Source: Clostridiales bacterium (lineage in GTDB: Bacteria; Bacillota; Clostridia; Christensenellales; Aristaeellaceae). From it: a DNA stretch of 64,000 bases. Below, piece by piece: positions 1 to 64,000 of the stretch. The notes under the pieces were generated by a model. It searched no databases. It was not told the DNA's origin and saw only the letters and a program-made list of their open reading frames with translations. The stretch is from NCBI GenBank assembly GCA_017569285.1, contig CP069419.1:2418001-2482000 (forward strand), written 5' to 3'. Numbering within the stretch: position 1 is the stretch's first letter; each line of letters begins with the position of its first letter. The translations under genes were made by a program, and so were the position numbers.

Positions 1-205
1 GGTCTTCCTCCCGCGGGGGCTGGAAAGCCAGTGCGCCGTTTCCCCGGGCGACGGCTGCCTGGTAATCTTCTGCGACTACCCGCTGGACGCCTGGCTGACC
101 GGTGACGACACCGCCCCGGCCCCCGACCGGAGGCATGACCTTTCGGACGCGGTGGCACTGATAGGCTTCAGAACACAAACCACACAAGGAGGTGAGCGTC
201 CGTGA
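1..205 (+). CDS. Phage tail spike, Gp138-like (3' end only)
   Basis: The window opens inside this gene; frame 2 is open to a TGA at 203-205 and gives the last 67 residues. The fragment has a run of small polar residues, then CLVIFCDYPLDAWL, then RRHDLSDAVALIGF, which resembles the N-terminal domain of Gp138-type membrane-puncturing spike proteins of contractile phage tails (family resemblance from memory). It is followed at once by other baseplate genes, which fits. The upstream portion is missing, so domain order and length cannot be judged. Moderate confidence in family, high confidence that it is coding. Confidence 0.6.
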   Translation, partial: VFLPRGLESQCAVSPGDGCLVIFCDYPLDAWLTGDDTAPAPDRRHDLSDAVALIGFRTQTTQGGERP

Positions 206-417
206 TTGACAAGCGAAGCGAAATAACAGCAATCCGCAACCTCAATCGTCGCGACTGTCCACTGGACAGATCGCTCGTTTCGGTTGACCTCAGCCATTAC
301 GAGGTATCCGCCACTGGCGGTCGTAATGGCTTCGCCCCTGCTACAGGAACCGGCGATTGGCGAGCCAAAGGCGAAGACAGAGCCGTAGTGACGATCGCAC
401 ATGGAGGTGACCCGTAA
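202..417 (+). CDS. Small phage protein of unknown function (71 aa)
   Basis: A GTG-initiated ORF whose start overlaps the stop of the spike gene and whose TAA overlaps the next ATG by one base. A GGAGG lies at 188-192, nine bases before the GTG. Tight coupling on both sides suggests it is translated. The product is basic and polar with no membrane segment, and I recognise no family. Its codon pattern is poorer than that of its neighbours, so it could also be a degenerate or merely coupling ORF. Confidence 0.45.
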   Translation: MIDKRSEITAIRNLNRRDCPLDRSLVSVDLSHYEVSATGGRNGFAPATGTGDWRAKGEDRAVVTIAHGGDP

Positions 418-779
418 TGCGCATGCGCCCCACCGACGGCACCGGCGACATCCTGCCGGTGCGAAGCACTGCTGCCCTCCTCACCGGCGCAGGAGCGGCC
501 GCCGAGCTGGTCCGCTGCCGCCTGAACCTCCTGCCGGGGGAATGGTGGGAGAACCCGGACCACGGCTGCGCCGTATTCCGCATGCTGCGGGAGGAACGGC
601 TGACCGCAGAAGGCAAAACCGCCCTGGCCGCCTACCTCACCGCGACCATCCGCGCCACGCCCGGCGTCCGTGCCGTGGACCGCGTCTCCGCCGCCGTCAC
701 CGGAAGGCAGTTCACGTATTCCTGTGAAATCCGCACGGATGATGGCACCGCGGATGTTTCCTTTTCCCTCTCAACCTGA
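417..779 (+). CDS. Baseplate wedge protein, gp25/XkdS-like
   Basis: A 120-residue protein starting eight bases after a GGAGG. The centre (RCRLNLLPGEWWENPDHGC) followed by a helical middle and a beta C-terminus that ends in polar strands resembles small gp25/W-type or XkdS-type baseplate components that sit next to baseplate J in contractile tails. The position, directly before the J gene and sharing a TGATG junction, supports this more than the sequence does. Likely part of the phage baseplate; exact family not certain. Confidence 0.6.
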   Translation: MRMRPTDGTGDILPVRSTAALLTGAGAAAELVRCRLNLLPGEWWENPDHGCAVFRMLREERLTAEGKTALAAYLTATIRATPGVRAVDRVSAAVTGRQFTYSCEIRTDDGTADVSFSLST

Positions 780-796
780 TGAAAGGAGAATGCTCC

Positions 797-1717
797 ATCG
801 CTTATTTCGCACCCTACATCGACGATACCGGCCTCCACATGCCCACCTACGCGGAGCGGCTGGAAGCCCTGACCGAAGCCTATTACGGCATCTTCGGCAT
901 CGACGCGGAGCTCTCCGAAGCCGTGCCGGACTACCAGCTGCTGTCCGTGATTGCCCGGGCCCTGGACGACCTGTCCCAGCTGGTGCTGGAGGCATACAAC
1001 AGCCGCAATCCGCTGTACGCCTCCGGGCAGGCGCTGGACCTGCTGCTGCCCCTGTACGGCCTGCGGAGGCAGGAAGGGGAGACGGACGCCCATGCCCGCG
1101 GCCGGATCCTCCCAGCCCTGGCGGGAAACGGGAACGCCTCGGCGGAAAGCATCGCCGCGGCGATCCTTCAGGTGCCGGACGTGCTCCAGGCCCAGGTGCA
1201 CGAAAACGACACCGACCAGACCGACGGGAAAGGAATCCCGCCCCACAGCATCTGCTGCGTGGTGGACGCCGGGAAGAAGGCGGACGTCGCGGACACCATC
1301 TTCCGCAAAAAGGCGCCGGGCATCGGGACGCACGGAACCACCGCCGTTTCCGTAACCGACGGAAACGGCGTTTCCCATACCGTGCGCTTTTCCCGCCCGG
1401 CGCAGTCTCCCGTGAACGTCTACATCGACATTACGGCCTATGCGGGATATGACCCTGAAACGACGGACGCCGTCGGGCGGGCGGCGGAGGACTACCTGAG
1501 AAGCCTCCGGATCGGCCAGTCCCTGGTGGTGCCCCGGCTGTACGGGGCCTGCTACGCCGCGGCGGGAGGGCAGGCGTCCGCCTTCGCCATCTCGGATATC
1601 CGGGCGGACTGCCCGCTCATACCCGAAATCACCCGGGAACTGGTGCCGGCAGGCTGGAACACCCGGCTGTATACCGCCTACCCGGACCGGGTGTTCATCA
1701 CCGTGACGGACGCGTAA
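797..1717 (+). CDS. Baseplate J family protein (Mu gp47-like), apparent ATC start
   Basis: About 306 residues. The N-terminus (AYFAPYIDDTGLHMPTYAERLE), the helical VPDYQLLSVIARALDDLS block and the C-terminal PDRVFITVTD strand are characteristic of baseplate J / Mu gp47 proteins, which form the wedge ring of contractile tails. Start choice is unusual: a perfect AAAGGAG (782-788) is followed after eight bases by ATC at 797, exactly where relatives begin with M-A-Y-F. The only in-frame ATG (779) lies upstream of the Shine-Dalgarno and overlaps the previous stop (TGATG). Either ATC initiates, or coupled ATG779 adds six residues. Confidence 0.85.
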   Translation: MAYFAPYIDDTGLHMPTYAERLEALTEAYYGIFGIDAELSEAVPDYQLLSVIARALDDLSQLVLEAYNSRNPLYASGQALDLLLPLYGLRRQEGETDAHARGRILPALAGNGNASAESIAAAILQVPDVLQAQVHENDTDQTDGKGIPPHSICCVVDAGKKADVADTIFRKKAPGIGTHGTTAVSVTDGNGVSHTVRFSRPAQSPVNVYIDITAYAGYDPETTDAVGRAAEDYLRSLRIGQSLVVPRLYGACYAAAGGQASAFAISDIRADCPLIPEITRELVPAGWNTRLYTAYPDRVFITVTDA

Positions 1718-1730
1718 GGAGGGGAGAACC

Positions 1731-2150
1731 ATCGACTACATGACCCTGTTTCCCGCGTATACCCGCCGGAAGCCCCGCTTCTGCGCCCTGGTGCAGGCCA
1801 TCCTCTCCCAGGCGCAGGACCTGGAAACCGCCATCCGGGCAATCCCCGCGGCCTTCTCCCCGGAGGGGGCCGGGGGCGCCCGGCTGGACGCCCTAGGCAG
1901 CGCCTCCGGTCTGCCAAGGCCGGAAGGCATGGCGGACGAGGACTACCGGCAGTACCTCCTGGCGAAGTTCACCCTCTTCACCTGGGACGGCACCAACGGG
2001 ACTGCCCAGCCGCTCCTCGAATCCGTCTTTCCCGGCTCCACCATCTCGGACAACGGGGACGGCACGGTGTCGGTCCATCCCGTCTCTGCGCTGCAGGAAG
2101 CCTTTCACCTTTACCCGGTTCCTGCCGGCATCTCTGCAGCGCAGAGATAA
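1731..2150 (+). CDS. Phage tail/baseplate-associated protein (DUF2612-like), apparent ATC start
   Basis: Around 139 residues. A segment rich in small residues (GARLDALGSASGLPRPEG) followed by YRQYLLAKFTLFTWDGT and a FPGSTISDNGDGTVSVHP strand resembles small tail proteins encoded after baseplate J (DUF2612-type, moderate recall). AAGGAGG at 1716-1722 is eight bases upstream of ATC at 1731, giving D-Y-M-T-L-F after the initiator. The nearest ATG (1740) is 17 bases from the Shine-Dalgarno, too far for normal use. Second of three genes in this prophage with this oddity. Confidence 0.65.
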   Translation: MDYMTLFPAYTRRKPRFCALVQAILSQAQDLETAIRAIPAAFSPEGAGGARLDALGSASGLPRPEGMADEDYRQYLLAKFTLFTWDGTNGTAQPLLESVFPGSTISDNGDGTVSVHPVSALQEAFHLYPVPAGISAAQR

Positions 2151-2187
2151 CTCTTCACTCTTCACTCATATCTCTTCACTCATCACT
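2151..2187 (+). repeat. Short tandem TCTTCACTC repeats
   Basis: The gap after the tail gene contains three imperfect copies of TCTTCACTC/TCTTCACTCAT in about 37 bases. No terminator or promoter is evident. Probably a simple-sequence expansion. Confidence 0.6.
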
Positions 2188-2214
2188 CCAACCCCCACGA
2201 AAGGAGGAACCCAC

Positions 2215-3063
2215 ATGCCCGTTACCGGACGCCAGCTCGCGCAGACTGTCCTCACCGCCCTGGAAAGGCAGGGCGGGTATATCTGGGGACAGTCCGGCGC
2301 CACCTGGACCCAAAGCAAACAGAAAAACCTGGAAAAGAAGTACAGCAGCAACCCGGAAGCCTATGCCGACTACAAATACTCCGCGAAATACGGAAGCAAA
2401 TGGATCGGCCATCCCGTGTGGGACTGCTCCGGCCTGTGCCGCTGGGCGATGAAGCAGCACGGGATTGCCATCGCCCACGGCTCCAATTCCATCTGGGACC
2501 GTTACCTGCAGAAGAAAGGAAAGCTCACCGATACCACAGTCCTCCCGGAAGGCGCCGCCGTGTTCACCGGCACGGACCAAAAGAAACCGCACATCGGCAC
2601 CTATACCGGGGACGGCCTGGTGACGGAGGCTTCCGGCGCCATCGCCGGCGTGGTCCGGACGAAGCTCTATGGCGGCAAGTGGAAATACTGGGGCCTCTTC
2701 AAGGGTGTCCAGTATGACACCCCGGCGGAAGACCCGGCGGCCCAAAGCCCAGCCGCAGAAAGCCCGGCCGATCCAACTGCCAGCACGCCTATACCCGACG
2801 CTCCAACAGCCCCGTCCGCCCAACCTGCATCCTCAACCCCCGTCTCAACTGTCCGCCCCACCCTGCGCAAGGGCGCGAAAGGGGAGCCCGTTACCGCCAT
2901 GCAGCAGGCGCTCATTCGGGCGGGCTTCCCGCTGCCGAAGTACGGCGCGGACGGAAAATTCGGCAATGAAACCCGGTCCGCCCTGAAGGCTTTCCAGAAG
3001 GCCAGCGGCCTGCAGGCGGACGGCATCTGCGGCCCGAAGACCTGGGCCGCCCTGGAACCATAA
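2215..3063 (+). CDS. Phage endolysin: NlpC/P60-type hydrolase with peptidoglycan-binding domain
   Basis: 282 residues with ATG after AAAGGAGG. The N-terminal half is a CHAP/NlpC-P60-like amidase or endopeptidase: the catalytic cysteine sits in WDCSGLCRW (about residue 72) and the histidine in KPHIGTYTGDG (about residue 124). A Pro/Ala-rich linker (about 170-215) leads to a C-terminal PG_binding_1 repeat (TLRKGAKGEPVTAMQQAL to GPKTWAALEP). It lies between the tail genes and the holin, the usual place for a lysis enzyme, and would cut peptidoglycan stem peptides at lysis. Confidence 0.9.
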   Translation: MPVTGRQLAQTVLTALERQGGYIWGQSGATWTQSKQKNLEKKYSSNPEAYADYKYSAKYGSKWIGHPVWDCSGLCRWAMKQHGIAIAHGSNSIWDRYLQKKGKLTDTTVLPEGAAVFTGTDQKKPHIGTYTGDGLVTEASGAIAGVVRTKLYGGKWKYWGLFKGVQYDTPAEDPAAQSPAAESPADPTASTPIPDAPTAPSAQPASSTPVSTVRPTLRKGAKGEPVTAMQQALIRAGFPLPKYGADGKFGNETRSALKAFQKASGLQADGICGPKTWAALEP

Positions 3064-3075
3064 AAGGAGGTGATA

Positions 3076-3390
3076 ATCCTGACCCTTTACAACTGGCTGA
3101 CCCTGCTGGGCATTCCCGGAATGATCGCGTCCCTGTTCACCTTCATCCGCCTGCAGCACCGGCAGAACAACGCGGTCCGCGCGGGCCTTCGGGCGATCCT
3201 CCGGGACCGCCTGCTGCAGACCTACCGCCGCTGCGCGCACCGGGGATATGCCGCCCCGGACGAGCGGCAGAACTTTGAGAACATGTACGTCCAGTACCAC
3301 TCCCTCGGCGGCAACGGTGTGATGGATGACGTCCGCCGCAAATTCTTCACCCTGCCCATGGAAAAAGAAAGGAATGAAGCCCATGATTAA
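3076..3390 (+). CDS. Small membrane-anchored phage protein, apparent ATC start
   Basis: About 104 residues with one N-terminal hydrophobic helix (LYNWLTLLGIPGMIASLFTF) and a basic cytoplasmic tail. Such proteins are common between endolysin and holin in Clostridia prophages; function unknown, perhaps a lysis accessory. A GGAGG (3066-3070) is followed after five bases by ATC at 3076, giving M-L-T-L-Y; a GTG at 3070 overlaps the Shine-Dalgarno itself and is an unlikely start. Its 3' end overlaps the holin start by eight bases. Confidence 0.6.
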   Translation: MLTLYNWLTLLGIPGMIASLFTFIRLQHRQNNAVRAGLRAILRDRLLQTYRRCAHRGYAAPDERQNFENMYVQYHSLGGNGVMDDVRRKFFTLPMEKERNEAHD

Positions 3391-3649
3391 CTGGAAAATC
3401 CGCCTGATGAACAAACAGTTCTGGCTCTCCCTGATCCCCGCCCTGGCCCTGACCGCCCAGGCGGTCGCCGCGGTCTTCGGCTGGGAGATTGACCTCACCA
3501 CGGCCGTGGGCAGACTGCTCACCGTCGTCAACACCGTTTTCGCCCTCCTGGTGGTCCTCGGCATCGTGGTGGACCCCACCACCGAGGGCGTGGGGGATTC
3601 CGAACGGGCGCTGGGGTATGAAAAGCCCTATTCGGAAGAAAGAGACTAA
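3383..3649 (+). CDS. Phage holin, phiLC3 family
   Basis: 88 residues: INWKIRLMNKQFW amphipathic start, two hydrophobic helices (about 15-32 and 43-62) and the family signature GIVVDPTTEGVGDSERALGY near the C-terminus. Holins of this family form membrane pores that release the endolysin. ATG at 3383 follows AAAGGAATG. The last 20-odd codons are repeated downstream of the toxin-antitoxin pair (5531-5596), see that entry. Confidence 0.88.
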   Translation: MINWKIRLMNKQFWLSLIPALALTAQAVAAVFGWEIDLTTAVGRLLTVVNTVFALLVVLGIVVDPTTEGVGDSERALGYEKPYSEERD

Positions 3650-3672
3650 CCTAAAAACTGAATAGCAGACAG

Positions 3673-3713
3673 ACCACAGCCGCCTCCGGAAAAGCTCCGG
3701 AGGCGGCTGTGGT
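3673..3713 (+). terminator. Rho-independent terminator after holin
   Basis: A perfect 17-bp stem (arms 3673-3689 and 3697-3713) with a 7-base loop followed by GCGTTTT. It closes the lysis operon before the toxin-antitoxin promoter. Confidence 0.9.
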
Positions 3714-3740
3714 GCGTTTTGGGGGGACCGGGAAAAGACC

Positions 3741-3782
3741 AATAACATAAAATATTGCATAATAACATAAAATATGTTATTA
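3741..3782 (+). promoter_or_regulatory. Repeated operator/promoter of the toxin-antitoxin pair
   Basis: AATAACATAAAATAT occurs at 3741-3755 and again at 3761-3775, 20 bases apart, and the second copy continues into its own inverted complement (to about 3782). The sequence is extremely AT-rich against a GC-rich background and contains TATAAT-like boxes. Two-turn spacing of repeats is what a self-binding repressor would use, consistent with autoregulation by the HTH protein at 3814. Confidence 0.6.
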
Positions 3783-3813
3783 TGAAGAAAATCAATGTTA
3801 CGGAGATGAGGTC

Positions 3814-4773
3814 ATGAAGGAAAACGCAGTAAAACTGTTTGGCCTGGAATTCCGGGTGCGGGAAGTGGCAGCGAAAGAGCTTCCCCTGTATCTCTCTGCC
3901 GAAAGAACCTTCATGAAGCTGTCCGGGATCGGCATGGAATTCCTCCTGGTGCGGATTCCGGCCGACGAGAAAACCGGAATTGTCGCCCTGGAGAAGCAGG
4001 CCGCGCTGCTTGCTGAAAAGTACGGAATGCCAGCGGCATTTGGATTTGAGACCATCAGCAGGGCTCGGCGGGACAGCCTGATCGAACGAAACATTCCGTT
4101 CATTGTGGATTCGGAGCAGCTGTATCTCCCGTTCCTGGGCGTTGCGCTGAGCGAGCGCTTTGCCCGGCCGAAAACGGTGAACGCGGAGAAGATGATGCCG
4201 GTAACCCAGGCACTTTTCCTGTATATGCTCTATCACTGCAGCGGGAAGCCGATCATGAAAAAGGATGCGGCGGAGGCAATCGGTGTGACCCGGACCTCCC
4301 TCACGCGGGCCAGTGACCAGCTGCTGGCGATGAAACTCATTACGCAGGAGAACAGGGGAAAGGAATCCTACATGATCCTGCAGGGAACAGGCCCGGAACT
4401 AATTGAAAAAGCCCGGCCGTTCCTGATCAATCCCGTACAGAAAACCGTGACCGTCCGGAACAGCGGGGAATACGGAAAGCTGCCGCTGTCCGGGGAATCC
4501 GCCCTGGCGAAGAAAACCATGCTGAATGAAATATCCGTTCCGGTGCGGGCGGCCTGGAAAGCGGACATCCAAAGCGAAGGCCTTCCTGAGGTGGATATCC
4601 GCTGGGAGCCAAATGCCAATGCGGTGGAACTGCAGTTGTGGAAGTATGATCCCGCCCGGTTCATGAAGGACGGCCTTGTGGACCCGGTTTCGCTGGCCAT
4701 GTCCTTTGAAGGCAATGCGGATGAACGGATTGAAGGCGCGATTGAAGAATACCTGGAGGATTATTCATGGTAA
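3814..4773 (+). CDS. AbiEi-like antitoxin/transcriptional regulator (winged HTH)
   Basis: 319 residues. An alpha/beta N-terminal region (1-125) is followed by a MarR-like winged helix (about 130-190: QALFLYMLYH, KKDAAEAIGVTRTSLTRASD, KLITQENRGKESYMI) and a helical C-terminus. The gene overlaps the next, a nucleotidyltransferase, by seven bases. HTH protein plus nucleotidyltransferase is the layout of AbiE-type (type IV) toxin-antitoxin modules, in which the HTH protein neutralises the toxin and represses its own promoter. Here the HTH is central rather than N-terminal, so it is a distant or variant member. Confidence 0.65.
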   Translation: MKENAVKLFGLEFRVREVAAKELPLYLSAERTFMKLSGIGMEFLLVRIPADEKTGIVALEKQAALLAEKYGMPAAFGFETISRARRDSLIERNIPFIVDSEQLYLPFLGVALSERFARPKTVNAEKMMPVTQALFLYMLYHCSGKPIMKKDAAEAIGVTRTSLTRASDQLLAMKLITQENRGKESYMILQGTGPELIEKARPFLINPVQKTVTVRNSGEYGKLPLSGESALAKKTMLNEISVPVRAAWKADIQSEGLPEVDIRWEPNANAVELQLWKYDPARFMKDGLVDPVSLAMSFEGNADERIEGAIEEYLEDYSW

Positions 4774-5516
4774 GCGGAATAGAAAACTTTGCCCGGAAGT
4801 TCCGGAATTATTCCGACTGCTATACGGTGATCGGCGGAACAGCCTGCGCAGTCCTGATGAGCGAGACGGACCTGGAATTCCGGGCAACGAAGGATATCGA
4901 TATGGTCCTGATCATGGAGGCCAGGTATCGGGAATTTACGAAAGCCCTTTGGGAATATATCCGCGAGGGCGGATATCGGTGCGGCTGGAAAAACAGCGGA
5001 TATGTGCATTTTTACCGGTTTACCGAACCGAAAGCCGGATACCCCTTCATGATCGAGCTGTTTTCCCGGGAACCGGATTACATCCTGGAAGCACCGACAG
5101 GCATTGTCCCGCTGCATATCGACGATGAAACATCCAGCCTTTCCGCAATCCTGCTGAATGATGACTATTATCAGTTCATGCTGGCAGGGCGCCGGATGGC
5201 TGCCGGCATCAGCGTCCTGGACGCGGAGCACCTGATTCCCTTCAAGATGTATGCGTACCTGGACCTGAAAGACCGGAAAGCCAGGGGCGAACATGTGAAT
5301 GACAGGGACCTGAGGAAGCACAAGTATGATGTATTTCGCCTCCTCCGGATTGCGGACAGGAGCAAAACCATCCCCGTCACCGGACTGGTGAAGGAATACA
5401 CGGAAAGGTTCCTGAGGGAGATCGGGGAAGAAGATATCCCATTTGCACAGCTGGGCCTTCCGCTTACCATGGAAGAAGCCATGGATTCCCTGGAAGCACT
5501 GTACAAAATGGAATGA
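4767..5516 (+). CDS. AbiEii-like nucleotidyltransferase toxin
   Basis: 249 residues. The N-terminus carries the nucleotidyltransferase signature: VIGGTACAVLM (about 20-30) and RATKDIDMVLIM (about 39-50), the D-I-D being the metal-binding pair. A histidine/basic region (HLIPFKMYAYLDLKDRKA, about 153-170) precedes a helical C-terminus. AbiEii-like toxins transfer nucleotides to tRNA or other targets and stop growth upon phage infection (family knowledge). Directly coupled to the regulator upstream; no further gene follows before the prophage border. Confidence 0.72.
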   Translation: MVSGIENFARKFRNYSDCYTVIGGTACAVLMSETDLEFRATKDIDMVLIMEARYREFTKALWEYIREGGYRCGWKNSGYVHFYRFTEPKAGYPFMIELFSREPDYILEAPTGIVPLHIDDETSSLSAILLNDDYYQFMLAGRRMAAGISVLDAEHLIPFKMYAYLDLKDRKARGEHVNDRDLRKHKYDVFRLLRIADRSKTIPVTGLVKEYTERFLREIGEEDIPFAQLGLPLTMEEAMDSLEALYKME

Positions 5517-5530
5517 GAGGAAACAACCGG

Positions 5531-5596
5531 ACGGGGAGCGACTCCGAACGGGCGCTGGGGTACAATGAGCCCTGGACGGATGAACCGGACGAATAA
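5531..5596 (+). pseudogene. Orphan duplicate of the holin C-terminus
   Basis: In the frame ending at TAA 5594-5596 the sequence reads GSDSERALGYNEPWTDEPDE, clearly homologous to the holin tail GVGDSERALGYEKPYSEERD. Twenty bases (5543-5562) are identical to 3599-3618. No start codon or hydrophobic part is present. It is the 3' stump of another holin allele left on the far side of the toxin-antitoxin insertion, and it retains its own terminator. Confidence 0.8.
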
Positions 5597-5616
5597 ACCA
5601 AACAACGGGACAGAAA

Positions 5617-5653
5617 AGGGCAGCACCGCGGATTCCCTCCGCGGTGCTGCCCT
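5617..5653 (+). terminator. Terminator after holin remnant
   Basis: Perfect 16-bp inverted repeat (5617-5632 and 5638-5653) with a 5-base loop followed by CGTTTTA. Probably the original terminator of the prophage lysis operon. Confidence 0.88.
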
Positions 5654-5681
5654 CGTTTTAATATACCCACTCTGCTTTGAA

Positions 5682-6464
5682 TTACATCCCGGTACCTTCC
5701 GCCAGCGAATCAGATATCTCCTTCCGGCCCTGTTCACCGAAGCCCAGGGGCGTCTGTTCAAAGTCACAGAACACCAGTTTTTCCTTTCCGACGCCGGCTT
5801 CCGCCAGCACCTTCCCGGACCGGTCATAATACCCGGTGGGCGCGGTCTGGAAACCGGAACAGGTATTGCAGGTCAGGACCGGGCAGACGTTCTCCACCGC
5901 CCGGGTCCGGATATGTCCCCGGATCAGGTCCAGCCGGTCCGGGTATTCCCGGCTGGATACATCGTAGAACAGGATGATGTTCAGGTCCGTCTTCTGCCGG
6001 TAAAGTTCCCGGAAGTATTCCGGGAACCGCACCTCATAGCAGATCCGGATGCCGATCCGCAGGGAATCCGCCTCAAAGACGCCCGGATCATGCCCTTCGG
6101 AAAAGTTGTCCCGGTCCCAGCCCCACAAGGCCCGCTTGGTATATGATTCCCGCTTCCCGTCCGGCCGGAAAACCACCGCGCTGTTGAGGAATCGGTCTTC
6201 CTCCCGGAGGATGGTTCCAACCACCAGGTACATCCGGTGCTTTTCCGCCAGCACCCCGAGCTCCCCGTGGATCCGCTCCACCGCGGAAAAATCCACGGCG
6301 GACGGGGAGGGAATGCTGCGCGGCGGATAACCCGTGACCGCGCATTCCGGAAAAACCAGGAGCCGGACACCGGCCCCCGCGGCCTTCTCAATGCCTTCCC
6401 GGATGCGGGCAAAGTTGGTTTCCGCGTCTCCTGCCACCCTGAACTGATAAGCTCCGACTCTCAT
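5682..6464 (-). CDS. Carbon-nitrogen hydrolase (nitrilase superfamily)
   Basis: 260 residues from the ATG at 6464, chosen because CGGAGG sits five bases before it; a longer ORF adds ten unlikely residues. The catalytic triad is visible: Glu in LVFPECAVTGYPP, Lys in SYTKRALWGW and Cys in IGIRICYEVRFPEYFREL. Such enzymes hydrolyse amide bonds of small carboxamides or N-carbamoyl compounds; the substrate is not predictable. Cytosolic, monocistronic or loosely linked with the DUF3267 gene upstream. The Cys-Tyr-Glu-Val motif and length agree with ordinary members. Confidence 0.85.
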   Translation of the reverse strand: MRVGAYQFRVAGDAETNFARIREGIEKAAGAGVRLLVFPECAVTGYPPRSIPSPSAVDFSAVERIHGELGVLAEKHRMYLVVGTILREEDRFLNSAVVFRPDGKRESYTKRALWGWDRDNFSEGHDPGVFEADSLRIGIRICYEVRFPEYFRELYRQKTDLNIILFYDVSSREYPDRLDLIRGHIRTRAVENVCPVLTCNTCSGFQTAPTGYYDRSGKVLAEAGVGKEKLVFCDFEQTPLGFGEQGRKEISDSLAEGTGM

Positions 6465-6527
6465 ACTGCCTCCGCAGGGCAAAACCCCCGCCACTTTCCT
6501 TCTTCCAAAGCAGGTTTCTCCTCGTTT

Positions 6528-7064
6528 TTAGTCTTGATTCCCGATCCGGTAATACCCCCAGTAGAACTTCGCTCCCCGGGGCTTGAACAGGATCAGCACC
6601 GTGTTGATGATGTCCGATCCCGCGATGATCCCGTTGATCCACGCGATCCACTTCAGCCAGGCTGCCGCCGGCCCGGAAACAAAGAACGAAAGCAGCGCGG
6701 GAAGCACCGAGAGCATCAGCAGCGGGAGGGACATGAACAGGAAGAAATGCCCTTTGGACATCTCCATATCCGGCTGCAGCCAGAAGTACAGCCCGCGGCG
6801 CGTCATATAAATATCCCGGCAGGAACGCACTGCCAGGATGTGCAGCGACTCATGCACCAGGAACACCGCGGCAAAGGAAACCAGCCGCAGGTATACGGGG
6901 ATCCCGCGCTCGCCGCGGAACACAAAGCACAGCACGGCGAGTACGGCCATCAACCCGTACGCAAACACCATATAATTCTTCCGGAACCATTCATTCCGGA
7001 TAAACGGCCGGTATACCGAATGATCAATCTCCGGCGCCGGCATCGCCTTCACCCAGTGGATCAT
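6528..7064 (-). CDS. DUF3267-like membrane protein with metalloprotease-type HExxH motif
   Basis: 178 residues from ATG 7064 (six bases after GGAGGA; ATG 7070 is too close). Four hydrophobic segments: FAYGLMAVLAVLCFVF, YLRLVSFAAVFLVHESLHILAV, FFLFMSLPLLMLSVLPALLSFFV and a C-terminal helix containing IAGSDIINTVLILF. HESLH inside the second helix is the zinc-binding HExxH arrangement found in DUF3267 and site-2-protease-like putative peptidases. Function unknown, in the membrane. Confidence 0.65.
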   Translation of the reverse strand: MIHWVKAMPAPEIDHSVYRPFIRNEWFRKNYMVFAYGLMAVLAVLCFVFRGERGIPVYLRLVSFAAVFLVHESLHILAVRSCRDIYMTRRGLYFWLQPDMEMSKGHFFLFMSLPLLMLSVLPALLSFFVSGPAAAWLKWIAWINGIIAGSDIINTVLILFKPRGAKFYWGYYRIGNQD

Positions 7065-7119
7065 ATCCATTCCTCCATACTCCGTGGTTATCTTATCACA
7101 CCCCGGGGCACAGGAACAT

Positions 7120-7240
7120 GGCAAAACCGGAAAAATAAATGCAGGAAAACAGAAACAGGAAAGACAGGAACAGCAAAAAACAGAGACAGCAAACAGAAAC
7201 AGGAAAACAGAAGCAGGAGAAACAAGAAAGGAGCGGAGCG
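7120..7240 (+). repeat. Purine-rich low-complexity tract
   Basis: About 120 bases made almost only of A, G and C with repeated ACAGGAA, AGAAACAGG and ACAGAAAC words. It separates the DUF3267 gene from the XRE gene and has no convincing coding sense. A comparable A/C/G tract follows the PPC gene at 14555-14628. Confidence 0.6.
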
Positions 7241-7243
7241 CAT

Positions 7244-7504
7244 TCACGCGGAATGCGCTTCGCTCCCGGTATATTCCCCGTTCCGTACGATGATGGCATC
7301 CATGGTCGTGCCGAAGACGGCGGCCAGGGCCACGAGGTTGTCGAGGGAGGGCAGGGTGGCCCCGCGCTGCCATTTGTAGATGGCCTGCGGGGTGGTAAAG
7401 CCGAAGATATCCTGGAGGTCCTGGACGGACAGGCCGGTCCGCTCCCGGAGCTGCATAATCCGGATTCCCGTGGCGGTTAAATCAATGGACGGTAAACAAC
7501 ACAT
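7244..7504 (-). CDS. XRE-family HTH transcriptional regulator
   Basis: 86 residues. An HTH_3 domain covers IRIMQLRERTGLSVQDLQDIFGFTTPQAIYKWQRGATLPSLDNLVALAAVF, with recognition helix around TPQAIYKWQRG. No effector domain. Upstream on the minus strand is the 45-residue gene at 7592; downstream is a purine-rich tract. Target unknown. Confidence 0.8.
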   Translation of the reverse strand: MCCLPSIDLTATGIRIMQLRERTGLSVQDLQDIFGFTTPQAIYKWQRGATLPSLDNLVALAAVFGTTMDAIIVRNGEYTGSEAHSA

Positions 7505-7541
7505 ATGATCTCATTCCTTTCGTAAAGAAAATAACAAAAAA

Positions 7542-7575
7542 CGAGGCCGCCTGCCCGGTTCGGCAAGCGGCCTCG
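7542..7575 (-). terminator. Terminator of the 45-aa gene
   Basis: On the minus strand CGAGGCCGC...GCGGCCTCG forms a strong stem (7562-7575 with 7542-7557) followed by TTTTTTGTT. It ends the transcript of the small gene at 7592-7729 before the XRE gene. Confidence 0.8.
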
Positions 7576-7591
7576 TGAATAATCCATTCGC

Positions 7592-7729
7592 TTAATAAAG
7601 CAGCAGGAGTTTCATGTCCGTCTCACTCATCTTTCCGGGGCACGGCAAAGCGATGTGCAGCTTCTTTTTCGCGCACAGCAGGAATCCCAGCGGCTTATAG
7701 CATTTATTGACGGCAGTGAAGCAGCCCAT
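7592..7729 (-). CDS. 45-residue cysteine-containing small protein
   Basis: Start ATG 7729 follows AAAGGAGGAATTTCAGT, a near-perfect ribosome site, and a terminator follows the stop, so this very short ORF is probably real. The product (MGCFTAVNKCYKPLGFLLCAKKKLHIALPCPGK...) has four cysteines in the first 31 residues, a short hydrophobic patch and a Leu-rich end. No family recognised. Could be a small metal-binding or membrane-associated peptide; longer in-frame starts lack a ribosome site. Confidence 0.55.
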   Translation of the reverse strand: MGCFTAVNKCYKPLGFLLCAKKKLHIALPCPGKMSETDMKLLLLY

Positions 7730-7824
7730 ACTGAAATTCCTCCTTTCGCCGGGTCCGTACCCGGATATTGCGTATATCATACTGCATAGAAAAACAAATG
7801 TAAAGAAACCAACAGTATAATTTA

Positions 7825-9027
7825 TTACTTTTCCGCGGCCTTGAAGTTGTAAACCGGACGGATGATTTCCACGATGTCTACGGATTCCCGGACAGCGTCC
7901 AGGATATCTTCCATCCGCTTGTAAGCCATCGGGGATTCATCCAGGGTTTCCCGGGTAGCGGTGGTGGTGTAGATTCCTTCCATGGCGGCTTTGTAGTCAT
8001 CCAGGGAAAGTGTCTCAAACGCCTTTTTCCGGGACATGATCCGGCCGGCCCCGTGGGGAGCGGAATAGTTCCAATCCTCATTCCCGCGGCCGATGGCGAT
8101 GATACTGCCGTCCCGCATGTTGATGGGGATCAGCACCCGTTCTCCGGCGTGAGCCGCGATTGCTCCCTTCCGCAGGATCATTTCATCGGTATCGATGTAG
8201 TTATGGACGGTGTGGAAACTTTCCAGCCCGGTCATGCCAGTCTTCTTCAGGATCAGCCCGGCCATGATTTCCCGGTTCCGGACGGCAAACTCCTGGCAGA
8301 TCTTTACATCGTGGAGGTAATCCTCCAGGTGCTGTCCTTCCAGGTGGCACAGGCTGTCCGGGGCGGTCTTGTGATTCAGCCGGAGCCGCAGGGCATCCAG
8401 TTCTGTCTGGATTTCCTTCTCGCGGCCTTCCGCCTTCAGCCGTTCGATCAGTTCGGGGGCTGATTCCTTGTAATCTTCTTTGCCTTCGGCGATATCCACA
8501 GCCAGTTGCTGGTAGTATTCACATACCTGCTTGCCGAGGTTCCGGCTGCCGGAATGGATGATCAGCCAGAAGGTTCCGTCTTCAGACCGGTCAATCTCAA
8601 TGAAGTGGTTGCCGCCTCCCAGGGTGCCCAGGGAATTCTTCAGCCAGTTCCGCTTTTGAAGCTTCCGGTAACACCGGAGCTGTTCCAGGTCAAAAACCTC
8701 CCGGGGAGAATCCCAGACGTTCATGCCGCTGGGAATCCAGTGGCAGACTTCATCCACCCGGGCAAAGTCCACCCGCTTATCCGCAAGCTTAGTCGTATAC
8801 ATTCCGCAGCCGATATCCACGCCGACCACATTGGGAACCGCTTTGCCCCGGATGGTCATGGTGGTCCCGATGGTACAGCCCTTCCCGGCATGCACATCGG
8901 GCATGATCCGGACCCGGCAGCCCTCGGTGAAAGCCTGGTCGCACATGGTCCGGATCTGCTCTTCTGCCACATCTTCTATTTCCTTTGCGTAGCTGATTGC
9001 TGTCGCAAACTTACCCTTGATTTCCAT
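7825..9027 (-). CDS. rtcB: RNA-splicing ligase RtcB
   Basis: 400 residues, the usual bacterial length. RtcB joins RNA ends carrying 2',3'-cyclic phosphate or 3'-phosphate to 5'-OH using GTP and Mn2+. Visible motifs: MPDVHAGKG, VVGVDIGCGMY (metal Cys), LGGGNHFIE, IHSGSRNLG and SAPHGAGRIMSR, whose His is the guanylylated residue. ATG 9027 is preceded by AAAGGATAGAAAA. It is the last gene of a minus-strand locus with a DUF2828/TROVE-like protein, structured RNAs and two WYL regulators, which points to repair of cleaved tRNA or other RNA. The 218-base leader contains strong RNA hairpins. Confidence 0.95.
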   Translation of the reverse strand: MEIKGKFATAISYAKEIEDVAEEQIRTMCDQAFTEGCRVRIMPDVHAGKGCTIGTTMTIRGKAVPNVVGVDIGCGMYTTKLADKRVDFARVDEVCHWIPSGMNVWDSPREVFDLEQLRCYRKLQKRNWLKNSLGTLGGGNHFIEIDRSEDGTFWLIIHSGSRNLGKQVCEYYQQLAVDIAEGKEDYKESAPELIERLKAEGREKEIQTELDALRLRLNHKTAPDSLCHLEGQHLEDYLHDVKICQEFAVRNREIMAGLILKKTGMTGLESFHTVHNYIDTDEMILRKGAIAAHAGERVLIPINMRDGSIIAIGRGNEDWNYSAPHGAGRIMSRKKAFETLSLDDYKAAMEGIYTTTATRETLDESPMAYKRMEDILDAVRESVDIVEIIRPVYNFKAAEK

Positions 9028-9049
9028 TTTTCTATCCTTTCGTCAAATG

Positions 9050-9204
9050 GCCGGCCGACGGGGCAGGCAGACGGATTAGCTGTCCGTACCTTACTCCCCG
9101 CCGCCGGCTGCGCCTGCTTTCATCCTGCCGCGTCCGCAGGACTGATCAGGAAATTGGCTGGACCGGAGCGAACCGATACCCCAGGGCGATATGCCCTGCG
9201 TATC
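9050..9204 (-). ncRNA. Structured leader of rtcB (tRNA-like hairpins)
   Basis: The gap between the DUF2828 gene and rtcB holds two strong minus-strand structures. The first is a near-perfect 13-bp helix (9096-9108 with 9050-9063) enclosing ACGGA-CAGCTAA-TCCGT, a five-pair stem with a seven-base loop resembling an anticodon arm. The second is GATAC...GTATC (9200-9204 with 9175-9179) enclosing CAGGGC...GCCCTG. Neither is followed by a T-run, so they are unlikely to be terminators. The GATAC/GTATC closing helix echoes the RNA units at 10.7-11.5 kb. Confidence 0.5.
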
Positions 9205-9245
9205 CGGATTCCTGGCAGCCAAATAGTGAACAAATGAGAAACTGC

Positions 9246-10703
9246 TTATGCGCAGACCGGCGCATACCGTTCGCTGAGCAGGACTTCCTTCATCAGCAGC
9301 ACGGGATCAAACTTTCCGTTAGCCACCATGGAGAAAATCCGGGGTGTGCAGCCGCTGACCAGGATGACTCCCTGTTCATTCATGCTGACCGGCTGCTGCT
9401 GGTTCCGGCTCTGGACATTCCAGAAGACGACCTTGGGCAGATGATAACCGTGCTTTTCAAACAGCCTTTTTGCGTATTCGAAGTTGGTCAGCTCCGCACT
9501 ATCAGCACAGCAGTCGAACTCCATATCGGAGATGAAGTACAGCGTTTCCGGCAGTTCCTCCTGCGGCAGCCGGTGATTGACTGCCGTGGACAGGATCAGC
9601 TCGAAGACCTTCTGGATATCGGTGTTGGCCACTTCGTTGAAGGTTTCGCAGTACTGCACCTTTTCCACCAGATCCTTTCCCTTGATTTCCACCAGCCGGG
9701 GATTCCGGGAGAAGGTGATGAAGTGGTTATGGAATTCACCCTTGCAATGCTCCGCAAAATACATGCCCAGGGACAGTGCAACCGTGATCGGATTCGGAGT
9801 TCCCCAGCCGTACATGGAGCCGGAACCGTCGATGACGCACAGGGCGTTTCCCTGCGGCGCATAGTCCTCCAGCGCGTTCCAGGTCACGTCCAACGCCTTC
9901 CGCTCTGTCTCATCCCCGCGGAAACAGATGGCCTTTTCCACGATGTCATACGGATACAGTGTGGCGGTATGAATGGTTTCCTCACCCTTGGAAACCCGCT
10001 CCAGGAAAGCACTGTAACGCTCCTCATCATTCCGGTGGAAGGCCTTGCGGTATTTCAGCATCGCTTTGGACGGCTGCGCGGAATACTCGAAGGTATAGTC
10101 CTTCTGCCGCAGGTTGTTCTCGATGATCCGGATTTTTGCCCGCAGGCGTACCAGGGTTTTCCGGTACTGCGCTTCCGTCATGCCCAGGGCTCTCGCGATG
10201 CGCTTTGCATCCTTCACAGCGTCGGCACTGGAAGTGTTTACGGACGGCAGCCACTTGGCCATCAGGGAAACATTCTCCCCGGCTTCCAGGGCAGCCAGGT
10301 CTTTCGCCAGCTGCTCCTGGATCACTGCCATGGCTTCCTTTTCGCATTTGGTCCCAAAGAGGACCGTCAGGTCATCCCAGCGTCCGTATTCACTGACCAG
10401 GTGCAGGTTCTTCCGGACAGACTCCGGCTGTGCATCCGCCAGATGCTTCAGGATCGTCCGGAATACCCGGCGCTCACCCAGGCCGCCCCGGATATCCCGG
10501 GAATAGAACAGCATTTTCATGGCCAGATCGCGGTCCTCGGCATATGCACGGGCAAAGCGGACGATGATTTCCTGCTCTTCGGCATTCCGAAGCGCCCCGA
10601 TGGTTGCAAACAGGTCCAGGCATTCCGAACCGGTGGTCCGCAGGGTCGCGGCGCTGTTTTCGGTCAGGGTCCGGTTCGCTTCTTTTTTCAGTTCATTCAG
10701 CAT
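9246..10703 (-). CDS. DUF2828 / TROVE-like RNA-binding protein with vWA domain (Ro60-like)
   Basis: About 485 residues. The N-terminal two thirds are helical repeats with motifs such as LFYSRDIRGGLGERRVFRTIL and LVSEYGRWDDLTVLFG, characteristic of DUF2828, which is related to the Ro60/TROVE fold. The C-terminal third is a von Willebrand A domain with the metal-site motif CVIDGSGSMYG (DxSxS). Ro-like proteins bind misfolded RNAs and Y RNAs; with rtcB downstream and tRNA-like RNAs upstream, this is probably the RNA-holding partner. ATG 10703 is nine bases from AAAGGAGG; ATG 10709 is three. Plain TROVE versus DUF2828 assignment rests on motif recall. Confidence 0.82.
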   Translation of the reverse strand: MLNELKKEANRTLTENSAATLRTTGSECLDLFATIGALRNAEEQEIIVRFARAYAEDRDLAMKMLFYSRDIRGGLGERRVFRTILKHLADAQPESVRKNLHLVSEYGRWDDLTVLFGTKCEKEAMAVIQEQLAKDLAALEAGENVSLMAKWLPSVNTSSADAVKDAKRIARALGMTEAQYRKTLVRLRAKIRIIENNLRQKDYTFEYSAQPSKAMLKYRKAFHRNDEERYSAFLERVSKGEETIHTATLYPYDIVEKAICFRGDETERKALDVTWNALEDYAPQGNALCVIDGSGSMYGWGTPNPITVALSLGMYFAEHCKGEFHNHFITFSRNPRLVEIKGKDLVEKVQYCETFNEVANTDIQKVFELILSTAVNHRLPQEELPETLYFISDMEFDCCADSAELTNFEYAKRLFEKHGYHLPKVVFWNVQSRNQQQPVSMNEQGVILVSGCTPRIFSMVANGKFDPVLLMKEVLLSERYAPVCA

Positions 10704-10739
10704 GTTCATCGCCCTCCTTTGCGTGAATCATTCAGGTAC

Positions 10740-10820
10740 AAGATGCCGTTTTTTCCGCGAGGGGGATTCGAACCCCGGCTGCAAGCAGCCCTGCCTTGGA
10801 ATGATTGCGGTCGACATCTT
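10740..10820 (-). ncRNA. Structured RNA unit 1 (Y-RNA/tRNA-like)
   Basis: Outer helix AAGATG/CATCTT (10815-10820 with 10740-10745), supported by an inner CCG/CGG. Inside are a GGCTG-CTTG-CAGCC hairpin and a textbook T arm, CGGGG-TTCGAAT-CCCC, followed by CTCGCGG which pairs partly with the 5' CCGC. No real D or anticodon arm. A CCGCAATC box near the 5' side corresponds to the CCAGCAA box of the other units. It ends 31 bases before the DUF2828 start codon, so it may also sit in that mRNA leader. Confidence 0.6.
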
Positions 10821-10829
10821 TGGGAAACC

Positions 10830-10952
10830 AGATACCTTATCATGTTCAGGGGGAGAATCACCTTGCATGCAGTGTGTGCCCCTGTCTCCGGGCCCAAAAC
10901 CCGACGTCCGCGAACATGAAACAACGGACCAACAATGTTGCTGGAGGTATCT
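10830..10952 (-). ncRNA. Structured RNA unit 2 (tRNA-like)
   Basis: Outer helix AGATACCT/AGGTATCT (8 bp perfect) directly followed by CCAGCAAC on the 5' side. An inner perfect helix CATGTTC/GAACATG (10912-10918 with 10841-10847) resembles an acceptor stem. It encloses an anticodon-like arm TCGGG-TTTTGGG-CCCGG (10888-10904) and a GGGG...CCCC arm. A D arm is lacking. The seven-base loop TTTTGGG matches the TTTCGGG loops of units 5 and 6. Confidence 0.65.
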
Positions 10953-10961
10953 GCAGGAAAC

Positions 10962-11014
10962 AAGGTGCAGTTTTAAGCTCCAATTGCTTTTTACAGGATT
11001 GCTGGCTGCACCTT
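10962..11014 (-). ncRNA. Structured RNA unit 3 (short form)
   Basis: A 53-base unit closed by AAGGTGCAG/CTGCACCTT, nine perfect pairs, with CCAGCAAT immediately inside the 5' strand. The interior is short and AT-rich with at most an AAGC/GCTT hairpin. The outer helix differs at many positions from the other units yet remains fully paired, which is the best evidence that pairing is conserved. Confidence 0.62.
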
Positions 11015-11019
11015 TCGAC

Positions 11020-11085
11020 AAGATACTGTTTCAGGCTGCTGAATCCAGCTGCTGCCGATTACCAATCGGTTGCTGGCAGTATCTT
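11020..11085 (-). ncRNA. Structured RNA unit 4 (three-way junction)
   Basis: 66 bases closed by AAGATACTG/CAGTATCTT (nine perfect pairs). Inside, CCAGC pairs with GCTGG around a CCGATT-GGT-AATCGG hairpin, and TTCAG-CAGC-CTGAA makes a second hairpin, giving a compact three-way junction. The CCAGCAA box is present at the 5' side. No anticodon-like loop is evident. Confidence 0.65.
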
Positions 11086-11093
11086 ATGCCGGC

Positions 11094-11245
11094 AAGATAC
11101 CATTACGTTTCCGATGGCAGGAATTTCACCTGCTGATCACACGGCCCGAAACCGTGCGCTCCTTGGGCTCAGGTGTCCGTTCCCGGCGTTCCTTTCACCG
11201 TCACCTTGGAGCTAATCGAATCATCGATTTTGCTGGTGGTATCTT
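11094..11245 (-). ncRNA. Structured RNA unit 5 (tRNA-like with enlarged D region)
   Basis: 152 bases closed by AAGATACCA/TGGTATCTT (nine perfect pairs) with CCAGCAAA at the 5' side. Then ATCGA-TGAT-TCGAT hairpin, an acceptor-like CGAT/ATCG, a D-like GCTCC...GGAGC arm with a long insert, an anticodon-like arm CACGG-TTTCGGG-CCGTG and a T-like arm GCAGG-TGAAATT-CCTGC. The arms occur in tRNA order. The anticodon loop would read TCG, but the T loop is not canonical and no normal acceptor exists, so it is a tRNA mimic rather than a tRNA. Confidence 0.68.
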
Positions 11246-11249
11246 ATCT

Positions 11250-11320
11250 CGCTCCGGGAAGGAATCGAACCTTCGTCAGACGGTTAACAGCCGCACGTTC
11301 TGCCATTGAACCACCGGAAC
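11250..11320 (-). tRNA. tRNA-Asn(GTT)-like gene, possibly degenerate
   Basis: A full 71-base cloverleaf: acceptor GTTCCGG/CCGGAGC (one G-T), D arm GTTC...GAAC, anticodon loop CTGTTAA with GTT, four-base variable loop, T arm GAAGG-TTCGATT-CCTTC. CCA is not encoded. The anticodon stem is imperfect (T-C mismatch at its base and a G-T), and the body is unlike usual Asn tRNAs. It lies between RNA units 5 and 6 without its own outer helix. It may be a decoy or repair-substrate tRNA instead of a housekeeping one. Confidence 0.55.
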
Positions 11321-11343
11321 ACACAATGCAGAGAGGAAAAACA

Positions 11344-11451
11344 AGACACCCTTTTGTCGAAGGGAGGAATCACACCTCCCGCCACTCTGTCCCGAAAACA
11401 GATGCTCTGTACTGAGCTATTCGTTCAAAGAACGGATTGCTGTAGGTGTCT
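11344..11451 (-). ncRNA. Structured RNA unit 6 (most tRNA-like)
   Basis: 108 bases closed by AGACACC/GGTGTCT. The 5' box reads TACAGCAAT. Then CGTTC-TTT-GAACG hairpin, acceptor-like CGAA/TTCG helix, D arm GCTC-AGTACA-GAGC, anticodon arm TCTGT-TTTCGGG-ACAGA and T arm GGAGG-TGTGATT-CCTCC. The CGAA/TTCG helix closing the mimic recalls the Ro-binding helix reported for bacterial Y RNAs (recollection, to be verified). First unit of the array in the direction of transcription. Confidence 0.68.
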
Positions 11452-11564
11452 CTCAGAGGAAAGCGCTTCTCTCCCTTTGTGAAGCCATTTGGAGATCGCG
11501 GGTGCCAAGGTCACAGGGAAAATGTTTCCCAGGACGGAGAATCTTTCGATCCTTGCTTCACTGA

Positions 11565-11738
11565 TCAACCGCACTGCTTACGCAGCCGCGCTTCCGGATG
11601 ATCACGCGGACAGAGTTTGGTCTGGCAAATCACCAACCGCGCCCCTTCCTGCCCAAGGCGCATCTGATAGTGAGTCAGAATAATCCACTTTAAATGCTGT
11701 CTGCGCCTCAGATCATCCGGTGATCCTCTCTGCAGCAT
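11565..11738 (-). CDS. Possible 57-residue ORF between WYL gene and RNA array
   Basis: An ATG-to-TGA frame of 57 codons (MLQRGSPDDLRRRQHLKWII... ending RLRKQCG) with a strongly basic composition and three cysteines. It lies in the leader between the WYL gene and the RNA units. No good ribosome site precedes it (AATCTTC before the ATG). It may be a remnant, a small basic RNA-binding peptide or chance. The remaining sequence of 11452-11796 shows only small hairpins, such as GGGAAA...TTTCCC. Confidence 0.25.
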   Translation of the reverse strand: MLQRGSPDDLRRRQHLKWIILTHYQMRLGQEGARLVICQTKLCPRDHPEARLRKQCG

Positions 11739-11796
11739 GAAGATTATCAGGTTTTTAGAATAAGATCATGGAAAAAAAGTTGCGAACTCTTCTTTT

Positions 11797-12711
11797 TCAG
11801 GTGAGATTGTACCGATACTGCTTCTTAATGCGTTCCCGAATGAGGGCGGCAAAACGGTCCGGCTCTACGACCCTGACCAGTGGACCGAAGGAGATGATTT
11901 TGATCACCAGTTCCGTTTCATCCTCCTGCCGGTAGTGCAGGGTCATCCGGTATGTATTTTCACCGGTCCGCTCCGTACGCTTGGCCAGGTAGGAGAACTG
12001 CAGCATGGCGCGTTCCAGCGCGTTCCGCTCGTTGGTGATTTCCAGCGTCAGGGATTCATTGGTCAGCTTCGGAACGGGATATTCATCCGGATCGAAGGTT
12101 CCCCACAGGCGGACATAGGTTATCCGTGAAAGGTTCAGCGTCCGGTTGCTCCATTTCTTGCTGTGGCAGAGCAGACGGAATTTGTCGTCCGTGGAAGAGT
12201 ATTCCAGGCGGTACGGAATCACAGTCCAGTTGTTGTGAGCGCCCCGGTGGCTGTCAAAGATCACCTGGGTTTTCCGGTGCGTCTTCACCGCCTCCAGCAG
12301 AAGACGAAAACGCTCGATATATCCTTCATCCTCATAGGGATCCCCGTTGCTGTACCGGTCATACCATACGATCTTCCCGGGATCAAAGAGCGGCTGGACA
12401 TCCTCCAGGCCTTCATCCGTCAGGCCGAAAAGGCGGATGCGCGGATCCAGCAGCAGGGTTTTCAGCCAGCGCTTCTGCAGCAGGGTAACCGGATGCGGCG
12501 GAATATGGCGGATCATGGTTTTGCAGTCCGGGGTGACCAGCGGCCAGTTTCCGTTCCGCAGGTTGGCCGGAATGACCAGCATGCTTTCCCCGAAGCCCTG
12601 CTTCGCTGCGATTTCGCCGATCTTCTCCCGGGTCAGGGTGCCTTCCACAGCTTCGGAAAGGATCTCAGAGACACAGGCATAATATTCGCCGTAATATTCA
12701 CTGAACAACAT
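11797..12711 (-). CDS. WYL-domain transcriptional regulator (second of pair)
   Basis: 304 residues. The central part (KTHRKTQVIFDSHRGAHNNWTVIPYRLEYSSTDDKFRLLCHSKK) is a WYL domain, an Sm-like fold that senses nucleic acids or nucleotides; the C-terminus (LEITNERNALERAMLQFSYLAKRTERTGENTYRMTLHYRQEDE) is the WCX extension. The usual N-terminal winged helix is short or divergent. Its ATG overlaps the last base of the upstream WYL gene, so the two are translated together and probably form a heteromeric sensor controlling the RNA-repair locus. Confidence 0.8.
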   Translation of the reverse strand: MLFSEYYGEYYACVSEILSEAVEGTLTREKIGEIAAKQGFGESMLVIPANLRNGNWPLVTPDCKTMIRHIPPHPVTLLQKRWLKTLLLDPRIRLFGLTDEGLEDVQPLFDPGKIVWYDRYSNGDPYEDEGYIERFRLLLEAVKTHRKTQVIFDSHRGAHNNWTVIPYRLEYSSTDDKFRLLCHSKKWSNRTLNLSRITYVRLWGTFDPDEYPVPKLTNESLTLEITNERNALERAMLQFSYLAKRTERTGENTYRMTLHYRQEDETELVIKIISFGPLVRVVEPDRFAALIRERIKKQYRYNLT

Positions 12712-13925
12712 TATGCCTCACCTCCGTACAGCCGGCGCATCTTTTCCAGGTCCTCCCGGAAAAGCCGGGTAATATAGGGATTGGAGCACTCCAGCTTTAC
12801 AATCCTGCCGATAAATGTGCGGATCCAGGGGATCATCTCGGACGCATCGTAAACATCCGCGGTGAACTTCCAGGTTTCCGCATCCGCCTGTTCCACGGCC
12901 CCATGGCGCTTTTCACGGTTCAGCCGGTCCACGATAAATCCTTCATCTGGATCGGCATGGACCAGCATTTCAATATGGTCCAGCGAATGCTCCCCGGCGG
13001 AAACGCCCCACAGGTGCTGATCAAATTCTTTCCAGAATCTCTCATATTTCTCCAGATTCGGGTCCACACCCAGCGGCTTGATTTTCCGGATGCTGTCCAG
13101 ACGGAAGAACATCGGCTTCCTGAACGCATAATGATAACCCAGGAGATACTGACGCCCGCTCTGGGTGGAGAAATACAGGCGCATCGGATATACCTGGTGC
13201 CGCAGTTCCTTCTTTTTCCTCCGGGAGAAGATGTTCAGCTCAGCCCCGCGGTTTTCTTCCATGCATCGGAACAGGCCGTACAGAACTTCGCTGTCCAGGG
13301 CGCCCAGCAGGTACTGGTGCTTGAATTCGAAAGGGGAGTCTCCGCCCTGCGGGAAATAGCTTCCGATGACGCCCAGCGGCGCGGTTTCAGAGAAAAAGGC
13401 AATCGCGTCCCGCCAGGCAGGCAGCTGCCGGAAGGGCTTTGCCAGGGAATACACCAGGGTCCTGCCTTTCTTTTCGGAAAGGACGATTCCCATCTGCTCG
13501 TATTCCTTCAGCTTGTTCCGTACTGTGCCCTCATCCGGGAACTCTGCCTCAAACGGTTTCAGGTATTCATCCGTGATCCGGTCCAGGCATTCCTGCACGG
13601 TAGCCGGGCCCTCCGCCAGGATGTCCAGCAGGCAGAAATGCAGCAGGATATCCCAGTCGGTAAAGCTCCGGGTTTTGAAGGCAACATACAGCGGATTGCG
13701 GGAAAGCGTCCGGCTGTCGATGGAGATAAAGACCTTCTTGCCGTTTTCGTCATAGTAGGAATCAATATATCCTTCCAGCCAGGACTTTACCCTGCGGTAC
13801 TCATCATCGTAGATCCGGGCGCTCTTGGAATCAAACTCATCACGGCTCTTGAACCCATAGACATAGAAGTCCCGCATATAGGACCGGACTTTCTCGAAGT
13901 TTTTGATCAGTTCACTGTAGGCCAT
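12711..13925 (-). CDS. WYL-domain transcriptional regulator (first of pair)
   Basis: 404 residues. Residues about 60-165 contain helix-rich DNA-binding segments (LLDILAEGPATVQECLDRITDEYLKP and TVRNKLKEYEQMGIVLSEKKGRTLVYSL, a winged helix). The WYL domain follows (about 225-285: LNIFSRRKKKELRHQVYPMRLYFSTQSGRQYLLGYH), then a WCX-like end. Pairs of WYL proteins preceding RtcB/Ro-like genes are recognised in Firmicutes-type RNA-repair loci (general knowledge). Promoter must lie in 13926-14134, shared with the divergent PPC gene. Confidence 0.82.
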   Translation of the reverse strand: MAYSELIKNFEKVRSYMRDFYVYGFKSRDEFDSKSARIYDDEYRRVKSWLEGYIDSYYDENGKKVFISIDSRTLSRNPLYVAFKTRSFTDWDILLHFCLLDILAEGPATVQECLDRITDEYLKPFEAEFPDEGTVRNKLKEYEQMGIVLSEKKGRTLVYSLAKPFRQLPAWRDAIAFFSETAPLGVIGSYFPQGGDSPFEFKHQYLLGALDSEVLYGLFRCMEENRGAELNIFSRRKKKELRHQVYPMRLYFSTQSGRQYLLGYHYAFRKPMFFRLDSIRKIKPLGVDPNLEKYERFWKEFDQHLWGVSAGEHSLDHIEMLVHADPDEGFIVDRLNREKRHGAVEQADAETWKFTADVYDASEMIPWIRTFIGRIVKLECSNPYITRLFREDLEKMRRLYGGEA

Positions 13926-14134
13926 GACGGTTCACTTCCTTTTTTTCTCTCCCGATTCTATTCTAAATATTTCATGATGAAAAAATACAGCACCTTCCAT
14001 ATACCTTGAATAATAGGTGTTTTTGGCTGTTTCTGCAAGTACCGGCAGTGCTCCTCAATATTGCGAACCCAAAACCGAAATGCTAAAATATATCCAGCCA
14101 GACAACCGCATCACCGACCGGAAGGAGAACCGAT

Positions 14135-14554
14135 ATGCAGTACAAGCGTTTCAATGATACCTATATGCTCCGTATCGACAAGGGAGAAGAAGTCATCCAG
14201 TCCCTTACCGCCCTGTGCGAAAAGGAAGACATCCGCCTGGCGGAGGTCAGCGCCATCGGGGCGGCGGACTACGCCGCCGTCGGTGTATATGACCTGGGAA
14301 CCGGCACCTACCACAGGGAAGAGCTGCCCTTCTTCATGGAAATTGCCTCCCTCTCCGGCAGTGTTACCCGGATGAACGGCAAACCCTACATCCACCTGCA
14401 CACCACCCTGGCGGACCAGCAGAACAAAACCCATGCCGGCCATGTGATCGAACTCCGCATAGGCGCCACCTGCGAGATGTTCGTCCGCGTCCTCCCCGGC
14501 GAAGTCATCCGGAAGAAAGACGAGGCAGTCGGCCTGAACCTCTGGGACTTCTGA
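14135..14554 (+). CDS. PPC/DUF296 domain protein
   Basis: 139 residues comprising a single plants-and-prokaryotes-conserved (PPC, DUF296) domain: YMLRIDKGEEVIQSLTALCE at the start, AEVSAIGAADYAAVGVYD, LSGSVTRMNGKPYIHLHTTLAD and the C-terminal RIGATCEMFVRVL strand. The HLH in the third motif includes the conserved metal-site histidines. These proteins form trimers; bacterial ones are of unknown role, sometimes proposed DNA-binding. ATG follows GGAAGGAGAACCGAT. Followed by an A/C/G-rich tract and a terminator. Confidence 0.85.
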   Translation: MQYKRFNDTYMLRIDKGEEVIQSLTALCEKEDIRLAEVSAIGAADYAAVGVYDLGTGTYHREELPFFMEIASLSGSVTRMNGKPYIHLHTTLADQQNKTHAGHVIELRIGATCEMFVRVLPGEVIRKKDEAVGLNLWDF

Positions 14555-14630
14555 CATACAAAACAAAGAAAAGAAGACAGACAAAGAGACAAACGAAACA
14601 AAGAAAGCAAACGAAACAACCAAATCAACA

Positions 14631-14668
14631 ATACCGGCGGCAGCTTCGAAAGGAGCTGCCGCCGGTAT
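14631..14668 (+). terminator. Terminator after PPC gene
   Basis: Perfect 15-bp inverted repeat (14631-14645 and 14654-14668) with an 8-base loop followed by GTGTTTTTAT. Preceded by about 75 bases of T-poor low-complexity sequence. Confidence 0.85.
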
Positions 14669-14709
14669 GTGTTTTTATATTCACTTTATGTCTCATTCCC
14701 TGCAGGTGT

Positions 14710-15174
14710 TCATTGCTTTCCCCTTGCGGCTTCGTTATATCTTTTCTCCTGCAGCTGTTCTTCTTCGATTTCCTTCAACCTTCTCAGGTAATACTTTTCC
14801 CCCAGCGCTTTCAGGATTTCCAGCACCCGGGAGTGCATGACGGCCAGCCAGTCACAGTCCGGATGCTCCAGTGAGTACCGCCCGGCCTCATATGATGCAA
14901 TGCTGAAGGCTTTGATGCGGTAAATATAATAAAGCAGGTCATCCACATGATCGAAGGTTTCATCCACATGCTCGGATTCCCGCCAACCATAATATATATA
15001 ATGGTATCCTCTTTCATCTGCGAATATGAATTCGCCGTACGGACTTTTCCGGCGCATATCCTCCGGATTGAAGGATGTGTACTGATAACGATTATCTTTG
15101 TCGAGATCAATACCGATCCTCTTCAGATCGTTTTTCATGATTTCCCGAATATCTTCCATCTGCCGCATCCTCAT
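14710..15174 (-). CDS. Imm63-like immunity protein
   Basis: 154 residues, soluble, acidic/aromatic. The pattern GEFIFADERGYHYIYYGWRE, then DDLLYYIYRIKAFSIASYEAGRYSLEHPDCDWLAVMHSRVLEILKALGEKYYLRRLKEIEE resembles the Imm63 immunity family that protects against polymorphic toxins (family recall, moderate). No adjacent toxin gene is visible, so it may be an orphan. Start ATG overlaps the upstream gene's TGA (ATGA), so it is translationally coupled to the YhhN gene, an odd partner. Confidence 0.55.
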   Translation of the reverse strand: MRMRQMEDIREIMKNDLKRIGIDLDKDNRYQYTSFNPEDMRRKSPYGEFIFADERGYHYIYYGWRESEHVDETFDHVDDLLYYIYRIKAFSIASYEAGRYSLEHPDCDWLAVMHSRVLEILKALGEKYYLRRLKEIEEEQLQEKRYNEAARGKQ

Positions 15175-15833
15175 CCCAGGAACTTCAGGCTCAGCGCGAT
15201 CAGCAGCTGGCCGACGTAATACAGGGAGATGTTGGTGATCCGCAGGCTCTGCTTCGTTTCCTTCCCGAAGGTATTCAGGATGAGGACAATATCACTGAGC
15301 AGGAACAGCAGCGCCCCGCCGGCGAACACCGCGGTAAAGGCGGAAGGGGAGGCAATCAGGTTCGCAAAAGCCACCACATTCAGCAGCACCACCGCGCCGA
15401 TATAAACCACCCCGAAGATCTTGAAGGCCGTCTTCGCGGTAATCTGCCGGAAGATCCATACCATGAGCAGCGCGGTGAGCACTACCCCGATGCCCACGCA
15501 CAGCCACGGGGAAGCAGCCATGCCCATCACGGCCACCAGGTACAGCACATGCCCGGCCAGGAACACCAGGATCCCCACCAGGAAGACGGGCTGCCCCTTC
15601 GAAGGAAACACAAACCGCAGGTTCAGCAGCACATCCGCAATGCACCCGAGCAGCAGGCCCACACAGATGAGCCCGGCCTCCCGGGAAGAACCCATGAGCC
15701 GGTAACCCAGCACCACAAAGCAGAAGGAAGCAACCCCCTTCAGGATCACCGCAGGGACATAGTTCTTCCGGCTCTCCTCATACAGGAAGAGCCCGGCAAG
15801 CACCAGGCAGAGGGGAATGAAGATGTAGGACAT
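15171..15833 (-). CDS. YhhN-family membrane protein (putative lysoplasmalogenase)
   Basis: 220 residues with about eight hydrophobic helices. YhhN/TMEM86 signature elements are visible: GLLLGCIADVLLNL with its conserved Asp, FLAGHVLYLVA, and a second LLFLLSDIVLILN Asp motif near the C-terminus, followed by YYVGQLLIALSL. Family members hydrolyse the vinyl-ether bond of lysoplasmalogens. Start ATG follows AGGAGGTCCTCCCC. Co-transcribed with the Imm63-like gene. Confidence 0.85.
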   Translation of the reverse strand: MSYIFIPLCLVLAGLFLYEESRKNYVPAVILKGVASFCFVVLGYRLMGSSREAGLICVGLLLGCIADVLLNLRFVFPSKGQPVFLVGILVFLAGHVLYLVAVMGMAASPWLCVGIGVVLTALLMVWIFRQITAKTAFKIFGVVYIGAVVLLNVVAFANLIASPSAFTAVFAGGALLFLLSDIVLILNTFGKETKQSLRITNISLYYVGQLLIALSLKFLG

Positions 15834-15927
15834 GGGGAGGACCTCCTGTTTAACTATAATACAACTCTAAATTAGCCAAGTGCCGTCAGTTGAGAAACTG
15901 GCGGCACTTACTTGAGCGTTTATGAAA

Positions 15928-16737
15928 TCATATACTGATGACTGCTTTTAACTGGTTTAGTGCGTCCATGCTGTGCGTCGAAAAAACAATGCCAAAATCT
16001 TTACATGTGTTCTCGATTTCAGCTAATTCTGAATGAACATCAAGATACTTAATGTCCTTTGCCGAACTGCCAATTAAGAATTCTTTATTATTTCCAGGGA
16101 GATAATTTAACTCTTTCCCGCTTAATCCCAAACGTTCAAGAATCGTATCATTAACTGCCAGACCACTTGCAACAACAGCATCGATGGAATCATGATAATC
16201 AGATATCATTCCAGTTATTTCACTTGTCGGAATAATGGAATTGGGGAAGATCGGCCTGGCTAATAGAATGGTTTTAATTCCACTCTGATGAAGCCTGAAC
16301 AATAATTCACATCTGTCAGAAGGGGTTGCGATCTTATCGGTTTTCTCTGTGATTCCATAAGAAGCATTAGCAGGAATAGATACTGCAATAAATAGCGTTT
16401 GATTATTATCCGCCATCTTTTCACTTAATTCTGCTAATTGCCGGACAGTATCCTGGGCCAGGTTTTTTCTTGTGATAATGAGCATTGATTTTTGATATGT
16501 TTCATATAAAGACTCAACTAATCGAATGCCGGCCTGCTCATCGATAAAATTCTCACGATCATGTGAAACATAAATAATATCAAATGATGAATTACGTATA
16601 GAGGCAACAATTTGATCTATCTCATCCATATCTTGTTTAGTTTTAGGGCAATCGAAATCCAAAGTATAACAATGTTTGCATTCCAAAGGACATTTTCCTG
16701 AGAAAGAAACCAGAACACGATTAGTATATGAAACCAT
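15928..16737 (-). CDS. Radical SAM domain protein of unknown function
   Basis: 269 residues from ATG 16737, which follows GGGAGGATAAT; a longer frame starting at 16785 overlaps the upstream gene. The N-terminal RVLVSFSGKCPLECKHCYTL carries the CxxxCxxC cluster motif (about residues 15-22). The rest follows a partial TIM barrel: FDIIYVSHDRENF, MLIITRKN, FIAVSIPA, GIKTILLARPIFP. There is no C-terminal SPASM or B12 domain. The gene is AT-rich and ends a five-gene operon with membrane proteins. Substrate unknown; a sensor or antiviral role is only inferred from context. Confidence 0.75.
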   Translation of the reverse strand: MVSYTNRVLVSFSGKCPLECKHCYTLDFDCPKTKQDMDEIDQIVASIRNSSFDIIYVSHDRENFIDEQAGIRLVESLYETYQKSMLIITRKNLAQDTVRQLAELSEKMADNNQTLFIAVSIPANASYGITEKTDKIATPSDRCELLFRLHQSGIKTILLARPIFPNSIIPTSEITGMISDYHDSIDAVVASGLAVNDTILERLGLSGKELNYLPGNNKEFLIGSSAKDIKYLDVHSELAEIENTCKDFGIVFSTHSMDALNQLKAVISI

Positions 16738-16756
16738 ATTATCCTCCCGAAATACT

Positions 16757-17533
16757 TTAACGTTTGGCAAAGTATGCATTAACAATATTTGATCCCAAAT
16801 CGTTCAGCGTTTGGCATATATCAATAACTTTTTCTTTTTCGCTTAGCAAAAATATGTTTTCATCATCAGGATCGGAACTAATTTTACAATCCACATCAAA
16901 TGTGACACCACCCAATATTTTGGTTTTTTTCTTCTTGTTGTCTTTATTTTTATCTTGCATTAAAGGAATTGCAATCATCATGTTCCGGCCAGATTGCTTA
17001 TCTGAGAGATAGTGCTTATTATCGCTATCCTGATAATAGTATTTAACAGACCCATTTACATTCAATGCTGTTACTGGATATTCGGTAAGATCTACACCAT
17101 AGATCAATAGCTTGGGTTGCCGAAAATCAAAAACCACAATGCTCTGTTTTTTATATGCTAGTCCTAACACGCCCCAATAAAGAGCACGAGCGTCGCTGGT
17201 AGAATTGACATTTCCTCCTACTGTACATATTGTTTTCCTCAACCTGGAGAAACATTTTTCCCCTTTATACTTTTTCCCTCGAAAAAGGGTAAATCCTTTA
17301 TTTTCTACGAGAATTGATTTCGTATTCGCAGGGATGATATCTGTCCCTAATATCTTTTTCAATCCTTGAGCCATTATTGGCCTGACATTGCTCACACTAA
17401 CCGAATTATAGTATTTTATTGTTGCAAGCCTGACAGAGATAAACGTTATAACAGAAGTTATTATCCAATCAATTCCATGATTTACAAGTGAGTCTTTAAT
17501 CTTTTCAAATGCTTGATTAATCCACTCGAGCAT
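16757..17533 (-). CDS. Membrane-anchored protein of unknown function
   Basis: 258 residues. One N-terminal hydrophobic segment (WIITSVITFISVRLATI, about 23-39) then a soluble beta-rich region (about 50-258) with strands such as SIVVFDFRQPKLLIYGVDLTEYP and a lysine-rich stretch near 200. No domain recognised. ATG follows AGGAGTAATAC. It lies between the 50-residue membrane protein and the radical SAM gene, 19 bases before the latter's start, and shares their AT-rich composition. Confidence 0.7.
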   Translation of the reverse strand: MLEWINQAFEKIKDSLVNHGIDWIITSVITFISVRLATIKYYNSVSVSNVRPIMAQGLKKILGTDIIPANTKSILVENKGFTLFRGKKYKGEKCFSRLRKTICTVGGNVNSTSDARALYWGVLGLAYKKQSIVVFDFRQPKLLIYGVDLTEYPVTALNVNGSVKYYYQDSDNKHYLSDKQSGRNMMIAIPLMQDKNKDNKKKKTKILGGVTFDVDCKISSDPDDENIFLLSEKEKVIDICQTLNDLGSNIVNAYFAKR

Positions 17534-17629
17534 GTATTACTCCTATTCTGCCAAAGCAACTATAGATCATTATTTTGCTTTCATAATTTTCCTCAAATTA
17601 ATTTGGCATAAATCCCAAGTCAAGAGAAA

Positions 17630-17782
17630 TTACAGAAAATCTCTAAACTTATCGATCAACTCAATGATAAACCGGGCTTTTTTTCCTTGATAGGCGATCT
17701 GTGCTTTCTTTACCCAAGCCCTGACAGGAATGATCTCTAACCACGCAAGCCCCCCTACAACGCAAAGCACAATGATGACCAT
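17630..17782 (-). CDS. 50-residue single-span membrane protein
   Basis: Too short for usual gene finders. ATG at 17782 follows CTGGAGGCAATCAT, a very good ribosome site, 15 bases after the preceding stop. The product has a hydrophobic start (MVIIVLCVVGGLAWLEIIPV) and a basic tail (KKAQIAYQGKKARFIIELIDKF). It fits as a small membrane component of the operon with the two neighbouring anchored proteins. No family recognised. Confidence 0.65.
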   Translation of the reverse strand: MVIIVLCVVGGLAWLEIIPVRAWVKKAQIAYQGKKARFIIELIDKFRDFL

Positions 17783-17797
17783 ATGATTGCCTCCAGA

Positions 17798-18253
17798 TTA
17801 TTTAAGGCCATTATTCAACACATACAGGATATTCATTGCTTGAGTAAGGACTATCTTATCAGGCAGTTTCTCGAGATGATATTTTGCTCGCCATTCACCA
17901 ATTGCTTTCATCACCCGCTCACCCAAATCTCTTGCCATATCATCTTCCGGAAGACCGGCTGTTGAGGAAACTGGCTGTAAGGAATCTGGAACTGAGTTAA
18001 CAACAGGGAAATTATCTACAATATTGGAAACAGAACTGGATTCCGGAGTGGAGGGAGAGGTGGTTTTTGGTTCTTGATTTGACTCAGGTACAGGTTTGTC
18101 TTGTATCTCGGCACTTTGGCTAATTTCCGCCGTTGAATTATCATCGGATTTTATAGTGCTCTGCTCTTCAGCAGCGATGGAATCTGGAGCACCAGATTCT
18201 ACAATTTTCGAGATAATTGTTGAAGTAACTTTTTTAAATAAAGATGTACTCAC
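17798..18253 (-). CDS. Protein with long Ser/Pro-rich linker, unknown function
   Basis: 151 residues from a GTG at 18253 with GAGAGGG upstream. A basic amphipathic start (LFKKVTSTIISKIVESG) is followed by about 75 residues rich in Ser, Thr, Pro, Glu and Asp, probably disordered, then a folded C-terminus (LGERVMKAIGEWRAKYHLEKLPDKIVLTQAMNILYVLNNG). Looks like an adaptor: peripheral membrane anchor, flexible tether, small domain. Second gene of the AT-rich operon. Confidence 0.65.
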   Translation of the reverse strand: MSTSLFKKVTSTIISKIVESGAPDSIAAEEQSTIKSDDNSTAEISQSAEIQDKPVPESNQEPKTTSPSTPESSSVSNIVDNFPVVNSVPDSLQPVSSTAGLPEDDMARDLGERVMKAIGEWRAKYHLEKLPDKIVLTQAMNILYVLNNGLK

Positions 18254-18298
18254 TTTTCGCGCCCTCTCTCATTATTGATTATAAGATAGGAAGAACCA

Positions 18299-18622
18299 TC
18301 ACACATGGTAACTGCGAATGGCATCGGAAAGTTTTTCATTGAGGAGTTCAAACTGACCCATGGCATACTTGAGGGCGGTGCCAGTAAGATTCTTTGATTC
18401 GATGTGACGGTAGGTTCTTTCAATTTCATCAACACTGGCACGAATCAATTCGCCGGAATGACGCATATACTCAGAGGTCTTAAATGCTTCGATTCGGGCT
18501 TTGAGTTCTATCGTCTCTTTCCTGCGCAACTGCCGATAAGAAGAGAACACATTGATGAGGGACGAGGCCGCGTTACAAACTCCAGTTGCAAGGCTGAGGG
18601 CGGTGGTGACTTCAGTACTCAT
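18299..18622 (-). CDS. Small helical protein, first gene of AT-rich operon
   Basis: 107 residues. A mildly hydrophobic N-terminal helix (TEVTTALSLATGVCNAASSLINVF) precedes a long charged helix (YRQLRRKETIELKARIEAFK) and further helices. The start at 18622 is eight bases from GGAGG; ATG 18628 is too close. May insert in or lie on the membrane. No family recognised. Its stop is 45 bases upstream of the next gene. Confidence 0.65.
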   Translation of the reverse strand: MSTEVTTALSLATGVCNAASSLINVFSSYRQLRRKETIELKARIEAFKTSEYMRHSGELIRASVDEIERTYRHIESKNLTGTALKYAMGQFELLNEKLSDAIRSYHV

Positions 18623-19220
18623 AGACATTTCCTCCTCTTTTAACTCAATATAAGGTTACCGAAATAAGCCGAAAAGCATAATATGGACATTCATTCTGCC
18701 TGATATAGCAAAATGGATGGATGAAGGAACCACATAAATGAAACGGGAAACATCATTTTGTTAATGTTGGGAACCATAATTGGATGTTTCACATTTGATT
18801 TATGGGTATAATAAGGGAGTAATATGGAACGAACAAACACATCTGAGAGAAAGGAATCTCTCAATGATGATAGATGTATTTATTCGAGAAGGAATACAAT
18901 ATACCTGCGAATATGTACGTGCAATATAATGTTTTTATACTGTTTATAGTTTGATATTATCGATTTGCTATTTGGTTAAGGTTTTTGTGGTCTCTTGGCT
19001 CTTCTTTGGTTATCAAACACACGTTTTTGATGAATACAAATAGATCACAGACATGCGTACACACATACTGTACACACACCCTGCAACTTTCTTCCCCCAT
19101 TTTTGTTTATATCTATGAAGGCACATTCCAACCCGCCTTCCTGCCATGAACCAATTCCCCCGAAGCCGCTTCCGGAGAAAAGCGGCGCCAGTGACTACAC
19201 CACAACCTGGAGGACTCGCC
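18623..19220 (+). other. AT-rich intergenic region between operons
   Basis: About 600 bases containing divergent promoters. TATAAT at 18808-18813 followed by AGGGAG and ATG 18824 could drive a 41-codon ORF (18824-18949) starting MERTNTSERKESLND; its coding status is doubtful. The rest, including a TG/AC-rich stretch at 19030-19080, shows no gene. The change from AT-rich to GC-rich sequence near 19.1 kb probably marks the border of an acquired segment. Confidence 0.4.
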
Positions 19221-19997
19221 ATGAAGAAATTCCTGTTACTCATCACCGCCCTGTCATTCCTGTTCCTGGCTTCCGGCTGCGGCCAGAAAGCCTTCGAACC
19301 GGACCGCACCAAACCCGTCGGCATGATCCTCGTCAACGGGACCGTGAAAACGGATACCGAACCGGAACTTGGACAGGTGGTCTACGCGGAATTCACGGAC
19401 AACCAGTACCGCTTCCCGCTGGATGCCGTCATGGTCTACTATTTTGACTACGACGAAGAAACCGCCTACGCCGGGGACCAGAACTGCACCTCCCTGACAT
19501 TTGCGGCCAATGCCGATACCAAACAGGTCGAGGCGGAGGCCTCATGCCGGTACATCTTCCGGGAAGGTTCTGAAAATACGATCTATGCGTATTATCTCTA
19601 TTATGACGGAAAAGGCCTTGGCTTTTACCCGATGGAGACCCTGATGGCCCACCGGATTACCGGGGAAGAATTCAGTATCCGGATTAACGAGCAGTACAGG
19701 TTCACGCTGGAAAACGAAAAACCGACATCGTTCTTCACGATCTGCTGCCGGAAGGGAGAAGAAGAACTGGCCTTCGGAACTGTCCGTCCGGAGGAAATGG
19801 ACGACTATATGAAATATCCGCTCCCGGAGGGAACGGACAATGTGGAGATCAACGCCTTTGACGTAAACGGTGAATTCATCAGCCGGAAGGAACTGAAACC
19901 CGGGGACTACAGCTACACCGCGGGATACGACATCGGCGGCCAGTTCCAGGGCGCGAAATCCCTGCGCCTTGTCTGGCCGGAACCGGCAGAACCGTAA
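19221..19997 (+). CDS. Secreted lipoprotein of unknown function
   Basis: 258 residues from ATG 19221, eight bases after GGAGG; the longer upstream frame is not plausible. Lipoprotein signal peptide MKKFLLLITALSFLFLASGCG with the lipobox Cys at about residue 20. The mature part is beta-rich, with a FTDNQYRFPLDAVMVYYFDYDEETAY segment and an acidic surface, anchored outside the membrane. No known domain recognised. Followed after about 90 bases by the truncated lipase gene. Confidence 0.75.
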   Translation: MKKFLLLITALSFLFLASGCGQKAFEPDRTKPVGMILVNGTVKTDTEPELGQVVYAEFTDNQYRFPLDAVMVYYFDYDEETAYAGDQNCTSLTFAANADTKQVEAEASCRYIFREGSENTIYAYYLYYDGKGLGFYPMETLMAHRITGEEFSIRINEQYRFTLENEKPTSFFTICCRKGEEELAFGTVRPEEMDDYMKYPLPEGTDNVEINAFDVNGEFISRKELKPGDYSYTAGYDIGGQFQGAKSLRLVWPEPAEP

Positions 19998-20084
19998 AAC
20001 AGAAATGAATGAATATTGCCAGGGGAATGCTTCCTCTGGTAATATTTCTTTTTGGGAGAAACCAAAACGAAACCAGGAGCCGAT

Positions 20085-20426
20085 ATGGGAGAACTGCAGT
20101 TCATCTTCGTCCACGGGTTATCCGGCTGGGGCAGCTATGATACCCAGTATTCCCGCATGCCCTACTGGGGCATGCGGGGAGGGGACCTTATGCTCTTCCT
20201 GCGGGAAAAGGGATATGCGTGTTATGCAGCCTCCGTTTCCCCGACCGGCAGCGCCTGGGACCGGGTCTGCGAGCTGTATGCCCAGCTGGCCGGCACCTGG
20301 AACGTGTACCCGGTGCAGGACGGAGACCACATGTTCCTCCAGGGCGGACTGTTCCATAAACATGATATCCGTCCCTTCTACCTGGAGCTGCTGGGAACCA
20401 TCCGGAAGGCGGAGGAAAGCAAATGA
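20085..20426 (+). pseudogene. Lipase with internal in-frame deletion
   Basis: 113 residues from ATG 20085 after CAGGAGCC. The first 70 residues (FIFVHGLSGWGSYDTQYSRMPYWG, SWDRVCELYAQLAGT-like segment) match the N-terminus of staphylococcal/GehA-type triacylglycerol lipases, including the oxyanion HG. The last 40 (WNVYPVQDGDHMFLQGGLF, DIRPFYLELLGTIRK) match their C-terminus with the catalytic His. The whole middle, including the GxSxG nucleophile and the Asp, is gone without frame loss. Cannot be an active lipase; full family length is about 400 residues. Confidence 0.7.
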
Positions 20427-20911
20427 GTGAAATAAAGGAAAACCTGCGGAAGCACCTGGAGGCGCATCCGCAGGCCACGGAAGAAGACGTTGTAAAATTT
20501 GTTTTCCAGGCATTCCTGGGCGTTGGCCACCTGGTGAGCAGCGCCGACGCCATCCAAAGAAGATTGGAAAACGAAATGGCACAAAACCCGGCGGACGATA
20601 CCGAACCACAGGCCGAAGAGCTCAGCCCCCGCTGGGTCCGGCTGAATCTCCGCCCGGCCAAAGCCAGGGGAATTGCCCCGGAAGAACTCGCAAAGCGGGT
20701 CTACCGCTCCGCGCAGCAGCCGATCCCGTACACCCGGCAGGATGTTATAGACTTCTGCAAGGCCCTGGACCTCCCGGACATGGACAAAGACAAAATAGAA
20801 GAAGAAGTCAACGAACTGCTGAAAGGATCCTTCCTTCCCAGCCACTCACAGCAGTACCGGGAAGCATACAAACCGGCATATGTAGTCCTTTTGAGGGAAG
20901 AAATTCCCTGA
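20423..20911 (+). CDS. Conserved hypothetical protein
   Basis: 162 residues, soluble, mainly helical and charged, starting in an ATGA overlap with the deleted lipase. The segment HPQATEEDVVKFVFQAFLGVGHLVSS and the later RWVRLNLRPAKARGIAPEELAKRVYRSA suggest a defined domain found in other Clostridia, but I cannot name it. Because it is coupled to a defective gene, its ATGA junction may be a product of the deletion's ancestral operon. Confidence 0.65.
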   Translation: MSEIKENLRKHLEAHPQATEEDVVKFVFQAFLGVGHLVSSADAIQRRLENEMAQNPADDTEPQAEELSPRWVRLNLRPAKARGIAPEELAKRVYRSAQQPIPYTRQDVIDFCKALDLPDMDKDKIEEEVNELLKGSFLPSHSQQYREAYKPAYVVLLREEIP

Positions 20912-20988
20912 TTCGCTGTTTATGGGGAAGACATTTCCGCATTCCCGGGATACAATAAACCCATCCCAAGGAACAGGAGAACGAATGG

Positions 20989-21495
20989 ATGGACATGGTA
21001 AAGATGGGGAGCTTCCTGGCGGAGCTCCGGAAAGAACATGAAATGACCCAGGCGGAACTGGGCGAGAAACTCGGCGTGACGAACAAGACCGTTTCCCGGT
21101 GGGAAACGGGGAACTATATGCCGCCGGTGGAGATGCTGGAAGAACTCAGCACCCTGTACGGGCTGACCATCAACGAACTGCTGGAAGGCCGAAAGCTGAC
21201 CACGGAAGAGTATAAGGAAGCCGCCGAAACCAACATTAAGGAAACCCTGAAGGCCAGCACCTTTGACCTGAAGGAAAAGCAGGAATTCTTCAAAAAGAAA
21301 TGGCGGAAAGAACACCTTTCCACCTTCATCGCCTGCACTGCTGCCTGGATCGTCCTGCTGGTTGCCCTGAAGCTCCAGAACGTGGACGTCTCCCTGCTGG
21401 GCACCATCGGCGGCCTGCTGGCAGCCCTCTACTACGTCGTCCTCAATAACCGGATGATGGTCTATGTAGAAGACCACCTGTATCCGAAAAACTGA
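20989..21495 (+). CDS. XRE-family regulator with C-terminal membrane segments
   Basis: 168 residues. HTH_3 at 5-60 (LAELRKEHEMTQAELGEKLGVTNKTVSRWETGNYMPPVEML). A charged linker (EEYKEAAETNIKETLKASTFDLKEKQEFFKKKWRKEH) leads to two hydrophobic helices (FIACTAAWIVLLVAL and LLGTIGGLLAALYYVVL). This is a common Clostridia arrangement of membrane-tethered DNA-binding regulator, expected to sense membrane or envelope stress. AGGAG lies at 20975-20979. A bidirectional terminator follows. Confidence 0.82.
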   Translation: MDMVKMGSFLAELRKEHEMTQAELGEKLGVTNKTVSRWETGNYMPPVEMLEELSTLYGLTINELLEGRKLTTEEYKEAAETNIKETLKASTFDLKEKQEFFKKKWRKEHLSTFIACTAAWIVLLVALKLQNVDVSLLGTIGGLLAALYYVVLNNRMMVYVEDHLYPKN

Positions 21496-21510
21496 AGAGC
21501 AGAAGAAACA

Positions 21511-21538
21511 GGGCGCTGCGGAATGTTCCGCAGCGCCC
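21511..21538 (+). terminator. Bidirectional terminator
   Basis: Perfect 12-bp stem (21511-21522 and 21527-21538) with loop ATGT and following ACTTTT; upstream A-rich sequence allows it to serve the converging minus-strand gene too. Confidence 0.8.
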
Positions 21539-21551
21539 CACTTTTATATCC

Positions 21552-21974
21552 TTACTTCTTCAGTTCCTTCCCGCAGTGGCTGCAGAAGGCAAAGTCCGCC
21601 TGGATGGGCTTGCCGCAGTACGGGCAGTACATGCCCTTGGCCGAAGGGGACTTTGTGCTTTCCACGTCATATCTTCCGTGGAAATGCTCGTTCAGGGGAT
21701 CCGGCTCCTCATCCCCGTCGGTGATGTCCAGATGGGACGGCCGGTTCTTTGCCACCGCGCAGTAGATGCTGTAGATCCCGACAAGGATGCATGCTCCCGA
21801 AAACAGGTAGCAGAAGGTGACGCCGCCGCCGGCTCCGGGATTGCTTCCGAAAGCGCTGAAATGGGATTCCGTGGCCCGGACTTCACCGGCCATAACCAGT
21901 CCGAACACGGACATACCGAGGGCAATGATTCCGCCGATGAGGGACGGCCCGCGTCCCTGTTTGATGCTCTTCAT
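21552..21974 (-). CDS. Membrane protein with C-terminal zinc ribbon
   Basis: 140 residues. Two hydrophobic helices (LIGGIIALGMSVFGLVMAG, about 12-30, and TFCYLFSGACILVGIYSIYCAVA, about 53-75), an acidic linker, then a zinc-ribbon MYCPYCGKPIQADFAFCSHCGKEL with two CxxC pairs. Function unknown; often small envelope proteins of Firmicutes. Seven bases separate its start from the stop of the upstream coiled-coil gene, so they form an operon. Confidence 0.72.
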   Translation of the reverse strand: MKSIKQGRGPSLIGGIIALGMSVFGLVMAGEVRATESHFSAFGSNPGAGGGVTFCYLFSGACILVGIYSIYCAVAKNRPSHLDITDGDEEPDPLNEHFHGRYDVESTKSPSAKGMYCPYCGKPIQADFAFCSHCGKELKK

Positions 21975-21980
21975 ATCCTT

Positions 21981-22565
21981 TTACCTCCCGTAACGGTTTT
22001 TCAGGTCCCATACGGTGCGCTCGATCCGGTCAATCATCCGGTCGATCTCCGCGCGCGCCTCGTTGATCCGGTTCTGCACGATGAAGTCGCTGAAGACATT
22101 GTCGAAGAAGATATCCAGCGTGGAAGCCAGGCTCCCGGCCTGCACATACAGCCCGTCCTCGTCCACATCCCGCAGCTCCTTCGCAAAGCGCTTCAGGTCG
22201 CGGTTGGCCTGCGCCACCCATTCGTTGGCGGAGCTCATCTTGCTGTGCTTGACCACGCTGGAGATCACCCCGCCGCCGAGGATATCATAGATGCCCCAGT
22301 TCCGGGCGGAATTCAGCTTTGCCTTCGCTTCCCGCAGGCTGTCCAGGGCCCTCTCCCCGGCCCGGATCGCCTCGTCCACTTCCCGGGTATCCGCACTGCC
22401 GGACATGGACCGAGTAAAGTCGGCCGCGGCACTCCGGCTCTCCCGGTCCTCCTCGTCCTCATATTCATCATCATCATCCCCGCTCTCCAGGCGGTTCTTT
22501 CCCAGCCGGTTCTTGACGATCCCGTATCCGATCATCGCACCAATCGCCACCAGGAACCACTCCAT
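21981..22565 (-). CDS. Membrane-anchored coiled-coil protein
   Basis: 194 residues from ATG 22565, preceded by GGAGGAGGGATCGGT; a longer frame adds an unlikely 38 residues. N-terminal helix MEWFLVAIGAMIGYGIV, a short acidic stretch (SGDDDDEYEDEEDRE), then about 130 residues predicted helical with heptads (VDEAIRAGERALDSLREAKAKL and INEARAEIDRMIDRIERTVWDL). No family recognised. Likely membrane-associated scaffold transcribed with the zinc-ribbon gene. Confidence 0.7.
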   Translation of the reverse strand: MEWFLVAIGAMIGYGIVKNRLGKNRLESGDDDDEYEDEEDRESRSAAADFTRSMSGSADTREVDEAIRAGERALDSLREAKAKLNSARNWGIYDILGGGVISSVVKHSKMSSANEWVAQANRDLKRFAKELRDVDEDGLYVQAGSLASTLDIFFDNVFSDFIVQNRINEARAEIDRMIDRIERTVWDLKNRYGR

Positions 22566-22696
22566 ACCGATCCCTCCTCCAAAGGATTCATTCGATACTA
22601 TAAATATAGACGCATTTCCGCAGAAAAACAGGACAGATAACGCAAAATATACGGGACTATTTTTTTCAAAGACAACCAATCAATACTCCCTGCTGT

Positions 22697-22725
22697 TTTA
22701 CAACCCGTCCTTTTTCCCGTATAAT
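22697..22725 (+). promoter_or_regulatory. Sigma-A type promoter of the reductase gene
   Basis: TTTACA (22697-22702) and TATAAT (22720-22725) separated by exactly 17 bases, 37 bases before the ATG of the flavodoxin-family gene. Near-consensus housekeeping promoter. Confidence 0.75.
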
Positions 22726-22761
22726 AAGGCAAAAGAAAACCGAAATACGGAGGGAACCGAT

Positions 22762-23388
22762 ATGGCCAAGGTCCTGCTGCTGAACGGCAGCCCCCACGCG
22801 AACGGATGCACCGCCACCGCCCTGAAGGAAATGATATCTGTCTTTGAACAGGAAGGAATCGAAACCGAACTGATCCAGGTGGGCAACAAGGATATCCGGG
22901 GATGCATCTCCTGCGGCACCTGCGGAAAGAAAGGCAAATGCGTTTTCGATGACCTCGTGAACGAAACCGCCCCGAAGCTGGAAGCGGCGGACGGCCTGGT
23001 GGTCGGAAGCCCCGTCTACTACGGCTCCCCGAACGGAACCATCCTGTCCTTCCTGGACCGGTTGTTCTATTCCACTTCCTTTCCCAAGCACATGAAGGTC
23101 GGCGCAGCGGTTGTCAGCTGCCGCCGCGGCGGCAACACCGCCTCCTTTGACGTCCTGAACAAATACTTCACTATCTCCGGAATGCCGGTGGCCTCCAGCA
23201 CCTACTGGAACCAGGTGCACGGCTTCACCGCCGAAGATGTCCTAAAGGACAAGGAAGGCCTCCAGACCATGCGCAACCTGGCCCGCAACATGGCCTTCAT
23301 GATCCGAGCCATCCATGACGCAAAGGAAAAGTACGGCCTGCCCGAAGTGGAGCACGGCAGCTTCACCAGCTTCCCGGACGGGAAATAA
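22762..23388 (+). CDS. NADPH-dependent FMN reductase / flavodoxin-family protein
   Basis: 208 residues. The Rossmann-like flavodoxin fold begins with VLLLNGSPHANGCTATAL (phosphate loop for FMN), continues with GNKDIRGCISCGTCGKKGKC, a cysteine cluster typical of the iron-sulfur-flavoprotein-like subgroup, and VVGSPVYYGSPNGTILSFLDR, the second FMN loop. Likely reduces quinones or small electrophiles, cytosolic. ATG follows GGAGGGAACCGAT. It has its own promoter and is monocistronic. Confidence 0.88.
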   Translation: MAKVLLLNGSPHANGCTATALKEMISVFEQEGIETELIQVGNKDIRGCISCGTCGKKGKCVFDDLVNETAPKLEAADGLVVGSPVYYGSPNGTILSFLDRLFYSTSFPKHMKVGAAVVSCRRGGNTASFDVLNKYFTISGMPVASSTYWNQVHGFTAEDVLKDKEGLQTMRNLARNMAFMIRAIHDAKEKYGLPEVEHGSFTSFPDGK

Positions 23389-23553
23389 GAAAGATCAATT
23401 CTGAGAAAAAACGATCTGTCCGGAAGTGTTCAGGCAGCAGCTTTCAATTCGCCGTGGATAATGAAGGCATAATATGGTACAATCTTTCACAGACGTAGTG
23501 CTGAACAGCATGAAGAATCTGTGTCCACATAAAACTGAAAATGGAGGCCGCTT

Positions 23554-24936
23554 ATGAGGAACAACGAATTCCAGTTTGACGATTTCCCCAAACTGAAAAT
23601 GTACCGGGAAAGAAGATATTTCATTGCGATCATAGCCGTAGTCGTCTGTTTTATTGTGGTTTCCTTTATGAACTGGGCGCCGCTGGATGATATTACCAAA
23701 CGGATTACGACTTCCACGACATTGATCGGCGCTGTCGTCCTGTGGCTGCAGCTGAAACGCGGGGAACGGCTGAATGAATCCAACTTCATCATGAACCTGA
23801 ACAACCAGTTTGTCGGCAATGCCAATATGACCCTGGTGGAGCATGAACTGGAACAGTGCTATAACCAGTATGAAGCCATGCTGAAGGAAAAAGACAACAT
23901 ATCCGGTGAGGAACTGAAGAAGCTCCGGCTGGACCTGAGCCAGTCCCGCACCAGTGAAGACTGCCAGAAACTGATTAACTACCTGGTATATATGGAGGCG
24001 CTGGCATCCCTGGTATGCCGCCGGGTGCTGCATCTGGATGTGATTGACAACCTTTTTGCCTACCGCTTCTTCATTGCTGTCAATAACCCGATTGTCCAGC
24101 AGAATGAAATCTTTCCCTACGCGGAATACTATCGCGGGCTGTTTGACCTCAGCAAGCGCTGGACAGACGAGAAACTGGAAAGGTACCGGAAAAAGGAAAA
24201 ACTCAGCAAAGATGAAGCCGTCAATCCCAGCATCAAAAACCATATAATTCCGATGGGCCAGTTTGACCTGAATGAACGGTATCGGGAATACTGTGAATCC
24301 AAAGCCTCTGTCACGGTACAGCTTGATGTTTCCCTTGCGGAAAGCCGGGACAAGAAAACAGATATTGCGAAATGCATTTATGAAACGGATCCGATTATCT
24401 ATCCGGAAGCATTCGGGGAAGACCCCGGCCAGGCAGTCAAGGCCATGAGCCGGATTATCGGAATGGACAACTGCCTTTTCGATTACCAGCACTTGCTGGT
24501 CGCGCGGTCTTTCGGACAGATCTGCGGTGTCTGTGTGTTCAACTGCGGGGATGCGCAGTGGGATCGGGAAGCCATCAAAAAACGGGTCGGGGACAAGTAC
24601 CTGCCTACCAACCAGCTGGAAGGGTTCGACTATGCGTCTGAAAAGTATTTTGAAGATATCTGTAAGCGGAAAGATGGCGAGGAATGGATAGAACTGGTTG
24701 CCTGCTGTGTGGAGGAAGGCTTCCGCGGAAAAGGCATCGGGGAGGAAATGCTGCAAAAACTGATTCAGCTCAACCCGGGCAAAACGATCCGGCTGACTGC
24801 CCTGGCAGACAATGAAGCGGCAATTGCCCTCTACAAAAACAACAATTTCAAAACGATCGAAGACAACAAGGACGGTTTTGCCCCGCGCGGGCTGCATGCC
24901 CCGAAGTGCATCGTAATGGAGAGAAAGGGTAACTGA
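23554..24936 (+). CDS. Membrane protein fused to GNAT acetyltransferase
   Basis: 460 residues. Two N-terminal hydrophobic helices (FIAIIAVVVCFIVVSFM, about 23-39, and TTLIGAVVLWLQL, about 55-67) followed by a helical DUF4760-like region (about 70-230: LNESNFIMNLNNQFV, LINYLVYMEALASLV). The C-terminal 180 residues are a GNAT domain with acetyl-CoA loop EEGFRGKGIGEEMLQ and NEAAIALYKNNNFK. The combination of DUF4760-like sensor and acetyltransferase in one chain is unusual. A long, self-contained gene followed by two terminators. Confidence 0.72.
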   Translation: MRNNEFQFDDFPKLKMYRERRYFIAIIAVVVCFIVVSFMNWAPLDDITKRITTSTTLIGAVVLWLQLKRGERLNESNFIMNLNNQFVGNANMTLVEHELEQCYNQYEAMLKEKDNISGEELKKLRLDLSQSRTSEDCQKLINYLVYMEALASLVCRRVLHLDVIDNLFAYRFFIAVNNPIVQQNEIFPYAEYYRGLFDLSKRWTDEKLERYRKKEKLSKDEAVNPSIKNHIIPMGQFDLNERYREYCESKASVTVQLDVSLAESRDKKTDIAKCIYETDPIIYPEAFGEDPGQAVKAMSRIIGMDNCLFDYQHLLVARSFGQICGVCVFNCGDAQWDREAIKKRVGDKYLPTNQLEGFDYASEKYFEDICKRKDGEEWIELVACCVEEGFRGKGIGEEMLQKLIQLNPGKTIRLTALADNEAAIALYKNNNFKTIEDNKDGFAPRGLHAPKCIVMERKGN

Positions 24937-24963
24937 AGAAAGAAAACCACACAACGAAAGAAA

Positions 24964-24982
24964 CCCGCGGCAGTGCCGCGGG
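24964..24982 (+). terminator. First of two tandem terminators
   Basis: CCCGCGGC/GCCGCGGG stem (24964-24971 and 24975-24982) followed by CCTTTTCTTCTTTTT. Confidence 0.8.
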
Positions 24983-25001
24983 CCTTTTCTTCTTTTTCAC
25001 C

Positions 25002-25023
25002 GATGCTGAAAAAAATCAGCATC
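25002..25023 (+). terminator. Second of two tandem terminators
   Basis: GATGCTGA/TCAGCATC stem (25002-25009 and 25016-25023) with an A-rich loop, followed by TTTTTT. Confidence 0.8.
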
Positions 25024-25117
25024 TTTTTTGCTCTAATAAGACAGGGGGACCGGAAATTGCAAAAGTAAATGCGACCCCCGACAGCCAACACTCAACAACC
25101 ACAGGAGGTGCAGGAGA

Positions 25118-25417
25118 ATGGAAAGCGCAGGAATGACCTGGAAGGAGACCGCCCTGGAACTGACAAAGGATTTCATGGCCTGGGGATGCCGGTTCAGCCG
25201 GAAGAAGCTTCCGGAGATCGCCATGGGATATGAATGCACCCCGCTGTTCTTCTGGAACTGGATGGACGACCCGGAAGCGGAAAAAACCGAGAACGGCTTC
25301 CTGCGCGTCCTGGGCTACGCCTGGCGGAAATACCTGGAGGAGGAAGCGGAACCCGTCCCACAGCCGAAGGCTGCCGGACGGATCCGCCCGGGAACCGCCG
25401 GAAGGCGCGCCGCGTAA
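25118..25417 (+). CDS. Small hypothetical protein
   Basis: 99 residues after ACAGGAGGTGCAGGAGA. Helical and tryptophan-rich start (TWKETALELTKDFMAWGCRFSRKKLPEIAMGYECTPLFFWNWMDD), then a charged, Pro/Ala/Arg-rich tail likely disordered. No family recognised. It is 13 bases upstream of the Sel1-repeat gene, so they are co-transcribed. Confidence 0.6.
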   Translation: MESAGMTWKETALELTKDFMAWGCRFSRKKLPEIAMGYECTPLFFWNWMDDPEAEKTENGFLRVLGYAWRKYLEEEAEPVPQPKAAGRIRPGTAGRRAA

Positions 25418-25430
25418 TCACACGAAAGGC

Positions 25431-26459
25431 ATGGTGATGACTTTGACCACGAAAGAACTGGAAAAGATTGCCTGGGCCCCGTATGACCTCATCCGGAACC
25501 CCACCCAGGAGGACTGGAAGAAATCATATGACGCCCTGCGGCAGCTGGAAAAGGAAAACCCCAAGGACGGCCGCTACCCGAATACCCTCGGATACCTCTG
25601 CTATTACGGCCGCCATACCGGGCAGCGGAACTACGAGGAAGCCCGCATGTGGTTCGAGAAGGGCGAAAAGCTCGATGTGATTGAATCCATGTACAAGCTG
25701 GCGGATATGCTGACAGAGGGAATGGGCGGTCCGGCGGACCCGGACCGCGCCCTGAAGCTCCGCCTCCTGGTTTACTACATCTGCCGGGACCAGTTTGAAG
25801 ACGGCATGCAGGACAGCAAATTCGCGGATGCCGCCCTGCGGATGGGAAGAATGTACCACGAGGGAAAGCTGTGCCATCGGAACGACCTGGAAGCCATGAG
25901 CTACCTGCTGGAAGCCAAGTACGCCATCGAATGCCGGAAGCAGTACCACGAGTACGGCGATGAAACCGTGGAGAAGAACATCCTGCGGGTGATGGACGAG
26001 TGCGACAAGCCGGACGACGAGGTCCGGAGATGGAAACAGTTCGGCCTGGGCCTCAGCCGCGTACCCAACCACCTGCTCGCCAATGACGATCTCCTCATGA
26101 CCATTAAGATGGACGTGGATGACCGGGGCACTATCCGCCTGGAATTCCGCCGGAAGCGGAAGGACGGCAAAAAGCCCAACAAAATCCTCTGGTCCGTCGC
26201 CCCGGCCATGAAGGTATTCATGCTGGACAGCGTGGTCCTCTACGGCGCGGAAGTGAAGCAGATCTGGAGCAAAACCCCGGAGGAAACCGTCACCTGTAAC
26301 CGCTATGAATACGACGAGGACTCCGACACCTACACCTTCTTCCTGGAGGACGAACCCCAGTTCCGCCTCCAGGGCGGCTGGTTCGTCCTCCCGATGGATG
26401 AGCTCCGGAAGACGGAAATCGCCAGCCACCCGGCCGGGGCACCGGGCGTGTGGCAGTAA
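25431..26459 (+). CDS. Sel1-like/TPR repeat protein
   Basis: 342 residues from ATG 25431 (ACGAAAGGC upstream). The N-terminal 190 residues contain helical pairs of the Sel1/TPR type: NTLGYLCYYGRHTGQRNYEEARMWFEKGEK, ESMYKLADMLTEGMGGPADPDRAL, DAALRMGRMYHEGKLCHRNDLEAMSYL. The C-terminal 140 residues are beta-rich with charged strands (MTIKMDVDDRGTIRLEFRRKRKDG) and unassigned. A protein-protein interaction role is likely. Operon with the 99-residue gene upstream and perhaps the phosphatase downstream. Confidence 0.72.
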   Translation: MVMTLTTKELEKIAWAPYDLIRNPTQEDWKKSYDALRQLEKENPKDGRYPNTLGYLCYYGRHTGQRNYEEARMWFEKGEKLDVIESMYKLADMLTEGMGGPADPDRALKLRLLVYYICRDQFEDGMQDSKFADAALRMGRMYHEGKLCHRNDLEAMSYLLEAKYAIECRKQYHEYGDETVEKNILRVMDECDKPDDEVRRWKQFGLGLSRVPNHLLANDDLLMTIKMDVDDRGTIRLEFRRKRKDGKKPNKILWSVAPAMKVFMLDSVVLYGAEVKQIWSKTPEETVTCNRYEYDEDSDTYTFFLEDEPQFRLQGGWFVLPMDELRKTEIASHPAGAPGVWQ

Positions 26460-26486
26460 CCCCGGGGAAAGGAAGGGAAGGAAGAT

Positions 26487-27449
26487 ATGGCCAAAGTCAG
26501 ACCCACCGCCCCGCCCGGAACCAGAACCAGATCCACCTTCAATATCACCCTCAAAACCACGCCCAAAACCCTGGCCGAGCTCAACACCTTACCGCCGCTC
26601 CCGTTCCGGAACCCCTACCTGATTCCCTGGGAAGACCCGCCGGATGCCCCCGGCCGGCCGTACCGGACCAATGCCGCAGATATCCACAGCCATGTCCTGC
26701 CCAACCTGGATGACGGCGCCATCTGCATGGAGGAATCCCTGGAGCTGCTCCGCCTGGACCGGGAGGAAGGCGTCCGCACCGTATTCGCCACCCCGCATTA
26801 CGGAAAGGAAAACGGCTTTGCCCCGACCACCGCGGATACCTTCAATGTTTTCAACCGCCTGCAGGCAGCGGCCAGGAAAACCTACCCGGAAATAGAACTC
26901 TTTTTCGGCACGGAATGGTACTGCTCGGAAAACATTGTGGAACGGATCCGCAGCAAAGAAGCCTGGCCGATGATGCCCTCCGACTGGTATATGGTGGAAT
27001 TTATGGAATGGAGAGGAAACACCGAGCCGGCGGAGGCCATTCTCCGCCGGCTGAAGAAGATGAAGGACAACCATATCAAGACCATCCTGGCCCACGCGGA
27101 ACGCTACACCGCCCTCCAGGAGGACTGGAACCTGGCCAAACGCATCTGTGACATGGGCATCCTCCTCCAGGTGAACGCCTTTGACCTCCAGATGAACACG
27201 AACGAGGACACCCGGAGCCTGGCCCAGTGGATGGCGAAAGAGCACCTGATCTCCTTCCTCGGAAGCGACATGCACGGCATCCGCCCGGGCAGGCGCTTCC
27301 CCAAGATGCGCAAGGGCATCCGCTGGCTGTATGAGAACGTCGAGGAAGACTACGCCAACGACGTCGTCCGCCGCAATGCCGAGAAGTACCTGGGCATACC
27401 GAAGCTGAAGGAGGAAATCGGGGCGAGCGATGAAGCTAAAGAGAAATAG
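26487..27449 (+). CDS. CpsB/CapC-type PHP tyrosine phosphatase or PHP hydrolase
   Basis: 320 residues. After about 65 poorly conserved residues the PHP domain starts with ADIHSHVLPNLDDGA (His-x-His metal ligands and the DDGA loop of the CpsB family), then VRTVFATPHYGKENGF, ELFFGTEWYC, HIKTILAHAERYTALQ and LISFLGSDMHGIRPGRRF. These are the metal-binding motifs of manganese-dependent protein-tyrosine phosphatases controlling capsule synthesis. No capsule genes are nearby, so the substrate is open. The N-terminal extension is atypical. Terminator follows. Confidence 0.83.
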   Translation: MAKVRPTAPPGTRTRSTFNITLKTTPKTLAELNTLPPLPFRNPYLIPWEDPPDAPGRPYRTNAADIHSHVLPNLDDGAICMEESLELLRLDREEGVRTVFATPHYGKENGFAPTTADTFNVFNRLQAAARKTYPEIELFFGTEWYCSENIVERIRSKEAWPMMPSDWYMVEFMEWRGNTEPAEAILRRLKKMKDNHIKTILAHAERYTALQEDWNLAKRICDMGILLQVNAFDLQMNTNEDTRSLAQWMAKEHLISFLGSDMHGIRPGRRFPKMRKGIRWLYENVEEDYANDVVRRNAEKYLGIPKLKEEIGASDEAKEK

Positions 27450-27468
27450 GATATTACGATCAATCAAA

Positions 27469-27500
27469 AAGCCGGTGGCAGGAGATCCTGCCACCGGCTT
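27469..27500 (+). terminator. Terminator after PHP gene
   Basis: 15-bp perfect stem (27469-27483 and 27486-27500) with a tiny apical loop, AAAAA upstream; works best for the plus strand gene but T-run is weak on that side, so it may also serve the converging minus-strand gene. Confidence 0.65.
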
Positions 27501-27513
27501 GCCTGTCAACGAC

Positions 27514-28143
27514 TCAATGAGTTGCGTTGTAAAGGGCTTTTTTCGTCTGGTTGCCGACAACACCATCGATATCCAGGCCTTTTCTTTCCTGGAAATACCG
27601 AACGGAAAGCCTCAAAGCATCATCAAAGTAATAGGAGCTATCAAGATTCTTGAAGCAGCCTTTAGCTTCGTATACAGTCTTTTGCGGATAGGTATTATTG
27701 TATTTCGTATTTATTGCCCACCATCTTAAGTCCTGTTTAATTGTCTGGATGTAAGAAGAGGAATTGCCAATCCGAAACACATCCGTTCCATACTCTTTCT
27801 GGTAATCCGGGAGCTCGGTGGGTTCCTGAGGCTGTGAAGCCTTTTTCAGGTAATCCTCTCTGATGTATCCGGTATAGTTGGTTCCGCCGATGGTAAATGT
27901 TACTTTATACCACCCATGATAAGTATTGGTTGATTCCAGGATCTTAACATTTGTATTCTTAGACAGGGTTTTGACAAGCGTGCTGTTTTTGTTGGGCTGC
28001 TGTCTGCATCTGGCTTCTTTCTGAGAAACATATGCCCATGTATTCTTGGGGATATTGGTCTGTGCGAAAGCCGGAATAGCCAGACCCAGGACAGTAACCA
28101 GAACAAGAACAACAGCAATAATACGTGAGAATCTTGCCTTCAT
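27514..28143 (-). CDS. Secreted SH3-domain and peptidoglycan-binding protein
   Basis: 209 residues. Signal peptide MKARFSRIIAVVLVLVTVLGLAIPAFA, bacterial SH3 domain (ARCRQQPNKNSTLVKTLSKNTNVKILES...GYIREDYL, about 44-100), a Pro-rich linker, and a C-terminal PG_binding_1-like helix pair (DDALRLSVRYFQERKGLDIDGVVGNQTKKAL). No catalytic domain, so it probably just coats or recognises the cell wall. ATG follows GGAGGAATTATT. The upstream 400 bases (28144-28543) contain its promoter and the dyad described separately. Confidence 0.8.
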   Translation of the reverse strand: MKARFSRIIAVVLVLVTVLGLAIPAFAQTNIPKNTWAYVSQKEARCRQQPNKNSTLVKTLSKNTNVKILESTNTYHGWYKVTFTIGGTNYTGYIREDYLKKASQPQEPTELPDYQKEYGTDVFRIGNSSSYIQTIKQDLRWWAINTKYNNTYPQKTVYEAKGCFKNLDSSYYFDDALRLSVRYFQERKGLDIDGVVGNQTKKALYNATH

Positions 28144-28443
28144 AATAATTCCTCCATGAGTGTTTTTTTTCAGAAAGCATGGACTATTTTAGTGGTTGAA
28201 TTACTGCGATCGGCAGTCTCCTCTGCCGAAACAGTACACAAAAAAACAATCGTATTGCCTTCTATTTTTTTGTTTTAAGTATTGCAGTTGCAACTTGCAG
28301 ACGAATTCTATCACACATATTTATTTCTGTCAAATATAGACGCAAGAACTGCAAGAAGTGCCATTTGCGTTGGACTACCAGCATTGTATTGTTCCTGCTG
28401 GCTGTGGAAGTACTCGCATATTTCAAATTATCACAACGAAAAA

Positions 28444-28477
28444 GCAATAATTGCTCTATAAAAAAAGCAATTATTGC
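28444..28477 (+). promoter_or_regulatory. Dyad-symmetric operator before the 135-aa gene
   Basis: GCAATAATTGC (28444-28454) and GCAATTATTGC (28467-28477) form perfect inverted arms with a 12-base spacer, ending two bases before TATGAT, a likely -10 box. A repressor bound here would block the promoter of the gene at 28544. The same arms are also individually near-palindromic. No regulator gene is adjacent. Confidence 0.55.
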
Positions 28478-28543
28478 GGTATGATAGAAGCATAAGTAAT
28501 GCTTGCCATTAGTCAGGAAAAGTAATGAATGGAGGTGTAATTG

Positions 28544-28951
28544 ATGGCAAGAACAGGGGACAGTTATACGGTGGTACTCAAGGACTCTCATATTAAGTGG
28601 GGAACGTATCGCAATACGGAAACCAGGGAACCCGTTCCGTTGGAAGGATACATTCCAATTCCAAAGGAATGTGCTGTAGAATTCAATATTCTCAATTCGA
28701 ACGGTACAGATAAACGAGATATTTTTGGTCAAAACTTATTTTACTGCAGATCTGAAGACGGCTTCTTTGAAGGAGTCCTAAAAGCGCAAGGAAGCAGTGA
28801 TGCTGGCGATATTTATGCAAAACAATTTGCCGAAAACGACAACTTGAAAGGATTGGGATATTGGTTTAGGGATATTGGTGCAGAAGTCGGATCAAGGGTT
28901 AGGGTTTCATGGACATCTTCTGATAGTGTTGTAATTTCAATGGTCGAATAA
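28544..28951 (+). CDS. Possible DNA-binding (B3-like) small protein
   Basis: 135 residues from ATG 28544 (GGAGGTGTAATTG upstream). A beta-rich protein: YTVVLKDSHIKWGTYRN, FYCRSEDGFFEGVLKAQGSSDAGDIYAKQF, GAEVGSRVRVSWTSSDSVVISMV. The pattern faintly resembles the B3-type DNA-recognition domains found in NgoFVII/BfiI restriction enzymes, but this is weak. It precedes the methyltransferase-nuclease genes with its own operator, promoter and terminator, so it may be a regulator or accessory of that system. Unknown otherwise. Confidence 0.5.
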   Translation: MARTGDSYTVVLKDSHIKWGTYRNTETREPVPLEGYIPIPKECAVEFNILNSNGTDKRDIFGQNLFYCRSEDGFFEGVLKAQGSSDAGDIYAKQFAENDNLKGLGYWFRDIGAEVGSRVRVSWTSSDSVVISMVE

Positions 28952-28967
28952 AATTATACTGGATATC

Positions 28968-29000
28968 AAGCAACCAGAATTGTAAAGAGGCTGGTTGCTT
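28968..29000 (+). terminator. Terminator after the 135-aa gene
   Basis: AAGCAACCAG/CTGGTTGCTT stem (28968-28977 and 28991-29000) followed by TTTTT. Separates this gene from the methyltransferase promoter. Confidence 0.85.
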
Positions 29001-29027
29001 TTTTTACTTCTGGATAAACGATTGTCA

Positions 29028-29057
29028 TTGAATCAAAGCATAAATATTTGATATAAT
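29028..29057 (+). promoter_or_regulatory. Promoter of the restriction-modification operon
   Basis: TTGAAT (29028-29033) and TATAAT (29052-29057) 18 bases apart, about 90 bases before the methyltransferase ATG. Near-consensus sigma-A promoter. Confidence 0.65.
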
Positions 29058-29147
29058 AAATCAATCTTTTTGAAAAAGATTAAAAATGCGGCGGCATTCT
29101 CCGCTGTGAACGTTGGGAACACGTATAAGCCAAGGAGGAAACACTTA

Positions 29148-30215
29148 ATGTCCAAGGAAGTATTTAGGCTGGGGGAACTATTCTGCGGTCCAGGAGGAAT
29201 CGCTTGCGGCGCACACAAAGCAGTAAGCGATGATGGCAAACTATCAATTACTCATGCATGGGCAAATGATTTTGATCAAGACACATGTGACACATACGCA
29301 AAAAACATCTGTAATGGTGATTCTTCTACAGTCTATTGTATGGACGTTCGCAAACTTGATATTAATAAACTCGGTTCGATTGATGCTTTCGCATATGGAT
29401 TTCCCTGCAATAGTTTTTCGAATGTGGGCGAACATGAAGGCCTGGGCAACGAAAAATTCGGGCAGCTTTATACATATGGGATTGAAGTGCTTAAGAAATT
29501 TCAACCCAAATGGTTCCTTGCGGAAAATGTTTCGGGGATTCGCTCAGCTGGTGATGGTGATCACTTTAAGGTGATTCTTCAGGATATGGAGAATGCTGGA
29601 TATAAACTTGTGACACATATGTATAAATTCGAGCAGTACGGAATTCCCCAAACCCGTCACAGGATTATTATCGTTGGAATAAGAAACGATTTAGATGCGC
29701 AAGGCATTAAATTTAAAGTGCCTTCACCTGAACCATACAAGAATATTGATGTTACTGCGAGAACTGCACTGGCAAATATTCCGAAAGACGCTTCCAATAA
29801 TGAAGTTCGACCTCTTCAAGAAAAGGTCAAACGGCGGCTTTCATATATCAAACCTGGGCAAAATATCTGGCAGGCTGAAAATCTTCCGCCTGAACTTGAA
29901 ATAAAGACAAGGACGAGAATCAGTCAAATATACCGGAAACTTGATCCAGATAAACCCTCTTATACTGTAACAGCTGCTGGCGGTGGTGGTACTTTCATGT
30001 ACCATTGGTCTGACGAACAGAGAGAATTGACAAATAGAGAAAGGGCTAGGATTCAAACATTCCCAGATGATTTTGAATTTGTCGGGAAATACTCTTCAGT
30101 AAGAAAACAGATTGGAATGGCTGTCCCACCCAAGGGCGCAGAGATTATTTTCAAGGCCGTATTGAATACTTTTGCCAATATTGATTATCCATACATTGAG
30201 CCGAGCTTGACATAA
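29148..30215 (+). CDS. C5-cytosine DNA methyltransferase
   Basis: 355 residues from ATG 29148 after AAGGAGGAAACACTTA. All family landmarks are present: ELFCGPGGIACGA (SAM binding, motif I), AYGFPCNSFSN (motif IV with catalytic Cys), FLAENVSGI (ENV, motif VI), QYGIPQTRHRIIIVG (motif VIII) and YTVTAAGGGGT before the target recognition end, ERARIQTFPDDF (motif IX-X). It modifies host DNA to protect against the nuclease encoded next. Recognition sequence cannot be told; the vsr gene nearby suggests a Dcm-like T-G repair need. Confidence 0.93.
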   Translation: MSKEVFRLGELFCGPGGIACGAHKAVSDDGKLSITHAWANDFDQDTCDTYAKNICNGDSSTVYCMDVRKLDINKLGSIDAFAYGFPCNSFSNVGEHEGLGNEKFGQLYTYGIEVLKKFQPKWFLAENVSGIRSAGDGDHFKVILQDMENAGYKLVTHMYKFEQYGIPQTRHRIIIVGIRNDLDAQGIKFKVPSPEPYKNIDVTARTALANIPKDASNNEVRPLQEKVKRRLSYIKPGQNIWQAENLPPELEIKTRTRISQIYRKLDPDKPSYTVTAAGGGGTFMYHWSDEQRELTNRERARIQTFPDDFEFVGKYSSVRKQIGMAVPPKGAEIIFKAVLNTFANIDYPYIEPSLT

Positions 30216-30237
30216 TAAATCAAGGAGGCGGTCAAGG

Positions 30238-31863
30238 ATGGCCTATAATCATTGGTTCGTTTCCAGACAGAAAAGAAAACTGACAACAGTATACCCTGCA
30301 TTGATTGCATACAGCGATGTATGTGAAGGGCATATCTGGGAGAGGAATATTCAACTGCAGCTGGAGGATGAACTGGCCAATCGCGCCATAACAGATCATG
30401 GTTCATTACGTGCACGACGCAATGATCAGGGTGGCGGAGGCACAAGAACCCTGTTTAAGCAAATGAAAGATCTTGGCCTTGTTTTCCTTGAAGAGAATAA
30501 TAAAAAGTGCAGATTGACGTTAATTGGTGAAGATATTGTCTCCGGGAATATCACCTTTGTTGAAGCAATGCGCCTTCAACTCCAGCGATATCAGTATCCG
30601 TCAGCAACGGTATGGAATGGCAGATATGGTGTAAGCCATGAATTTAAGGTACACCCTTTTCAATTCTTATTCAGACTTCTAAAAGATCCTAGGCTTGATG
30701 GATACATATCTATGGAGGAAACAGCTGGTATCATAATTTTCGAAGCAAAATCAGATGATGATGCTGTATTCCAGAATGTTGTAGAACATATCATCAGATT
30801 TAGAAATGGTGACAGAACGAGCTTTCATCCTGACACAAAGACAAAGACATATAAAGATATTGCAAATACACTGTTTAATTATATTGGAATCACTCAATAC
30901 ATTGATCGGGACAACTCGACTATGCACATCAGAAAGGGTAAAGAACAAGATGTTGAAGCATTTATAACTAACTGGGCTTCATTTATCCCAAATCCTGAAC
31001 TGTCTGAGAATTATCAGAGAAGATATGGAAGAGGGAATCAATCAAGAGACTTAAGAAACTTTGAACGTGAGACAACAAAAACTCAAAGAGCGAGAAATGA
31101 AGCAAGAATAAGAAGAGAATATATAATTCTTTCTCTTCATACCCCGATAACGAAAATTACATCTGATGTAGTTAGGAATGTTACAGAGCGTACGGGTGTT
31201 GATGAGAGAATTGTGAGAGATTATTTGACTCAGAATTACCCGCATGGTAATTTGGATGATTTCTTTATGGCTTATCGAGAAATGGCACACATGGGACGAA
31301 GTGGTGCCGCAGAGTTCGAGATGGCGACGAAGGAAATGTTCACGAAAGTATTCAATATGAATGCTAAATGGGTTGGCCCGATTGGAAACACACCAGATGT
31401 ATTCGTTGAATCAGCCACATTTGGTTTTTGCGGGATAATTGATAACAAGGCTTATAAAGATCATTACAGCATCAACGGGAATCATAAGCGGATTATGGAG
31501 GATGTATATATTCCCAGATATCAGACATACGGTGAAACAGTTCATCCGCTGGCATTCTTCTCCTATATTGCGGGCTCGTTTGGAACCAATATAGACAGTC
31601 AAATAGACGGAATACGAATTGACACCGGCATAAATGGCTCAGCGATGCCTGTAGACATACTGATTGATTTTGCACAGGACTATATCGAAAAAGGTTATAA
31701 CCATAATGCAATTCAGTATATTTTCAGCGTAAACAAGGAAGCAAGTATTGCTGACTTGGAAGCATTAAATGGTTTTGTGGAGTATTCAGAATACCATACA
31801 ATGGATACTATTGCCGAAGCAGCGGAAAATACTGTTCTACACGAGGAAGAAAACAATGGATGA
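30238..31863 (+). CDS. FokI-like type II restriction endonuclease
   Basis: 541 residues. The C-terminus carries a FokI/AlwI-type PD-(D/E)xK nuclease: FEMATKEMFTKVFNMNAKWVG, then NTPDVFVESATFGFCGIIDNKAY (Asp about 386, Asp and Lys about 402 and 404), matching the FokI cleavage domain's KPDG...GVIVDTKAY. The N-terminal 370 residues contain winged-helix and coiled segments (LFKQMKDLGLVFLEENNKKCRLTL, ARNEARIRREYIILSLHTPITK) and should recognise DNA. Separate recognition and cleavage domains imply a type IIS-like cutter. Coupled with vsr by an eight-base overlap. AT-rich, unlike the host. Confidence 0.82.
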   Translation: MAYNHWFVSRQKRKLTTVYPALIAYSDVCEGHIWERNIQLQLEDELANRAITDHGSLRARRNDQGGGGTRTLFKQMKDLGLVFLEENNKKCRLTLIGEDIVSGNITFVEAMRLQLQRYQYPSATVWNGRYGVSHEFKVHPFQFLFRLLKDPRLDGYISMEETAGIIIFEAKSDDDAVFQNVVEHIIRFRNGDRTSFHPDTKTKTYKDIANTLFNYIGITQYIDRDNSTMHIRKGKEQDVEAFITNWASFIPNPELSENYQRRYGRGNQSRDLRNFERETTKTQRARNEARIRREYIILSLHTPITKITSDVVRNVTERTGVDERIVRDYLTQNYPHGNLDDFFMAYREMAHMGRSGAAEFEMATKEMFTKVFNMNAKWVGPIGNTPDVFVESATFGFCGIIDNKAYKDHYSINGNHKRIMEDVYIPRYQTYGETVHPLAFFSYIAGSFGTNIDSQIDGIRIDTGINGSAMPVDILIDFAQDYIEKGYNHNAIQYIFSVNKEASIADLEALNGFVEYSEYHTMDTIAEAAENTVLHEEENNG

Positions 31864-32275
31864 TCTGACGAAAGAGCAACGGCGAAAAAACATGCAGCAT
31901 ATTCGCTCAAAAGATACATCCATTGAGGTTAAACTGCGCCAAGCATTGTGGGCAGAAGGGATCAGATATCGAAAAAACTACAAAGAACTGCCTGGGAAGC
32001 CAGATATCGTCATCTCAAAACATAAAGTAGTTGTTTTTTGCGATTCATCTTTTTGGCATGGAAGAGATTTTGAAAAGAAAAAGCCTGTTGATACCAATCA
32101 TGAATATTGGGACAAGAAAATCAGAAGAAATATGGAACGAGATAAAGAAGTAAACAAACAACTAGAATCTATAGGGTGGACAGTGCTGCGATTTTGGGAT
32201 GTTGAAATAAACAAACAAATAGAGGAATGTGTGTATAAAGTTAAAAAAGCAATATGTGAAGGAGAATGCCTATGA
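31856..32275 (+). CDS. vsr: Very short patch repair endonuclease Vsr
   Basis: 139 residues. KNMQHIRSKDTSIEVKLRQALWAEGIRYRKN, LPGKPDIVISKHKVVVFCDSSFWHGRDFEKKK and GWTVLRFWDVEI are the standard Vsr blocks, including the metal-binding Asp and the FWHG motif. Vsr nicks T-G mismatches caused by deamination of 5-methylcytosine, so it accompanies C5 methyltransferases as here. Starts inside the nuclease gene and ends in an ATGA overlap with the next gene. Confidence 0.92.
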   Translation: MDDLTKEQRRKNMQHIRSKDTSIEVKLRQALWAEGIRYRKNYKELPGKPDIVISKHKVVVFCDSSFWHGRDFEKKKPVDTNHEYWDKKIRRNMERDKEVNKQLESIGWTVLRFWDVEINKQIEECVYKVKKAICEGECL

Positions 32276-34263
32276 GCAGTCATACCTTCAGTACCCAGCA
32301 GGGGAAAGCATACTATTATAATTCCATTCCAAGTTTCATCCAAGAAGATTCAAATTCAATAATAGGCGAATTAGTTAAGCATTCATTCGATGTCAATAAA
32401 GAGCAAACAGATGCTTGGGAAAAACAGGTCCATGAATTGCAGACACGCCTAGATAAATGTGGTGTTAAGGGCGATATAATTTTTGAATATGACATCATTC
32501 GTCTTGGAAAACGAATTGATGTTGTTTTGCTTATTCGCCATATGGTGTTTTCTCTTGAGTTTAAGAATGGGAAGAAAGGATTTGTGGCACAAGATGCGCA
32601 GCAAGCTGAAGACTATGCGCTGGATATAAAGAATTTTCATAAGGAATCAGAAGATCTTTATGTGTGCCCGATTTTGATTGCTACAGACGCTGAACCATAT
32701 AATAAAATGCAGACGTTAGATGCATATTCCGACAAACAAATTCATCTGCAGCGTGAGAATTTAGAAACCCTAATTCCCAAAGTCCTTCAACTCACAGATA
32801 TTTATGGTGATGACGAAAAGATCGATTTCGATAGATGGTTTAATTCTCCGTATCATCCCACTCCCACTATTATCGCTGCGGCAGTTGAAGCATATTCTAC
32901 ACATAATCTGAGTGCTATCGCAAAATCTGAAGCAGGTCAAGCAGAAATTGAATTTTGCGAGCAGAAGATTAACGAAGTTATTTCATACGCCCAGAAAGAA
33001 AAAAAGAAATGTGTTTGTTTTGTTACCGGCGTTCCAGGCGCAGGAAAAACGCTTGTGGGTCTAGACGTCGTTGCTAAAAACCTAGACAAAGGTGACGATA
33101 ACCTCAGCGTATATATTTCTGGAAATGGGCCGCTGGTTGATGTGCTGCAAGAAGCATTAGTTCGCAGTGCAAAACAAATGAAAACATATAACCGCCAAAC
33201 AACGGCTGCTGTTAAAACACTTATTCAAAGCAGTTTTGCTTTTAAACGAGATAACGCTGCCCACAATAAACCAACAGCGGAGAAAATATTAATCTTTGAT
33301 GAGGCACAGCGTGTTTGGAATAAGGAAAAGATGACCCAGAAGCATAAGAACGATCCGGTCTTATCCGTCAGCGAGCCACATCTTTTATACAGCATCATGA
33401 ACCGTCATAAGGATTGGGCAGTAATGATTTGCTTAGTCGGATTGGGCCAGGATATATATGATGGTGAAGTTGGTGTAAACGAATGGTTCCGGTGTGGGAT
33501 CATAGACTTTCCAGAATGGGAGCTTTTCTATTCTCCCAAACTATTCTCTCAAACTGAAGATAAAAGTATTGATAGAGAACTGATTGAAAGATGTAGCCGA
33601 TGCCATGCATTAAATGGGTTGCATTTGAATACAGAGATTCGGTCCTTCAGAGCAAGCAAACGGAGTCAATTTGTCGACTCCTTGTTGGATGGAAAAGCAG
33701 AAGAAGCTTGTAAGACTTATGAATTAATCAAAGATAAATATCCGCTTTACATAACACGTGATTACAATAAAGCAAAGGAATGGATAAAGAAGCAGGTGCG
33801 TGGATCACAACGCTGTGGTGTTTTGGCTTGCAGCAGTGCTCAAAGACTAAAACCTGAAGGGATTTATGTCTCGAAAGATATTGATGTAAAGAACTGGTTC
33901 CTTGCTCCGACTGATGATCTACGCTCCTCAAATATGCTGGAAATAGTGGCCAGTGAATTCAAAGTACAAGGACTTGAAATCGACTGGGCAATTGTATGCT
34001 GGGATGCCGATTTGAGAAGAACAGCAGCAGGAAAGGATTGGGATTATTATTCTTTTAGCGGAACGAAATGGAAACATCGGAATCAGCCTATTCAGCAACG
34101 ATATCTGCTGAATTCCTATCGCGTACTATTGACACGAGCCCGGCAGGGGATGGTAATCTTTGTGCCGAATGGCGTTGATAGCGAAGCTGACTCTACAAGA
34201 GAAAGAAAATATTATGATGGAATATATCAATACTTGAAAAGCTGCGGAATTGAGGACCTGTAA
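32272..34263 (+). CDS. DUF2075 ATPase/helicase-nuclease
   Basis: 663 residues from ATG 32272, seven bases after AAGGAG and overlapping the vsr stop. N-terminal 230 residues look like a PD-(D/E)xK-type module (LGKRIDVVLLIRHMVFSLEFKNGKKGF). A DUF2075 (Schlafen-group-3-like) P-loop ATPase follows: VCFVTGVPGAGKTLVGLDVV (Walker A, about 255), EKILIFDEAQRVWNKEK (Walker B), and a C-terminal LTRARQGMVIFVP superfamily-1 helicase-like motif. Such proteins occur with restriction systems and act as additional nucleic-acid-processing factors. Last clearly RM-linked gene. Confidence 0.8.
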   Translation: MSSHTFSTQQGKAYYYNSIPSFIQEDSNSIIGELVKHSFDVNKEQTDAWEKQVHELQTRLDKCGVKGDIIFEYDIIRLGKRIDVVLLIRHMVFSLEFKNGKKGFVAQDAQQAEDYALDIKNFHKESEDLYVCPILIATDAEPYNKMQTLDAYSDKQIHLQRENLETLIPKVLQLTDIYGDDEKIDFDRWFNSPYHPTPTIIAAAVEAYSTHNLSAIAKSEAGQAEIEFCEQKINEVISYAQKEKKKCVCFVTGVPGAGKTLVGLDVVAKNLDKGDDNLSVYISGNGPLVDVLQEALVRSAKQMKTYNRQTTAAVKTLIQSSFAFKRDNAAHNKPTAEKILIFDEAQRVWNKEKMTQKHKNDPVLSVSEPHLLYSIMNRHKDWAVMICLVGLGQDIYDGEVGVNEWFRCGIIDFPEWELFYSPKLFSQTEDKSIDRELIERCSRCHALNGLHLNTEIRSFRASKRSQFVDSLLDGKAEEACKTYELIKDKYPLYITRDYNKAKEWIKKQVRGSQRCGVLACSSAQRLKPEGIYVSKDIDVKNWFLAPTDDLRSSNMLEIVASEFKVQGLEIDWAIVCWDADLRRTAAGKDWDYYSFSGTKWKHRNQPIQQRYLLNSYRVLLTRARQGMVIFVPNGVDSEADSTRERKYYDGIYQYLKSCGIEDL

Positions 34264-34264
34264 T

Positions 34265-34810
34265 ATGCTGAATGCTGAAAAACTTTTGGAAGATCAAGTG
34301 GCTAGAAGCCTGGGCTTAGATAAATATGCAGGCATAATTGAGAAGATGTGGACAGTTAATGTATCTTCAGATGTGAGCTTCCAAAGAGCATTTAATGCAT
34401 TTTATCGCATTCGCAGGAATGAGAAATGGCGGAGGAAGTATTATTGTTTATTTGAAGAAGCGAAAGAAGAGGGATATACATTTGCGGATATAATCAGGAC
34501 ACTCTATGCGGAAACGGGAAATGTAGAGGCATCCTTTTCATCAAAAATGATCGCATCTATAGATCCAAACAAACCAATTTGGGATCAATATGTACTGCAG
34601 AATCTGGGATTTGAACTAAAGGGAAAAACAGTCGAAGAAAGACTGGAAAATGCGGTTATAATCTATAGGCAGATTGAACAATGGTATTCAGATTATCTAC
34701 TGACAGAAGAAGCAAGTCATAACATAGCGACGTTCGATAAGTGCCTTCCTTCCTATACCTGGTTAACAGAAGTGAAAAAAATAGATTATTTACTTTGGAG
34801 TAAGCGGTAA
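34265..34810 (+). CDS. Hypothetical protein after DUF2075 gene
   Basis: 181 residues from ATG 34265, one base after the DUF2075 stop. All-helical, charged, with FQRAFNAFYRIRRNEKWRRKYYCLFEEAKEEGYTFADIIRTLYAETGNVEASFSSKMIASIDPNKPIWDQYVLQNLG. The last part suggests a conserved helix bundle known in hypothetical proteins attached to restriction loci, but I recognise no domain. Co-transcribed with both neighbours; joins the RM block to the next cassette. Confidence 0.65.
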   Translation: MLNAEKLLEDQVARSLGLDKYAGIIEKMWTVNVSSDVSFQRAFNAFYRIRRNEKWRRKYYCLFEEAKEEGYTFADIIRTLYAETGNVEASFSSKMIASIDPNKPIWDQYVLQNLGFELKGKTVEERLENAVIIYRQIEQWYSDYLLTEEASHNIATFDKCLPSYTWLTEVKKIDYLLWSKR

Positions 34811-34826
34811 AGAAAGGCGTTTAATA

Positions 34827-36023
34827 GTGAATAGCCAAATGCGAATCGGGTTTATTGATTATTCGCGGGAAGAACGGAATCGAATCCTGTCTACCCTGAG
34901 GATGCTTGAGGAGAGGACTGCCCTGGATGAACTGGGTATCGGTATCATCCGGGATGGATATGCAGATAAGCTTTTTCCGGGTATATCTACATTGCAAACC
35001 CGGGCAAAGTATTTTGTACTGATCCCTTATATTTTCCAAACTGCAAAAGAGCGGGCTGAAAATGGAAGACTGCAGAATGCCAAGGCTATGCTGCAGTGGA
35101 TCAATGCCCGGGAAGATTTACTGGTAGAGACACTAAAGCGAAACAGCCCCGGCCAGGACGGAATTATTGGGATTAATGCTTTACAACAGAAGCGATCAGT
35201 GAAGATTAAGCCAAGCACAATCTACTGGAATGGTTTGCGTACGCTGGGAATCCTGCGCAGGAACGACATCTCCATCTATGATGCCTGTAAATTGATTTGT
35301 GCATCTGCTGCCCAGAGGAAAGAAACAGAAATCCATTCGGATGATGAGAACTATGATGATGTTTCTGCTGGCAGGCAAGTCAATATGGTTTTCCTGCCAA
35401 TTCAAGAAGATTATGATTACTTCAAAAATAGCGGAATTGATTTGACAGTGAATGAAGCTGAATTCCTGCGGGACTGTATTTTGCGTACACCGGTGACAGC
35501 CAGGAGTTTATTGGGATTCTTTATCCGGGAAGGAAAGCTGTGCGACAGTTTTGATTCTGTTCCGGTTGACCTACTGCCGGAAGGAATACGTAAGGATTAT
35601 CTGCTTGCTAAGGCTTTTTCTGGATTTATATACGGTGCACATCTCCGATATAATATAATCTACTCAAACGGAACAGATATACGCATGGCGGGGGAATTCG
35701 AAGAATGGAAGGATGAATTCCTCGCTTCTTCGTTTGACCTTGAAGCGGTATTAGGGAACGTTCCTTGCCCGGCAAGCCTCAAAGGATTCTGCAGGGAATT
35801 CCTTGATACTGTATTGCGGAACGATCTGCAAGCGATGGATGATCTGATTATTGCCCGGGAGAAGAGCATCAAAACAACACGGTCCAAACTGTGTAAGCCG
35901 GAAGAGTATCAGTATGATCCCCGCTATCCGGTCCATCATTACAAGCTGGACTATCGGTTCAACCGCGGAAGAATCATTTTGCAGGACATCCTGAACGGAC
36001 TGGGGGGCGAGGAGCATGTTTGA
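34827..36023 (+). CDS. DUF6361 family protein
   Basis: 398 residues from GTG 34827 (AAAGG ten bases upstream). The opening MRIGFIDYSREERNRILSTLRMLEERTALDELGIGIIRDGYADKLFPGISTLQTRAKYF is the DUF6361 signature. The rest is helical with no catalytic motif visible. DUF6361 proteins travel with PLD-family and helicase genes in bacterial islands, as here, and probably form the core or adaptor of a defence complex; role unproven. Overlaps the PLD gene by eight bases. GC content is higher than that of the RM genes just before it. Confidence 0.75.
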   Translation: MNSQMRIGFIDYSREERNRILSTLRMLEERTALDELGIGIIRDGYADKLFPGISTLQTRAKYFVLIPYIFQTAKERAENGRLQNAKAMLQWINAREDLLVETLKRNSPGQDGIIGINALQQKRSVKIKPSTIYWNGLRTLGILRRNDISIYDACKLICASAAQRKETEIHSDDENYDDVSAGRQVNMVFLPIQEDYDYFKNSGIDLTVNEAEFLRDCILRTPVTARSLLGFFIREGKLCDSFDSVPVDLLPEGIRKDYLLAKAFSGFIYGAHLRYNIIYSNGTDIRMAGEFEEWKDEFLASSFDLEAVLGNVPCPASLKGFCREFLDTVLRNDLQAMDDLIIAREKSIKTTRSKLCKPEEYQYDPRYPVHHYKLDYRFNRGRIILQDILNGLGGEEHV

Positions 36024-37731
36024 TCTTGCGAATAATCGCCACAGCTACAGTGAGCTGCTCCGGCCGGATGCTGGCTACACGCTGGACTTTGCCATGGGAA
36101 CTACTTACTCGCTGGACCTGGAAGCACTGCTGGGTGTTCCGGTTTCACTTGGGTTGCTGGACCAGGATGATTCTGGGTGTATGCGCAGCCCGCTGTATAT
36201 ACTGGAGGCAGTGAGGAGAAGCGCCGAACGGATCGCCCTGTTCTGCAATGCCGGATGTATCCAGCTTCCGAGAAGGATCGAGCCTGTATATTCGTTGCTG
36301 GAAAACAGTGTATTCCAGGTAAAATTGATTAATCGCGGCAATTTCCATCCCAAAGTATGGGTGTTGAAATACAGCCAGGAAGGCAGTGCCCCCTATATCA
36401 AAGTGCTTGTGATGAGCCGCAACCTGACTTTTGACAGCAGTATTGATATCGCTGTGGCGATGCAGGGAACTATTGGAAAAGAAGTGAATGAGAAGCATAA
36501 ACCCCTGTCTGATTTCCTGTGTTTCCTGGCTGACTACGCCGGCAAGAAAAAACAGGAGATCTTATCATTGACGGAGGATGTGCTGAAAGTAACATCTTTT
36601 GAAGTATGCCATCCTTTTGAAGATGGCGGATATGATTTCTTTCCCATTGGGATTCCCGGGCACAGCGGAAAAGATGTGCCTCTCCTTGGCTCCAAGTACA
36701 ACTTATTCTGTGTTTCTCCTTTCCTGAGTGATGAGACAATCCGGACAATGACACAGTTTAAGGGGAAACGCTGCCTGGTCACACGAAAGGCATCTGTTAC
36801 TCCGGCTATCTGGGAGGCATTCCAGCCTGATGTGTATGTCACAAAGGATGTGCTCAATGATAACGAATACGGAGTAAAGCAGGATATTCATGCGAAGATC
36901 TATTATGTGACAACCCGGCAGGCGAATTACCTCTACCTGGGTTCTGCTAACGCTTCCGTAAATGCGTTCAACAGGAATGTGGAATTCCTCCTCCGCCTGC
37001 GTTATAAGCTGAATTACATGGGGTATAAGACCTTCTTCTCTGATTTTATTCCCGCGGAGAACTGTCCGTTTGAACCGCTGAAGGGATTGCCCAAGGATAT
37101 AGAGGCTGAAGATCCGGAACAAAAAGAGGTTGAAGATGCGCTGCGGGAAGCGGTCTATGCTGTAAAGCGCGCCGCTGTTACGCGGGAAGAAAACACCTTT
37201 GGTATTCGGGTAGAAGCAAGGCCGATGAAAACAAAACAGCAGGTGACAATTGCGCCGTTGCAAACTCCTGGTATGAAGAAACCTATGACTGGGGAGATCG
37301 AGTTTACGGGGCTCCTGTTGAAACATTTAAGCGAGTTCTATGTTTTATCCGCCGGAGAAAAGAACCTGGTTGTGAAAATCCGGACAAGCGGGATCCCGAA
37401 AGAACGGGATCAGGCAATCTACAGGAGTATTATCGACACGAACCGCAAGTTTATGAATTACCTGTCATTCGCGTTAACTGATGAGCTTCCGGAAGAAACG
37501 GGAGAAACGGAAAACCCGGGGATGGGCTTGTTGAGGACTGGAGAAATAACAGCAAAGGCAAAGAGCGGATTTGCGGTGTATGAACAGATGCTTCGGGTAC
37601 TGCACCGGAATCCTGCAAAACTCAAAGGAATTGCGGATATGATCCGCCGGCTGGATCCGGATGTCATAGGGGAAGAATTCCTGAAAATGTTCCAAATGTT
37701 TGAAGAGACAGCAAAGAAGGTGCGCAGATGA
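36016..37731 (+). CDS. Phospholipase D-like nuclease
   Basis: 571 residues. Two half-HKD elements: FHPKVWVLKY with VLVMSRNLTFDSSIDIAVAMQG (about 110-160) and IHAKIYYVTTRQANYLYLGSANASVNAFNRNVEF (about 290-330). PLD-family nucleases in such islands cut DNA or RNA using paired HxK histidines (family knowledge). The C-terminal 200 residues are unassigned. Translationally linked on both sides: eight-base overlap upstream, ATGA overlap with the helicase downstream. Confidence 0.8.
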   Translation: MFDLANNRHSYSELLRPDAGYTLDFAMGTTYSLDLEALLGVPVSLGLLDQDDSGCMRSPLYILEAVRRSAERIALFCNAGCIQLPRRIEPVYSLLENSVFQVKLINRGNFHPKVWVLKYSQEGSAPYIKVLVMSRNLTFDSSIDIAVAMQGTIGKEVNEKHKPLSDFLCFLADYAGKKKQEILSLTEDVLKVTSFEVCHPFEDGGYDFFPIGIPGHSGKDVPLLGSKYNLFCVSPFLSDETIRTMTQFKGKRCLVTRKASVTPAIWEAFQPDVYVTKDVLNDNEYGVKQDIHAKIYYVTTRQANYLYLGSANASVNAFNRNVEFLLRLRYKLNYMGYKTFFSDFIPAENCPFEPLKGLPKDIEAEDPEQKEVEDALREAVYAVKRAAVTREENTFGIRVEARPMKTKQQVTIAPLQTPGMKKPMTGEIEFTGLLLKHLSEFYVLSAGEKNLVVKIRTSGIPKERDQAIYRSIIDTNRKFMNYLSFALTDELPEETGETENPGMGLLRTGEITAKAKSGFAVYEQMLRVLHRNPAKLKGIADMIRRLDPDVIGEEFLKMFQMFEETAKKVRR

Positions 37732-40700
37732 TTGTTGATTTCCAACAGAAAACAGCGGACCGGATTTTTGAGGTCTTTCATAATGGTCAGCGCCGTGTGC
37801 TGCTTGCGGATGAGGTCGGGCTTGGCAAGACAATTGTCGCTAAAGAAGTGATCAAGCGGGTCAGTAAATGGCATAAAGAAGAGCTACATGACGATCACTT
37901 TAAAGTGGTTTATATCTGTTCAAACCTCAGCATTGCCGGCCAAAATGCCAGGAAGCTGGGAATCCAGGACCAGGTGGATATTTCTGAAAGCCGCCTGTCC
38001 ATGCAGCACTTGAAGATTTATGAGAATGCCGCGAAAGGCCACGCCTATGAACAATTGATCCCCCTCACGCCGGCCACATCTTTTTCGATGACTGTCGGCG
38101 GGGGCAGCCAGGCCGAAAGGGCATTGATCTATGCCCTTATTCGCAGGCAGGAAGCATTTGCTGGTTACAAGAAAAAACTCAAGCGCTTTATGGCCTATGA
38201 TGCAAGTGCGCATTGGGATGAGGTAGTTGATAAATATGAATCACGAGTTCGGGCATGCGGAAAGAACGGAAGCAATTACCTGCGGGAAATGAAAGATGCC
38301 CTGGCAGGGAAACTGGCAAACAAGCAGGAACTGGTTGACGCGATTAAGGATAACTGCGATTCAAAAGATCCGGAGCGCAGGAAGAAAAGCATGAGGTTGA
38401 TTAACCAACTGCGCAGGATTTTTGCGGAAATCAGTTTACAAAAACTGGATCCGGATTTGGTGATCATGGATGAATTCCAACGCTTCCGGGACCTGATTAA
38501 AACGGACGAAAATACAGAAGAAGGCATGCTTAGCCGCCAGTTCCTGCATAACACGAAAACCAAAGTGTTATTACTGTCCGCTACGCCGTATAAGCCTTAT
38601 TCTACGTTGGAAGAAATTGCTGAGGACAGGGAACAGTCAGACCACTACCATGAGTTTATCCAGGTAATGGATTTCCTTTTCCATGGGGAGAAGGAACGGA
38701 AAACGTTCCACACTGTTTGGCAGGATTACTCTTCATCCCTGTGCCAGGTGAACAGTGATAACCTGGCGTTGCTGATCGCTGCCAAAGGCAAGGCGGAGGA
38801 TATCCTTTACCTCGGAATCTGCAGGACTGAACGTTTTAATACAGGCATTATTGATGACAAAGGCGTAAAGGAAGTCGAACTGACACCGGGGGACCTGTTC
38901 TCATATGATGCCATGCAATCCCTGCTGGACGCTATTGCGGAAGAAGATCCTAAAGCACTGCGGTGGCGGAATGTCCCGGTTGATTACATTAAGTCATCAC
39001 CGTACCTGCTTTCCTTTATGGAATATTACCAGCTAAAGGAACAGATTTCCGCGTTCTGTTTGAACCATCCGGAATTTCTGGTTAGTAAAGCAGCCCCATT
39101 GAAATATCTTCTCCTGAAAAAAAGCCAAATCCATGACTATAAAAGGATTCCTTCCAACAACGCCAGGCTGGAAATGCTGAGGAAAGTCCTATTCCCTGTG
39201 GAAGAGAATGGCCCAGAGTTGCTGCTCTGGATTCCCGCATCCCATCCTTATTACCGCACGAACAGCGTTTTCGAAAAGAACAGTGATTTCTCGAAGGTGC
39301 TGGTTTTCTCATCCTGGGAAATGGTCCCTAGGATGGTCTCGGTCATGGTATCTTACGATGCCGAACAGCGTACAATCGGGAAACTGTACAACAAGGCATC
39401 AGAACACCGGGGCAGGGGATATTTTGCTACGGAAGAAGAAAAGCGCTTCGGCGCCAGCCGTTTGAAAAATGATTCAGAAAAAATCATCTGCCAGGTTTCA
39501 GGTCTGCTGGCGGATCTTTACCATCCGGACGAAAAACTGGGATGGAGTTTGCGGGAACTGCGGAAAGACATCCAGGCAAAACTGGTTCCAATACTGGATG
39601 AAATGAAGCAGCACTACGGAATCAAAGAACAGGCAAATGCCGGCGTGTCGGATTTATTGGAATGCATTCGGGCGCTGGACGGCGATCCATCCGCGCACCC
39701 GGCAAGCATACCGGCCAACGCGGTAAAGACATTGGCGGACATGGCAATCGGTTCCCCGGCGATATGCGCGTACCGTATGTTGTTGAGGGGAATGCAGGAT
39801 AAACCAAAGGCGGCAGGATTGGCATCCGGGATAGCAAAAGAAGTATTTGTCAGTATGTTTAACAAACCGGAAGCATCCGGCATACTGGACCTCCTTTACA
39901 GCAAGTGCAGTGAGCGGGGGTATTACCGTTATGTCTTCCAATACTGCGCTGAAGGAAACCTGCAAGCGGTTCTGGATGAATACGCGCATGTCCTGGACGC
40001 TGAAGGGGAAAAACTGAAAGAAGCGATTGTTACTAGCACCGTTGATACGGTTACCCTTTCCATTGATATGCAGGAGAATTTCCCGATAAAGAAGAAAAAA
40101 GAAAAGAACAAGATGAGATGCCATTTCGGTGTGGCGTATTATAACGCAAAAGCAGATGACAAAGCAGTAGTCAGGGTAGACCGTATCCGTAAATCGTTTA
40201 ATTCCCCGTTCCGGCCTTTTGTGCTTTCCACAACTTCCATCGGGCAGGAAGGACTTGACTTCCATTGCTATTGCAGGAAGGTGATGCATTGGAACTTGCC
40301 ATCCAATCCGATTGATCTGGAACAAAGGGAAGGGCGCATCAACCGCTTTAAGTGCCTGGCTGTGCGGCAAAATATCGCAAGAAAGTACTGCGATGAGTTT
40401 GCTTGGAATGATATGTTTGAACATGCGACGAAAGACCTGAAAGGCGATAATCCGGACCTTGTGCCGTATTGGTGCCTGCCGGACCCGAAATTGAATGCGG
40501 TAAAGATCGAACGAATTGTTCCCATGTATCCGTTCAGCCAAGATCCAATTCGTTACGACCGGATAATCAAGATCCTGTCACTATATCGGCTAACCCTTGG
40601 ACAGCCCAGGCAGGAGGAACTGATCTCAATATTGGATAAGACGATTACAGAAGACCAAAGCCATGAATTGTTTATGAATTTGAGCCCGTATTATCATTAG
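37728..40700 (+). CDS. SNF2-like superfamily 2 helicase
   Basis: 990 residues. VLLADEVGLGKTIVAKEVIKR (Walker A, about 25-45), VIMDEFQRFRDLI (DExx box, about 245), VLLLSATPYKPY (motif III), then a large insertion with helical content, and C-terminal LSTTSIGQEGLDFHCYCRKVMHWNLPSNPIDLEQREGRINRF (motifs V-VI, about 830-870). Presumably a DNA translocase working with the PLD nuclease upstream and the HNH nuclease downstream. Very large inter-motif region may recognise foreign DNA features. Confidence 0.85.
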   Translation: MIVDFQQKTADRIFEVFHNGQRRVLLADEVGLGKTIVAKEVIKRVSKWHKEELHDDHFKVVYICSNLSIAGQNARKLGIQDQVDISESRLSMQHLKIYENAAKGHAYEQLIPLTPATSFSMTVGGGSQAERALIYALIRRQEAFAGYKKKLKRFMAYDASAHWDEVVDKYESRVRACGKNGSNYLREMKDALAGKLANKQELVDAIKDNCDSKDPERRKKSMRLINQLRRIFAEISLQKLDPDLVIMDEFQRFRDLIKTDENTEEGMLSRQFLHNTKTKVLLLSATPYKPYSTLEEIAEDREQSDHYHEFIQVMDFLFHGEKERKTFHTVWQDYSSSLCQVNSDNLALLIAAKGKAEDILYLGICRTERFNTGIIDDKGVKEVELTPGDLFSYDAMQSLLDAIAEEDPKALRWRNVPVDYIKSSPYLLSFMEYYQLKEQISAFCLNHPEFLVSKAAPLKYLLLKKSQIHDYKRIPSNNARLEMLRKVLFPVEENGPELLLWIPASHPYYRTNSVFEKNSDFSKVLVFSSWEMVPRMVSVMVSYDAEQRTIGKLYNKASEHRGRGYFATEEEKRFGASRLKNDSEKIICQVSGLLADLYHPDEKLGWSLRELRKDIQAKLVPILDEMKQHYGIKEQANAGVSDLLECIRALDGDPSAHPASIPANAVKTLADMAIGSPAICAYRMLLRGMQDKPKAAGLASGIAKEVFVSMFNKPEASGILDLLYSKCSERGYYRYVFQYCAEGNLQAVLDEYAHVLDAEGEKLKEAIVTSTVDTVTLSIDMQENFPIKKKKEKNKMRCHFGVAYYNAKADDKAVVRVDRIRKSFNSPFRPFVLSTTSIGQEGLDFHCYCRKVMHWNLPSNPIDLEQREGRINRFKCLAVRQNIARKYCDEFAWNDMFEHATKDLKGDNPDLVPYWCLPDPKLNAVKIERIVPMYPFSQDPIRYDRIIKILSLYRLTLGQPRQEELISILDKTITEDQSHELFMNLSPYYH

Positions 40701-40749
40701 GGTGAGAATAGAGATAAAGAGTAATAATTCCGGTGGAAAGGGAATCACT

Positions 40750-41916
40750 ATGCCAGAGTACTACAGCCCTGCAGGACTAGAGATTGATGCGACTTACTAC
40801 AATAAGCTGGATATCCGGAGCTTCATGCTGATGCTCAAGGATCCGTCCTATTGCTATAAGTTCTATTGGTTGGAAGCAATCGTCAATCTGATTTCCTCCG
40901 GTGTTACAGAAACCACTTTCAATGATATCATTGATGAGATGATCTGCAATGCCTGGTATTCTGTGCGGGAATTCCATATCCACCTGAGCGGACTTGGTCA
41001 GAACGGTGAAGTCCGGGACGGGCTGGAGCGGGCAGTCCTGGTACTATCTTCCCTGAGCAATCTGAATGCCAATGCTTCAAAAGTGGAAATCAAAAATGCG
41101 ATCCGGGAATACGATGATGCGCTGAAACATGCAAAAGAGCAATTGACCAATATGGTGCCATACCGGGCTATGGCCGGTTTCTTTGCGAATGCCGGTATTA
41201 TTGTTCCATGGGATTCTGTGATTCGGATGAAGGAGACAATCTCTTCATTCAATGAACAAGTGACAGCATTGCCTTATACGCTGGGCGATGGCAGCAAACT
41301 AAGCAAGGAAGTCAAATTCCATCCGGATTGGGTCAAGATGATCCAGGACTATACAGTCTCTATCCTTGGATGGATTCAGAATGAAAAGGTAAAATGGCTG
41401 CAGAACAATAACCCGGAGGTTCCGGGACTGGTATATAAACTGCTTCCCATGGACGAAAAGATGCGGAAACTGGGTAAAGTCCGTAACTTGTGGGAAGGAA
41501 TCATGTCTGTTCAAAGCATATCGGATGTATTTACCGGAGAAGTGATCCAACCAGGTAAATATGATATCGATCACTTCATCCCCTGGTCCTTCGTTATGAA
41601 TGATGAACTGTGGAATTTGATGCCCATGGATTCCTCACTGAATTCATCCAAGAGCAACCGGCTTCCGCAGTGGGATCCATTTTTCCAGAGGTTTTCAGAT
41701 AACCAATATACGCTTTACCAGCTGATCCATGAAATGTCGGGAATCCATAAACTGTATGAACAATGCTGGCGGGACAACCTGCATTCCATCTGGGCTGGAC
41801 AGGAACTATATATCCCGGGCAATTCTAAAGAGACATTCCGGGGAATTCTGGACAGGAATATGCGGCCGGTATATGACTCCGCCATGAGGCAAGGGTATGA
41901 GGTATGGAAGATTTAA
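40750..41916 (+). CDS. HNH endonuclease domain protein
   Basis: 388 residues from ATG 40750 (GGAAAGGGAATCACT). The N-terminal 260 residues are helical. About residues 275-320 carry an HNH motif: GKYDIDHFIPWSFVMNDELWNLMPMDSSLNSSKSNRLP, with the DH, N-L and N(S)xxK-S-N pattern of Cas9-like or McrA-like HNH nucleases. Final gene of the DUF6361-PLD-helicase cassette, 49 bases after the helicase. Would cut DNA. Unlike most such proteins no zinc cysteines are present. Confidence 0.82.
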   Translation: MPEYYSPAGLEIDATYYNKLDIRSFMLMLKDPSYCYKFYWLEAIVNLISSGVTETTFNDIIDEMICNAWYSVREFHIHLSGLGQNGEVRDGLERAVLVLSSLSNLNANASKVEIKNAIREYDDALKHAKEQLTNMVPYRAMAGFFANAGIIVPWDSVIRMKETISSFNEQVTALPYTLGDGSKLSKEVKFHPDWVKMIQDYTVSILGWIQNEKVKWLQNNNPEVPGLVYKLLPMDEKMRKLGKVRNLWEGIMSVQSISDVFTGEVIQPGKYDIDHFIPWSFVMNDELWNLMPMDSSLNSSKSNRLPQWDPFFQRFSDNQYTLYQLIHEMSGIHKLYEQCWRDNLHSIWAGQELYIPGNSKETFRGILDRNMRPVYDSAMRQGYEVWKI

Positions 41917-41969
41917 GCCTGTTTGAATAGAGTGCAAATAAACAATAGGGTTGGGAGATATATAGAACT

Positions 41970-42836
41970 ATGGGTTTCTTGACCTCGTTTCAGGGATTGG
42001 GTTTATTGATCATTGTAGCCTCTGTAATTGTCGGTTTTGCTATGCTGATTGTGTATATAGCGAAAGAATTTATGAAATGGAGGGAACAGCAACAGCTGTC
42101 GCTGATTGAAAAATATAGCACTCGCCTAAATGCTATAAAACAGGCCGCTGAGAGTAATCATATTTTTTGCGATATTCCTAAAGTGATCAGCATAGAATAC
42201 CCCTTCAATTCAAAAAGAGGATTGGACAATGCAAAAAAAGATGAAATTTTGATTTATCTTGCTGTGAATGACTTAAAACTGAGGGAATTATCTTGGAAAA
42301 TACTGGCAAATCGCGCTCATAGTAAAGTGTTTAATGAAAAAGTTGATTCATGCAAGAAACTCCAAACGCCATCTTCTGTAATTGCAGAAACGAAAATCAC
42401 AGAAAGCAAGTTTTATCAACTTGAAGATAAACTATGCCAAGATTTCCTGGATTTGATAAGATATGATTCAAGAATCGAGATTTTAATGGTTTATGTAACA
42501 CCAAAGCGGGGAGACAGATATGAACGACTGATTGTTACTGATTATCAGGGAGTGATGAATGCCCGCACAGAAGATGGTGTGCGCAAGGCCAAAAGGGTTA
42601 CGGCAGCAATGGAAAGGGCCAAGTTATCTGATAAACTGCGTTATGAAGTTCTTCAGCGTGATCATCATCATTGTGTAATCTGCGGCAGGGGAGCAGAAGA
42701 CGGAGTAAAGCTGCATGTTGATCATATTATGCCTGTTTCCAAAGGCGGAAAAACAGAACTAAGCAATCTTCGAACACTTTGTGAAAGCTGTAATCTTGGA
42801 AAACGAGATGCTTTTGATCCTAATGGAATTAACTAA
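41970..42836 (+). CDS. Membrane-anchored HNH endonuclease
   Basis: 288 residues. One N-terminal hydrophobic helix (GLGLLIIVASVIVGFAMLIVYIA, about 8-30), a helical middle, then a C-terminal HNH nuclease of the zinc type: RYEVLQRDHHHCVICGRGAEDGVKLHVDHIMPVSKGGKTELSNLRTLCESCNLGK, with CxxC twice and H-H-N. A nuclease tethered at the membrane could attack incoming DNA. It follows the HNH gene by 53 bases and shares low GC, so it may belong to the same island. Confidence 0.8.
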   Translation: MGFLTSFQGLGLLIIVASVIVGFAMLIVYIAKEFMKWREQQQLSLIEKYSTRLNAIKQAAESNHIFCDIPKVISIEYPFNSKRGLDNAKKDEILIYLAVNDLKLRELSWKILANRAHSKVFNEKVDSCKKLQTPSSVIAETKITESKFYQLEDKLCQDFLDLIRYDSRIEILMVYVTPKRGDRYERLIVTDYQGVMNARTEDGVRKAKRVTAAMERAKLSDKLRYEVLQRDHHHCVICGRGAEDGVKLHVDHIMPVSKGGKTELSNLRTLCESCNLGKRDAFDPNGIN

Positions 42837-42883
42837 GGTTCTCATTTGGAACCTATAGTAAGTTCATGTTGCTATGGATAAAC

Positions 42884-42899
42884 AAGAATGATCATTCTT
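42884..42899 (+). repeat. Perfect 16-bp palindrome
   Basis: AAGAATGATCATTCTT, perfectly self-complementary, lies between the membrane-HNH gene and the converging gene at 42945. No T-run follows, so it is more likely a binding site than a terminator. A short AGGTTC/GAACCT hairpin lies at 42836-42855. Confidence 0.4.
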
Positions 42900-42944
42900 C
42901 CTGTATCTTGTCACGTCACTTTTTAGTTCTCCCAAAGTAATTGA

Positions 42945-43328
42945 TCATCCCATAGGAACAATCATTTCAAGCCCTACTATCTCGGAGGGCTTGATTGTCA
43001 TTAGAGAATTCAGACATGTTATGCAGGCATGCCCAAGCTGTTCATGAATGTTCGAAACACGGAATATGTATTTCTCTTCTCCGGGTGAACACCACTCCGG
43101 CCTTAATTTCACAATACTGCCATGAACAATAACTTTTTGCGGTTTCCCGTTAATAAATGGTAGAATTCCAAGCACTGTGTTTTTTTCGGCATCCATCACA
43201 CAGATATTCCGATACAATCCGGAATTGTCATCCAGGAAGAGGTTTAGGTGTTTTTCGGCATCTTCAGCATTATGATAATAATAGTCCTGTACTTCGCCTG
43301 ATACAGCAGTAAACCGGGTAATAAACAT
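42945..43328 (-). CDS. Small hypothetical protein
   Basis: 127 residues from ATG 43328 (GGAGGCATTGCA). A compact beta/alpha protein: FITRFTAVSGEVQDYYYHNAEDAEKHLNLFLDDNSGLYRNICVMDAEKNTVLGILPF and a C-terminal cysteine pair CITCLNSLMTIKPSEIVGLEM. No family recognised. It is divergent from the XRE gene at 43495 and shares an operator region with it. Confidence 0.65.
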   Translation of the reverse strand: MFITRFTAVSGEVQDYYYHNAEDAEKHLNLFLDDNSGLYRNICVMDAEKNTVLGILPFINGKPQKVIVHGSIVKLRPEWCSPGEEKYIFRVSNIHEQLGHACITCLNSLMTIKPSEIVGLEMIVPMG

Positions 43329-43360
43329 TGCAATGCCTCCTCTGTACGCAAACCAATAAA

Positions 43361-43394
43361 TCACTTATAAATGAATTATATCATTCAAAAGTGA
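43361..43394 (+). promoter_or_regulatory. Operator-like inverted repeat between divergent genes
   Basis: Nested arms TCACTT...AAGTGA with ATGA...TCAT inside form a 34-base dyad with a six-base centre. A half-site like ACACTTACAAATG recurs near 43454. The XRE repressor encoded at 43495 is the obvious candidate to bind here and control both itself and the 127-residue gene. Confidence 0.55.
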
Positions 43395-43494
43395 ATCACG
43401 TCAACAAAACATTTACTTTATAATGGATTTTATTACTTTAAATTGACATTTAACACTTACAAATGTAGTATTTCATATTAAGGAGGTGCCATAA

Positions 43495-43713
43495 ATGCCT
43501 TTGACCACAAGTGAAAAAATAAAAATAATATTGAAACGCAGGGGAATGACATTAAAAGAATTATCTGCCAGGCTGGATCAGAAGAGTTCAAATCTTTCAA
43601 ATAAATTATCAAGAAACAACTTTCCGGAGAAAGAAATAAAAGAAATAGCCGATGCCCTTGGCTGTGAATATGAAGCCTATTTTGTTATGCGGGATACCGG
43701 TGAAAAACTGTAA
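43495..43713 (+). CDS. Small XRE/Cro-type repressor
   Basis: 72 residues, a single HTH: EKIKIILKRRGMTLKELSARLDQKSSNLSNKLSRNNFPEKEIKEIADALGCEYEAYFVMRD. AAGGAGG is nine bases before the ATG. AT-rich and stand-alone, it resembles phage or island repressors. Probably autoregulated through the dyad at 43361-43394. Confidence 0.8.
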   Translation: MPLTTSEKIKIILKRRGMTLKELSARLDQKSSNLSNKLSRNNFPEKEIKEIADALGCEYEAYFVMRDTGEKL

Positions 43714-43736
43714 ATAATCCAGAACCGGGGCTGTAA

Positions 43737-44810
43737 TCAGCTCCGGTTCTTCTGCATTTCTGCCTGCATCCCATCACACCACAAATCCCATTTTTCGTGG
43801 TATTCCTCTTCCGACAGGATCCGGTTCACCAGATCCTGCGGTTTGGTGATATTCCTTTCTCTGCAAGCCTTTACACATTCCCGGTATAAATCCCATCCCA
43901 GGTCATCCCGGTCCCAGGTGAGCGGGACAGAGCTTTTGCCTGCCAGCAGTGCGGCCACAGCCCGGGTGTGCCCGTCCGTCATGACGGGAACACCGTCCAG
44001 CATCTTGACCGGGATTGGGTCGAAGTTTTTCATATCATCGGGATTGAACCAGGCCTGGATATCCTTCAGTTTCTTCTCGGAAATCCAGAACTGGGAGGGC
44101 TGAAGATCCTCCAGGGAGAAGGGGACTTCCTCATTCCATACCGCCAGAGCGGCCTGAATGGTGATATTGACCTTCTCCACTGTCTCTGCCACAAACCCAT
44201 CCGCCTGTTCCGGCGCCAGGTAGGGATACTCCCGGTACAGTTCCCCATGCTCTCCGCGGTAGAAGCCGCAGATGTATTCCCTGCGGTTTTCAAAGGCATC
44301 TTCGCTGAAGGTGCCCATCAGGTCGTTTTTGAATCCTTCTGCATGCTCATAGATCCTGAACGCCCGGAAGTTCGGGTGCTCCAGCAGGTAGCGGAAGTCC
44401 AGGTCATACCAGTCCCGCTTCATCTCCCAGATGAAAGCGGTTCTGTCTTTCTGGGCTTTTTCCGGATGGAGGGCCAGTGAAGGATACGCGATTTTCGCGG
44501 CCCATTCGATATCGGACAGGAGATGGGTGTAATACCCCAGGAAGAAGGAGAACTCCCGGAGGGAATACGAACGGATCAATTCCGGGGTGAAGTATTCCCG
44601 GAGGAAACGATCGATATTGATGGTGGTTTTGTCTTCCAGGTTGTCCTGGTAATGGGAAACGGATTTTGAAGGAGTAAAGACCGACCAGTCGGCGTTGGGA
44701 ACGCCGCTGTCCGGTGCGATGTTGCCGAATACAAAAGCGGTTTCATCGAGGCCGGGGATCCGGTCCAGAAGCAGGTCCGCGATCCGCAGGTGAATCATCC
44801 AGGAAGCCAT
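43737..44810 (-). CDS. Zinc-dependent phospholipase C-like domain fused to ParB-like domain
   Basis: 357 residues. N-terminal half: WMIHLRIADLLLDRI, FVFGNIAPDSG, SHYQDN, FFLGYYTHLLSDIEWA, a Zn_dep_PLPC-type domain with metal His/Asp residues. C-terminal half from about 245: ISEKKLKDIQAWFNPDDMKNFDPIPVKMLDGVPVMTDGHTRAVAALLAGKSSVPLTWDRDD resembles the ParB/sulfiredoxin-like nuclease fold with its DGHTRA motif, followed by a helical end. The fusion is unusual and its role unknown; perhaps an enzyme of unknown cellular or antiphage role. Confidence 0.62.
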   Translation of the reverse strand: MASWMIHLRIADLLLDRIPGLDETAFVFGNIAPDSGVPNADWSVFTPSKSVSHYQDNLEDKTTINIDRFLREYFTPELIRSYSLREFSFFLGYYTHLLSDIEWAAKIAYPSLALHPEKAQKDRTAFIWEMKRDWYDLDFRYLLEHPNFRAFRIYEHAEGFKNDLMGTFSEDAFENRREYICGFYRGEHGELYREYPYLAPEQADGFVAETVEKVNITIQAALAVWNEEVPFSLEDLQPSQFWISEKKLKDIQAWFNPDDMKNFDPIPVKMLDGVPVMTDGHTRAVAALLAGKSSVPLTWDRDDLGWDLYRECVKACRERNITKPQDLVNRILSEEEYHEKWDLWCDGMQAEMQKNRS

Positions 44811-44934
44811 GGGGTACCTCCGGTTTGTGAGTGTTTATATGTGATTATAACAGAATCTGTTCGATATTTATTAGTTTAGTATACATTTGAACAAAAAACT
44901 GTTAAGATACAAAAATAAGGAGGAGAAATAGAAA

Positions 44935-45804
44935 ATGAGTGATTTTGCCATTTTGATATTTAGCATAATTATATTAGCAATGTTTTTTGGTGGGTTCTAT
45001 TTATTTTTTCGAATTGTTCGGAACGCCATTAGAAGTAATAAAAAGAGAAAAGAAGATTTTGAAATCCGAAAAATCGAAGCAGAAACAAAAGCTGCGGAAG
45101 TAGCAAAGAGCCAATTAAGGGAAAAAGAATTAATCGCTGAAGTTGAAGCAAGCCAGGCTAAAGCAGAAGCAGCAGAACGTGCAATGCGGGCTGCAGCACA
45201 AGAACGAGAAGATACTGAAGCCACTCTGAAAATGTCAACTGTTACAGTTGACGGACGCACCATGTCTCTTAAGGATGCGATTGCTCAGCAAACTGTAAAT
45301 ATGTTTTCTCAAAAAGTCAACAATACTATAAGTTCAAATATTGCTAATGATTCTGTATCACGGATAAAGTGTTCGCAATGTGGAGCATCAATTGAAAGTG
45401 GATCTAAGTTTTGCAGGTTTTGTGGGACACAAGTTCCGGATAATACTTTTAGAGCAGAAGTTAAGTTTGAGGATGTTGCACAACTTCGTCAAGCAGAATT
45501 GGAACACGCGCGTAAGAGTAAATTGCTATATCGCCTTACTGAAGTACAGAAGGCACTTACACAGGAACATGAAGTACGTATGGAGCAATTGAAGACAAAA
45601 GTCGAGGAGAAGAAGATAAAGGCAGAGGAGAAAGCGGAACAAAGGGCGGCTGAAGAAAGAGAACGCAAAAGGCAGCAACAAATAGAAATAGAAAAAGCAC
45701 GATTAGCATCTAAGAAAGCAACACAATCATTTCTTAAATTTTTGCTGATTTCCCTTGCTATTATTTTAGTTTTACTGTTTGTTCTATCCAGAATTAGTAA
45801 TTAA
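44935..45804 (+). CDS. Membrane protein with coiled coils and zinc ribbon
   Basis: 289 residues. N-terminal membrane helix (FAILIFSIIILAMFFGGFYLFF), long alanine-glutamate coiled coil (about 35-100), an unassigned TVDGRTMSLKDAIAQQTVN segment, a zinc-ribbon (CSQCGASIESGSKFCRFCGTQVP), a second coiled coil (about 195-260) and a C-terminal membrane helix (LKFLLISLAIILVLLFVLS). Both ends in the membrane with a rod between suggests a scaffold or sensor. AT-rich. Unknown function. Confidence 0.65.
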   Translation: MSDFAILIFSIIILAMFFGGFYLFFRIVRNAIRSNKKRKEDFEIRKIEAETKAAEVAKSQLREKELIAEVEASQAKAEAAERAMRAAAQEREDTEATLKMSTVTVDGRTMSLKDAIAQQTVNMFSQKVNNTISSNIANDSVSRIKCSQCGASIESGSKFCRFCGTQVPDNTFRAEVKFEDVAQLRQAELEHARKSKLLYRLTEVQKALTQEHEVRMEQLKTKVEEKKIKAEEKAEQRAAEERERKRQQQIEIEKARLASKKATQSFLKFLLISLAIILVLLFVLSRISN

Positions 45805-45984
45805 TTCGTCTGATAGCGAATAGGAAAGGCTGACCAGTTGGTATGGATTGGCTTTATCCGATTGCCCCAAAGCTAGATCATACTGCATTGCTTTTCTATA
45901 TATAATGAATTCTGTGTTATTCAAATAATAAAGCTGATGGAAAAACAATAGAGATGGTTAATTACATGATGCGGAGGAACGGCC

Positions 45985-46371
45985 TTGTATTACTTTGAGA
46001 AGGACTACATCATGCGGCTGATTCACGGGATCGCGCAGATCCTGGCGAAACTGCTGTTCAACCGGCAGGAGGAAGTGGAAATTCCGGCAGTAATGGAAGA
46101 AAACTGCCGGAAGGACGACGACCTGCTGAAGCGCATGGTGGACGAAGGCCGGGTGAACGAGGCGGAGGAAAAGCTGTTTGACCTGATTGCCAACGCCTCC
46201 TGGGACGAAAAGCAGAAGGCGGCGCTGGTGCTTTCCTTTTACGACTACCTGAACGGGAAGGACGATGAGTTCCTGGCCGCGGCGGACTTCTCCCGGGAGG
46301 AGATCATCCGCGGGCTGGAGGACGGGATGAAAGCCGTCGGGATGGAGATTCCGGAATACTTAAGAATTTAG
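45985..46371 (+). CDS. DUF6483 family protein
   Basis: 128 residues from a TTG at 45985, six bases after GGAGGA. FEKDYIMRLIHGIAQILAKLLFNRQ is the DUF6483 opening; the remainder is helical and acidic (EKLFDLIANASWDEKQKAALVLSFYDYL, EEIIRGLEDGMKAVG). Common in Clostridia; unknown function. Its stop codon merges with the inverted repeat at 46371-46489. Confidence 0.78.
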   Translation: MYYFEKDYIMRLIHGIAQILAKLLFNRQEEVEIPAVMEENCRKDDDLLKRMVDEGRVNEAEEKLFDLIANASWDEKQKAALVLSFYDYLNGKDDEFLAAADFSREEIIRGLEDGMKAVGMEIPEYLRI

Positions 46372-46489
46372 GAGAACGCAGGGACGGTTCTGCAGTTCAA
46401 CCCCGGTTGAGCCGGATTCGGCATGAACTGTACAGCAAACAAGCGGACAGCGCGGGTTCGAACGGGCAAAACCGTCCCTGACGTTCTCC
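46371..46489 (+). repeat. Inverted-repeat element flanked by GGAGAACG arms
   Basis: Outer arms GGAGAACGCAGGGACGGTT (46371-46389) and its near-complement AACCGTCCCTGACGTTCTCC (46470-46489) enclose about 80 bases with a second inner CTGCAGTTCA/TGAACTGTACAG pair. The element could fold end to end as a long hairpin. It starts within the stop codon region of the DUF6483 gene. The GGGAC core resembles the other repeats in this window, but no second full copy is present, so mobile nature is unproven. Confidence 0.55.
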
Positions 46490-46552
46490 GGGAAGATTTT
46501 CATGCTTTCATTCGTCTGATAGGCAGAGAGAAAAAACAGGGGGAATGGGGAA

Positions 46553-47032
46553 ATGGCAAAGAAGAATGTGATCCGGCCGGATGCGTCGGCGGTCATCGTG
46601 AGGATCCTGTGCTGGCTGGCGATTATCGGGGGCATCGGGATGATCGGATACGGGGTGTATACGGCGCTGGAGGAGCAGGCCGCGTGGATCGACGTGATCT
46701 CCAAACCCGGGATCATCGGGGGCATCGGGATGATCGTCGGCGCCTGCGTGGTGTACATGATTACCAACATCGCATGCGACCTCAAGACCCTGCGGGTGAA
46801 CGAATACGGAATCCAGGGGAAGACCCGGGAGTTCCGGAACGAGCTGCTGGACCGGATGCACGTGGCGGAGCAGGAGAACATGCACCTGATCCGCCAGCAG
46901 GACGAGGTGATCCAGCTGCTGAAGGAAGCGGGCGGGAAGCCGGAAGGGAAGGCGGAACGCGGCGGAAGAAGGGGCGTACGGGTGGAAACCTCGAAGGAAG
47001 AGGAAACGGATTACGAGCTGGATCTGCATTAA
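46553..47032 (+). CDS. Two-span membrane protein with coiled tail
   Basis: 159 residues. Two helices (IVRILCWLAIIGGIGMIGYGVY, about 15-36, and IIGGIGMIVGACVVYMITNI, about 53-72), then a charged coiled stretch (EFRNELLDRMHVAEQENMHLIRQQDEVIQLLKEAG) and disordered C-terminus. No family recognised. A terminator follows at 47044. Confidence 0.68.
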   Translation: MAKKNVIRPDASAVIVRILCWLAIIGGIGMIGYGVYTALEEQAAWIDVISKPGIIGGIGMIVGACVVYMITNIACDLKTLRVNEYGIQGKTREFRNELLDRMHVAEQENMHLIRQQDEVIQLLKEAGGKPEGKAERGGRRGVRVETSKEEETDYELDLH

Positions 47033-47043
47033 AGACTGAACGA

Positions 47044-47081
47044 AAATACCCGCTCATTCCAAATGGAATGGGCGGGTATTT
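47044..47081 (+). terminator. Bidirectional terminator
   Basis: AAATACCCGC/GCGGGTATTT outer arms (47044-47053 and 47072-47081) with an inner CATTCC/GGAATG pairing, flanked by A and T runs on both sides, so it can serve the plus gene and the converging anti-sigma gene. Confidence 0.8.
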
Positions 47082-47089
47082 TTTTGGCT

Positions 47090-50000
47090 TTACGGTTCCG
47101 GTTCGGGGGAGGGTTCCGCCTCCGGGACAGGAGTCTCAATGATCCTGTATGTGATCAGGCTTTCCGGATCAACGTACCAGCGGTTATCTTCCTGAACCAT
47201 CCGGAAGGTCACCCGGATCGGGACTTCCGGTTTATGGTCGTTATAGTTCATGGAGATTTCAGCGGTAATCGTGCGTTCGGTATCGCCGGGGGATCCGGAG
47301 ACGGATTCCACAGTGAAGGAAGAGGGGGTTCTGTTCTGGAGAATCATGAACAGCAACTGTTTGGGATTTTCCTGGGCGGATATCCAGGCGGGAGAGCAGA
47401 GTTCCAGCATGTCGGTATAGCGGTTTGTATTCCATGCGTCAATGAATTCTGCGAGCCTGGTTTCGATATCCTCCTGGTCTCCGGTCCATACGGCTTCCAG
47501 GGGAACTTCAATGGTCCAGCTGCCTTCGACGTAGTCCAGGGTTTCATCGAAAACGACCTCCAGGTCGTCGATGACATCCGCTTCCGATTCGCAGGGATAT
47601 ACAAACTCAACGAAGTCGGCGGATCCGTCGCCGTCCGTATCCCATTCCAGCTTGGGATTGGGACTGTCAGATTCATGCGGACGCCATACATACAGAAACG
47701 AAATGGGTTTTGTCGTATACCGGCCCATGCGGACGGTCTGGTTGTCCAGGTAACGCAGCTGGACATGCAGCTGCCCGTCGACCACCCCGATGCCGCTGAG
47801 CTCCAGGTTTTTGTGCAGGCGGACCGAAAGCGGATGGGTATAATCCAGCACTTTCCAGCCCAGTTTCCGGTAATCGTCGGTTGTCCAGACACGGTCTTCG
47901 CCGTCCGGGCTGAAGGAATGCCCCGGAAGAAGATCCGGAAGATCCACCAGCGCGGCGCGGTCCCCGTATTGGCTGAGGAAGTCCCCGAGGGGGAGGGTGA
48001 TGGTACGGTTCATGAGCAGGTCGGCCACCGAAAGGGGAATCTGCTGTGCGCCGTCCAGGAGGATCTCCGGGCTGTCATATTGTGCCTCGGCCGCGAAATA
48101 GGCCTTTCGGGATGAAGGGTCATATATGAGGCTGGTACGCAGGTTCCGCCCGTATCTGCCGGAATCTTCGTTGGGCATATCCACATACGGGAGCACTCCA
48201 CTGCTGAGGCGGTCTCCTTCCAGGTCCTGCAGGGAGAAGATGAAGGTTGCGGCTGTTTCCTTCACGGAGGCGGAAACCACCTCCAGCCGGAAACCTTCCT
48301 GCTCGCAGCTGAGGCCGACCGGCACAACATCCGTGAGGCAGTCCGGGATGGATTGCTGCAGCCGGGTAATGAGGTTAAGTTCCGGTTCGGGTTCCGGCGA
48401 CGGTTCCGGTTCCGGCGTCGGTTCGGGTTCCGGCTCCGGTGTTGTTTCCGGGCCCGGGGCTTCGGTTTTCAGGGCATCCGGATTCCCGGTCCATACGGCT
48501 GACAGGGGGACTTCAATGGTCCAGGGGCCTTCAATGCAGTCCAGGATTTCCTGGGAGAATACGGTCAGGCCTTTGGCCGCCTCTTCTTCCGCCTGGCAGG
48601 AGAACACATACTCAATGAAGTCTGCCTGTCCATCGCCGTCAGTATCCCACTGCATCGCATTCACAGGGGCCGGGAAAGGCTCGCACGGGGAGCCTACATG
48701 GGCAGCCGGTATGTGCCTGTACTGCACCGATCCGTCGGGTTTGTAAACCACGTTGTCCACATAATGCAGCTGGACGTGGAGCAGCCCGTCGATGAGCCCG
48801 ATGCCGCTGAGTTCCAGGTTTTTGTGCAGGCGGACCGAGAGCGGATGGGTATAATCCAGCACTTTGATTCCCTGATCCCGGTACCAGGATGCTCCGTAAT
48901 CCCGGAAGGAGCCGTCCGGGTCGGAGAAAGTGATCGGAATGAGCTGCGGAACTTCCACCAGCGAGGCACTGCCTCCGTATTTTTCGAGGAGGCCCCCGAT
49001 GGAAAGCAGGCTGCTCTTCAGGATATACACCCGGGGCAGCTCGGCCGTAATCTGCTGTGTGCCGTTCAGGAGCGTATCCGGGCTGTCGTATTCGTATTCC
49101 GCCGCGAAAGCCCACTTCTGCGAAGCCGCGTCATGCAGAAGGTCGTAATAATGTACTCCCCGGTATGGATCGGTCCAGTTTTCGGGCGTTTCCACAATCG
49201 GGTCGGTTTCGGGCGTGATGCAGCCTCCCTCCAGGTCCTCCAGGGTGAAGATGAAGAACGCCGACTGTTCCTTTACGGAGGCGGAAACCAGCTCCAGCCG
49301 GAAGCCTTCCTGCTCACAGCTGAGGCCGACCGGCATAAAGGCCTCGGGGCAGTCCGGGCAAAGCGCCCGCAGGATGTCCACGAGAGCCGTTTCCGAAACG
49401 GGGATCGGTTCCGGCGTGGGAACGGGTTCCGCTTCTCCGGCGGCGGGCTCCGCAGCGCGGATGGCGGAGAGGGGAATTTCCACGGACCAGCCGCCCGCGA
49501 TGTACCTGTCGGCGGTGATGATTGTTACCGGAATGCTGCGGCGTATCCCGGCGGGCTTGAAGACATATTCAACCCAGCCATCGGCAAAAAAGTCCGCGCC
49601 GGTTTCACACCACCGGAAGGGCTCGGAGGAAAGCCGGTCCCCGTCGACCCTGGTGGCGGATTTCAGGCATGTCCCGCCGCCATTCGGGGAGGGGTATGCG
49701 ATATCATTGTCCACATAATGGAGCTGGACATGGAGATGGCCGTCCACATCCCCGATTCCGCCCAGCCGGATATGGTCCGTGAGGGGGATATCCAGCGGAA
49801 GGGTGTAATCCAGGATACGCGGAAGCTCCCGGAAGTATGTATCGGGGTCCATGTAAGTGTCCACCGCGAGGGAAACGGGAGTATTGACCACCTGCACACG
49901 GCTGCTGTACTGCTCGTAATAAGGCAGCAGGTCGATGGTTTCCGTGCCCAGGACCGGGATGGGATCCAGGGACAGCGGAATGGAGCCGGCCGCGGCCAGG

Positions 50001-51067
50001 TCGATGCCGGAAAAATGGTATTCCTCAGCAACCAGGGAGATTTTGGCCGACTCATCATAGTATGTGCGGATGGACGTATTTGTCCTGTACTGTTCCAGCC
50101 GGCCGCAGCGGACATCCGGCGGGACGCTGGCGAGGAACGGGCTGCCGCTGCTCCCTTCCGGCCCCTGCAGGGACCAGACAACCAGGAGGCGGTCTGTGCA
50201 GGCCGCGGCGGAAATCACCTCAAAGTGGATGCCTTCCTTCTCGGAAACCAGGTTCAGGGGAACCAGGCTTTCCGCAAGGTCGAAATCCAGGGATTTAGCG
50301 AAGAGATAAGGCCAGGTAATGGAACGGACAACGGTTTGCCCATCGGCATCCAGCTGGTCAAACGAATGCAGGGAGCGGAAATCCAGGAGGCGTTCGCCTT
50401 CCCGGCCGGTAAAATCAATGCGGAAACGGTACAGGCCGGAGGTGGTAAATGAATCTTTCATCCCGCAGACGGCCGTGACGGTGCGGACCAGGTCGTTTTC
50501 CGTGCCGGAGATGCTTTCAATCTTCATGGTTTCGGGCATATAAAAGTTGAGCAGGGTGCGGAACGTTTCCTCAGCCGGAGTATAGTCCGGGTTTTCAGAC
50601 TGAATGCCGGTACGCGATCTCATACCAAGCAGGTTTTCCTGCTGCCAGGAGGCAAAGAAGCTGGCGGTCTGATAATCTATATCCCCGATGCGATCCAATG
50701 GCACGTCTGTAGTGAGGGATAATATGGGTACCAGCCCTTCTCCGGCAGGTTCCGGGGTCCCCGTTCCTTCCCCTGTGGGCTGGGCGAGGGCGGCCGGCAC
50801 GGCGGTGACTTTGGTTTCCCGCGGGCGGATCCGATCCGGCCAGGGGAACATGCCCAGGTGGGTGCCGGTGATGAGGAGGCAGACGCAGAGGGCCAGGGCG
50901 GCGGCCGGAACTGCCAGGCGGCGGAACCGGATCCGGCGCTTTGCTTCGGGCATGGTTTCGGTCAGGTGCCGGTTGACTTCCGCCCGGTCGGAGGGAAGAT
51001 CGTCCAGGCCGGAGAGGCACTGGTCCAGCGTATCACGGAGCAGCTGCTCCCTTTCTTTTTTATTCAT
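47090..51067 (-). CDS. Very large anti-sigma factor with repeated extracellular domains
   Basis: About 1325 residues from ATG 51067 (nine bases from AAGGAG). Cytoplasmic N-terminus (KKEREQLLRDTLDQCLSGLDDLPSDRAEVNRHLTETM), one membrane helix (LAVPAAALALCVCLLITGTHL, about 52-72), then four divergent units about 250-330 residues apart, each with a VGLSCEQEGFRLE(L/V)VSASVKE or related SEKEGIHFEVISA motif and a YTHPLSVRLHKNLELSGIG(L/V) motif. Pro/Glu linkers (EPTPEPEPS) connect units. Usual anti-sigma proteins are 200-500 residues. It overlaps the sigma gene by eight bases and should inhibit it at the membrane. Confidence 0.75.
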   Translation of the reverse strand: MNKKEREQLLRDTLDQCLSGLDDLPSDRAEVNRHLTETMPEAKRRIRFRRLAVPAAALALCVCLLITGTHLGMFPWPDRIRPRETKVTAVPAALAQPTGEGTGTPEPAGEGLVPILSLTTDVPLDRIGDIDYQTASFFASWQQENLLGMRSRTGIQSENPDYTPAEETFRTLLNFYMPETMKIESISGTENDLVRTVTAVCGMKDSFTTSGLYRFRIDFTGREGERLLDFRSLHSFDQLDADGQTVVRSITWPYLFAKSLDFDLAESLVPLNLVSEKEGIHFEVISAAACTDRLLVVWSLQGPEGSSGSPFLASVPPDVRCGRLEQYRTNTSIRTYYDESAKISLVAEEYHFSGIDLAAAGSIPLSLDPIPVLGTETIDLLPYYEQYSSRVQVVNTPVSLAVDTYMDPDTYFRELPRILDYTLPLDIPLTDHIRLGGIGDVDGHLHVQLHYVDNDIAYPSPNGGGTCLKSATRVDGDRLSSEPFRWCETGADFFADGWVEYVFKPAGIRRSIPVTIITADRYIAGGWSVEIPLSAIRAAEPAAGEAEPVPTPEPIPVSETALVDILRALCPDCPEAFMPVGLSCEQEGFRLELVSASVKEQSAFFIFTLEDLEGGCITPETDPIVETPENWTDPYRGVHYYDLLHDAASQKWAFAAEYEYDSPDTLLNGTQQITAELPRVYILKSSLLSIGGLLEKYGGSASLVEVPQLIPITFSDPDGSFRDYGASWYRDQGIKVLDYTHPLSVRLHKNLELSGIGLIDGLLHVQLHYVDNVVYKPDGSVQYRHIPAAHVGSPCEPFPAPVNAMQWDTDGDGQADFIEYVFSCQAEEEAAKGLTVFSQEILDCIEGPWTIEVPLSAVWTGNPDALKTEAPGPETTPEPEPEPTPEPEPSPEPEPELNLITRLQQSIPDCLTDVVPVGLSCEQEGFRLEVVSASVKETAATFIFSLQDLEGDRLSSGVLPYVDMPNEDSGRYGRNLRTSLIYDPSSRKAYFAAEAQYDSPEILLDGAQQIPLSVADLLMNRTITLPLGDFLSQYGDRAALVDLPDLLPGHSFSPDGEDRVWTTDDYRKLGWKVLDYTHPLSVRLHKNLELSGIGVVDGQLHVQLRYLDNQTVRMGRYTTKPISFLYVWRPHESDSPNPKLEWDTDGDGSADFVEFVYPCESEADVIDDLEVVFDETLDYVEGSWTIEVPLEAVWTGDQEDIETRLAEFIDAWNTNRYTDMLELCSPAWISAQENPKQLLFMILQNRTPSSFTVESVSGSPGDTERTITAEISMNYNDHKPEVPIRVTFRMVQEDNRWYVDPESLITYRIIETPVPEAEPSPEPEP

Positions 51068-51560
51068 CTTCATCTTCTCCTTCCAGGGTCAGCTTCAGCA
51101 GCGCATAGGCCTGGCTGAGCCGCTTGGATACGGCCGCCGGGGTGATGCGGAGGACTTTGGCGATTTCCCGGCTGGTGAGGTTCTGCCGGTATTTGAGCAG
51201 GATGACTTCCCGGTTTTTGACCGGCAGGCGCATGATGGCGTCCATCAGGTCCAGGCGGGTTTCATCCGGGGGCGGGGAGGAGAGGGGAAGTGAATCGGCG
51301 GGGACGTCCAGGCGCCGGTGTCTGAACCAGGCGGACTGGAGGTGGTCCCGGCAGGTGTTGGCGGCAATGTGGGTGAGCCATGTTTTTTCGGAGGCTTCGC
51401 CGCGGAAGGTGTGCCAGCGCGTATAGGCCTTGAGGAAGGTTTCCTGCATCGCTTCCCGGGCCAGGTCCACGTTATGGAGGTAACCGAAACACAGCTTCAG
51501 TATATCCTTTTCATACAGAAGCATGAGGCGGTTGACCTGTTCCCTGCGGTTATCTTCCAT
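51060..51560 (-). CDS. ECF-type sigma factor
   Basis: 166 residues from ATG 51560 (GGGAG eight bases upstream); an alternative start about 39 bases earlier exists. Region 2: MLLYEKDILKLCFGYLHNVDLAREAMQETFLKAYTRWHTFRGEASEKTWLTHIAANTCRDHLQS; region 4: LPVKNREVILLKYRQNLTSREIAKVLRITPAAVSKRLSQAYALLK. No extra domain. Pairs with the 1325-residue anti-sigma protein; typically directs transcription of envelope-stress genes and its own operon. It and the sigma factor at 54105 have identical length and 60-odd percent similar sequence by eye. Confidence 0.92.
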   Translation of the reverse strand: MEDNRREQVNRLMLLYEKDILKLCFGYLHNVDLAREAMQETFLKAYTRWHTFRGEASEKTWLTHIAANTCRDHLQSAWFRHRRLDVPADSLPLSSPPPDETRLDLMDAIMRLPVKNREVILLKYRQNLTSREIAKVLRITPAAVSKRLSQAYALLKLTLEGEDEDE

Positions 51561-51724
51561 ATCGGTGGCTCCCTGCAATACTCCCTGCAATCCCATCATC
51601 CTCCTTCCACATATATAGACGGGACTGCGGGGGAAAAGTTAACTGACGGGGGAAATAATGGATGAAAATTACGGGGGATGTATGACCTATTTTAGCAGAA
51701 AGAGGGGGAAGGGGGAAGCAGAGC

Positions 51725-51788
51725 GTGACAGAGGGACAGCCCTACTGTCACACGACGCCATGTGACAGTAGGGCTGTCCCTCTGTCAC
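51725..51788 (+). repeat. Dispersed 28-bp inverted repeat, copy A
   Basis: Arms GTGACAGAGGGACAG... (51725-51752) and its exact complement (51761-51788), 28 perfect pairs with an eight-base loop, in the intergenic region between a sigma gene and the small gene at 52028. Very similar elements are at 61543 and 63205. Transcripts would fold as a long hairpin. The rest of 51600-52027 holds only TTGTATAAT-type promoter-like sequence near 51880. Confidence 0.8.
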
Positions 51789-52027
51789 ATGGGAAACTGA
51801 AAAGAACAGGAAATTGAAAAAAAGTCCGTATTTACGGGCTTTTTTTTGATTTTCCGGATTGCGCAAAAGGCAGAATTCTGTATAATAGAAAACAAGGGAT
51901 TGTATCGGGAATTCCCATGGTACGCAAGCTGTAGGGGGAGGATGACCGGTACGATTATTGGAGGCGCCGGGTTCCGTGATGGGGGATTATTTGCGGGAAC
52001 CGGTGGGAGAAAAGGCTGGAGATAGAA

Positions 52028-52279
52028 ATGAACATGAAAAAAGTATGCTGCCTGTTTTTGGCTGCAGTGCTGCTGACGGTGATGGCCGGATGGGTCATGC
52101 CGGTTTCGGCTGCGGCGGAGGGAACCGCGGGGAGTTCCGACATGTCATCCGCGAAGGCGGATGCGCTGGCGAGGCGGCTGTTTTCGCTGGATGAAGCGGC
52201 GCCCCTCGTGATGGCGGGCCTGCTGGTGGTGGGCGTAGGCGCCCTGTGCGGGGCGGCTGTTTTGAAATTCCGGAAATAA
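52028..52279 (+). CDS. Small secreted/membrane protein
   Basis: 83 residues. N-terminal signal-type segment MKKVCCLFLAAVLLTVMAGWVMPVSAAA, a short polar part, and a C-terminal hydrophobic helix LVMAGLLVVGVGALCGAAVLKF ending in basic residues. Either processed and anchored by the second helix or a two-span protein. ATG follows GGAGATAGAA. Sits between the two sigma/anti-sigma pairs, so may be a regulon member. Unknown function. Confidence 0.6.
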   Translation: MNMKKVCCLFLAAVLLTVMAGWVMPVSAAAEGTAGSSDMSSAKADALARRLFSLDEAAPLVMAGLLVVGVGALCGAAVLKFRK

Positions 52280-52301
52280 ACGAAGAACGAAACAATATGA
52301 A

Positions 52302-52327
52302 AAGAGCGCCGCGTATGCGGCGCTCTT
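52302..52327 (+). terminator. Terminator after small secreted protein gene
   Basis: AAGAGCGCCGC/GCGGCGCTCTT stem (52302-52312 and 52317-52327) with loop GTAT followed by GCTTTG; strong stem, weak T-run. May serve both converging genes. Confidence 0.7.
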
Positions 52328-52345
52328 GCTTTGTGGGTTTACAGG

Positions 52346-54112
52346 TTATTCGGCCGGTATAGCGGCGGGTTCTGCAGCGGGTTCGCTGTCCCGGATGGTG
52401 AATGTGAGTCCGTTGGCGTAGCAGTAGGAAATCAGTTCCGCGGTGCGGGGAATCTCAAACTTGGTATCGATGTCAGCGGAACAGGGGACGAACGCATTCT
52501 GGCCGAAGGATAAGACACTGTCCGGAATGATGACTTTCCGCAGGCCGGCCCAGAAGAACGCCTGCTCGCCGATGGTCCGGAGTCCTTCCGGGAGGTCGAT
52601 GGATTCAAGATTGTCGCAGCCCATGAACGCCCTGTCTCCGATGGCGGTGACAGTGTCCGGGATGACAACGGATTCCAGCCCGTACCAGTCCATGAAAGCT
52701 TCATCCGCGATCGCGGTCACGGGATAGCCGTCCAGCTCCGCCGGAATGACCATATGGCGCATGAGCTGGAAGTCTTTTTTTCCGGTACGTCCTTTGACGA
52801 CGGCGGTTCCGTCCTCATTGAGGGTATATGTGAGGCGGGATTCATAGTAACCGGGAGTGTCGCTGCCGGCATAATCTTCCGGGCCGGTCCAGATGGAATC
52901 GAGGGGAGCCTCCACTTTCCAGTTTCCGTCCACGACACCGCTGCAGGAACGGATATACAACGGGATTCCGGCTCCTTCCGCCAGGGGAAAGATGAATTCC
53001 TGTTCATCCGGTTCACTGCCCGGGGCCGGGGCTTTTCTCCATTCAAAGATGCAGACATCGCTGCGTTTTTCATAATCATTCAGCCAACTTTCGGAACCGG
53101 GAGCACAAATACATACATATTCCACCGGCCGGAAAACGTAGGGACTGGATGATTCGACAAACGGTTCATTATCTACATAGCGGAGGCGGACGTGGCACTG
53201 TCCGTCAATGATGCCGATTCCATCCAGCCGGATGCTGGGGTTGAGGCTGATATCCAGCGGGCTGGAAACGTCCAGGATCCGGGAAGGCAGTGTTTCGGAA
53301 GAATGCTTAACATAATCCGCCCAGTAGACAGACTGGTTGGGTAATGATTCATCCGGGACCATTGCCTCTGCACTGTCCCCATATTCCGCCAGATACGGCG
53401 CCAGATCCAGGACGGTATGGCTGATCAGTCCGAGTTCATCGAGGAAGAAGGTGACGGGCTGATTATCTCCGGGGATGGCGGTTCCATCGGTGACAAAGTG
53501 CGACAGGCGGGCGCTCATCCGGTTGGGGGTGTAAAGAATGTGGGCGTTGGTGCTGAGCGCGGCGCTGCCGACACCGTCGCACATGACGTCGACGGCGCCC
53601 CAGACATGGGTTTCCTCATTGATCCGGTTTCCTTCCAGGTCCTCCAGGGAATAAAGCACATCGGCGCCTTCACCATCCACCCCGGCGGCTTCGACCGTGA
53701 AGCGGATGCCTTCCTTTTCACAGCTGAGCCCGACCGGGCGGAGGTTATCTGCTTCCGCACTGGAATCGGACTCCGCCAGCCATTTCCGCCAGGGTTCTTC
53801 CGGCAGGGGATCAAAGCCGGTGGGCTGCGCAAGCGCGAAAGCCGGGTTTTCCGTTGCCGTTACCGGATCCGGCCGGGAAGCGGAATTCATCCGGATTCCG
53901 AAGAAGACCACCAGCGCGCACACCAGCGCGGCGGCCGGAAGCACAAGCTGCCGGACGGGAATGCGCCTTTTCGCCGGCGCGGGGTTTTCCTCCAGCTTTT
54001 TGTCCACCACCGGGCGCAGGGACGGCGCGGTGTCGATGCCGGACATGCAGTGGTCCAGGGTTTCGGTGATCAGCTGCTCCATATCTTTTTCTGTATTCAC
54101 ATTGTTATTCAT
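52346..54112 (-). CDS. Anti-sigma factor fused to BspA-type leucine-rich repeats
   Basis: 588 residues from ATG 54112 after GGAGG. Cytoplasmic MEQLITETLDHCMSGIDTAPSL, membrane helix (LVLPAAALVCALVVFFGI, about 50-67), extracellular domain with the LRPVGLSCEKEGIRFTVEAAGVDG motif shared with the giant paralogue, and a C-terminal LRR_5/BspA-like array (about 440-560: VTAIADEAFMDWYGLESVVIPDTVTAIGDRAFMGCDNLESIDLPEGLRTIGEQAFFWAGLRKVIIPDSV). BspA repeats bind host or cell surface proteins, so this anti-sigma factor may sense an external ligand. Overlaps its sigma gene by eight bases. Confidence 0.8.
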   Translation of the reverse strand: MNNNVNTEKDMEQLITETLDHCMSGIDTAPSLRPVVDKKLEENPAPAKRRIPVRQLVLPAAALVCALVVFFGIRMNSASRPDPVTATENPAFALAQPTGFDPLPEEPWRKWLAESDSSAEADNLRPVGLSCEKEGIRFTVEAAGVDGEGADVLYSLEDLEGNRINEETHVWGAVDVMCDGVGSAALSTNAHILYTPNRMSARLSHFVTDGTAIPGDNQPVTFFLDELGLISHTVLDLAPYLAEYGDSAEAMVPDESLPNQSVYWADYVKHSSETLPSRILDVSSPLDISLNPSIRLDGIGIIDGQCHVRLRYVDNEPFVESSSPYVFRPVEYVCICAPGSESWLNDYEKRSDVCIFEWRKAPAPGSEPDEQEFIFPLAEGAGIPLYIRSCSGVVDGNWKVEAPLDSIWTGPEDYAGSDTPGYYESRLTYTLNEDGTAVVKGRTGKKDFQLMRHMVIPAELDGYPVTAIADEAFMDWYGLESVVIPDTVTAIGDRAFMGCDNLESIDLPEGLRTIGEQAFFWAGLRKVIIPDSVLSFGQNAFVPCSADIDTKFEIPRTAELISYCYANGLTFTIRDSEPAAEPAAIPAE

Positions 54113-54605
54113 TGCGGGATCCTCCTTCCAGCGTCTGCTTCAGTCGGCTGCACGCCTTGCGTATCCGTTTGGAGACGGCCGTCGGGGTCACGTGAAGCAC
54201 CCGGGCGATCTCCTCGTTGCTCAGGCCGTGCTGGAATTTCATCTGGATGACTTCCCGGCTTTTGACGGGCAGGTTCATAATGGCAGCCATCAGGTCCAGC
54301 TGGGTTTCATCCGGGGGCGGGAAGGATGACGGCAGGGAATCCAGGGATACGTGCAGCTGCCGGTTCCGGAACCAGGCAGAGCGGAGGATATCCTTGCATG
54401 TGTTGGCCACAATACTGGTGAGCCAGGTTTTTTCCGCGGCTTCCCCGCGGTAGGTGCCGAAACGGGTATACACCTTCAGGAAGCTTTCCTGCAGCGCTTC
54501 CTGCGCCAGGTCGTAGTCCCGCAGGTAGATGTAACACAGCTTCAGCATATCCTTTTCATACTGAAGCATGAGCCGATTCACATGTTCCCTGCGGTTATCG
54601 TCCAT
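54105..54605 (-). CDS. ECF-type sigma factor, paralogue
   Basis: 166 residues from ATG 54605 (GGGAG eight bases upstream). Region 2 MLQYEKDMLKLCYIYLRDYDLAQEALQESFLKVYTRFGTYRGEAAEKTWLTSIVANTCKDILRSAWFRNRQ; region 4 LPVKSREVIQMKFQHGLSNEEIARVLHVTPTAVSKRIRKACSRLK. Same length and layout as the gene at 51060, including the MxDNRREHVNRLML opening, so the two pairs arose by duplication. Controls or is controlled by the BspA-fused anti-sigma protein. Confidence 0.92.
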   Translation of the reverse strand: MDDNRREHVNRLMLQYEKDMLKLCYIYLRDYDLAQEALQESFLKVYTRFGTYRGEAAEKTWLTSIVANTCKDILRSAWFRNRQLHVSLDSLPSSFPPPDETQLDLMAAIMNLPVKSREVIQMKFQHGLSNEEIARVLHVTPTAVSKRIRKACSRLKQTLEGGSRNE

Positions 54606-54897
54606 CTTTGCTACTCCCGGCGAGAATTCATGCGCGATTTCCTGCATGGTCTGTCCGCCTCCCTCCACTTAATTAGACGGGACGGGAACGGGAAAATGAA
54701 CCACGCGGAAAAAATGCACGCTTTTTTTGCGGATTTTTTCCGGAAATGAATATACCATAAAGAAGCCGAACGGCAAAGGGAGGGGATGGGGACTGTCCCT
54801 GCTGCTTCATGTGTTTTTGCCTGACGGGAAGAGTGGACGGGGATTGGAATAAATTGTATAATAGATCAAACGTCTATATGCCGCCGGAGGAACAAAT

Positions 54898-56013
54898 ATG
54901 GGTTATTCATATTCGAATATCCAGCTGAAAAAGGGAAGCCTGCCGATTGATCCGGAGAAAATCGCGGAGAAACTGGCTGCGGAGTACAGGCTGAAGCGAA
55001 CGGAGTCCCGGGATGACGCGGATGTGACCGTCGCTATTGGGCCGGAGAACGCCGATCTATGGATCACCATCGTTTCGGAGATTTTTGACGAAGATCTGGA
55101 GAAAAGCTGCTCAATCGCGAAAGCACTGTCGGAGGAATACCGGACAGAGGCGATCGCCATCTCCTGTTTTGACAGTGATTACCTGTGCCTGAACCTGCTG
55201 GACGTGCAGAACAATGTGGACGCATGGGCGGCATGCGGCTGTTTCCCGGAAGGGAAAGCCCCGCGGAGGAGCAACATTGCGGCATGGAAGGCATATATCC
55301 CCGACGTGGAAGCAATGCGGCGGGTGATGCGCGAGCATTATGACTTTGCGGAGGAATGCCTGGGCGGGCTGGAGGAGATCCTTCTGCTTCCGGAAGCCCA
55401 GGGCCAGGTCTGTGTGGACTTTGCCGGGCCGGAACAAGGATACCGCTGCTGGTATTATACCGCGGAGACGGCAGGGACGAGCGGGACGCCAACGACTATA
55501 AGACCGGCATCATATTCCAGGAACATCGGCTTTGACTGGTACAGCTATGCCGGCTTCCATAATATCGCCGCAGCTTCACGCGGAGCGGGCGTCCTGTTCA
55601 GCGGAAAGGCTGTCACATCCGGGAATGTCGACATCCGGGAAGCGTGGATCGAGATTAAAGACAAACGCGGGAAACTGACCGGGGTTCCGATCGAATGGAA
55701 GTATAAATATCAGGGACGAATTGAAAACCGGATATGTACAGGGAATCCGGTTGAGCTGAAGAAGGTAACCCTTTCGGATGGCGAACAGGGCTTTTACGGG
55801 GAAGCACCGGACGTCAGGTTCCTGGAAACAAACTGGGACGGACTGCCGATGAGTAAAGCAAGGCGGATGTACTATGACCGGGAAATTCTGATCCGTTTTT
55901 ACGCAATCCGGAAATGCCCGGAAGGCGTCAGTCCGGGAAGCTTAAAGGTCACTTTGATTCCGCTGCAGAATCCGGAAGGACGGGGAACCCACGAGGCTGA
56001 ATTCCGGGATTAG
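54898..56013 (+). CDS. Conserved hypothetical protein
   Basis: 371 residues, soluble, no signal peptide. Beta/alpha composition with segments such as VTVAIGPENADLWITIVSEIFDEDLEKSCSIAKALSEEYRTEAIAISCFDSDYLCLNLLD and a beta-rich C-terminal half (REAWIEIKDKRGKLTGVPIEWKYKYQGR). ATG follows GCCGGAGGAACAAAT. I recognise no family. Its 3' region is immediately upstream of the IS3 insertion. Confidence 0.68.
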   Translation: MGYSYSNIQLKKGSLPIDPEKIAEKLAAEYRLKRTESRDDADVTVAIGPENADLWITIVSEIFDEDLEKSCSIAKALSEEYRTEAIAISCFDSDYLCLNLLDVQNNVDAWAACGCFPEGKAPRRSNIAAWKAYIPDVEAMRRVMREHYDFAEECLGGLEEILLLPEAQGQVCVDFAGPEQGYRCWYYTAETAGTSGTPTTIRPASYSRNIGFDWYSYAGFHNIAAASRGAGVLFSGKAVTSGNVDIREAWIEIKDKRGKLTGVPIEWKYKYQGRIENRICTGNPVELKKVTLSDGEQGFYGEAPDVRFLETNWDGLPMSKARRMYYDREILIRFYAIRKCPEGVSPGSLKVTLIPLQNPEGRGTHEAEFRD

Positions 56014-56086
56014 AGACAACAAAAACAAGGAGCGCGGAATTGATATGTACCCTCTTTACTGGACACCCAGTAAGGAGGGTATTTTT

Positions 56087-56659
56087 ATGCGTTACAGTTA
56101 TGAGTACAAGATGAAATGTATTGAGATGTACAGAGAAGGAAGGTGGCCTGAGACCCCTACAGGTATTAAAGAAGCGCGATACTTTCATAATATGATCCTG
56201 CGATGGTTTCATGTAGTAGAAGCAAATGGGCCAGATATTCTCAAACCCCGGGAAACTAATAAGGATTGGACCCCAGAAGAGAGATATGAGCTGGTTGCAA
56301 AAGTCCTAGGTGGTTCATCAATCCAGTCTGTAGCTAATGAGGCGGGTATAAATAGCGGATTACTTACTTGCTGGGTTCGCAAATATAAGAACGAGGGGTA
56401 TAATGGCCTTATAAACAAGAGAAAAGGTCGACCACCAAAGGAGCCCCATATGAAGAAAATCAATTACAACAACCCTAGGAAACTTAATGAGTCCGAGTAT
56501 GAAGAACTCGTAAGGCTAAGGGCTGAAAACGAGTATATCAAAGCGGAAATCGAAGTCATAAAAAAAGAGATCGCCTTGAGAGAAGAAAAGGAAGCTGCGC
56601 GTCTCAAGGCGAAAAAGCAGCGATCATCAAAGAACTCAGAGAAGAAGAATACCAACTGA
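56087..56659 (+). CDS. IS3 transposase OrfA (helix-turn-helix subunit)
   Basis: 190 residues from ATG 56087 (AAGGAGG seven bases upstream). Two HTH-like segments (YEYKMKCIEMYREGRWPETPTGIKEARYFHNMIL and LVAKVLGGSSIQSVANEAGINSGLLTCWVRKYKNEGYNGL) and a leucine/charged coiled C-terminus. At 56612-56617 AAAAAG offers a -1 slip into the OrfB frame, giving a fused OrfAB transposase; OrfA alone would bind ends or regulate. Confidence 0.9.
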   Translation: MRYSYEYKMKCIEMYREGRWPETPTGIKEARYFHNMILRWFHVVEANGPDILKPRETNKDWTPEERYELVAKVLGGSSIQSVANEAGINSGLLTCWVRKYKNEGYNGLINKRKGRPPKEPHMKKINYNNPRKLNESEYEELVRLRAENEYIKAEIEVIKKEIALREEKEAARLKAKKQRSSKNSEKKNTN

Positions 56660-56676
56660 AGTATCTTCTTAAAGCG

Positions 56677-57471
56677 ATGTGCCTTTCCAGATCCACATAC
56701 TATTACGAAGTTTCAAAAGAAGATGTGGTAGCCAAAAGGAGCGAAGCAGTCGCAAGTGTGATCAGGGAAATCTTTGAATATAATAAAGGTCGATACGGTG
56801 TCCGGAGAGTACACCACGAACTGATCAACAGAGGCTATAAGGTAAACCACAAAAAGGTCCAGCGATTAATGCACTGCATGGACCTTAAAGGCAAACGCCC
56901 GAAAGAAAAATACCATTCTTATCAGGGAGAAGTTGGAAAGGTGGCAGATAACCTCATTAACCGAGACTTCAGTACAACAAAGCCTTTGCAAAAATGGACA
57001 ACAGATGTTTCTCAATTCAATTTATCTTGGGGAAAATGCTATCTTTCTCCAATTCTGGATATGCACACAAATGAGGTCATCTCATACGATCTCTCGTTAA
57101 GTCCAAACATGGAACAGATCCGACGGATGCTGGATAAGGGGCTGAGCAGGTTTTCCTCACTTAATGGTCTGATCTTTCATTCTGACCAGGGTTGGCAGTA
57201 CCAACATGCTTATTTCAGAAATACGATTGAGAAACGTGGCATTATTCAGTCCATGTCCCGAAAAGGAAACTGTTATGACAACAGTATTATGGAGACATTC
57301 TTCGGACGACTAAAGAACGAGATGTTTTATGGATACGAGAAAGACTACAAATCATATGAGGAATTCTCCAAGGCTATGGCCAAGTATATTGACTACTACA
57401 ACAATGAGCGCATCCAGGCAAAAACAAAATGGATGCCACCCGTAAAATACAGGTTGGCATCCATGGGTTGA
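56677..57471 (+). CDS. IS3 transposase OrfB (DDE integrase domain)
   Basis: 264 residues if started at ATG 56677; in the cell it is more likely joined to OrfA by the -1 frameshift around 56612, where the upstream part of this frame reads EKAAIIKELREEEYQLKYLLKAM. The catalytic DDE triad is evident: KWTTDVSQFN (Asp), IFHSDQGWQYQ (Asp) and METFFGRLKNEM (Glu). HTH_21 segment GVRRVHHELINRGYKVNHKKVQRLM lies near the N-terminus. Catalyses strand transfer for the element. Confidence 0.92.
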   Translation: MCLSRSTYYYEVSKEDVVAKRSEAVASVIREIFEYNKGRYGVRRVHHELINRGYKVNHKKVQRLMHCMDLKGKRPKEKYHSYQGEVGKVADNLINRDFSTTKPLQKWTTDVSQFNLSWGKCYLSPILDMHTNEVISYDLSLSPNMEQIRRMLDKGLSRFSSLNGLIFHSDQGWQYQHAYFRNTIEKRGIIQSMSRKGNCYDNSIMETFFGRLKNEMFYGYEKDYKSYEEFSKAMAKYIDYYNNERIQAKTKWMPPVKYRLASMG

Positions 57472-57621
57472 GCCTCGAGCATAAATCAATGTGTCCAGGA
57501 AACTGGGTACATATCAAATGCGCTCCTTTTCACACTTTGGTCAATTCCCTACGATATCACGAAATGCCCCTATATATATCAACAAAAACAGGATTTATTA
57601 TATATAAAAAATTACAGTAAA

Positions 57622-59301
57622 TTATGCCGCGTCGATTAACTGCATTTCATCATAGATATGCAGGTCGCGGGGCAGGGTATCCACGGTAATATGTCCGTTG
57701 TTCTCCTCCGCCTCCCGGCGTACAAGCTCGATGATCGTAACGTTGTCGATAGGCACTTCAGCTTCGGGAACCAGCCCTTCCTTGCCCAGGAAAACACTGC
57801 CTTCCAGGGTGGCACAGTATTCGCAGGTGCAGATCTTATAGGTTACGGTATCATCCTCAATATCCACCTCCGTGCCGTCGTCAAGGAAGATGCAGATAAT
57901 TTGGATTTCCGGCTCCTCGTCCGTACCGAGATTAATATAATCATAATGGATGCCGGTCACCTGGTCGCCGTAGTCCGTGTTCTCGAAGGTATTCAGAAGA
58001 TGCTGTGCCAGTTCCTTGCCGGTGAGCTCATAGACCTGCCAGGTGTTATTGAAGGGGTTGATCGCGTAGATGTCACCGACAGTCAGCGGGTGCTGTGTTT
58101 CGCCGTCTTCAAGTACGACGCTCGCACGTACGCCCTTCATGTTATAGAAGGCAGCTACAGCCCCGTAAGGCTTCATGGCTTCCAGCATCCTTGCCGTCAC
58201 AAAGTTACCGCCGCTGGTCGTTCTGTCGCTCAGGAAGCCCTTCTTCTCGATGTTCGTATCGATATACCCCAGGATTTCGCCCATATCATCGCTCACTGCG
58301 TCCCATGCGGCATGGGAGATAGCGAGAACGGTCACGTCGAATGAGCTGGCGTTTTCCGGCGTATCGTACAACAGGGTCTTGTCTTCCAGAATGGACGTGT
58401 ACATCGGATCCTCGACGCGTACAGACCCGTCTGCGGCGATCACGAGGGTCGCCGAAGCGTAACCTTGGGCATTTGCGTCACACTGGATATACGGAATACC
58501 GGTGTTTTCAGCCACACCGTAGATACCGTCGTGCTTATGCCCGCCGCAGACCAGCGATACCGCGTTCGGTGCCATGCTTTCCGCTATTTCAGTCGGCTTT
58601 TTGTGGCACAGCAGGATCGTCGCGTCCGGATGCTCCGCCTCATTGATCTCATTAACACGGTTTGCCAGGAGATCCATGCTGTCTTCGATAGAGTAGGGGG
58701 CAATCATGCTTGCCATGATCGTCATGTTATAGTCTTCCACGTACCCAACGACAGCGATACGCTTGCCGGCTTTCTCAAGAATAACATAATCTTTCGTAAA
58801 CCCGACGCGCTCGCTGGTATCTGCGTAATACAGGTTGGAAGCGAGGATCGGGATGTCCGGATCGCCTTCATACTCGCCGAGCTTATACGCTGGAAGTGTG
58901 GCGTCAGGATCCGCACAGTATTCCTCAACGCCCCAGTCGAACTCGTGATTGCCCAGTGCTACCGCGTCGTAGCCCATGGCGTCCACAGCAGCAAGAACAG
59001 CCCCGCCGTGGGTCAGGTTGGAAACCGGCGTTCCCTGGTAAAGATCTCCGCCGTCCAGCAGGATAACGTCATCGTATTCGCCGGAATTCCGTGCGTCATT
59101 GATAACCTTGGCGATATACGCCAGCCGGTACTGGAAGGTTTCCACTTTCGCACTGGAGGTGTCCAGAAGCGAGCCATGAATATCGCTCGTCTCAAATATC
59201 CGGATGCGTACCTCGGCATTATCTTCAGCCAGGGATCCAGTGCATACGGTGCAGGTGCAAAGCATCAGGACGAGCAGGAGAGCCATCATAGTCTTCTTCA
59301 T
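57622..59301 (-). CDS. Secreted 5'-nucleotidase/2',3'-cyclic phosphodiesterase family
   Basis: 559 residues. Signal peptide MKKTMMALLLVLMLCTCTVCTGSLA, calcineurin-like metallophosphatase domain: FETSDIHGSL, LLDGGDLYQGTPVS, ALGNHEFDWG and CGGHKHDG (metal-binding motifs), then a 5'-nucleotidase C-terminal domain (MKGVRASVVLEDGETQHPLTVGDIYAINPFNNTWQVYELTGKELAQHL). Releases phosphate from extracellular nucleotides. Its start overlaps the upstream PAP2 stop by four bases, so the pair forms a phosphate-scavenging operon. Confidence 0.9.
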   Translation of the reverse strand: MKKTMMALLLVLMLCTCTVCTGSLAEDNAEVRIRIFETSDIHGSLLDTSSAKVETFQYRLAYIAKVINDARNSGEYDDVILLDGGDLYQGTPVSNLTHGGAVLAAVDAMGYDAVALGNHEFDWGVEEYCADPDATLPAYKLGEYEGDPDIPILASNLYYADTSERVGFTKDYVILEKAGKRIAVVGYVEDYNMTIMASMIAPYSIEDSMDLLANRVNEINEAEHPDATILLCHKKPTEIAESMAPNAVSLVCGGHKHDGIYGVAENTGIPYIQCDANAQGYASATLVIAADGSVRVEDPMYTSILEDKTLLYDTPENASSFDVTVLAISHAAWDAVSDDMGEILGYIDTNIEKKGFLSDRTTSGGNFVTARMLEAMKPYGAVAAFYNMKGVRASVVLEDGETQHPLTVGDIYAINPFNNTWQVYELTGKELAQHLLNTFENTDYGDQVTGIHYDYINLGTDEEPEIQIICIFLDDGTEVDIEDDTVTYKICTCEYCATLEGSVFLGKEGLVPEAEVPIDNVTIIELVRREAEENNGHITVDTLPRDLHIYDEMQLIDAA

Positions 59302-60221
59302 TTCAGTTCCTCCGTCTTATTCACGAATGAGAACACGCCCTTGTACACGACAATGTAGATGCACAGCGTCAGTCCAACGCCGAAGCAGACATCCGTCAGG
59401 AAGTGAGCGTTCATGTGGATCCGGTTGTAGGCGATAAGCATTGACCAGATGAGACCAATGAAGAACAAAATATATTTAAGAATATTTTTCCGCTGCTTCA
59501 TTGCGTCTGCAATCATAGGAAGCGCCAGCATAGGCATGATCGCCTTCGTCATGTGCCCGCTGGGCCAGCTCCGGAAGTTGCTCTCGTCCTTCAGGTAAGG
59601 AGTCCACTGCCACCAGTTACGGAATTCAGAAGCAGGGTCTTCCAAGGTTACCAGGTACCGGTACCTCGGACGGCAGGCAAGGACTTTCAGCCAGTCGTTG
59701 ACTGCTTCGCCAATTTCGCCGGAGATAATGATAACCACACCTGCGGCGATAAGCGCGTTCACCTTTTTCTTATCGTAGTTCGTGTTCACGATAACCAGCG
59801 TTACAAAGGCTACCAGTGCCACAAGCGCAGCCCAGATAAGGTACGTGCATATCAGGATGAATACGTAGCTTTGCTCTCCGAAAGTGTATCCCAGATCCCG
59901 GCGGAGGTACTTGCCGAATCCATTGTTCAGTACATGCAGCGTCCAGTAACCGGTCACGAGCAGGATGCAGGTAGAGAGTTTGTAGTACCGTTCCCCCTTC
60001 TTATTCAGGCCAGCAAAAATACACGCGCCGGCTACCATATAGAAGAGGACAGGGACAACGCTCGCGTAGTCCTGCAGGATGCTTCCGGCAGGTGTGACGT
60101 TCGTCACGACTTCAGAAACCTGCAGGTCATAGAAACTGCCGTACAAAATTCCCGCGAACATCAGGAGCAGCAGGAGCCAGGTAAAAACACCGGGCATGCC
60201 AAACAATTTTTTCGTCTTCAT
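59298..60221 (-). CDS. PAP2-family membrane phosphatase
   Basis: 307 residues, about seven membrane helices. PAP2 catalytic motifs: KVLACRPRYRYL (KxxxxxxRP), FRSWPSGHMTKAIMP (SGH) and YNRIHMNAHFLTDV (RxxxxxH(x3)D type). Large central loop (about 180-215) is probably extracytoplasmic. Hydrolyses lipid or other phosphate monoesters at the membrane. Co-transcribed with the 5'-nucleotidase downstream. ATG follows AAAGGAGAATTATC. The promoter region 60222-60370 is AT-rich. Confidence 0.88.
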   Translation of the reverse strand: MKTKKLFGMPGVFTWLLLLLMFAGILYGSFYDLQVSEVVTNVTPAGSILQDYASVVPVLFYMVAGACIFAGLNKKGERYYKLSTCILLVTGYWTLHVLNNGFGKYLRRDLGYTFGEQSYVFILICTYLIWAALVALVAFVTLVIVNTNYDKKKVNALIAAGVVIIISGEIGEAVNDWLKVLACRPRYRYLVTLEDPASEFRNWWQWTPYLKDESNFRSWPSGHMTKAIMPMLALPMIADAMKQRKNILKYILFFIGLIWSMLIAYNRIHMNAHFLTDVCFGVGLTLCIYIVVYKGVFSFVNKTEELK

Positions 60222-60429
60222 GATAATTCTCCTTTATGCCATAGAAAACACCATACCAGGAAATATCTCCTGGATTTTATCTCACTATTATTATATCAAA
60301 TAACAAATAAGTTGTATAATCCGAATGTGGTTTTGAAAAAAATATTTGGTGAAGAAAACTCCCCATAATATTGCGAAGAAACACCAAATTGGATTTGCTA
60401 CAAAAAGATCGATCCCTACAATATTACGA

Positions 60430-60580
60430 AATGTCGATTCAGGCAGCCTTTACCGGGCTGATCGGCGCGCTGCTGTGCTTCTTCCGGATGAAGATCCGGA
60501 ACTGCACCACGCTTTCCCTGATTATCGGCCATGGAATATATGACGCGATGATCACCGTATGGGCAGCGGTGATGGGGTGA
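60430..60580 (+). pseudogene. C-terminal fragment of a CPBP (CAAX) protease
   Basis: Reading MSIQAAFTGLIGALLCFFRMKIRNCTTLSLIIGHGIYDAMITVWAAVMG, this matches the end of CPBP intramembrane proteases (F-x(2)-G-L, then H-x(2)-D-type HG(I/L)YD motif). Upstream codons in the same frame (from 60371) lack family similarity and hydrophobic helices. Isolated remnant without a convincing start; probably dead. Confidence 0.6.
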
Positions 60581-60604
60581 GACAGAACCCCCGTCCCTCT
60601 GCCT

Positions 60605-61474
60605 TCACATCGGGAATTTGATTTTGCCGGTGTCCTTCCAGATGGCCCACCGCCGGCCGCTGCAATCGGTTCCGACCAGGGTGAAGCCTTTGAGATCGAC
60701 TCTTTCAAAAGCCGTATATCCGTATCCGGGGAAGGCGGCATCCGGATTCCCGGCCCGCCAGAGAATGCCATCCCGGCTGACTTTATATATATTCCCCGCT
60801 TTCGGGAAGGATTGATCTTCAACCACGGCATATACGAAACGGCCCTCAGCCAGTACCTGCCGGATTTGATGCGGAAGCTCAACGGTTGTGTCGTCCAGGT
60901 AAAGCGAAGCGCCGCTGAAGGCGATGCGGCGGTAAGGGTTCCGCCAGCTGTCCAGGGCGGCCCTGTACCGGGCTTTTGCACTGTTCAGCCTGGACTGGGG
61001 GTCTTTCCAGCCCAGGCCGTTCCAGGATTCGCCTTCGCAGGAGAAATCCATGAGCCTTTCGCAGATTTCAATCATCCGGCCGGCAAGGCGGGTGTGGATG
61101 CAGAATAAATATACCCAGCCGTTATCCAGGTCACAGTTATCCCCGGCCATATTCTGAAGGATGAGGATTTTGTTTTGCTTATCCAGCGCGGCCGGCATCT
61201 TTTCCATCTCATCCAGCATGCGGCCGCCCCAGTACCCTGGATCGAGCAGGCCCCGGCGCAGGGTGACCAGGATCGAATGATGCTTTATCCAGACATGCTT
61301 CGGATCATCCCACAGGGTATCGAAACCATGCCGGATCAGTTCTTCATCCCAGTCCGGGTGGTCAAAGCCGTACTGACGGCTGAATTCCCTGTATTGATCG
61401 GGCTCTTCCCGGGCCATAAAGAAGGACTGGCCGTTGTATTTGCTATACAACTCCTGCGCTTCGGCACGGTTCAT
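60605..61474 (-). CDS. Conserved hypothetical protein
   Basis: 289 residues from ATG 61474 (AAGGAGG nine bases upstream). Charged, soluble, with FFMAREEPDQYREFSRQYGFDHPDWDEELIRHGFDTLW and a C-terminal beta-rich half (RFVYAVVEDQSFPKAGNIYKVSRDGILWRAGN). No signal peptide and no family recognised. Cytosolic; role unknown. Confidence 0.65.
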   Translation of the reverse strand: MNRAEAQELYSKYNGQSFFMAREEPDQYREFSRQYGFDHPDWDEELIRHGFDTLWDDPKHVWIKHHSILVTLRRGLLDPGYWGGRMLDEMEKMPAALDKQNKILILQNMAGDNCDLDNGWVYLFCIHTRLAGRMIEICERLMDFSCEGESWNGLGWKDPQSRLNSAKARYRAALDSWRNPYRRIAFSGASLYLDDTTVELPHQIRQVLAEGRFVYAVVEDQSFPKAGNIYKVSRDGILWRAGNPDAAFPGYGYTAFERVDLKGFTLVGTDCSGRRWAIWKDTGKIKFPM

Positions 61475-61542
61475 GAAAATGCCTCCTTCCTGGGACGATT
61501 ATGGTATATAATATTCTATACGGATCATTCTATCCCTGCCGT

Positions 61543-61598
61543 GTGACAAAGGGACAGTCCCCTTGTCACATGTGACAAAAGGGCTGTCCCTTTGTCAC
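61543..61598 (+). repeat. Dispersed 28-bp inverted repeat, copy B
   Basis: Arms 61543-61570 and 61571-61598, GTGACAAAGGGACAG... and complement with three mismatches and no loop. It lies between the hypothetical gene and the third sigma gene, 60 bases before the sigma GTG. Same family as copies at 51725 and 63205. Confidence 0.8.
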
Positions 61599-61658
61599 AT
61601 TTTTTTCCAGCAGTTTTTCCCGGATGAATCGTCTAATCAGGTGAAAGGAGTTGGTACT

Positions 61659-62222
61659 GTGTCCCAGGGGAACCAGGAGAAACCGCGCACGGCCAGCGGG
61701 CTTTCAGCACCGCAGGACGTGGGCGGAGCGGACAGCCGGACGGAACTGGAACGGCTGATGGAACAGTACGGCAGCAGCCTCCTCCGGATGAGCGCCCTTT
61801 ACCTGAAAGACGCGCACCTGGCGCAGGACGCTGTGCAGGAGACATTCATCAAGGCATACCGGCATATGAAGGATTTCCGCGGGGAGAGTTCAGAGAAGAC
61901 CTGGCTGACGGCGATATGCGTCAATACATGCCGGGATATCCTGAAGACCGCATGGTTCCGCCACCAGAGCCGGATTGATGTGGATTCGCTGCCCGAAAAG
62001 CCTGCCGATTTTGAGTTTCCGGACAACACGGTACTGACGGAGGTCATGCGCCTGCCTGCCCGATACCGGGAGGCGGTCCTGATCCGGTATTACGGGGGGA
62101 TGAAGCTGAAGGAAGCCGCAAGCGCGCTGGGGATTTCCGAAGGCCGGCTCCGCACCCGGCTGGACAAGGCAAACGGCATCCTGCGGGACAGGCTGAAGGA
62201 GTGGTATTACGATGAAGAATGA
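61659..62222 (+). CDS. ECF-type sigma factor (third)
   Basis: 187 residues from GTG 61659, eight bases after AAAGGAG; a longer frame runs through the repeat and is rejected. Region 2 LMEQYGSSLLRMSALYLKDAHLAQDAVQETFIKAYRHMKDFRGESSEKTWLTAICVNTCRDILKTAWFRHQS; region 4 LPARYREAVLIRYYGGMKLKEAASALGISEGRLRTRLDKANGILRDRL. An extra N-terminal 40 residues precede region 2. The downstream anti-sigma gene begins 11 bases before this gene's stop codon, as usual in ECF pairs. Confidence 0.92.
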   Translation: MSQGNQEKPRTASGLSAPQDVGGADSRTELERLMEQYGSSLLRMSALYLKDAHLAQDAVQETFIKAYRHMKDFRGESSEKTWLTAICVNTCRDILKTAWFRHQSRIDVDSLPEKPADFEFPDNTVLTEVMRLPARYREAVLIRYYGGMKLKEAASALGISEGRLRTRLDKANGILRDRLKEWYYDEE

Positions 62223-63153
62223 AGAATTCCGGGAGCTCGTTGACCGGGACCTTTCCGGGCTCGAATGGGATGAGCGCAGGCGCAGGAATGTGCTGCGCGC
62301 ACTGGAAGGGGAGGAACGGCCTGTGAGAAAGATTTCAACAACATTCCTGATTGCGGCAGTGGTGCTGTGCCTGAGTGTGACGGCGCTGGCGGCCGGACTG
62401 ATATTCTCGCCGAAGTACGATGCGGTGCGGCTGGCAAACGACGCGGTGAAGGCGAAATACGGCCTGACGGATGAACTGATCGGCATCCTGCTCCGGCGGG
62501 CGGAGGTGCGGGAGGACGGAACCGCCACAGTGACCTATGAGGCATTTGACGAGAACGATTTCCCGGCGGACCGGATCGGCATCTACACGGTGGACGTGAA
62601 GGGAAACCACGCGGACGCTTCATGGTCCCACGACGGGGACAGCACGGAGGGAGGCCTGCTGGCGGAGGCCTACGGCGCGGAGCAGCTGACGATGCTGGCG
62701 TATCATTACGGGGAGACCCTGGATGAAATGACGCGGCTGGGCATCTGGAACGCGGAACCCCGGGAGCCCCGGCACGAGATGACGCCGGAGGAACAGGAAG
62801 AGTACAGGGAAGCCCTGGCAGAATCGGAAATGTACCGGCGGCAGGACCTGAGAGAAGCGGAAAAGGCCGGAACGGTCACTGTGGAAGGGGCGGCAGAAAT
62901 TGCCCGGAAGGCGATTGCGGAAGAATATCACCTGACGGCCGACCAGGCAGGGAAGCTGAGCTGGGATCCGGAGGACGCAATGGTCCTGATGGAAGAAGGA
63001 GACACGGTGATTGAGCTGATATTCGGGCTGCGGCAGGGAGAAGCCGGCGGGCCGTTTACCGAAGGGGACGGTATGTACTATGTGGACGTGGATCTGCTGG
63101 ACGGGCGGATTGAGGATATCCTGTATGATCCCGGGCTGGCAGCCAATGAGTGA
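62212..63153 (+). CDS. Anti-sigma factor with PepSY-like extracellular region
   Basis: 313 residues. N-terminal cytoplasmic (FRELVDRDLSGLEWDERRRRNVLRALEGEE), membrane helix (TFLIAAVVLCLSVTALAAGLIF, about 44-65), extracellular part ending in VTVEGAAEIARKAIAEEYHLTADQAGKLS...MYYVDVDLLDGRIEDILYD, which resembles PepSY/DUF4179-type domains. Overlaps its sigma gene by 11 bases. It holds the sigma factor at the membrane until an unknown signal. Confidence 0.8.
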   Translation: MKNEEFRELVDRDLSGLEWDERRRRNVLRALEGEERPVRKISTTFLIAAVVLCLSVTALAAGLIFSPKYDAVRLANDAVKAKYGLTDELIGILLRRAEVREDGTATVTYEAFDENDFPADRIGIYTVDVKGNHADASWSHDGDSTEGGLLAEAYGAEQLTMLAYHYGETLDEMTRLGIWNAEPREPRHEMTPEEQEEYREALAESEMYRRQDLREAEKAGTVTVEGAAEIARKAIAEEYHLTADQAGKLSWDPEDAMVLMEEGDTVIELIFGLRQGEAGGPFTEGDGMYYVDVDLLDGRIEDILYDPGLAANE

Positions 63154-63204
63154 CCGGAACAAAAGGCAGGGAGCGCGGAATGCGCTCCCTGTTTTGGGGG
63201 TTGA

Positions 63205-63267
63205 GTGACAAAGGGACAGCCCTACTGTCACATGACCAATGTGACAGTAGGGCTGTCCCTTTGTCAC
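63205..63267 (+). repeat. Dispersed 28-bp inverted repeat, copy C
   Basis: Arms 63205-63232 and 63240-63267, perfect 28-bp complementarity with a seven-base loop; arm sequence GTGACAAAGGGACAG... differs from copy A mainly at AA versus GA. It lies between the anti-sigma gene and the converging permease gene. A half-copy-like CTTTTGTCACA follows it. Confidence 0.8.
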
Positions 63268-63275
63268 ATCTTTTG

Positions 63276-64000
63276 TCACATTTCGTGGGTGTCGGCGTTG
63301 CTGACGATGCGGTAGTAGACGCCGGAGGTGAGCCGGTAGACGACGGCGTAGAAGGCGGCGAAGACCACAAAGCTGATCACCGTGGTGCGGATGAAGAGAC
63401 CGACGTTGTAGAGGCTGAACAGGGTCAGCATCTTGCGGATCATCGGGAAGGCGAAGACCAGGTGCAGCCCGGCGAAGACCAGGGGCAGGGCAAAGACGGT
63501 GAGGAGCTGGGAGCGGACGCTCGAGCGGATGTCTTTTTTCGTCATGCCGACCTTCTGCATGATGTCGAAACGCTTCACATCCTCATAGCCTTCGGAGATC
63601 TGCTTGTAGTAAATGATCAGGACGGCGGCGACGAGGAACACGGTGCTGAGCAGGATGCCGATAAAGAACAGGCTGCCGTACATGCCGTAGAAGTCCGCTG
63701 CGCCCCCCGCGCGGGATTCCGCCCAGGAGGAGCGGATGCCGGCGGTGGTGCCGGTGTCCCGGAGGGGCATGATCGCAATCCGCTCAACTTCATCGGCGAT
63801 GCGGATGTTCTCCTCATCGGACAGGCCGGTGTCGAAGGAATAATACCAGGAGACCTGGACCTCATGCCGGTCGTTGCTGTACAGCTCGGACGCGAAGCCT
63901 TCCACGGCCTTCGCGATGTCCGGCACGAACATGGTGATGCGGGGGACGATGCTTTCGCCGCTGCCGGCTTCGTATTCGGCGGCACGGACTGCCTTCACGC
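63276..64000 (-). CDS. FtsX/BceB-type ABC transporter permease (C-terminal part)
   Basis: The reading frame is open to the right edge, so the N-terminus is missing. Visible part: an extracytoplasmic domain with VQVSWYYSFDTGLSDEENI, helix SLFFIGILLSTVFLVAAVLIIYY, the cytoplasmic coupling loop KQISEGYEDVKRFDIMQKVGMTKKDIRSSV, and two C-terminal helices. This is the last third of an MacB/BceB-type permease of the kind used for antimicrobial peptide resistance. The ATPase would be beyond the window. Confidence 0.85.
   Translation of the reverse strand, partial: VKAVRAAEYEAGSGESIVPRITMFVPDIAKAVEGFASELYSNDRHEVQVSWYYSFDTGLSDEENIRIADEVERIAIMPLRDTGTTAGIRSSWAESRAGGAADFYGMYGSLFFIGILLSTVFLVAAVLIIYYKQISEGYEDVKRFDIMQKVGMTKKDIRSSVRSQLLTVFALPLVFAGLHLVFAFPMIRKMLTLFSLYNVGLFIRTTVISFVVFAAFYAVVYRLTSGVYYRIVSNADTHEM

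Follow-up and report, generated by a model that had tools for sequence, protein, structure and literature searches.

Bacterial Y RNAs, of which YrlA (Rfam RF02553) is the closest described example to the RNAs considered here, are small RNAs that mimic tRNA and are encoded beside the gene for a Ro-fold protein (Rsr/TROVE Ro60), in some bacteria in an operon with rtcB. In Salmonella the rsr-yrlBA-rtcBA RNA repair operon brings together a Ro-like gene, two such RNAs and RtcB, and tRNA fragments with cyclic phosphate activate the rtcBA operon through RtcR, a sigma-54 activator with a CARF domain (PMC7790460). Hughes et al. (2020) state that Deinococcus Rsr is tethered by Y RNA to PNPase, and report that Salmonella YrlA is not cut by the tRNA nuclease active there, although they suggest that its tRNA-like domain could inhibit this enzyme competitively (PMC7790460). 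In phages, a review of jumbo phages notes that a small subset has a ROT/TROVE protein that in cells forms an RNA-repair platform with a tRNA-like partner (PMC7824862), and abundant non-coding RNAs upstream of an Rsr-like gene of Listeria phage CKA15 have been proposed as possible Y RNAs (PMC12282133). Here a related arrangement is described from a Clostridiales bacterium, within a 64,000-nucleotide stretch of DNA (the window; GCA_017569285.1, contig CP069419.1, positions 2,418,001 to 2,482,000), in which a row of predicted small RNA units lies beside a DUF2828 gene with a predicted Ro60-like fold and an rtcB gene.

Anatomy of the array

The minus strand of 10740-11709 holds at least seven units and a genuine tRNA-Asn (Table 1). 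Each unit comprises an 8-9 bp outer helix, a CAGCAA-type box inside the 5' arm and a variable core. The initial annotation described six units with paired outer helices, boxes, and anticodon-like and T-like arms, and this observation is confirmed, as all of these elements are present where they were placed. Several additions and corrections apply: the seventh unit lies outside the range originally given, the tRNA-Asn (ARAGORN; Rfam, 60.4 bits) was not mentioned, the outer helix of unit 1 is 9 bp and not 6, and unit 4 also carries an anticodon-like hairpin. Covariation among the six units, to which the initial annotation pointed, is weak evidence by itself but is confirmed by relatives.

Table 1. 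Features of the array and its neighbors (window coordinates; boxes and arms as read on the minus strand).
Coordinates	Strand	Feature	Description
7825..9027	-	RtcB RNA ligase	
9246..10709	-	DUF2828 + DUF7788 protein	Ro60-like predicted fold; DGSGSM metal-site-like motif; proposed binder of the units
10740..10820	-	Unit 1	9-bp outer helix AAGATGTCG/CGGCATCTT with one G-U; variant box CCGCAA; hairpin plus T-arm GGGG-UUCGAAU-CCCC closed by CCGC/GCGG
10829..10953	-	Unit 2	Outer helix CAGATACCT/AGGTATCTG; CCAGCAA box; anticodon-like arm UCGGG-UUUUGGG-CCCGG
10962..11014	-	Unit 3	Short unit; outer helix AAGGTGCAG/CTGCACCTT; CCAGCAA box
11020..11085	-	Unit 4	Outer helix AAGATACTG/CAGTATCTT; CCAGCAA box; 4-bp hairpin CCGA-UUGGUAA-UCGG, loop identical to the anticodon loop of host tRNA-Thr(GGU)
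11094..11245	-	Unit 5	Outer helix AAGATACCA/TGGTATCTT; CCAGCAA box; tRNA-like body with enlarged D-arm, anticodon arm CACGG-UUUCGGG-CCGUG and T-arm (folded as 11096-11245)
11249..11321	-	tRNA-Asn(GUU)	Genuine tRNA inside the array, between units 5 and 6
11344..11451	-	Unit 6	Outer helix AGACACC/GGTGTCT (plus a U-G pair); ACAGCAA box; near-complete tRNA-like body (27.0 bits, model positions 4-67); anticodon arm UCUGU-UUUCGGG-ACAGA
11655..11709	-	Unit 7	GAGGCGC/GCGCCTT(G) helix; ACAGCAT box; 5-bp hairpin UCUGA-CUCACUA-UCAGA
11797..12711	-	WYL/WCX-type putative ligand-sensing regulator	WCX below Pfam cut-off; PADLOC WYL E=1.3e-12
12711..13925	-	Second WYL-domain putative regulator	

The array is more than chance would provide. 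A helix-plus-box scan of both strands of the whole window gave 6 hits, all on the minus strand inside the array (units 1-5 and 7; unit 6 did not pass the filters of that scan but was found by a separate one), whereas thirty dinucleotide shuffles of the window gave a mean of 0.37 and a maximum of 2. Folding z-scores for single units run from -0.25 to -3.04, the value for unit 2 (-0.25) not being significant alone. A promoter scan of the array region found 0 promoters and 2 terminator-like sites, no more than in shuffled sequence.

No unit of the window is an ordinary tRNA if an Rfam tRNA score above 29 bits with a complete acceptor stem is asked for: unit 6 falls below the 29-bit cut-off of the tRNA model and the other units give no tRNA hit. 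Units elsewhere do exceed this cut-off (up to 53.2 bits; in 5 of 12 sources scanned a unit passes it), a warning that some annotated tRNA genes may be such mimics. No Rfam family other than tRNA matches the array credibly. There is no YrlA hit in the array at E<=10, and the two weak YrlA hits in the genome are at tRNA genes elsewhere. Skipping-rope RNA (RF02924) was rejected, as its model hits a different RNA in one phage locus (L134) and nothing in the window region.

Distribution of the units

Similar units lie upstream of DUF2828 genes in 75 of 80 bacterial (genome) loci and 68 of 80 viral loci, the nearest unit often being 20-40 nt from the start, and in 10 of 12 phage or plasmid records chosen from longer hit lists; the two without units are Cronobacter phage GAP32 and Vibrio phage TCU-VP04-AIR2. 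Five of 20 DUF2828 loci of the close clade in the same family show no unit, one of them being cut by a contig end, and the 8 loci of distant paralogs (40-47% identity) have none apart from one chance-like match. A sequence pattern for the units occurs in 13 of 28 genomes with DUF2828 and in 1 of 172 without. Fourteen TROVE-type Ro loci show no such array; a TROVE protein scan of viral contigs found no relative, so that the TROVE phage loci came from annotated phages, the 8 TROVE phages being chosen from longer hit lists. The DUF2828 family itself is found in 681 of 50,697 phage records.

The scan for units asked for pairing and for AG at helix positions 2-3, so its pair counts and the apparent fixity of A2 and G3 are conditioned on that. 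Without asking for AG or the closing G, among units with a >=8-bp helix and CAGCAA within 600 nt upstream, AAG begins 79 of 122 bacterial and 35 of 78 viral units, and the next base is G in 105 of 122 and 53 of 78. The scan gave 489 hits, of which 480 remained after removal of overlaps, 433 had a closing G and 396 were distinct; units over 200 nt were then dropped and 42 from same-family genomes added, giving 429. The sets of loci overlap (L081 and L085 with G104 C104 and G055 C30) and hold near-identical phages.

The outer helix is supported without assuming it. Of 184 upstream 5' motifs in genome loci, found without asking for pairing, 163 have a >=7-bp partner within 220 nt, against 30% when downstream sequences are swapped, and in viral loci 121 of 149 do, against 13%. 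For the cloverleaf, 30 tRNA-like units were aligned, picked by eye (29 from the list of units with a T-arm, plus window unit 6): 95.4% of cells pair, 17 of 22 pairs have double changes, and 134 double-changed cells compare with 40.5 (sd 5.6) in shuffles and 22-28 in slid registers.

Cores and anticodon loops

Cores include normal-order tRNA cloverleaves, apparently permuted YrlA-like tRNAs and short hairpins, but most short cores are unclassified: 304 of 396 units have no T-arm, and only 59 of 303 units without a T-loop motif show an anticodon-like loop. A permuted layout was called in 13 of 396 units by script, some by length alone, while the tRNA-like window units 5 and 6 are in normal order. 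Permuted units of mycobacteriophages LeBron and Finnry score best against the YrlA model, at 39.8 and 39.5 bits (cut-off 69), the LeBron unit aligning to model positions 1-114.

In 48 of 429 units a 5-bp/7-nt hairpin has a loop identical to one of 43 anticodon loops of the window's genome (18 loops), whereas shuffles gave a mean of 0.41 (max 3 of 100) and reversed and reverse-complemented loops gave 0; some of the 48 are related to each other, including members of the 12 CUUUUAA units. The loops of window units 2, 5 and 6 (UUUUGGG, UUUCGGG), however, match none of the 46 distinct tRNAs found in this genome. Anticodon loops also diverge most among related units, with 29/84 positions changed over 12 disjoint pairs against 25/204 in T-arms and 19/228 in outer helices (Fisher p=2.5e-5 against the T-arm, 0.004 against the rest of the core), although three of the 12 pairs have unchanged anticodon loops. 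Window unit 6 and its ortholog in a related locus (L050), which carries CUGAUAA, differ in 6 of 7 loop positions, while the adjacent tRNA-Asn keeps its loop.

The DUF2828 protein and its setting

The protein encoded beside the array matches only DUF7788 and DUF2828 in Pfam; Pfam TROVE (PF05731) is not hit, no TROVE match was found in the window's genome, and a profile search of PDB sequences gave no hit. Its predicted structure (pLDDT 79.3, pTM 0.61) nevertheless has Ro60/TROVE structures as its only Foldseek hits at E<=0.001 (11 of 11; TM (query) 0.36-0.49), so that by structure comparison the model shows the helical-repeat part and the vWA domain with a metal-site motif of Ro60 proteins. Residues D294 and S296-M299 of the DGSGSM motif are invariant in 18 sequences.

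Hits to the window's RtcB occur in 40 of 80 genome loci, as do hits to the first WYL protein, and none of the same-strand WYL hits is downstream of the gene. None of 80 viral loci has a hit to the window's RtcB or WYL proteins within the flanks retrieved, although CKA15 has an annotated tRNA splicing ligase nearby. In CKA15 the DUF2828 protein is found in virions, and three heavily transcribed non-coding regions lie within 2 kb upstream (PMC12282133). Units lie in that interval, but the one region for which coordinates were found (26,236-26,727) is not the unit array.

Possible roles of the array

The initial annotation read the units as Y RNAs or as repair substrates or sensors, and this interpretation is supported only in part. 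A Y-RNA-like nature is well supported by the predicted fold of the adjacent protein, by the way the units track its gene across genomes and by an apparently permuted tRNA layout in part of the wider family, yet these are not canonical Y RNAs; a role as repair substrates or sensors remains possible. That the units might prove to be ordinary decayed tRNAs had been named in advance as grounds for rejection, and was not borne out, since a constant helix and box are kept with compensatory changes.

The explanation considered somewhat more likely than not is that the array encodes a set of Y-RNA-like small RNAs for the adjacent Ro-like protein. In this view the constant part (helix, box and usually a closing G) would be the protein-docking module, the variable core displays a tRNA body or a bare anticodon stem-loop, and the RNPs would act as decoys, and perhaps as damage sensors, for enzymes that recognize tRNA anticodon arms, above all anticodon nucleases. 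RtcB would reseal tRNAs or decoys that are cut, the two WYL proteins would switch the locus on when nucleotide or RNA-end signals appear, and in phages the same module would counter host anticodon nucleases. The anatomy of the units and their association with the gene are shown by the analysis, and so is the display of tRNA-like features for a minority of cores, by structure and loop identity; docking is inferred from conservation and association, and expression, binding, cleavage, decoying, sensing and the parts given to RtcB and the WYL proteins are likewise inferred. A literature search on tRNA decoys returned no papers. A bolder reading, possible but tentative, is that a Ro-like protein shared by bacteria and phages holds an evolvable repertoire of anticodon mimics, in which one constant docking hairpin presents interchangeable tRNA bodies or bare anticodon stem-loops and anticodons are swapped within a lineage to follow the anticodon nucleases met, a decoy arms race recorded in RNA arrays; if true, this would be of great interest.

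Other explanations appear less likely. The units may work like the Deinococcus Y RNA, as gates or tethers that let the Ro-like protein and an exonuclease such as PNPase handle damaged or misfolded tRNA-like RNAs, with the tRNA likeness serving recognition by tRNA enzymes or stability and not the decoying of nucleases. The predicted Ro60 fold and the sub-threshold YrlA scores of permuted units favor this, but it does not predict several different anticodon loops, bare anticodon stem-loops or fast change of the anticodon loop, and it is held to be unlikely. More doubtful still is that the units are damage sensors whose cleavage in the displayed loop yields fragments with 2',3'-cyclic phosphate that the WYL regulators sense to induce the operon; WYL hits in about half of genome loci and the Salmonella precedent agree with this, whereas the absence of hits to these WYL proteins from the 80 viral loci does not, and ligand sensing by them is putative.

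A cis-acting leader (T-box-like or attenuator) controlling DUF2828 expression would suit the mostly upstream position of the arrays, but was rejected as very unlikely, since units are downstream of the gene in LeBron, Finnry, a Staphylococcus phage and a Felix O1-like phage, are spread among tRNA genes over kilobases in others such as FADO, and occur several to a locus with differing cores. Decayed tRNA genes or a mobile repeat without RNA function, suggested by tRNA-like pieces and interleaved real tRNAs, are the least likely and already disfavored, given the compensatory change in helix and box in bacteria and phages and the association with one gene.

The role of bacterial Y RNAs and of Ro proteins being an open question, an RNA class that carries recognizable anticodon stem-loops and is tied to this protein family makes the decoying of anticodon nucleases a concrete and directly testable hypothesis, which would also link RNA repair with tRNA-targeting anti-phage defense.

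Comparison with described systems

The Y-RNA suggestion for CKA15 likewise concerns non-coding RNAs upstream of an Rsr-like gene, but no motif, structure or family was found in that account. Phage tRNA arrays are similar in that units are interleaved with or close to real tRNAs (CKA15, FADO, UAB_Phi87); the units, however, are closed by the constant helix instead of a normal acceptor end, and by inference are not expected to be charged. No mention of DUF2828 units was found in the account of phage ROT/TROVE proteins (PMC7824862). The Salmonella operon shares with this locus a gene for a Ro-like protein, here so by predicted fold, tRNA-like RNAs and RtcB with a regulator nearby, but here WYL proteins take the place of RtcR and an array of seven diverse RNAs that of two. 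Relative to YrlA with Rsr/TROVE Ro60, the protein is DUF2828/DUF7788 and not Pfam TROVE, the outer helix is short and carries a CAGCAA box in place of the YrlA stem (model consensus begins acggCgaAUGCuu), there are several units per locus, and normal-order cloverleaves and bare anticodon stem-loops occur, whereas the permuted subset of units appears to share with YrlA the layout outer stem, T-arm, acceptor stem and D-arm.

Organization of the RNA array

On the minus strand the genes run in the order two WYL-type proteins, the RNA array, a DUF2828+DUF7788 protein, and the RNA ligase RtcB, as identified with Pfam and PADLOC. The initial annotation had described six structured units in the array, and this observation holds, as all six are present. 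To these are added a seventh unit, lying upstream of the others, and a true tRNA-Asn gene located between units 5 and 6. The genome holds another tRNA-Asn with the same anticodon loop elsewhere. A scan for the outer helix and adjacent box over both strands of the whole 64 kb hits only this array (six hits, with unit 6 not passing the filters of the scan), against an average of 0.37 and a maximum of 2 in 30 dinucleotide shuffles. No Rfam family covers the units of the window: only the tRNA-Asn passes a cut-off, while unit 6 reaches 27.0 bits of the 29 required by the tRNA model. The block immediately upstream of unit 7 is partly conserved among relatives, including GATAATCTTCATGC and an inverted repeat GATCACCGGATGATC, and could be the promoter and regulator site of the array, although a scan for consensus promoters found nothing there. 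At the start of the window, open frames recognized by eye alone read like phage baseplate and lysin genes, so a prophage or tail-like element may lie there.

Coordinates of the features discussed (L, fetched locus; G and C, genome and contig)
Sequence	Position	Strand	Feature
Window	779-3063		Open frames reading like phage baseplate and lysin genes
Window	7825-9027	-	RtcB
Window	9246-10709	-	DUF2828+DUF7788 protein
Window	10740-11709	-	RNA array
Window	11249-11321		tRNA-Asn
Window	11655-11709	-	Unit 7
Window	11710-11790		Partly conserved block upstream of unit 7
Window	11797-12711	-	WYL-type protein
Window	12711-13925	-	WYL-type protein
L063	5786-5859		Unit above the Rfam tRNA cut-off
L107	4651-4709		Unit above the Rfam tRNA cut-off
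L011	1387-1458		Unit above the Rfam tRNA cut-off
L012	3021-3082		Unit above the Rfam tRNA cut-off
L073	5669-5730		Unit above the Rfam tRNA cut-off
L134	9185-9281		Skipping-rope RNA (RF02924)
L209 (Listeria phage CKA15)	6654-6918		Units
L209 (Listeria phage CKA15)	5480-5971 (record 26,236-26,727)		Abundantly transcribed region with two annotated frames
L228 (Brevundimonas phage Marchewka)	6761-7018		Permuted tmRNA (RF04321)
G179 C278	9485-9542		Unit on a contig other than that of the DUF2828 gene

Distribution of the units and association with DUF2828

The units form a family and are not a local oddity. A DUF2828 homolog is found in 28 of 200 genomes of the same family. The best 80 bacterial loci from genome contigs (as named in their records mostly Clostridia, also Synergistaceae, with cultured members such as Oscillibacter valericigenes Sjm18-20 and Butyrivibrio) and the best 80 viral loci from IMG/VR were then collected, and units occur within 2 kb upstream of the gene in 75 of 80 and 68 of 80, respectively. 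In the bacterial set 181 hits fall in 153 kb of upstream sequence, against 34 in 719 kb of other same-strand sequence and 17 in 872 kb of opposite strand. The corresponding numbers for the viral set are 156 in 157 kb, 118 in 814 kb, and 27 in 970 kb, with many of the 118 looking like further units beyond the 2 kb limit or downstream. A second viral unit type with shorter spacing (such as TAGATGATT-CAGCAA...AATCATCTAG), with units on both sides of the gene, is seen in viral loci L151, L153, L161-L163, L171-L172, L179, L185, L187, L189, L191, L204, and L206-L207. When a sequence pattern for the constant parts was searched through the 200 whole genomes it hit 13 of 28 genomes with DUF2828 and 1 of 172 without (Fisher p = 5e-12), while the reversed control pattern hit 1 of 200. 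The arms of the single hit without DUF2828, in genome G118, do not fully pair. All 13 belong to the 20 genomes with the closer (>=53% identity) protein, and in one genome, G179, a unit lies on a contig other than the one holding the DUF2828 gene. Five of the 20 close-clade loci show no unit, and the eight loci of more distant paralogs show none beyond one chance-like match.

The constant helix and box

Across 396 distinct units (172 bacterial and 224 viral), helix positions 1 and 4-7 appear as A-T, T-A, G-C, and C-G, although the scan that collected these units requires pairing and AG at positions 2-3, and so cannot show those features by itself. When pairing is not required, 163 of 184 5' motifs upstream of the bacterial genes have a partner of at least 7 bp within 220 nt, against 30% after swapping downstream sequences among units; for viruses the values are 121 of 149 against 13%. 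When neither AG nor a closing G is asked for, AAG begins 79 of 122 bacterial and 35 of 78 viral units, and G follows the helix in 105 of 122 and 53 of 78. Named phages vary the first bases, for example AGACC...GGTCT in a Felix O1-like phage. The box is the slowest part of the unit, with 2 of 84 differences in 12 disjoint pairs of related units.

tRNA mimicry in the variable cores

Three kinds of core are seen. Normal-order cloverleaves are represented by 30 units, picked by eye, that give a consensus of outer helix, D-arm, anticodon arm, and T-arm, in which 95.4% of cells pair, 17 of 22 pairs show double changes, and 134 double-changed cells compare with 40.5 (sd 5.6) in column shuffles and 22-28 in slid registers. 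T-arms are present in 56 of 172 bacterial and 36 of 224 viral units, against 0.03% and 0.13% of mononucleotide-shuffled cores. Some units, in loci L063, L107, L011, L012, and L073, score above the Rfam tRNA cut-off (39-53 bits) and may be annotated as tRNA genes in public genomes. Permuted tRNAs with the layout T-arm, acceptor, D-arm are found for example in mycobacteriophage LeBron, Bacillus phage FADO, Felix O1-like UAB_Phi87, and Sinorhizobium phage phiN3, and comprise 13 of 396 units as counted by script, some by length alone. The LeBron unit resembles the bacterial Y RNA YrlA (39.8 bits over the full model, against a cut-off of 69), with the good match in the tRNA-like domain and most unpaired positions in the outer stems. 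One viral locus, L134, has a skipping-rope RNA (62.4 bits) within a phage tRNA array that also has DUF2828 and units.

The third kind of core consists of short hairpins. Among 303 units without a T-loop motif, 59 have a 5-bp/7-nt hairpin with a YUNNNRN loop (22 of 109, 11 of 26, and 26 of 168, with shuffle means of 1.45, 0.17, and 2.91), whereas the majority of short cores remain unclassified. In a set of 429 units, 48 have a loop identical to one of 43 anticodon loops of the window genome's own tRNAs (46 distinct tRNA sequences). These represent 18 different loops, most often CUUUUAA (Lys, 12 units, several of them related) and CUUGAAA (Ser, 7 units). One hundred shuffles give a mean of 0.41 and a maximum of 3, and loops read backwards or as reverse complement give 0. 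Most of these units are from other organisms than the reference tRNAs; bacterial anticodon loops are widely shared. In the window, the loop of unit 4, UUGGUAA, is that of host tRNA-Thr(GGU), on a 4-bp stem, while units 2, 5, and 6 carry UUUUGGG or UUUCGGG, which match no tRNA found in this genome.

Divergence of the anticodon loop

The anticodon loop is the fastest changing part of the tRNA-like units. In 12 disjoint pairs of related units, differences are 29 of 84 in the anticodon loop, 21 of 120 in its stem, 107 of 536 in other core positions, 25 of 204 in the T-arm, and 19 of 228 in the outer helix (loop against T-arm p = 2.5e-5, loop against other core positions p = 0.004), although three of the 12 pairs have unchanged loops. 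A larger set of 38 non-independent pairs also puts the loop first (86 of 266, compared with 53 of 646 in the T-arm and 32 of 798 in the outer helix). The clearest case is local. In L050, a locus whose DUF2828 protein is 88% identical, unit 6 and the neighboring tRNA-Asn are conserved as a pair, but the loop UUUCGGG is replaced by CUGAUAA, the loop of tRNA-Ile(GAU) in the window's genome, with matching stem changes and a compensated T-arm pair, while the tRNA-Asn loop is unchanged.

The DUF2828 protein and its predicted fold

Pfam assigns DUF2828 and DUF7788 to the protein, and not TROVE. An AlphaFold2 model built from 18 relatives (pLDDT 79.3, pTM 0.61) has as its only Foldseek hits at E<=0.001 eleven Ro60/TROVE structures, including an early Ro autoantigen entry, Deinococcus Rsr, and a Thermus phage Ro60 (query TM 0.36-0.49, 12-14% identity). 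Homologs are held by 681 of 50,697 phage records, and many mycobacteriophage records name the protein "Ro-like RNA binding protein." The papers found under the name DUF2828 all concern plants by their titles and abstracts; speculatively, plant DUF2828 proteins may also be Ro-like and could have unrecognized RNA partners.

Transcription near the units in Listeria phage CKA15

A clue to expression comes from Listeria phage CKA15, in which the Ro-like protein was reported in purified virions (20 peptides), along with three very strongly transcribed non-coding regions that lie within 2 kb upstream of its gene and have detected promoters, with the speculation that they may be Y RNAs (PMC12282133). 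By our reading, the array in this phage starts shortly after TTGACA-N17-TATCAT. The one region for which coordinates were seen is not the array, so transcription of the units themselves is inferred. This region holds two annotated frames said to take about 67% of phage transcripts at 40 min, and no unit motif was found in it, so it is another, unidentified abundant RNA.

Possible mechanism

The analysis establishes a constant helix and box, cores of which a part imitates tRNA or its anticodon arm, a tight tie to a gene with a predicted Ro fold, and faster change of the anticodon loop. Docking of the protein by the constant part, decoying or sensing of anticodon-directed enzymes, repair by RtcB, and regulation by the WYL proteins are all inferred. 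RtcB is hit near 40 of 80 bacterial genes, in 33 of these downstream (ten loci without RtcB are cut short downstream), and the two WYL proteins are hit in 40 (WYL1) and 38 (WYL2) of 80. It has been suggested that the tRNA-like domain of YrlA could competitively inhibit an anticodon nuclease, and YrlA was found not to be cut (Hughes et al., 2020; PMC7790460). The present family, with different anticodons in one locus, fits that idea better than a single tRNA-like RNA does.

Relationship to TROVE loci and known Y RNAs

Six bacterial TROVE loci of this phylum have no unit under the strict rule, in which AG is required. Under the looser rule used for named phages (score 8.5), 14 TROVE loci (6 bacterial and 8 phage, 78 kb) give 7 forward and 4 reverse hits, which are scattered and form no array, and the 5 forward hits in annotated phages all begin inside coding genes. 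By comparison, 12 DUF2828 records (121 kb) give 43 forward and 4 reverse hits. Some TROVE phages show YrlA-type RNAs instead, below the cut-off (Gordonia phage Sixama with 46.8 bits and Brevundimonas phage Marchewka with 32.6 bits), and in the latter phage a permuted tmRNA (57.2 bits) lies near a tRNA and a TROVE gene. Although the TROVE sample is small, two Ro lineages thus appear to use tRNA mimics with different docking stems.

No description of these units was found in the titles and opening lines of abstracts returned by literature searches, among them PMC7790460, PMC7824862, PMC12282133, and PMC11208441, although a partial earlier description, especially for mycobacteriophages, cannot be excluded, for example in work reported to concern Y RNAs that mimic tRNAs (Chen et al., 2014) or RNA repair systems (Burroughs and Aravind, 2016), or in a 2020 review (Sim et al., 2020). 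The units and their protein are therefore placed with the Ro/Y-RNA particles, which are already known, with one part, the anticodon repertoire, that looks new.
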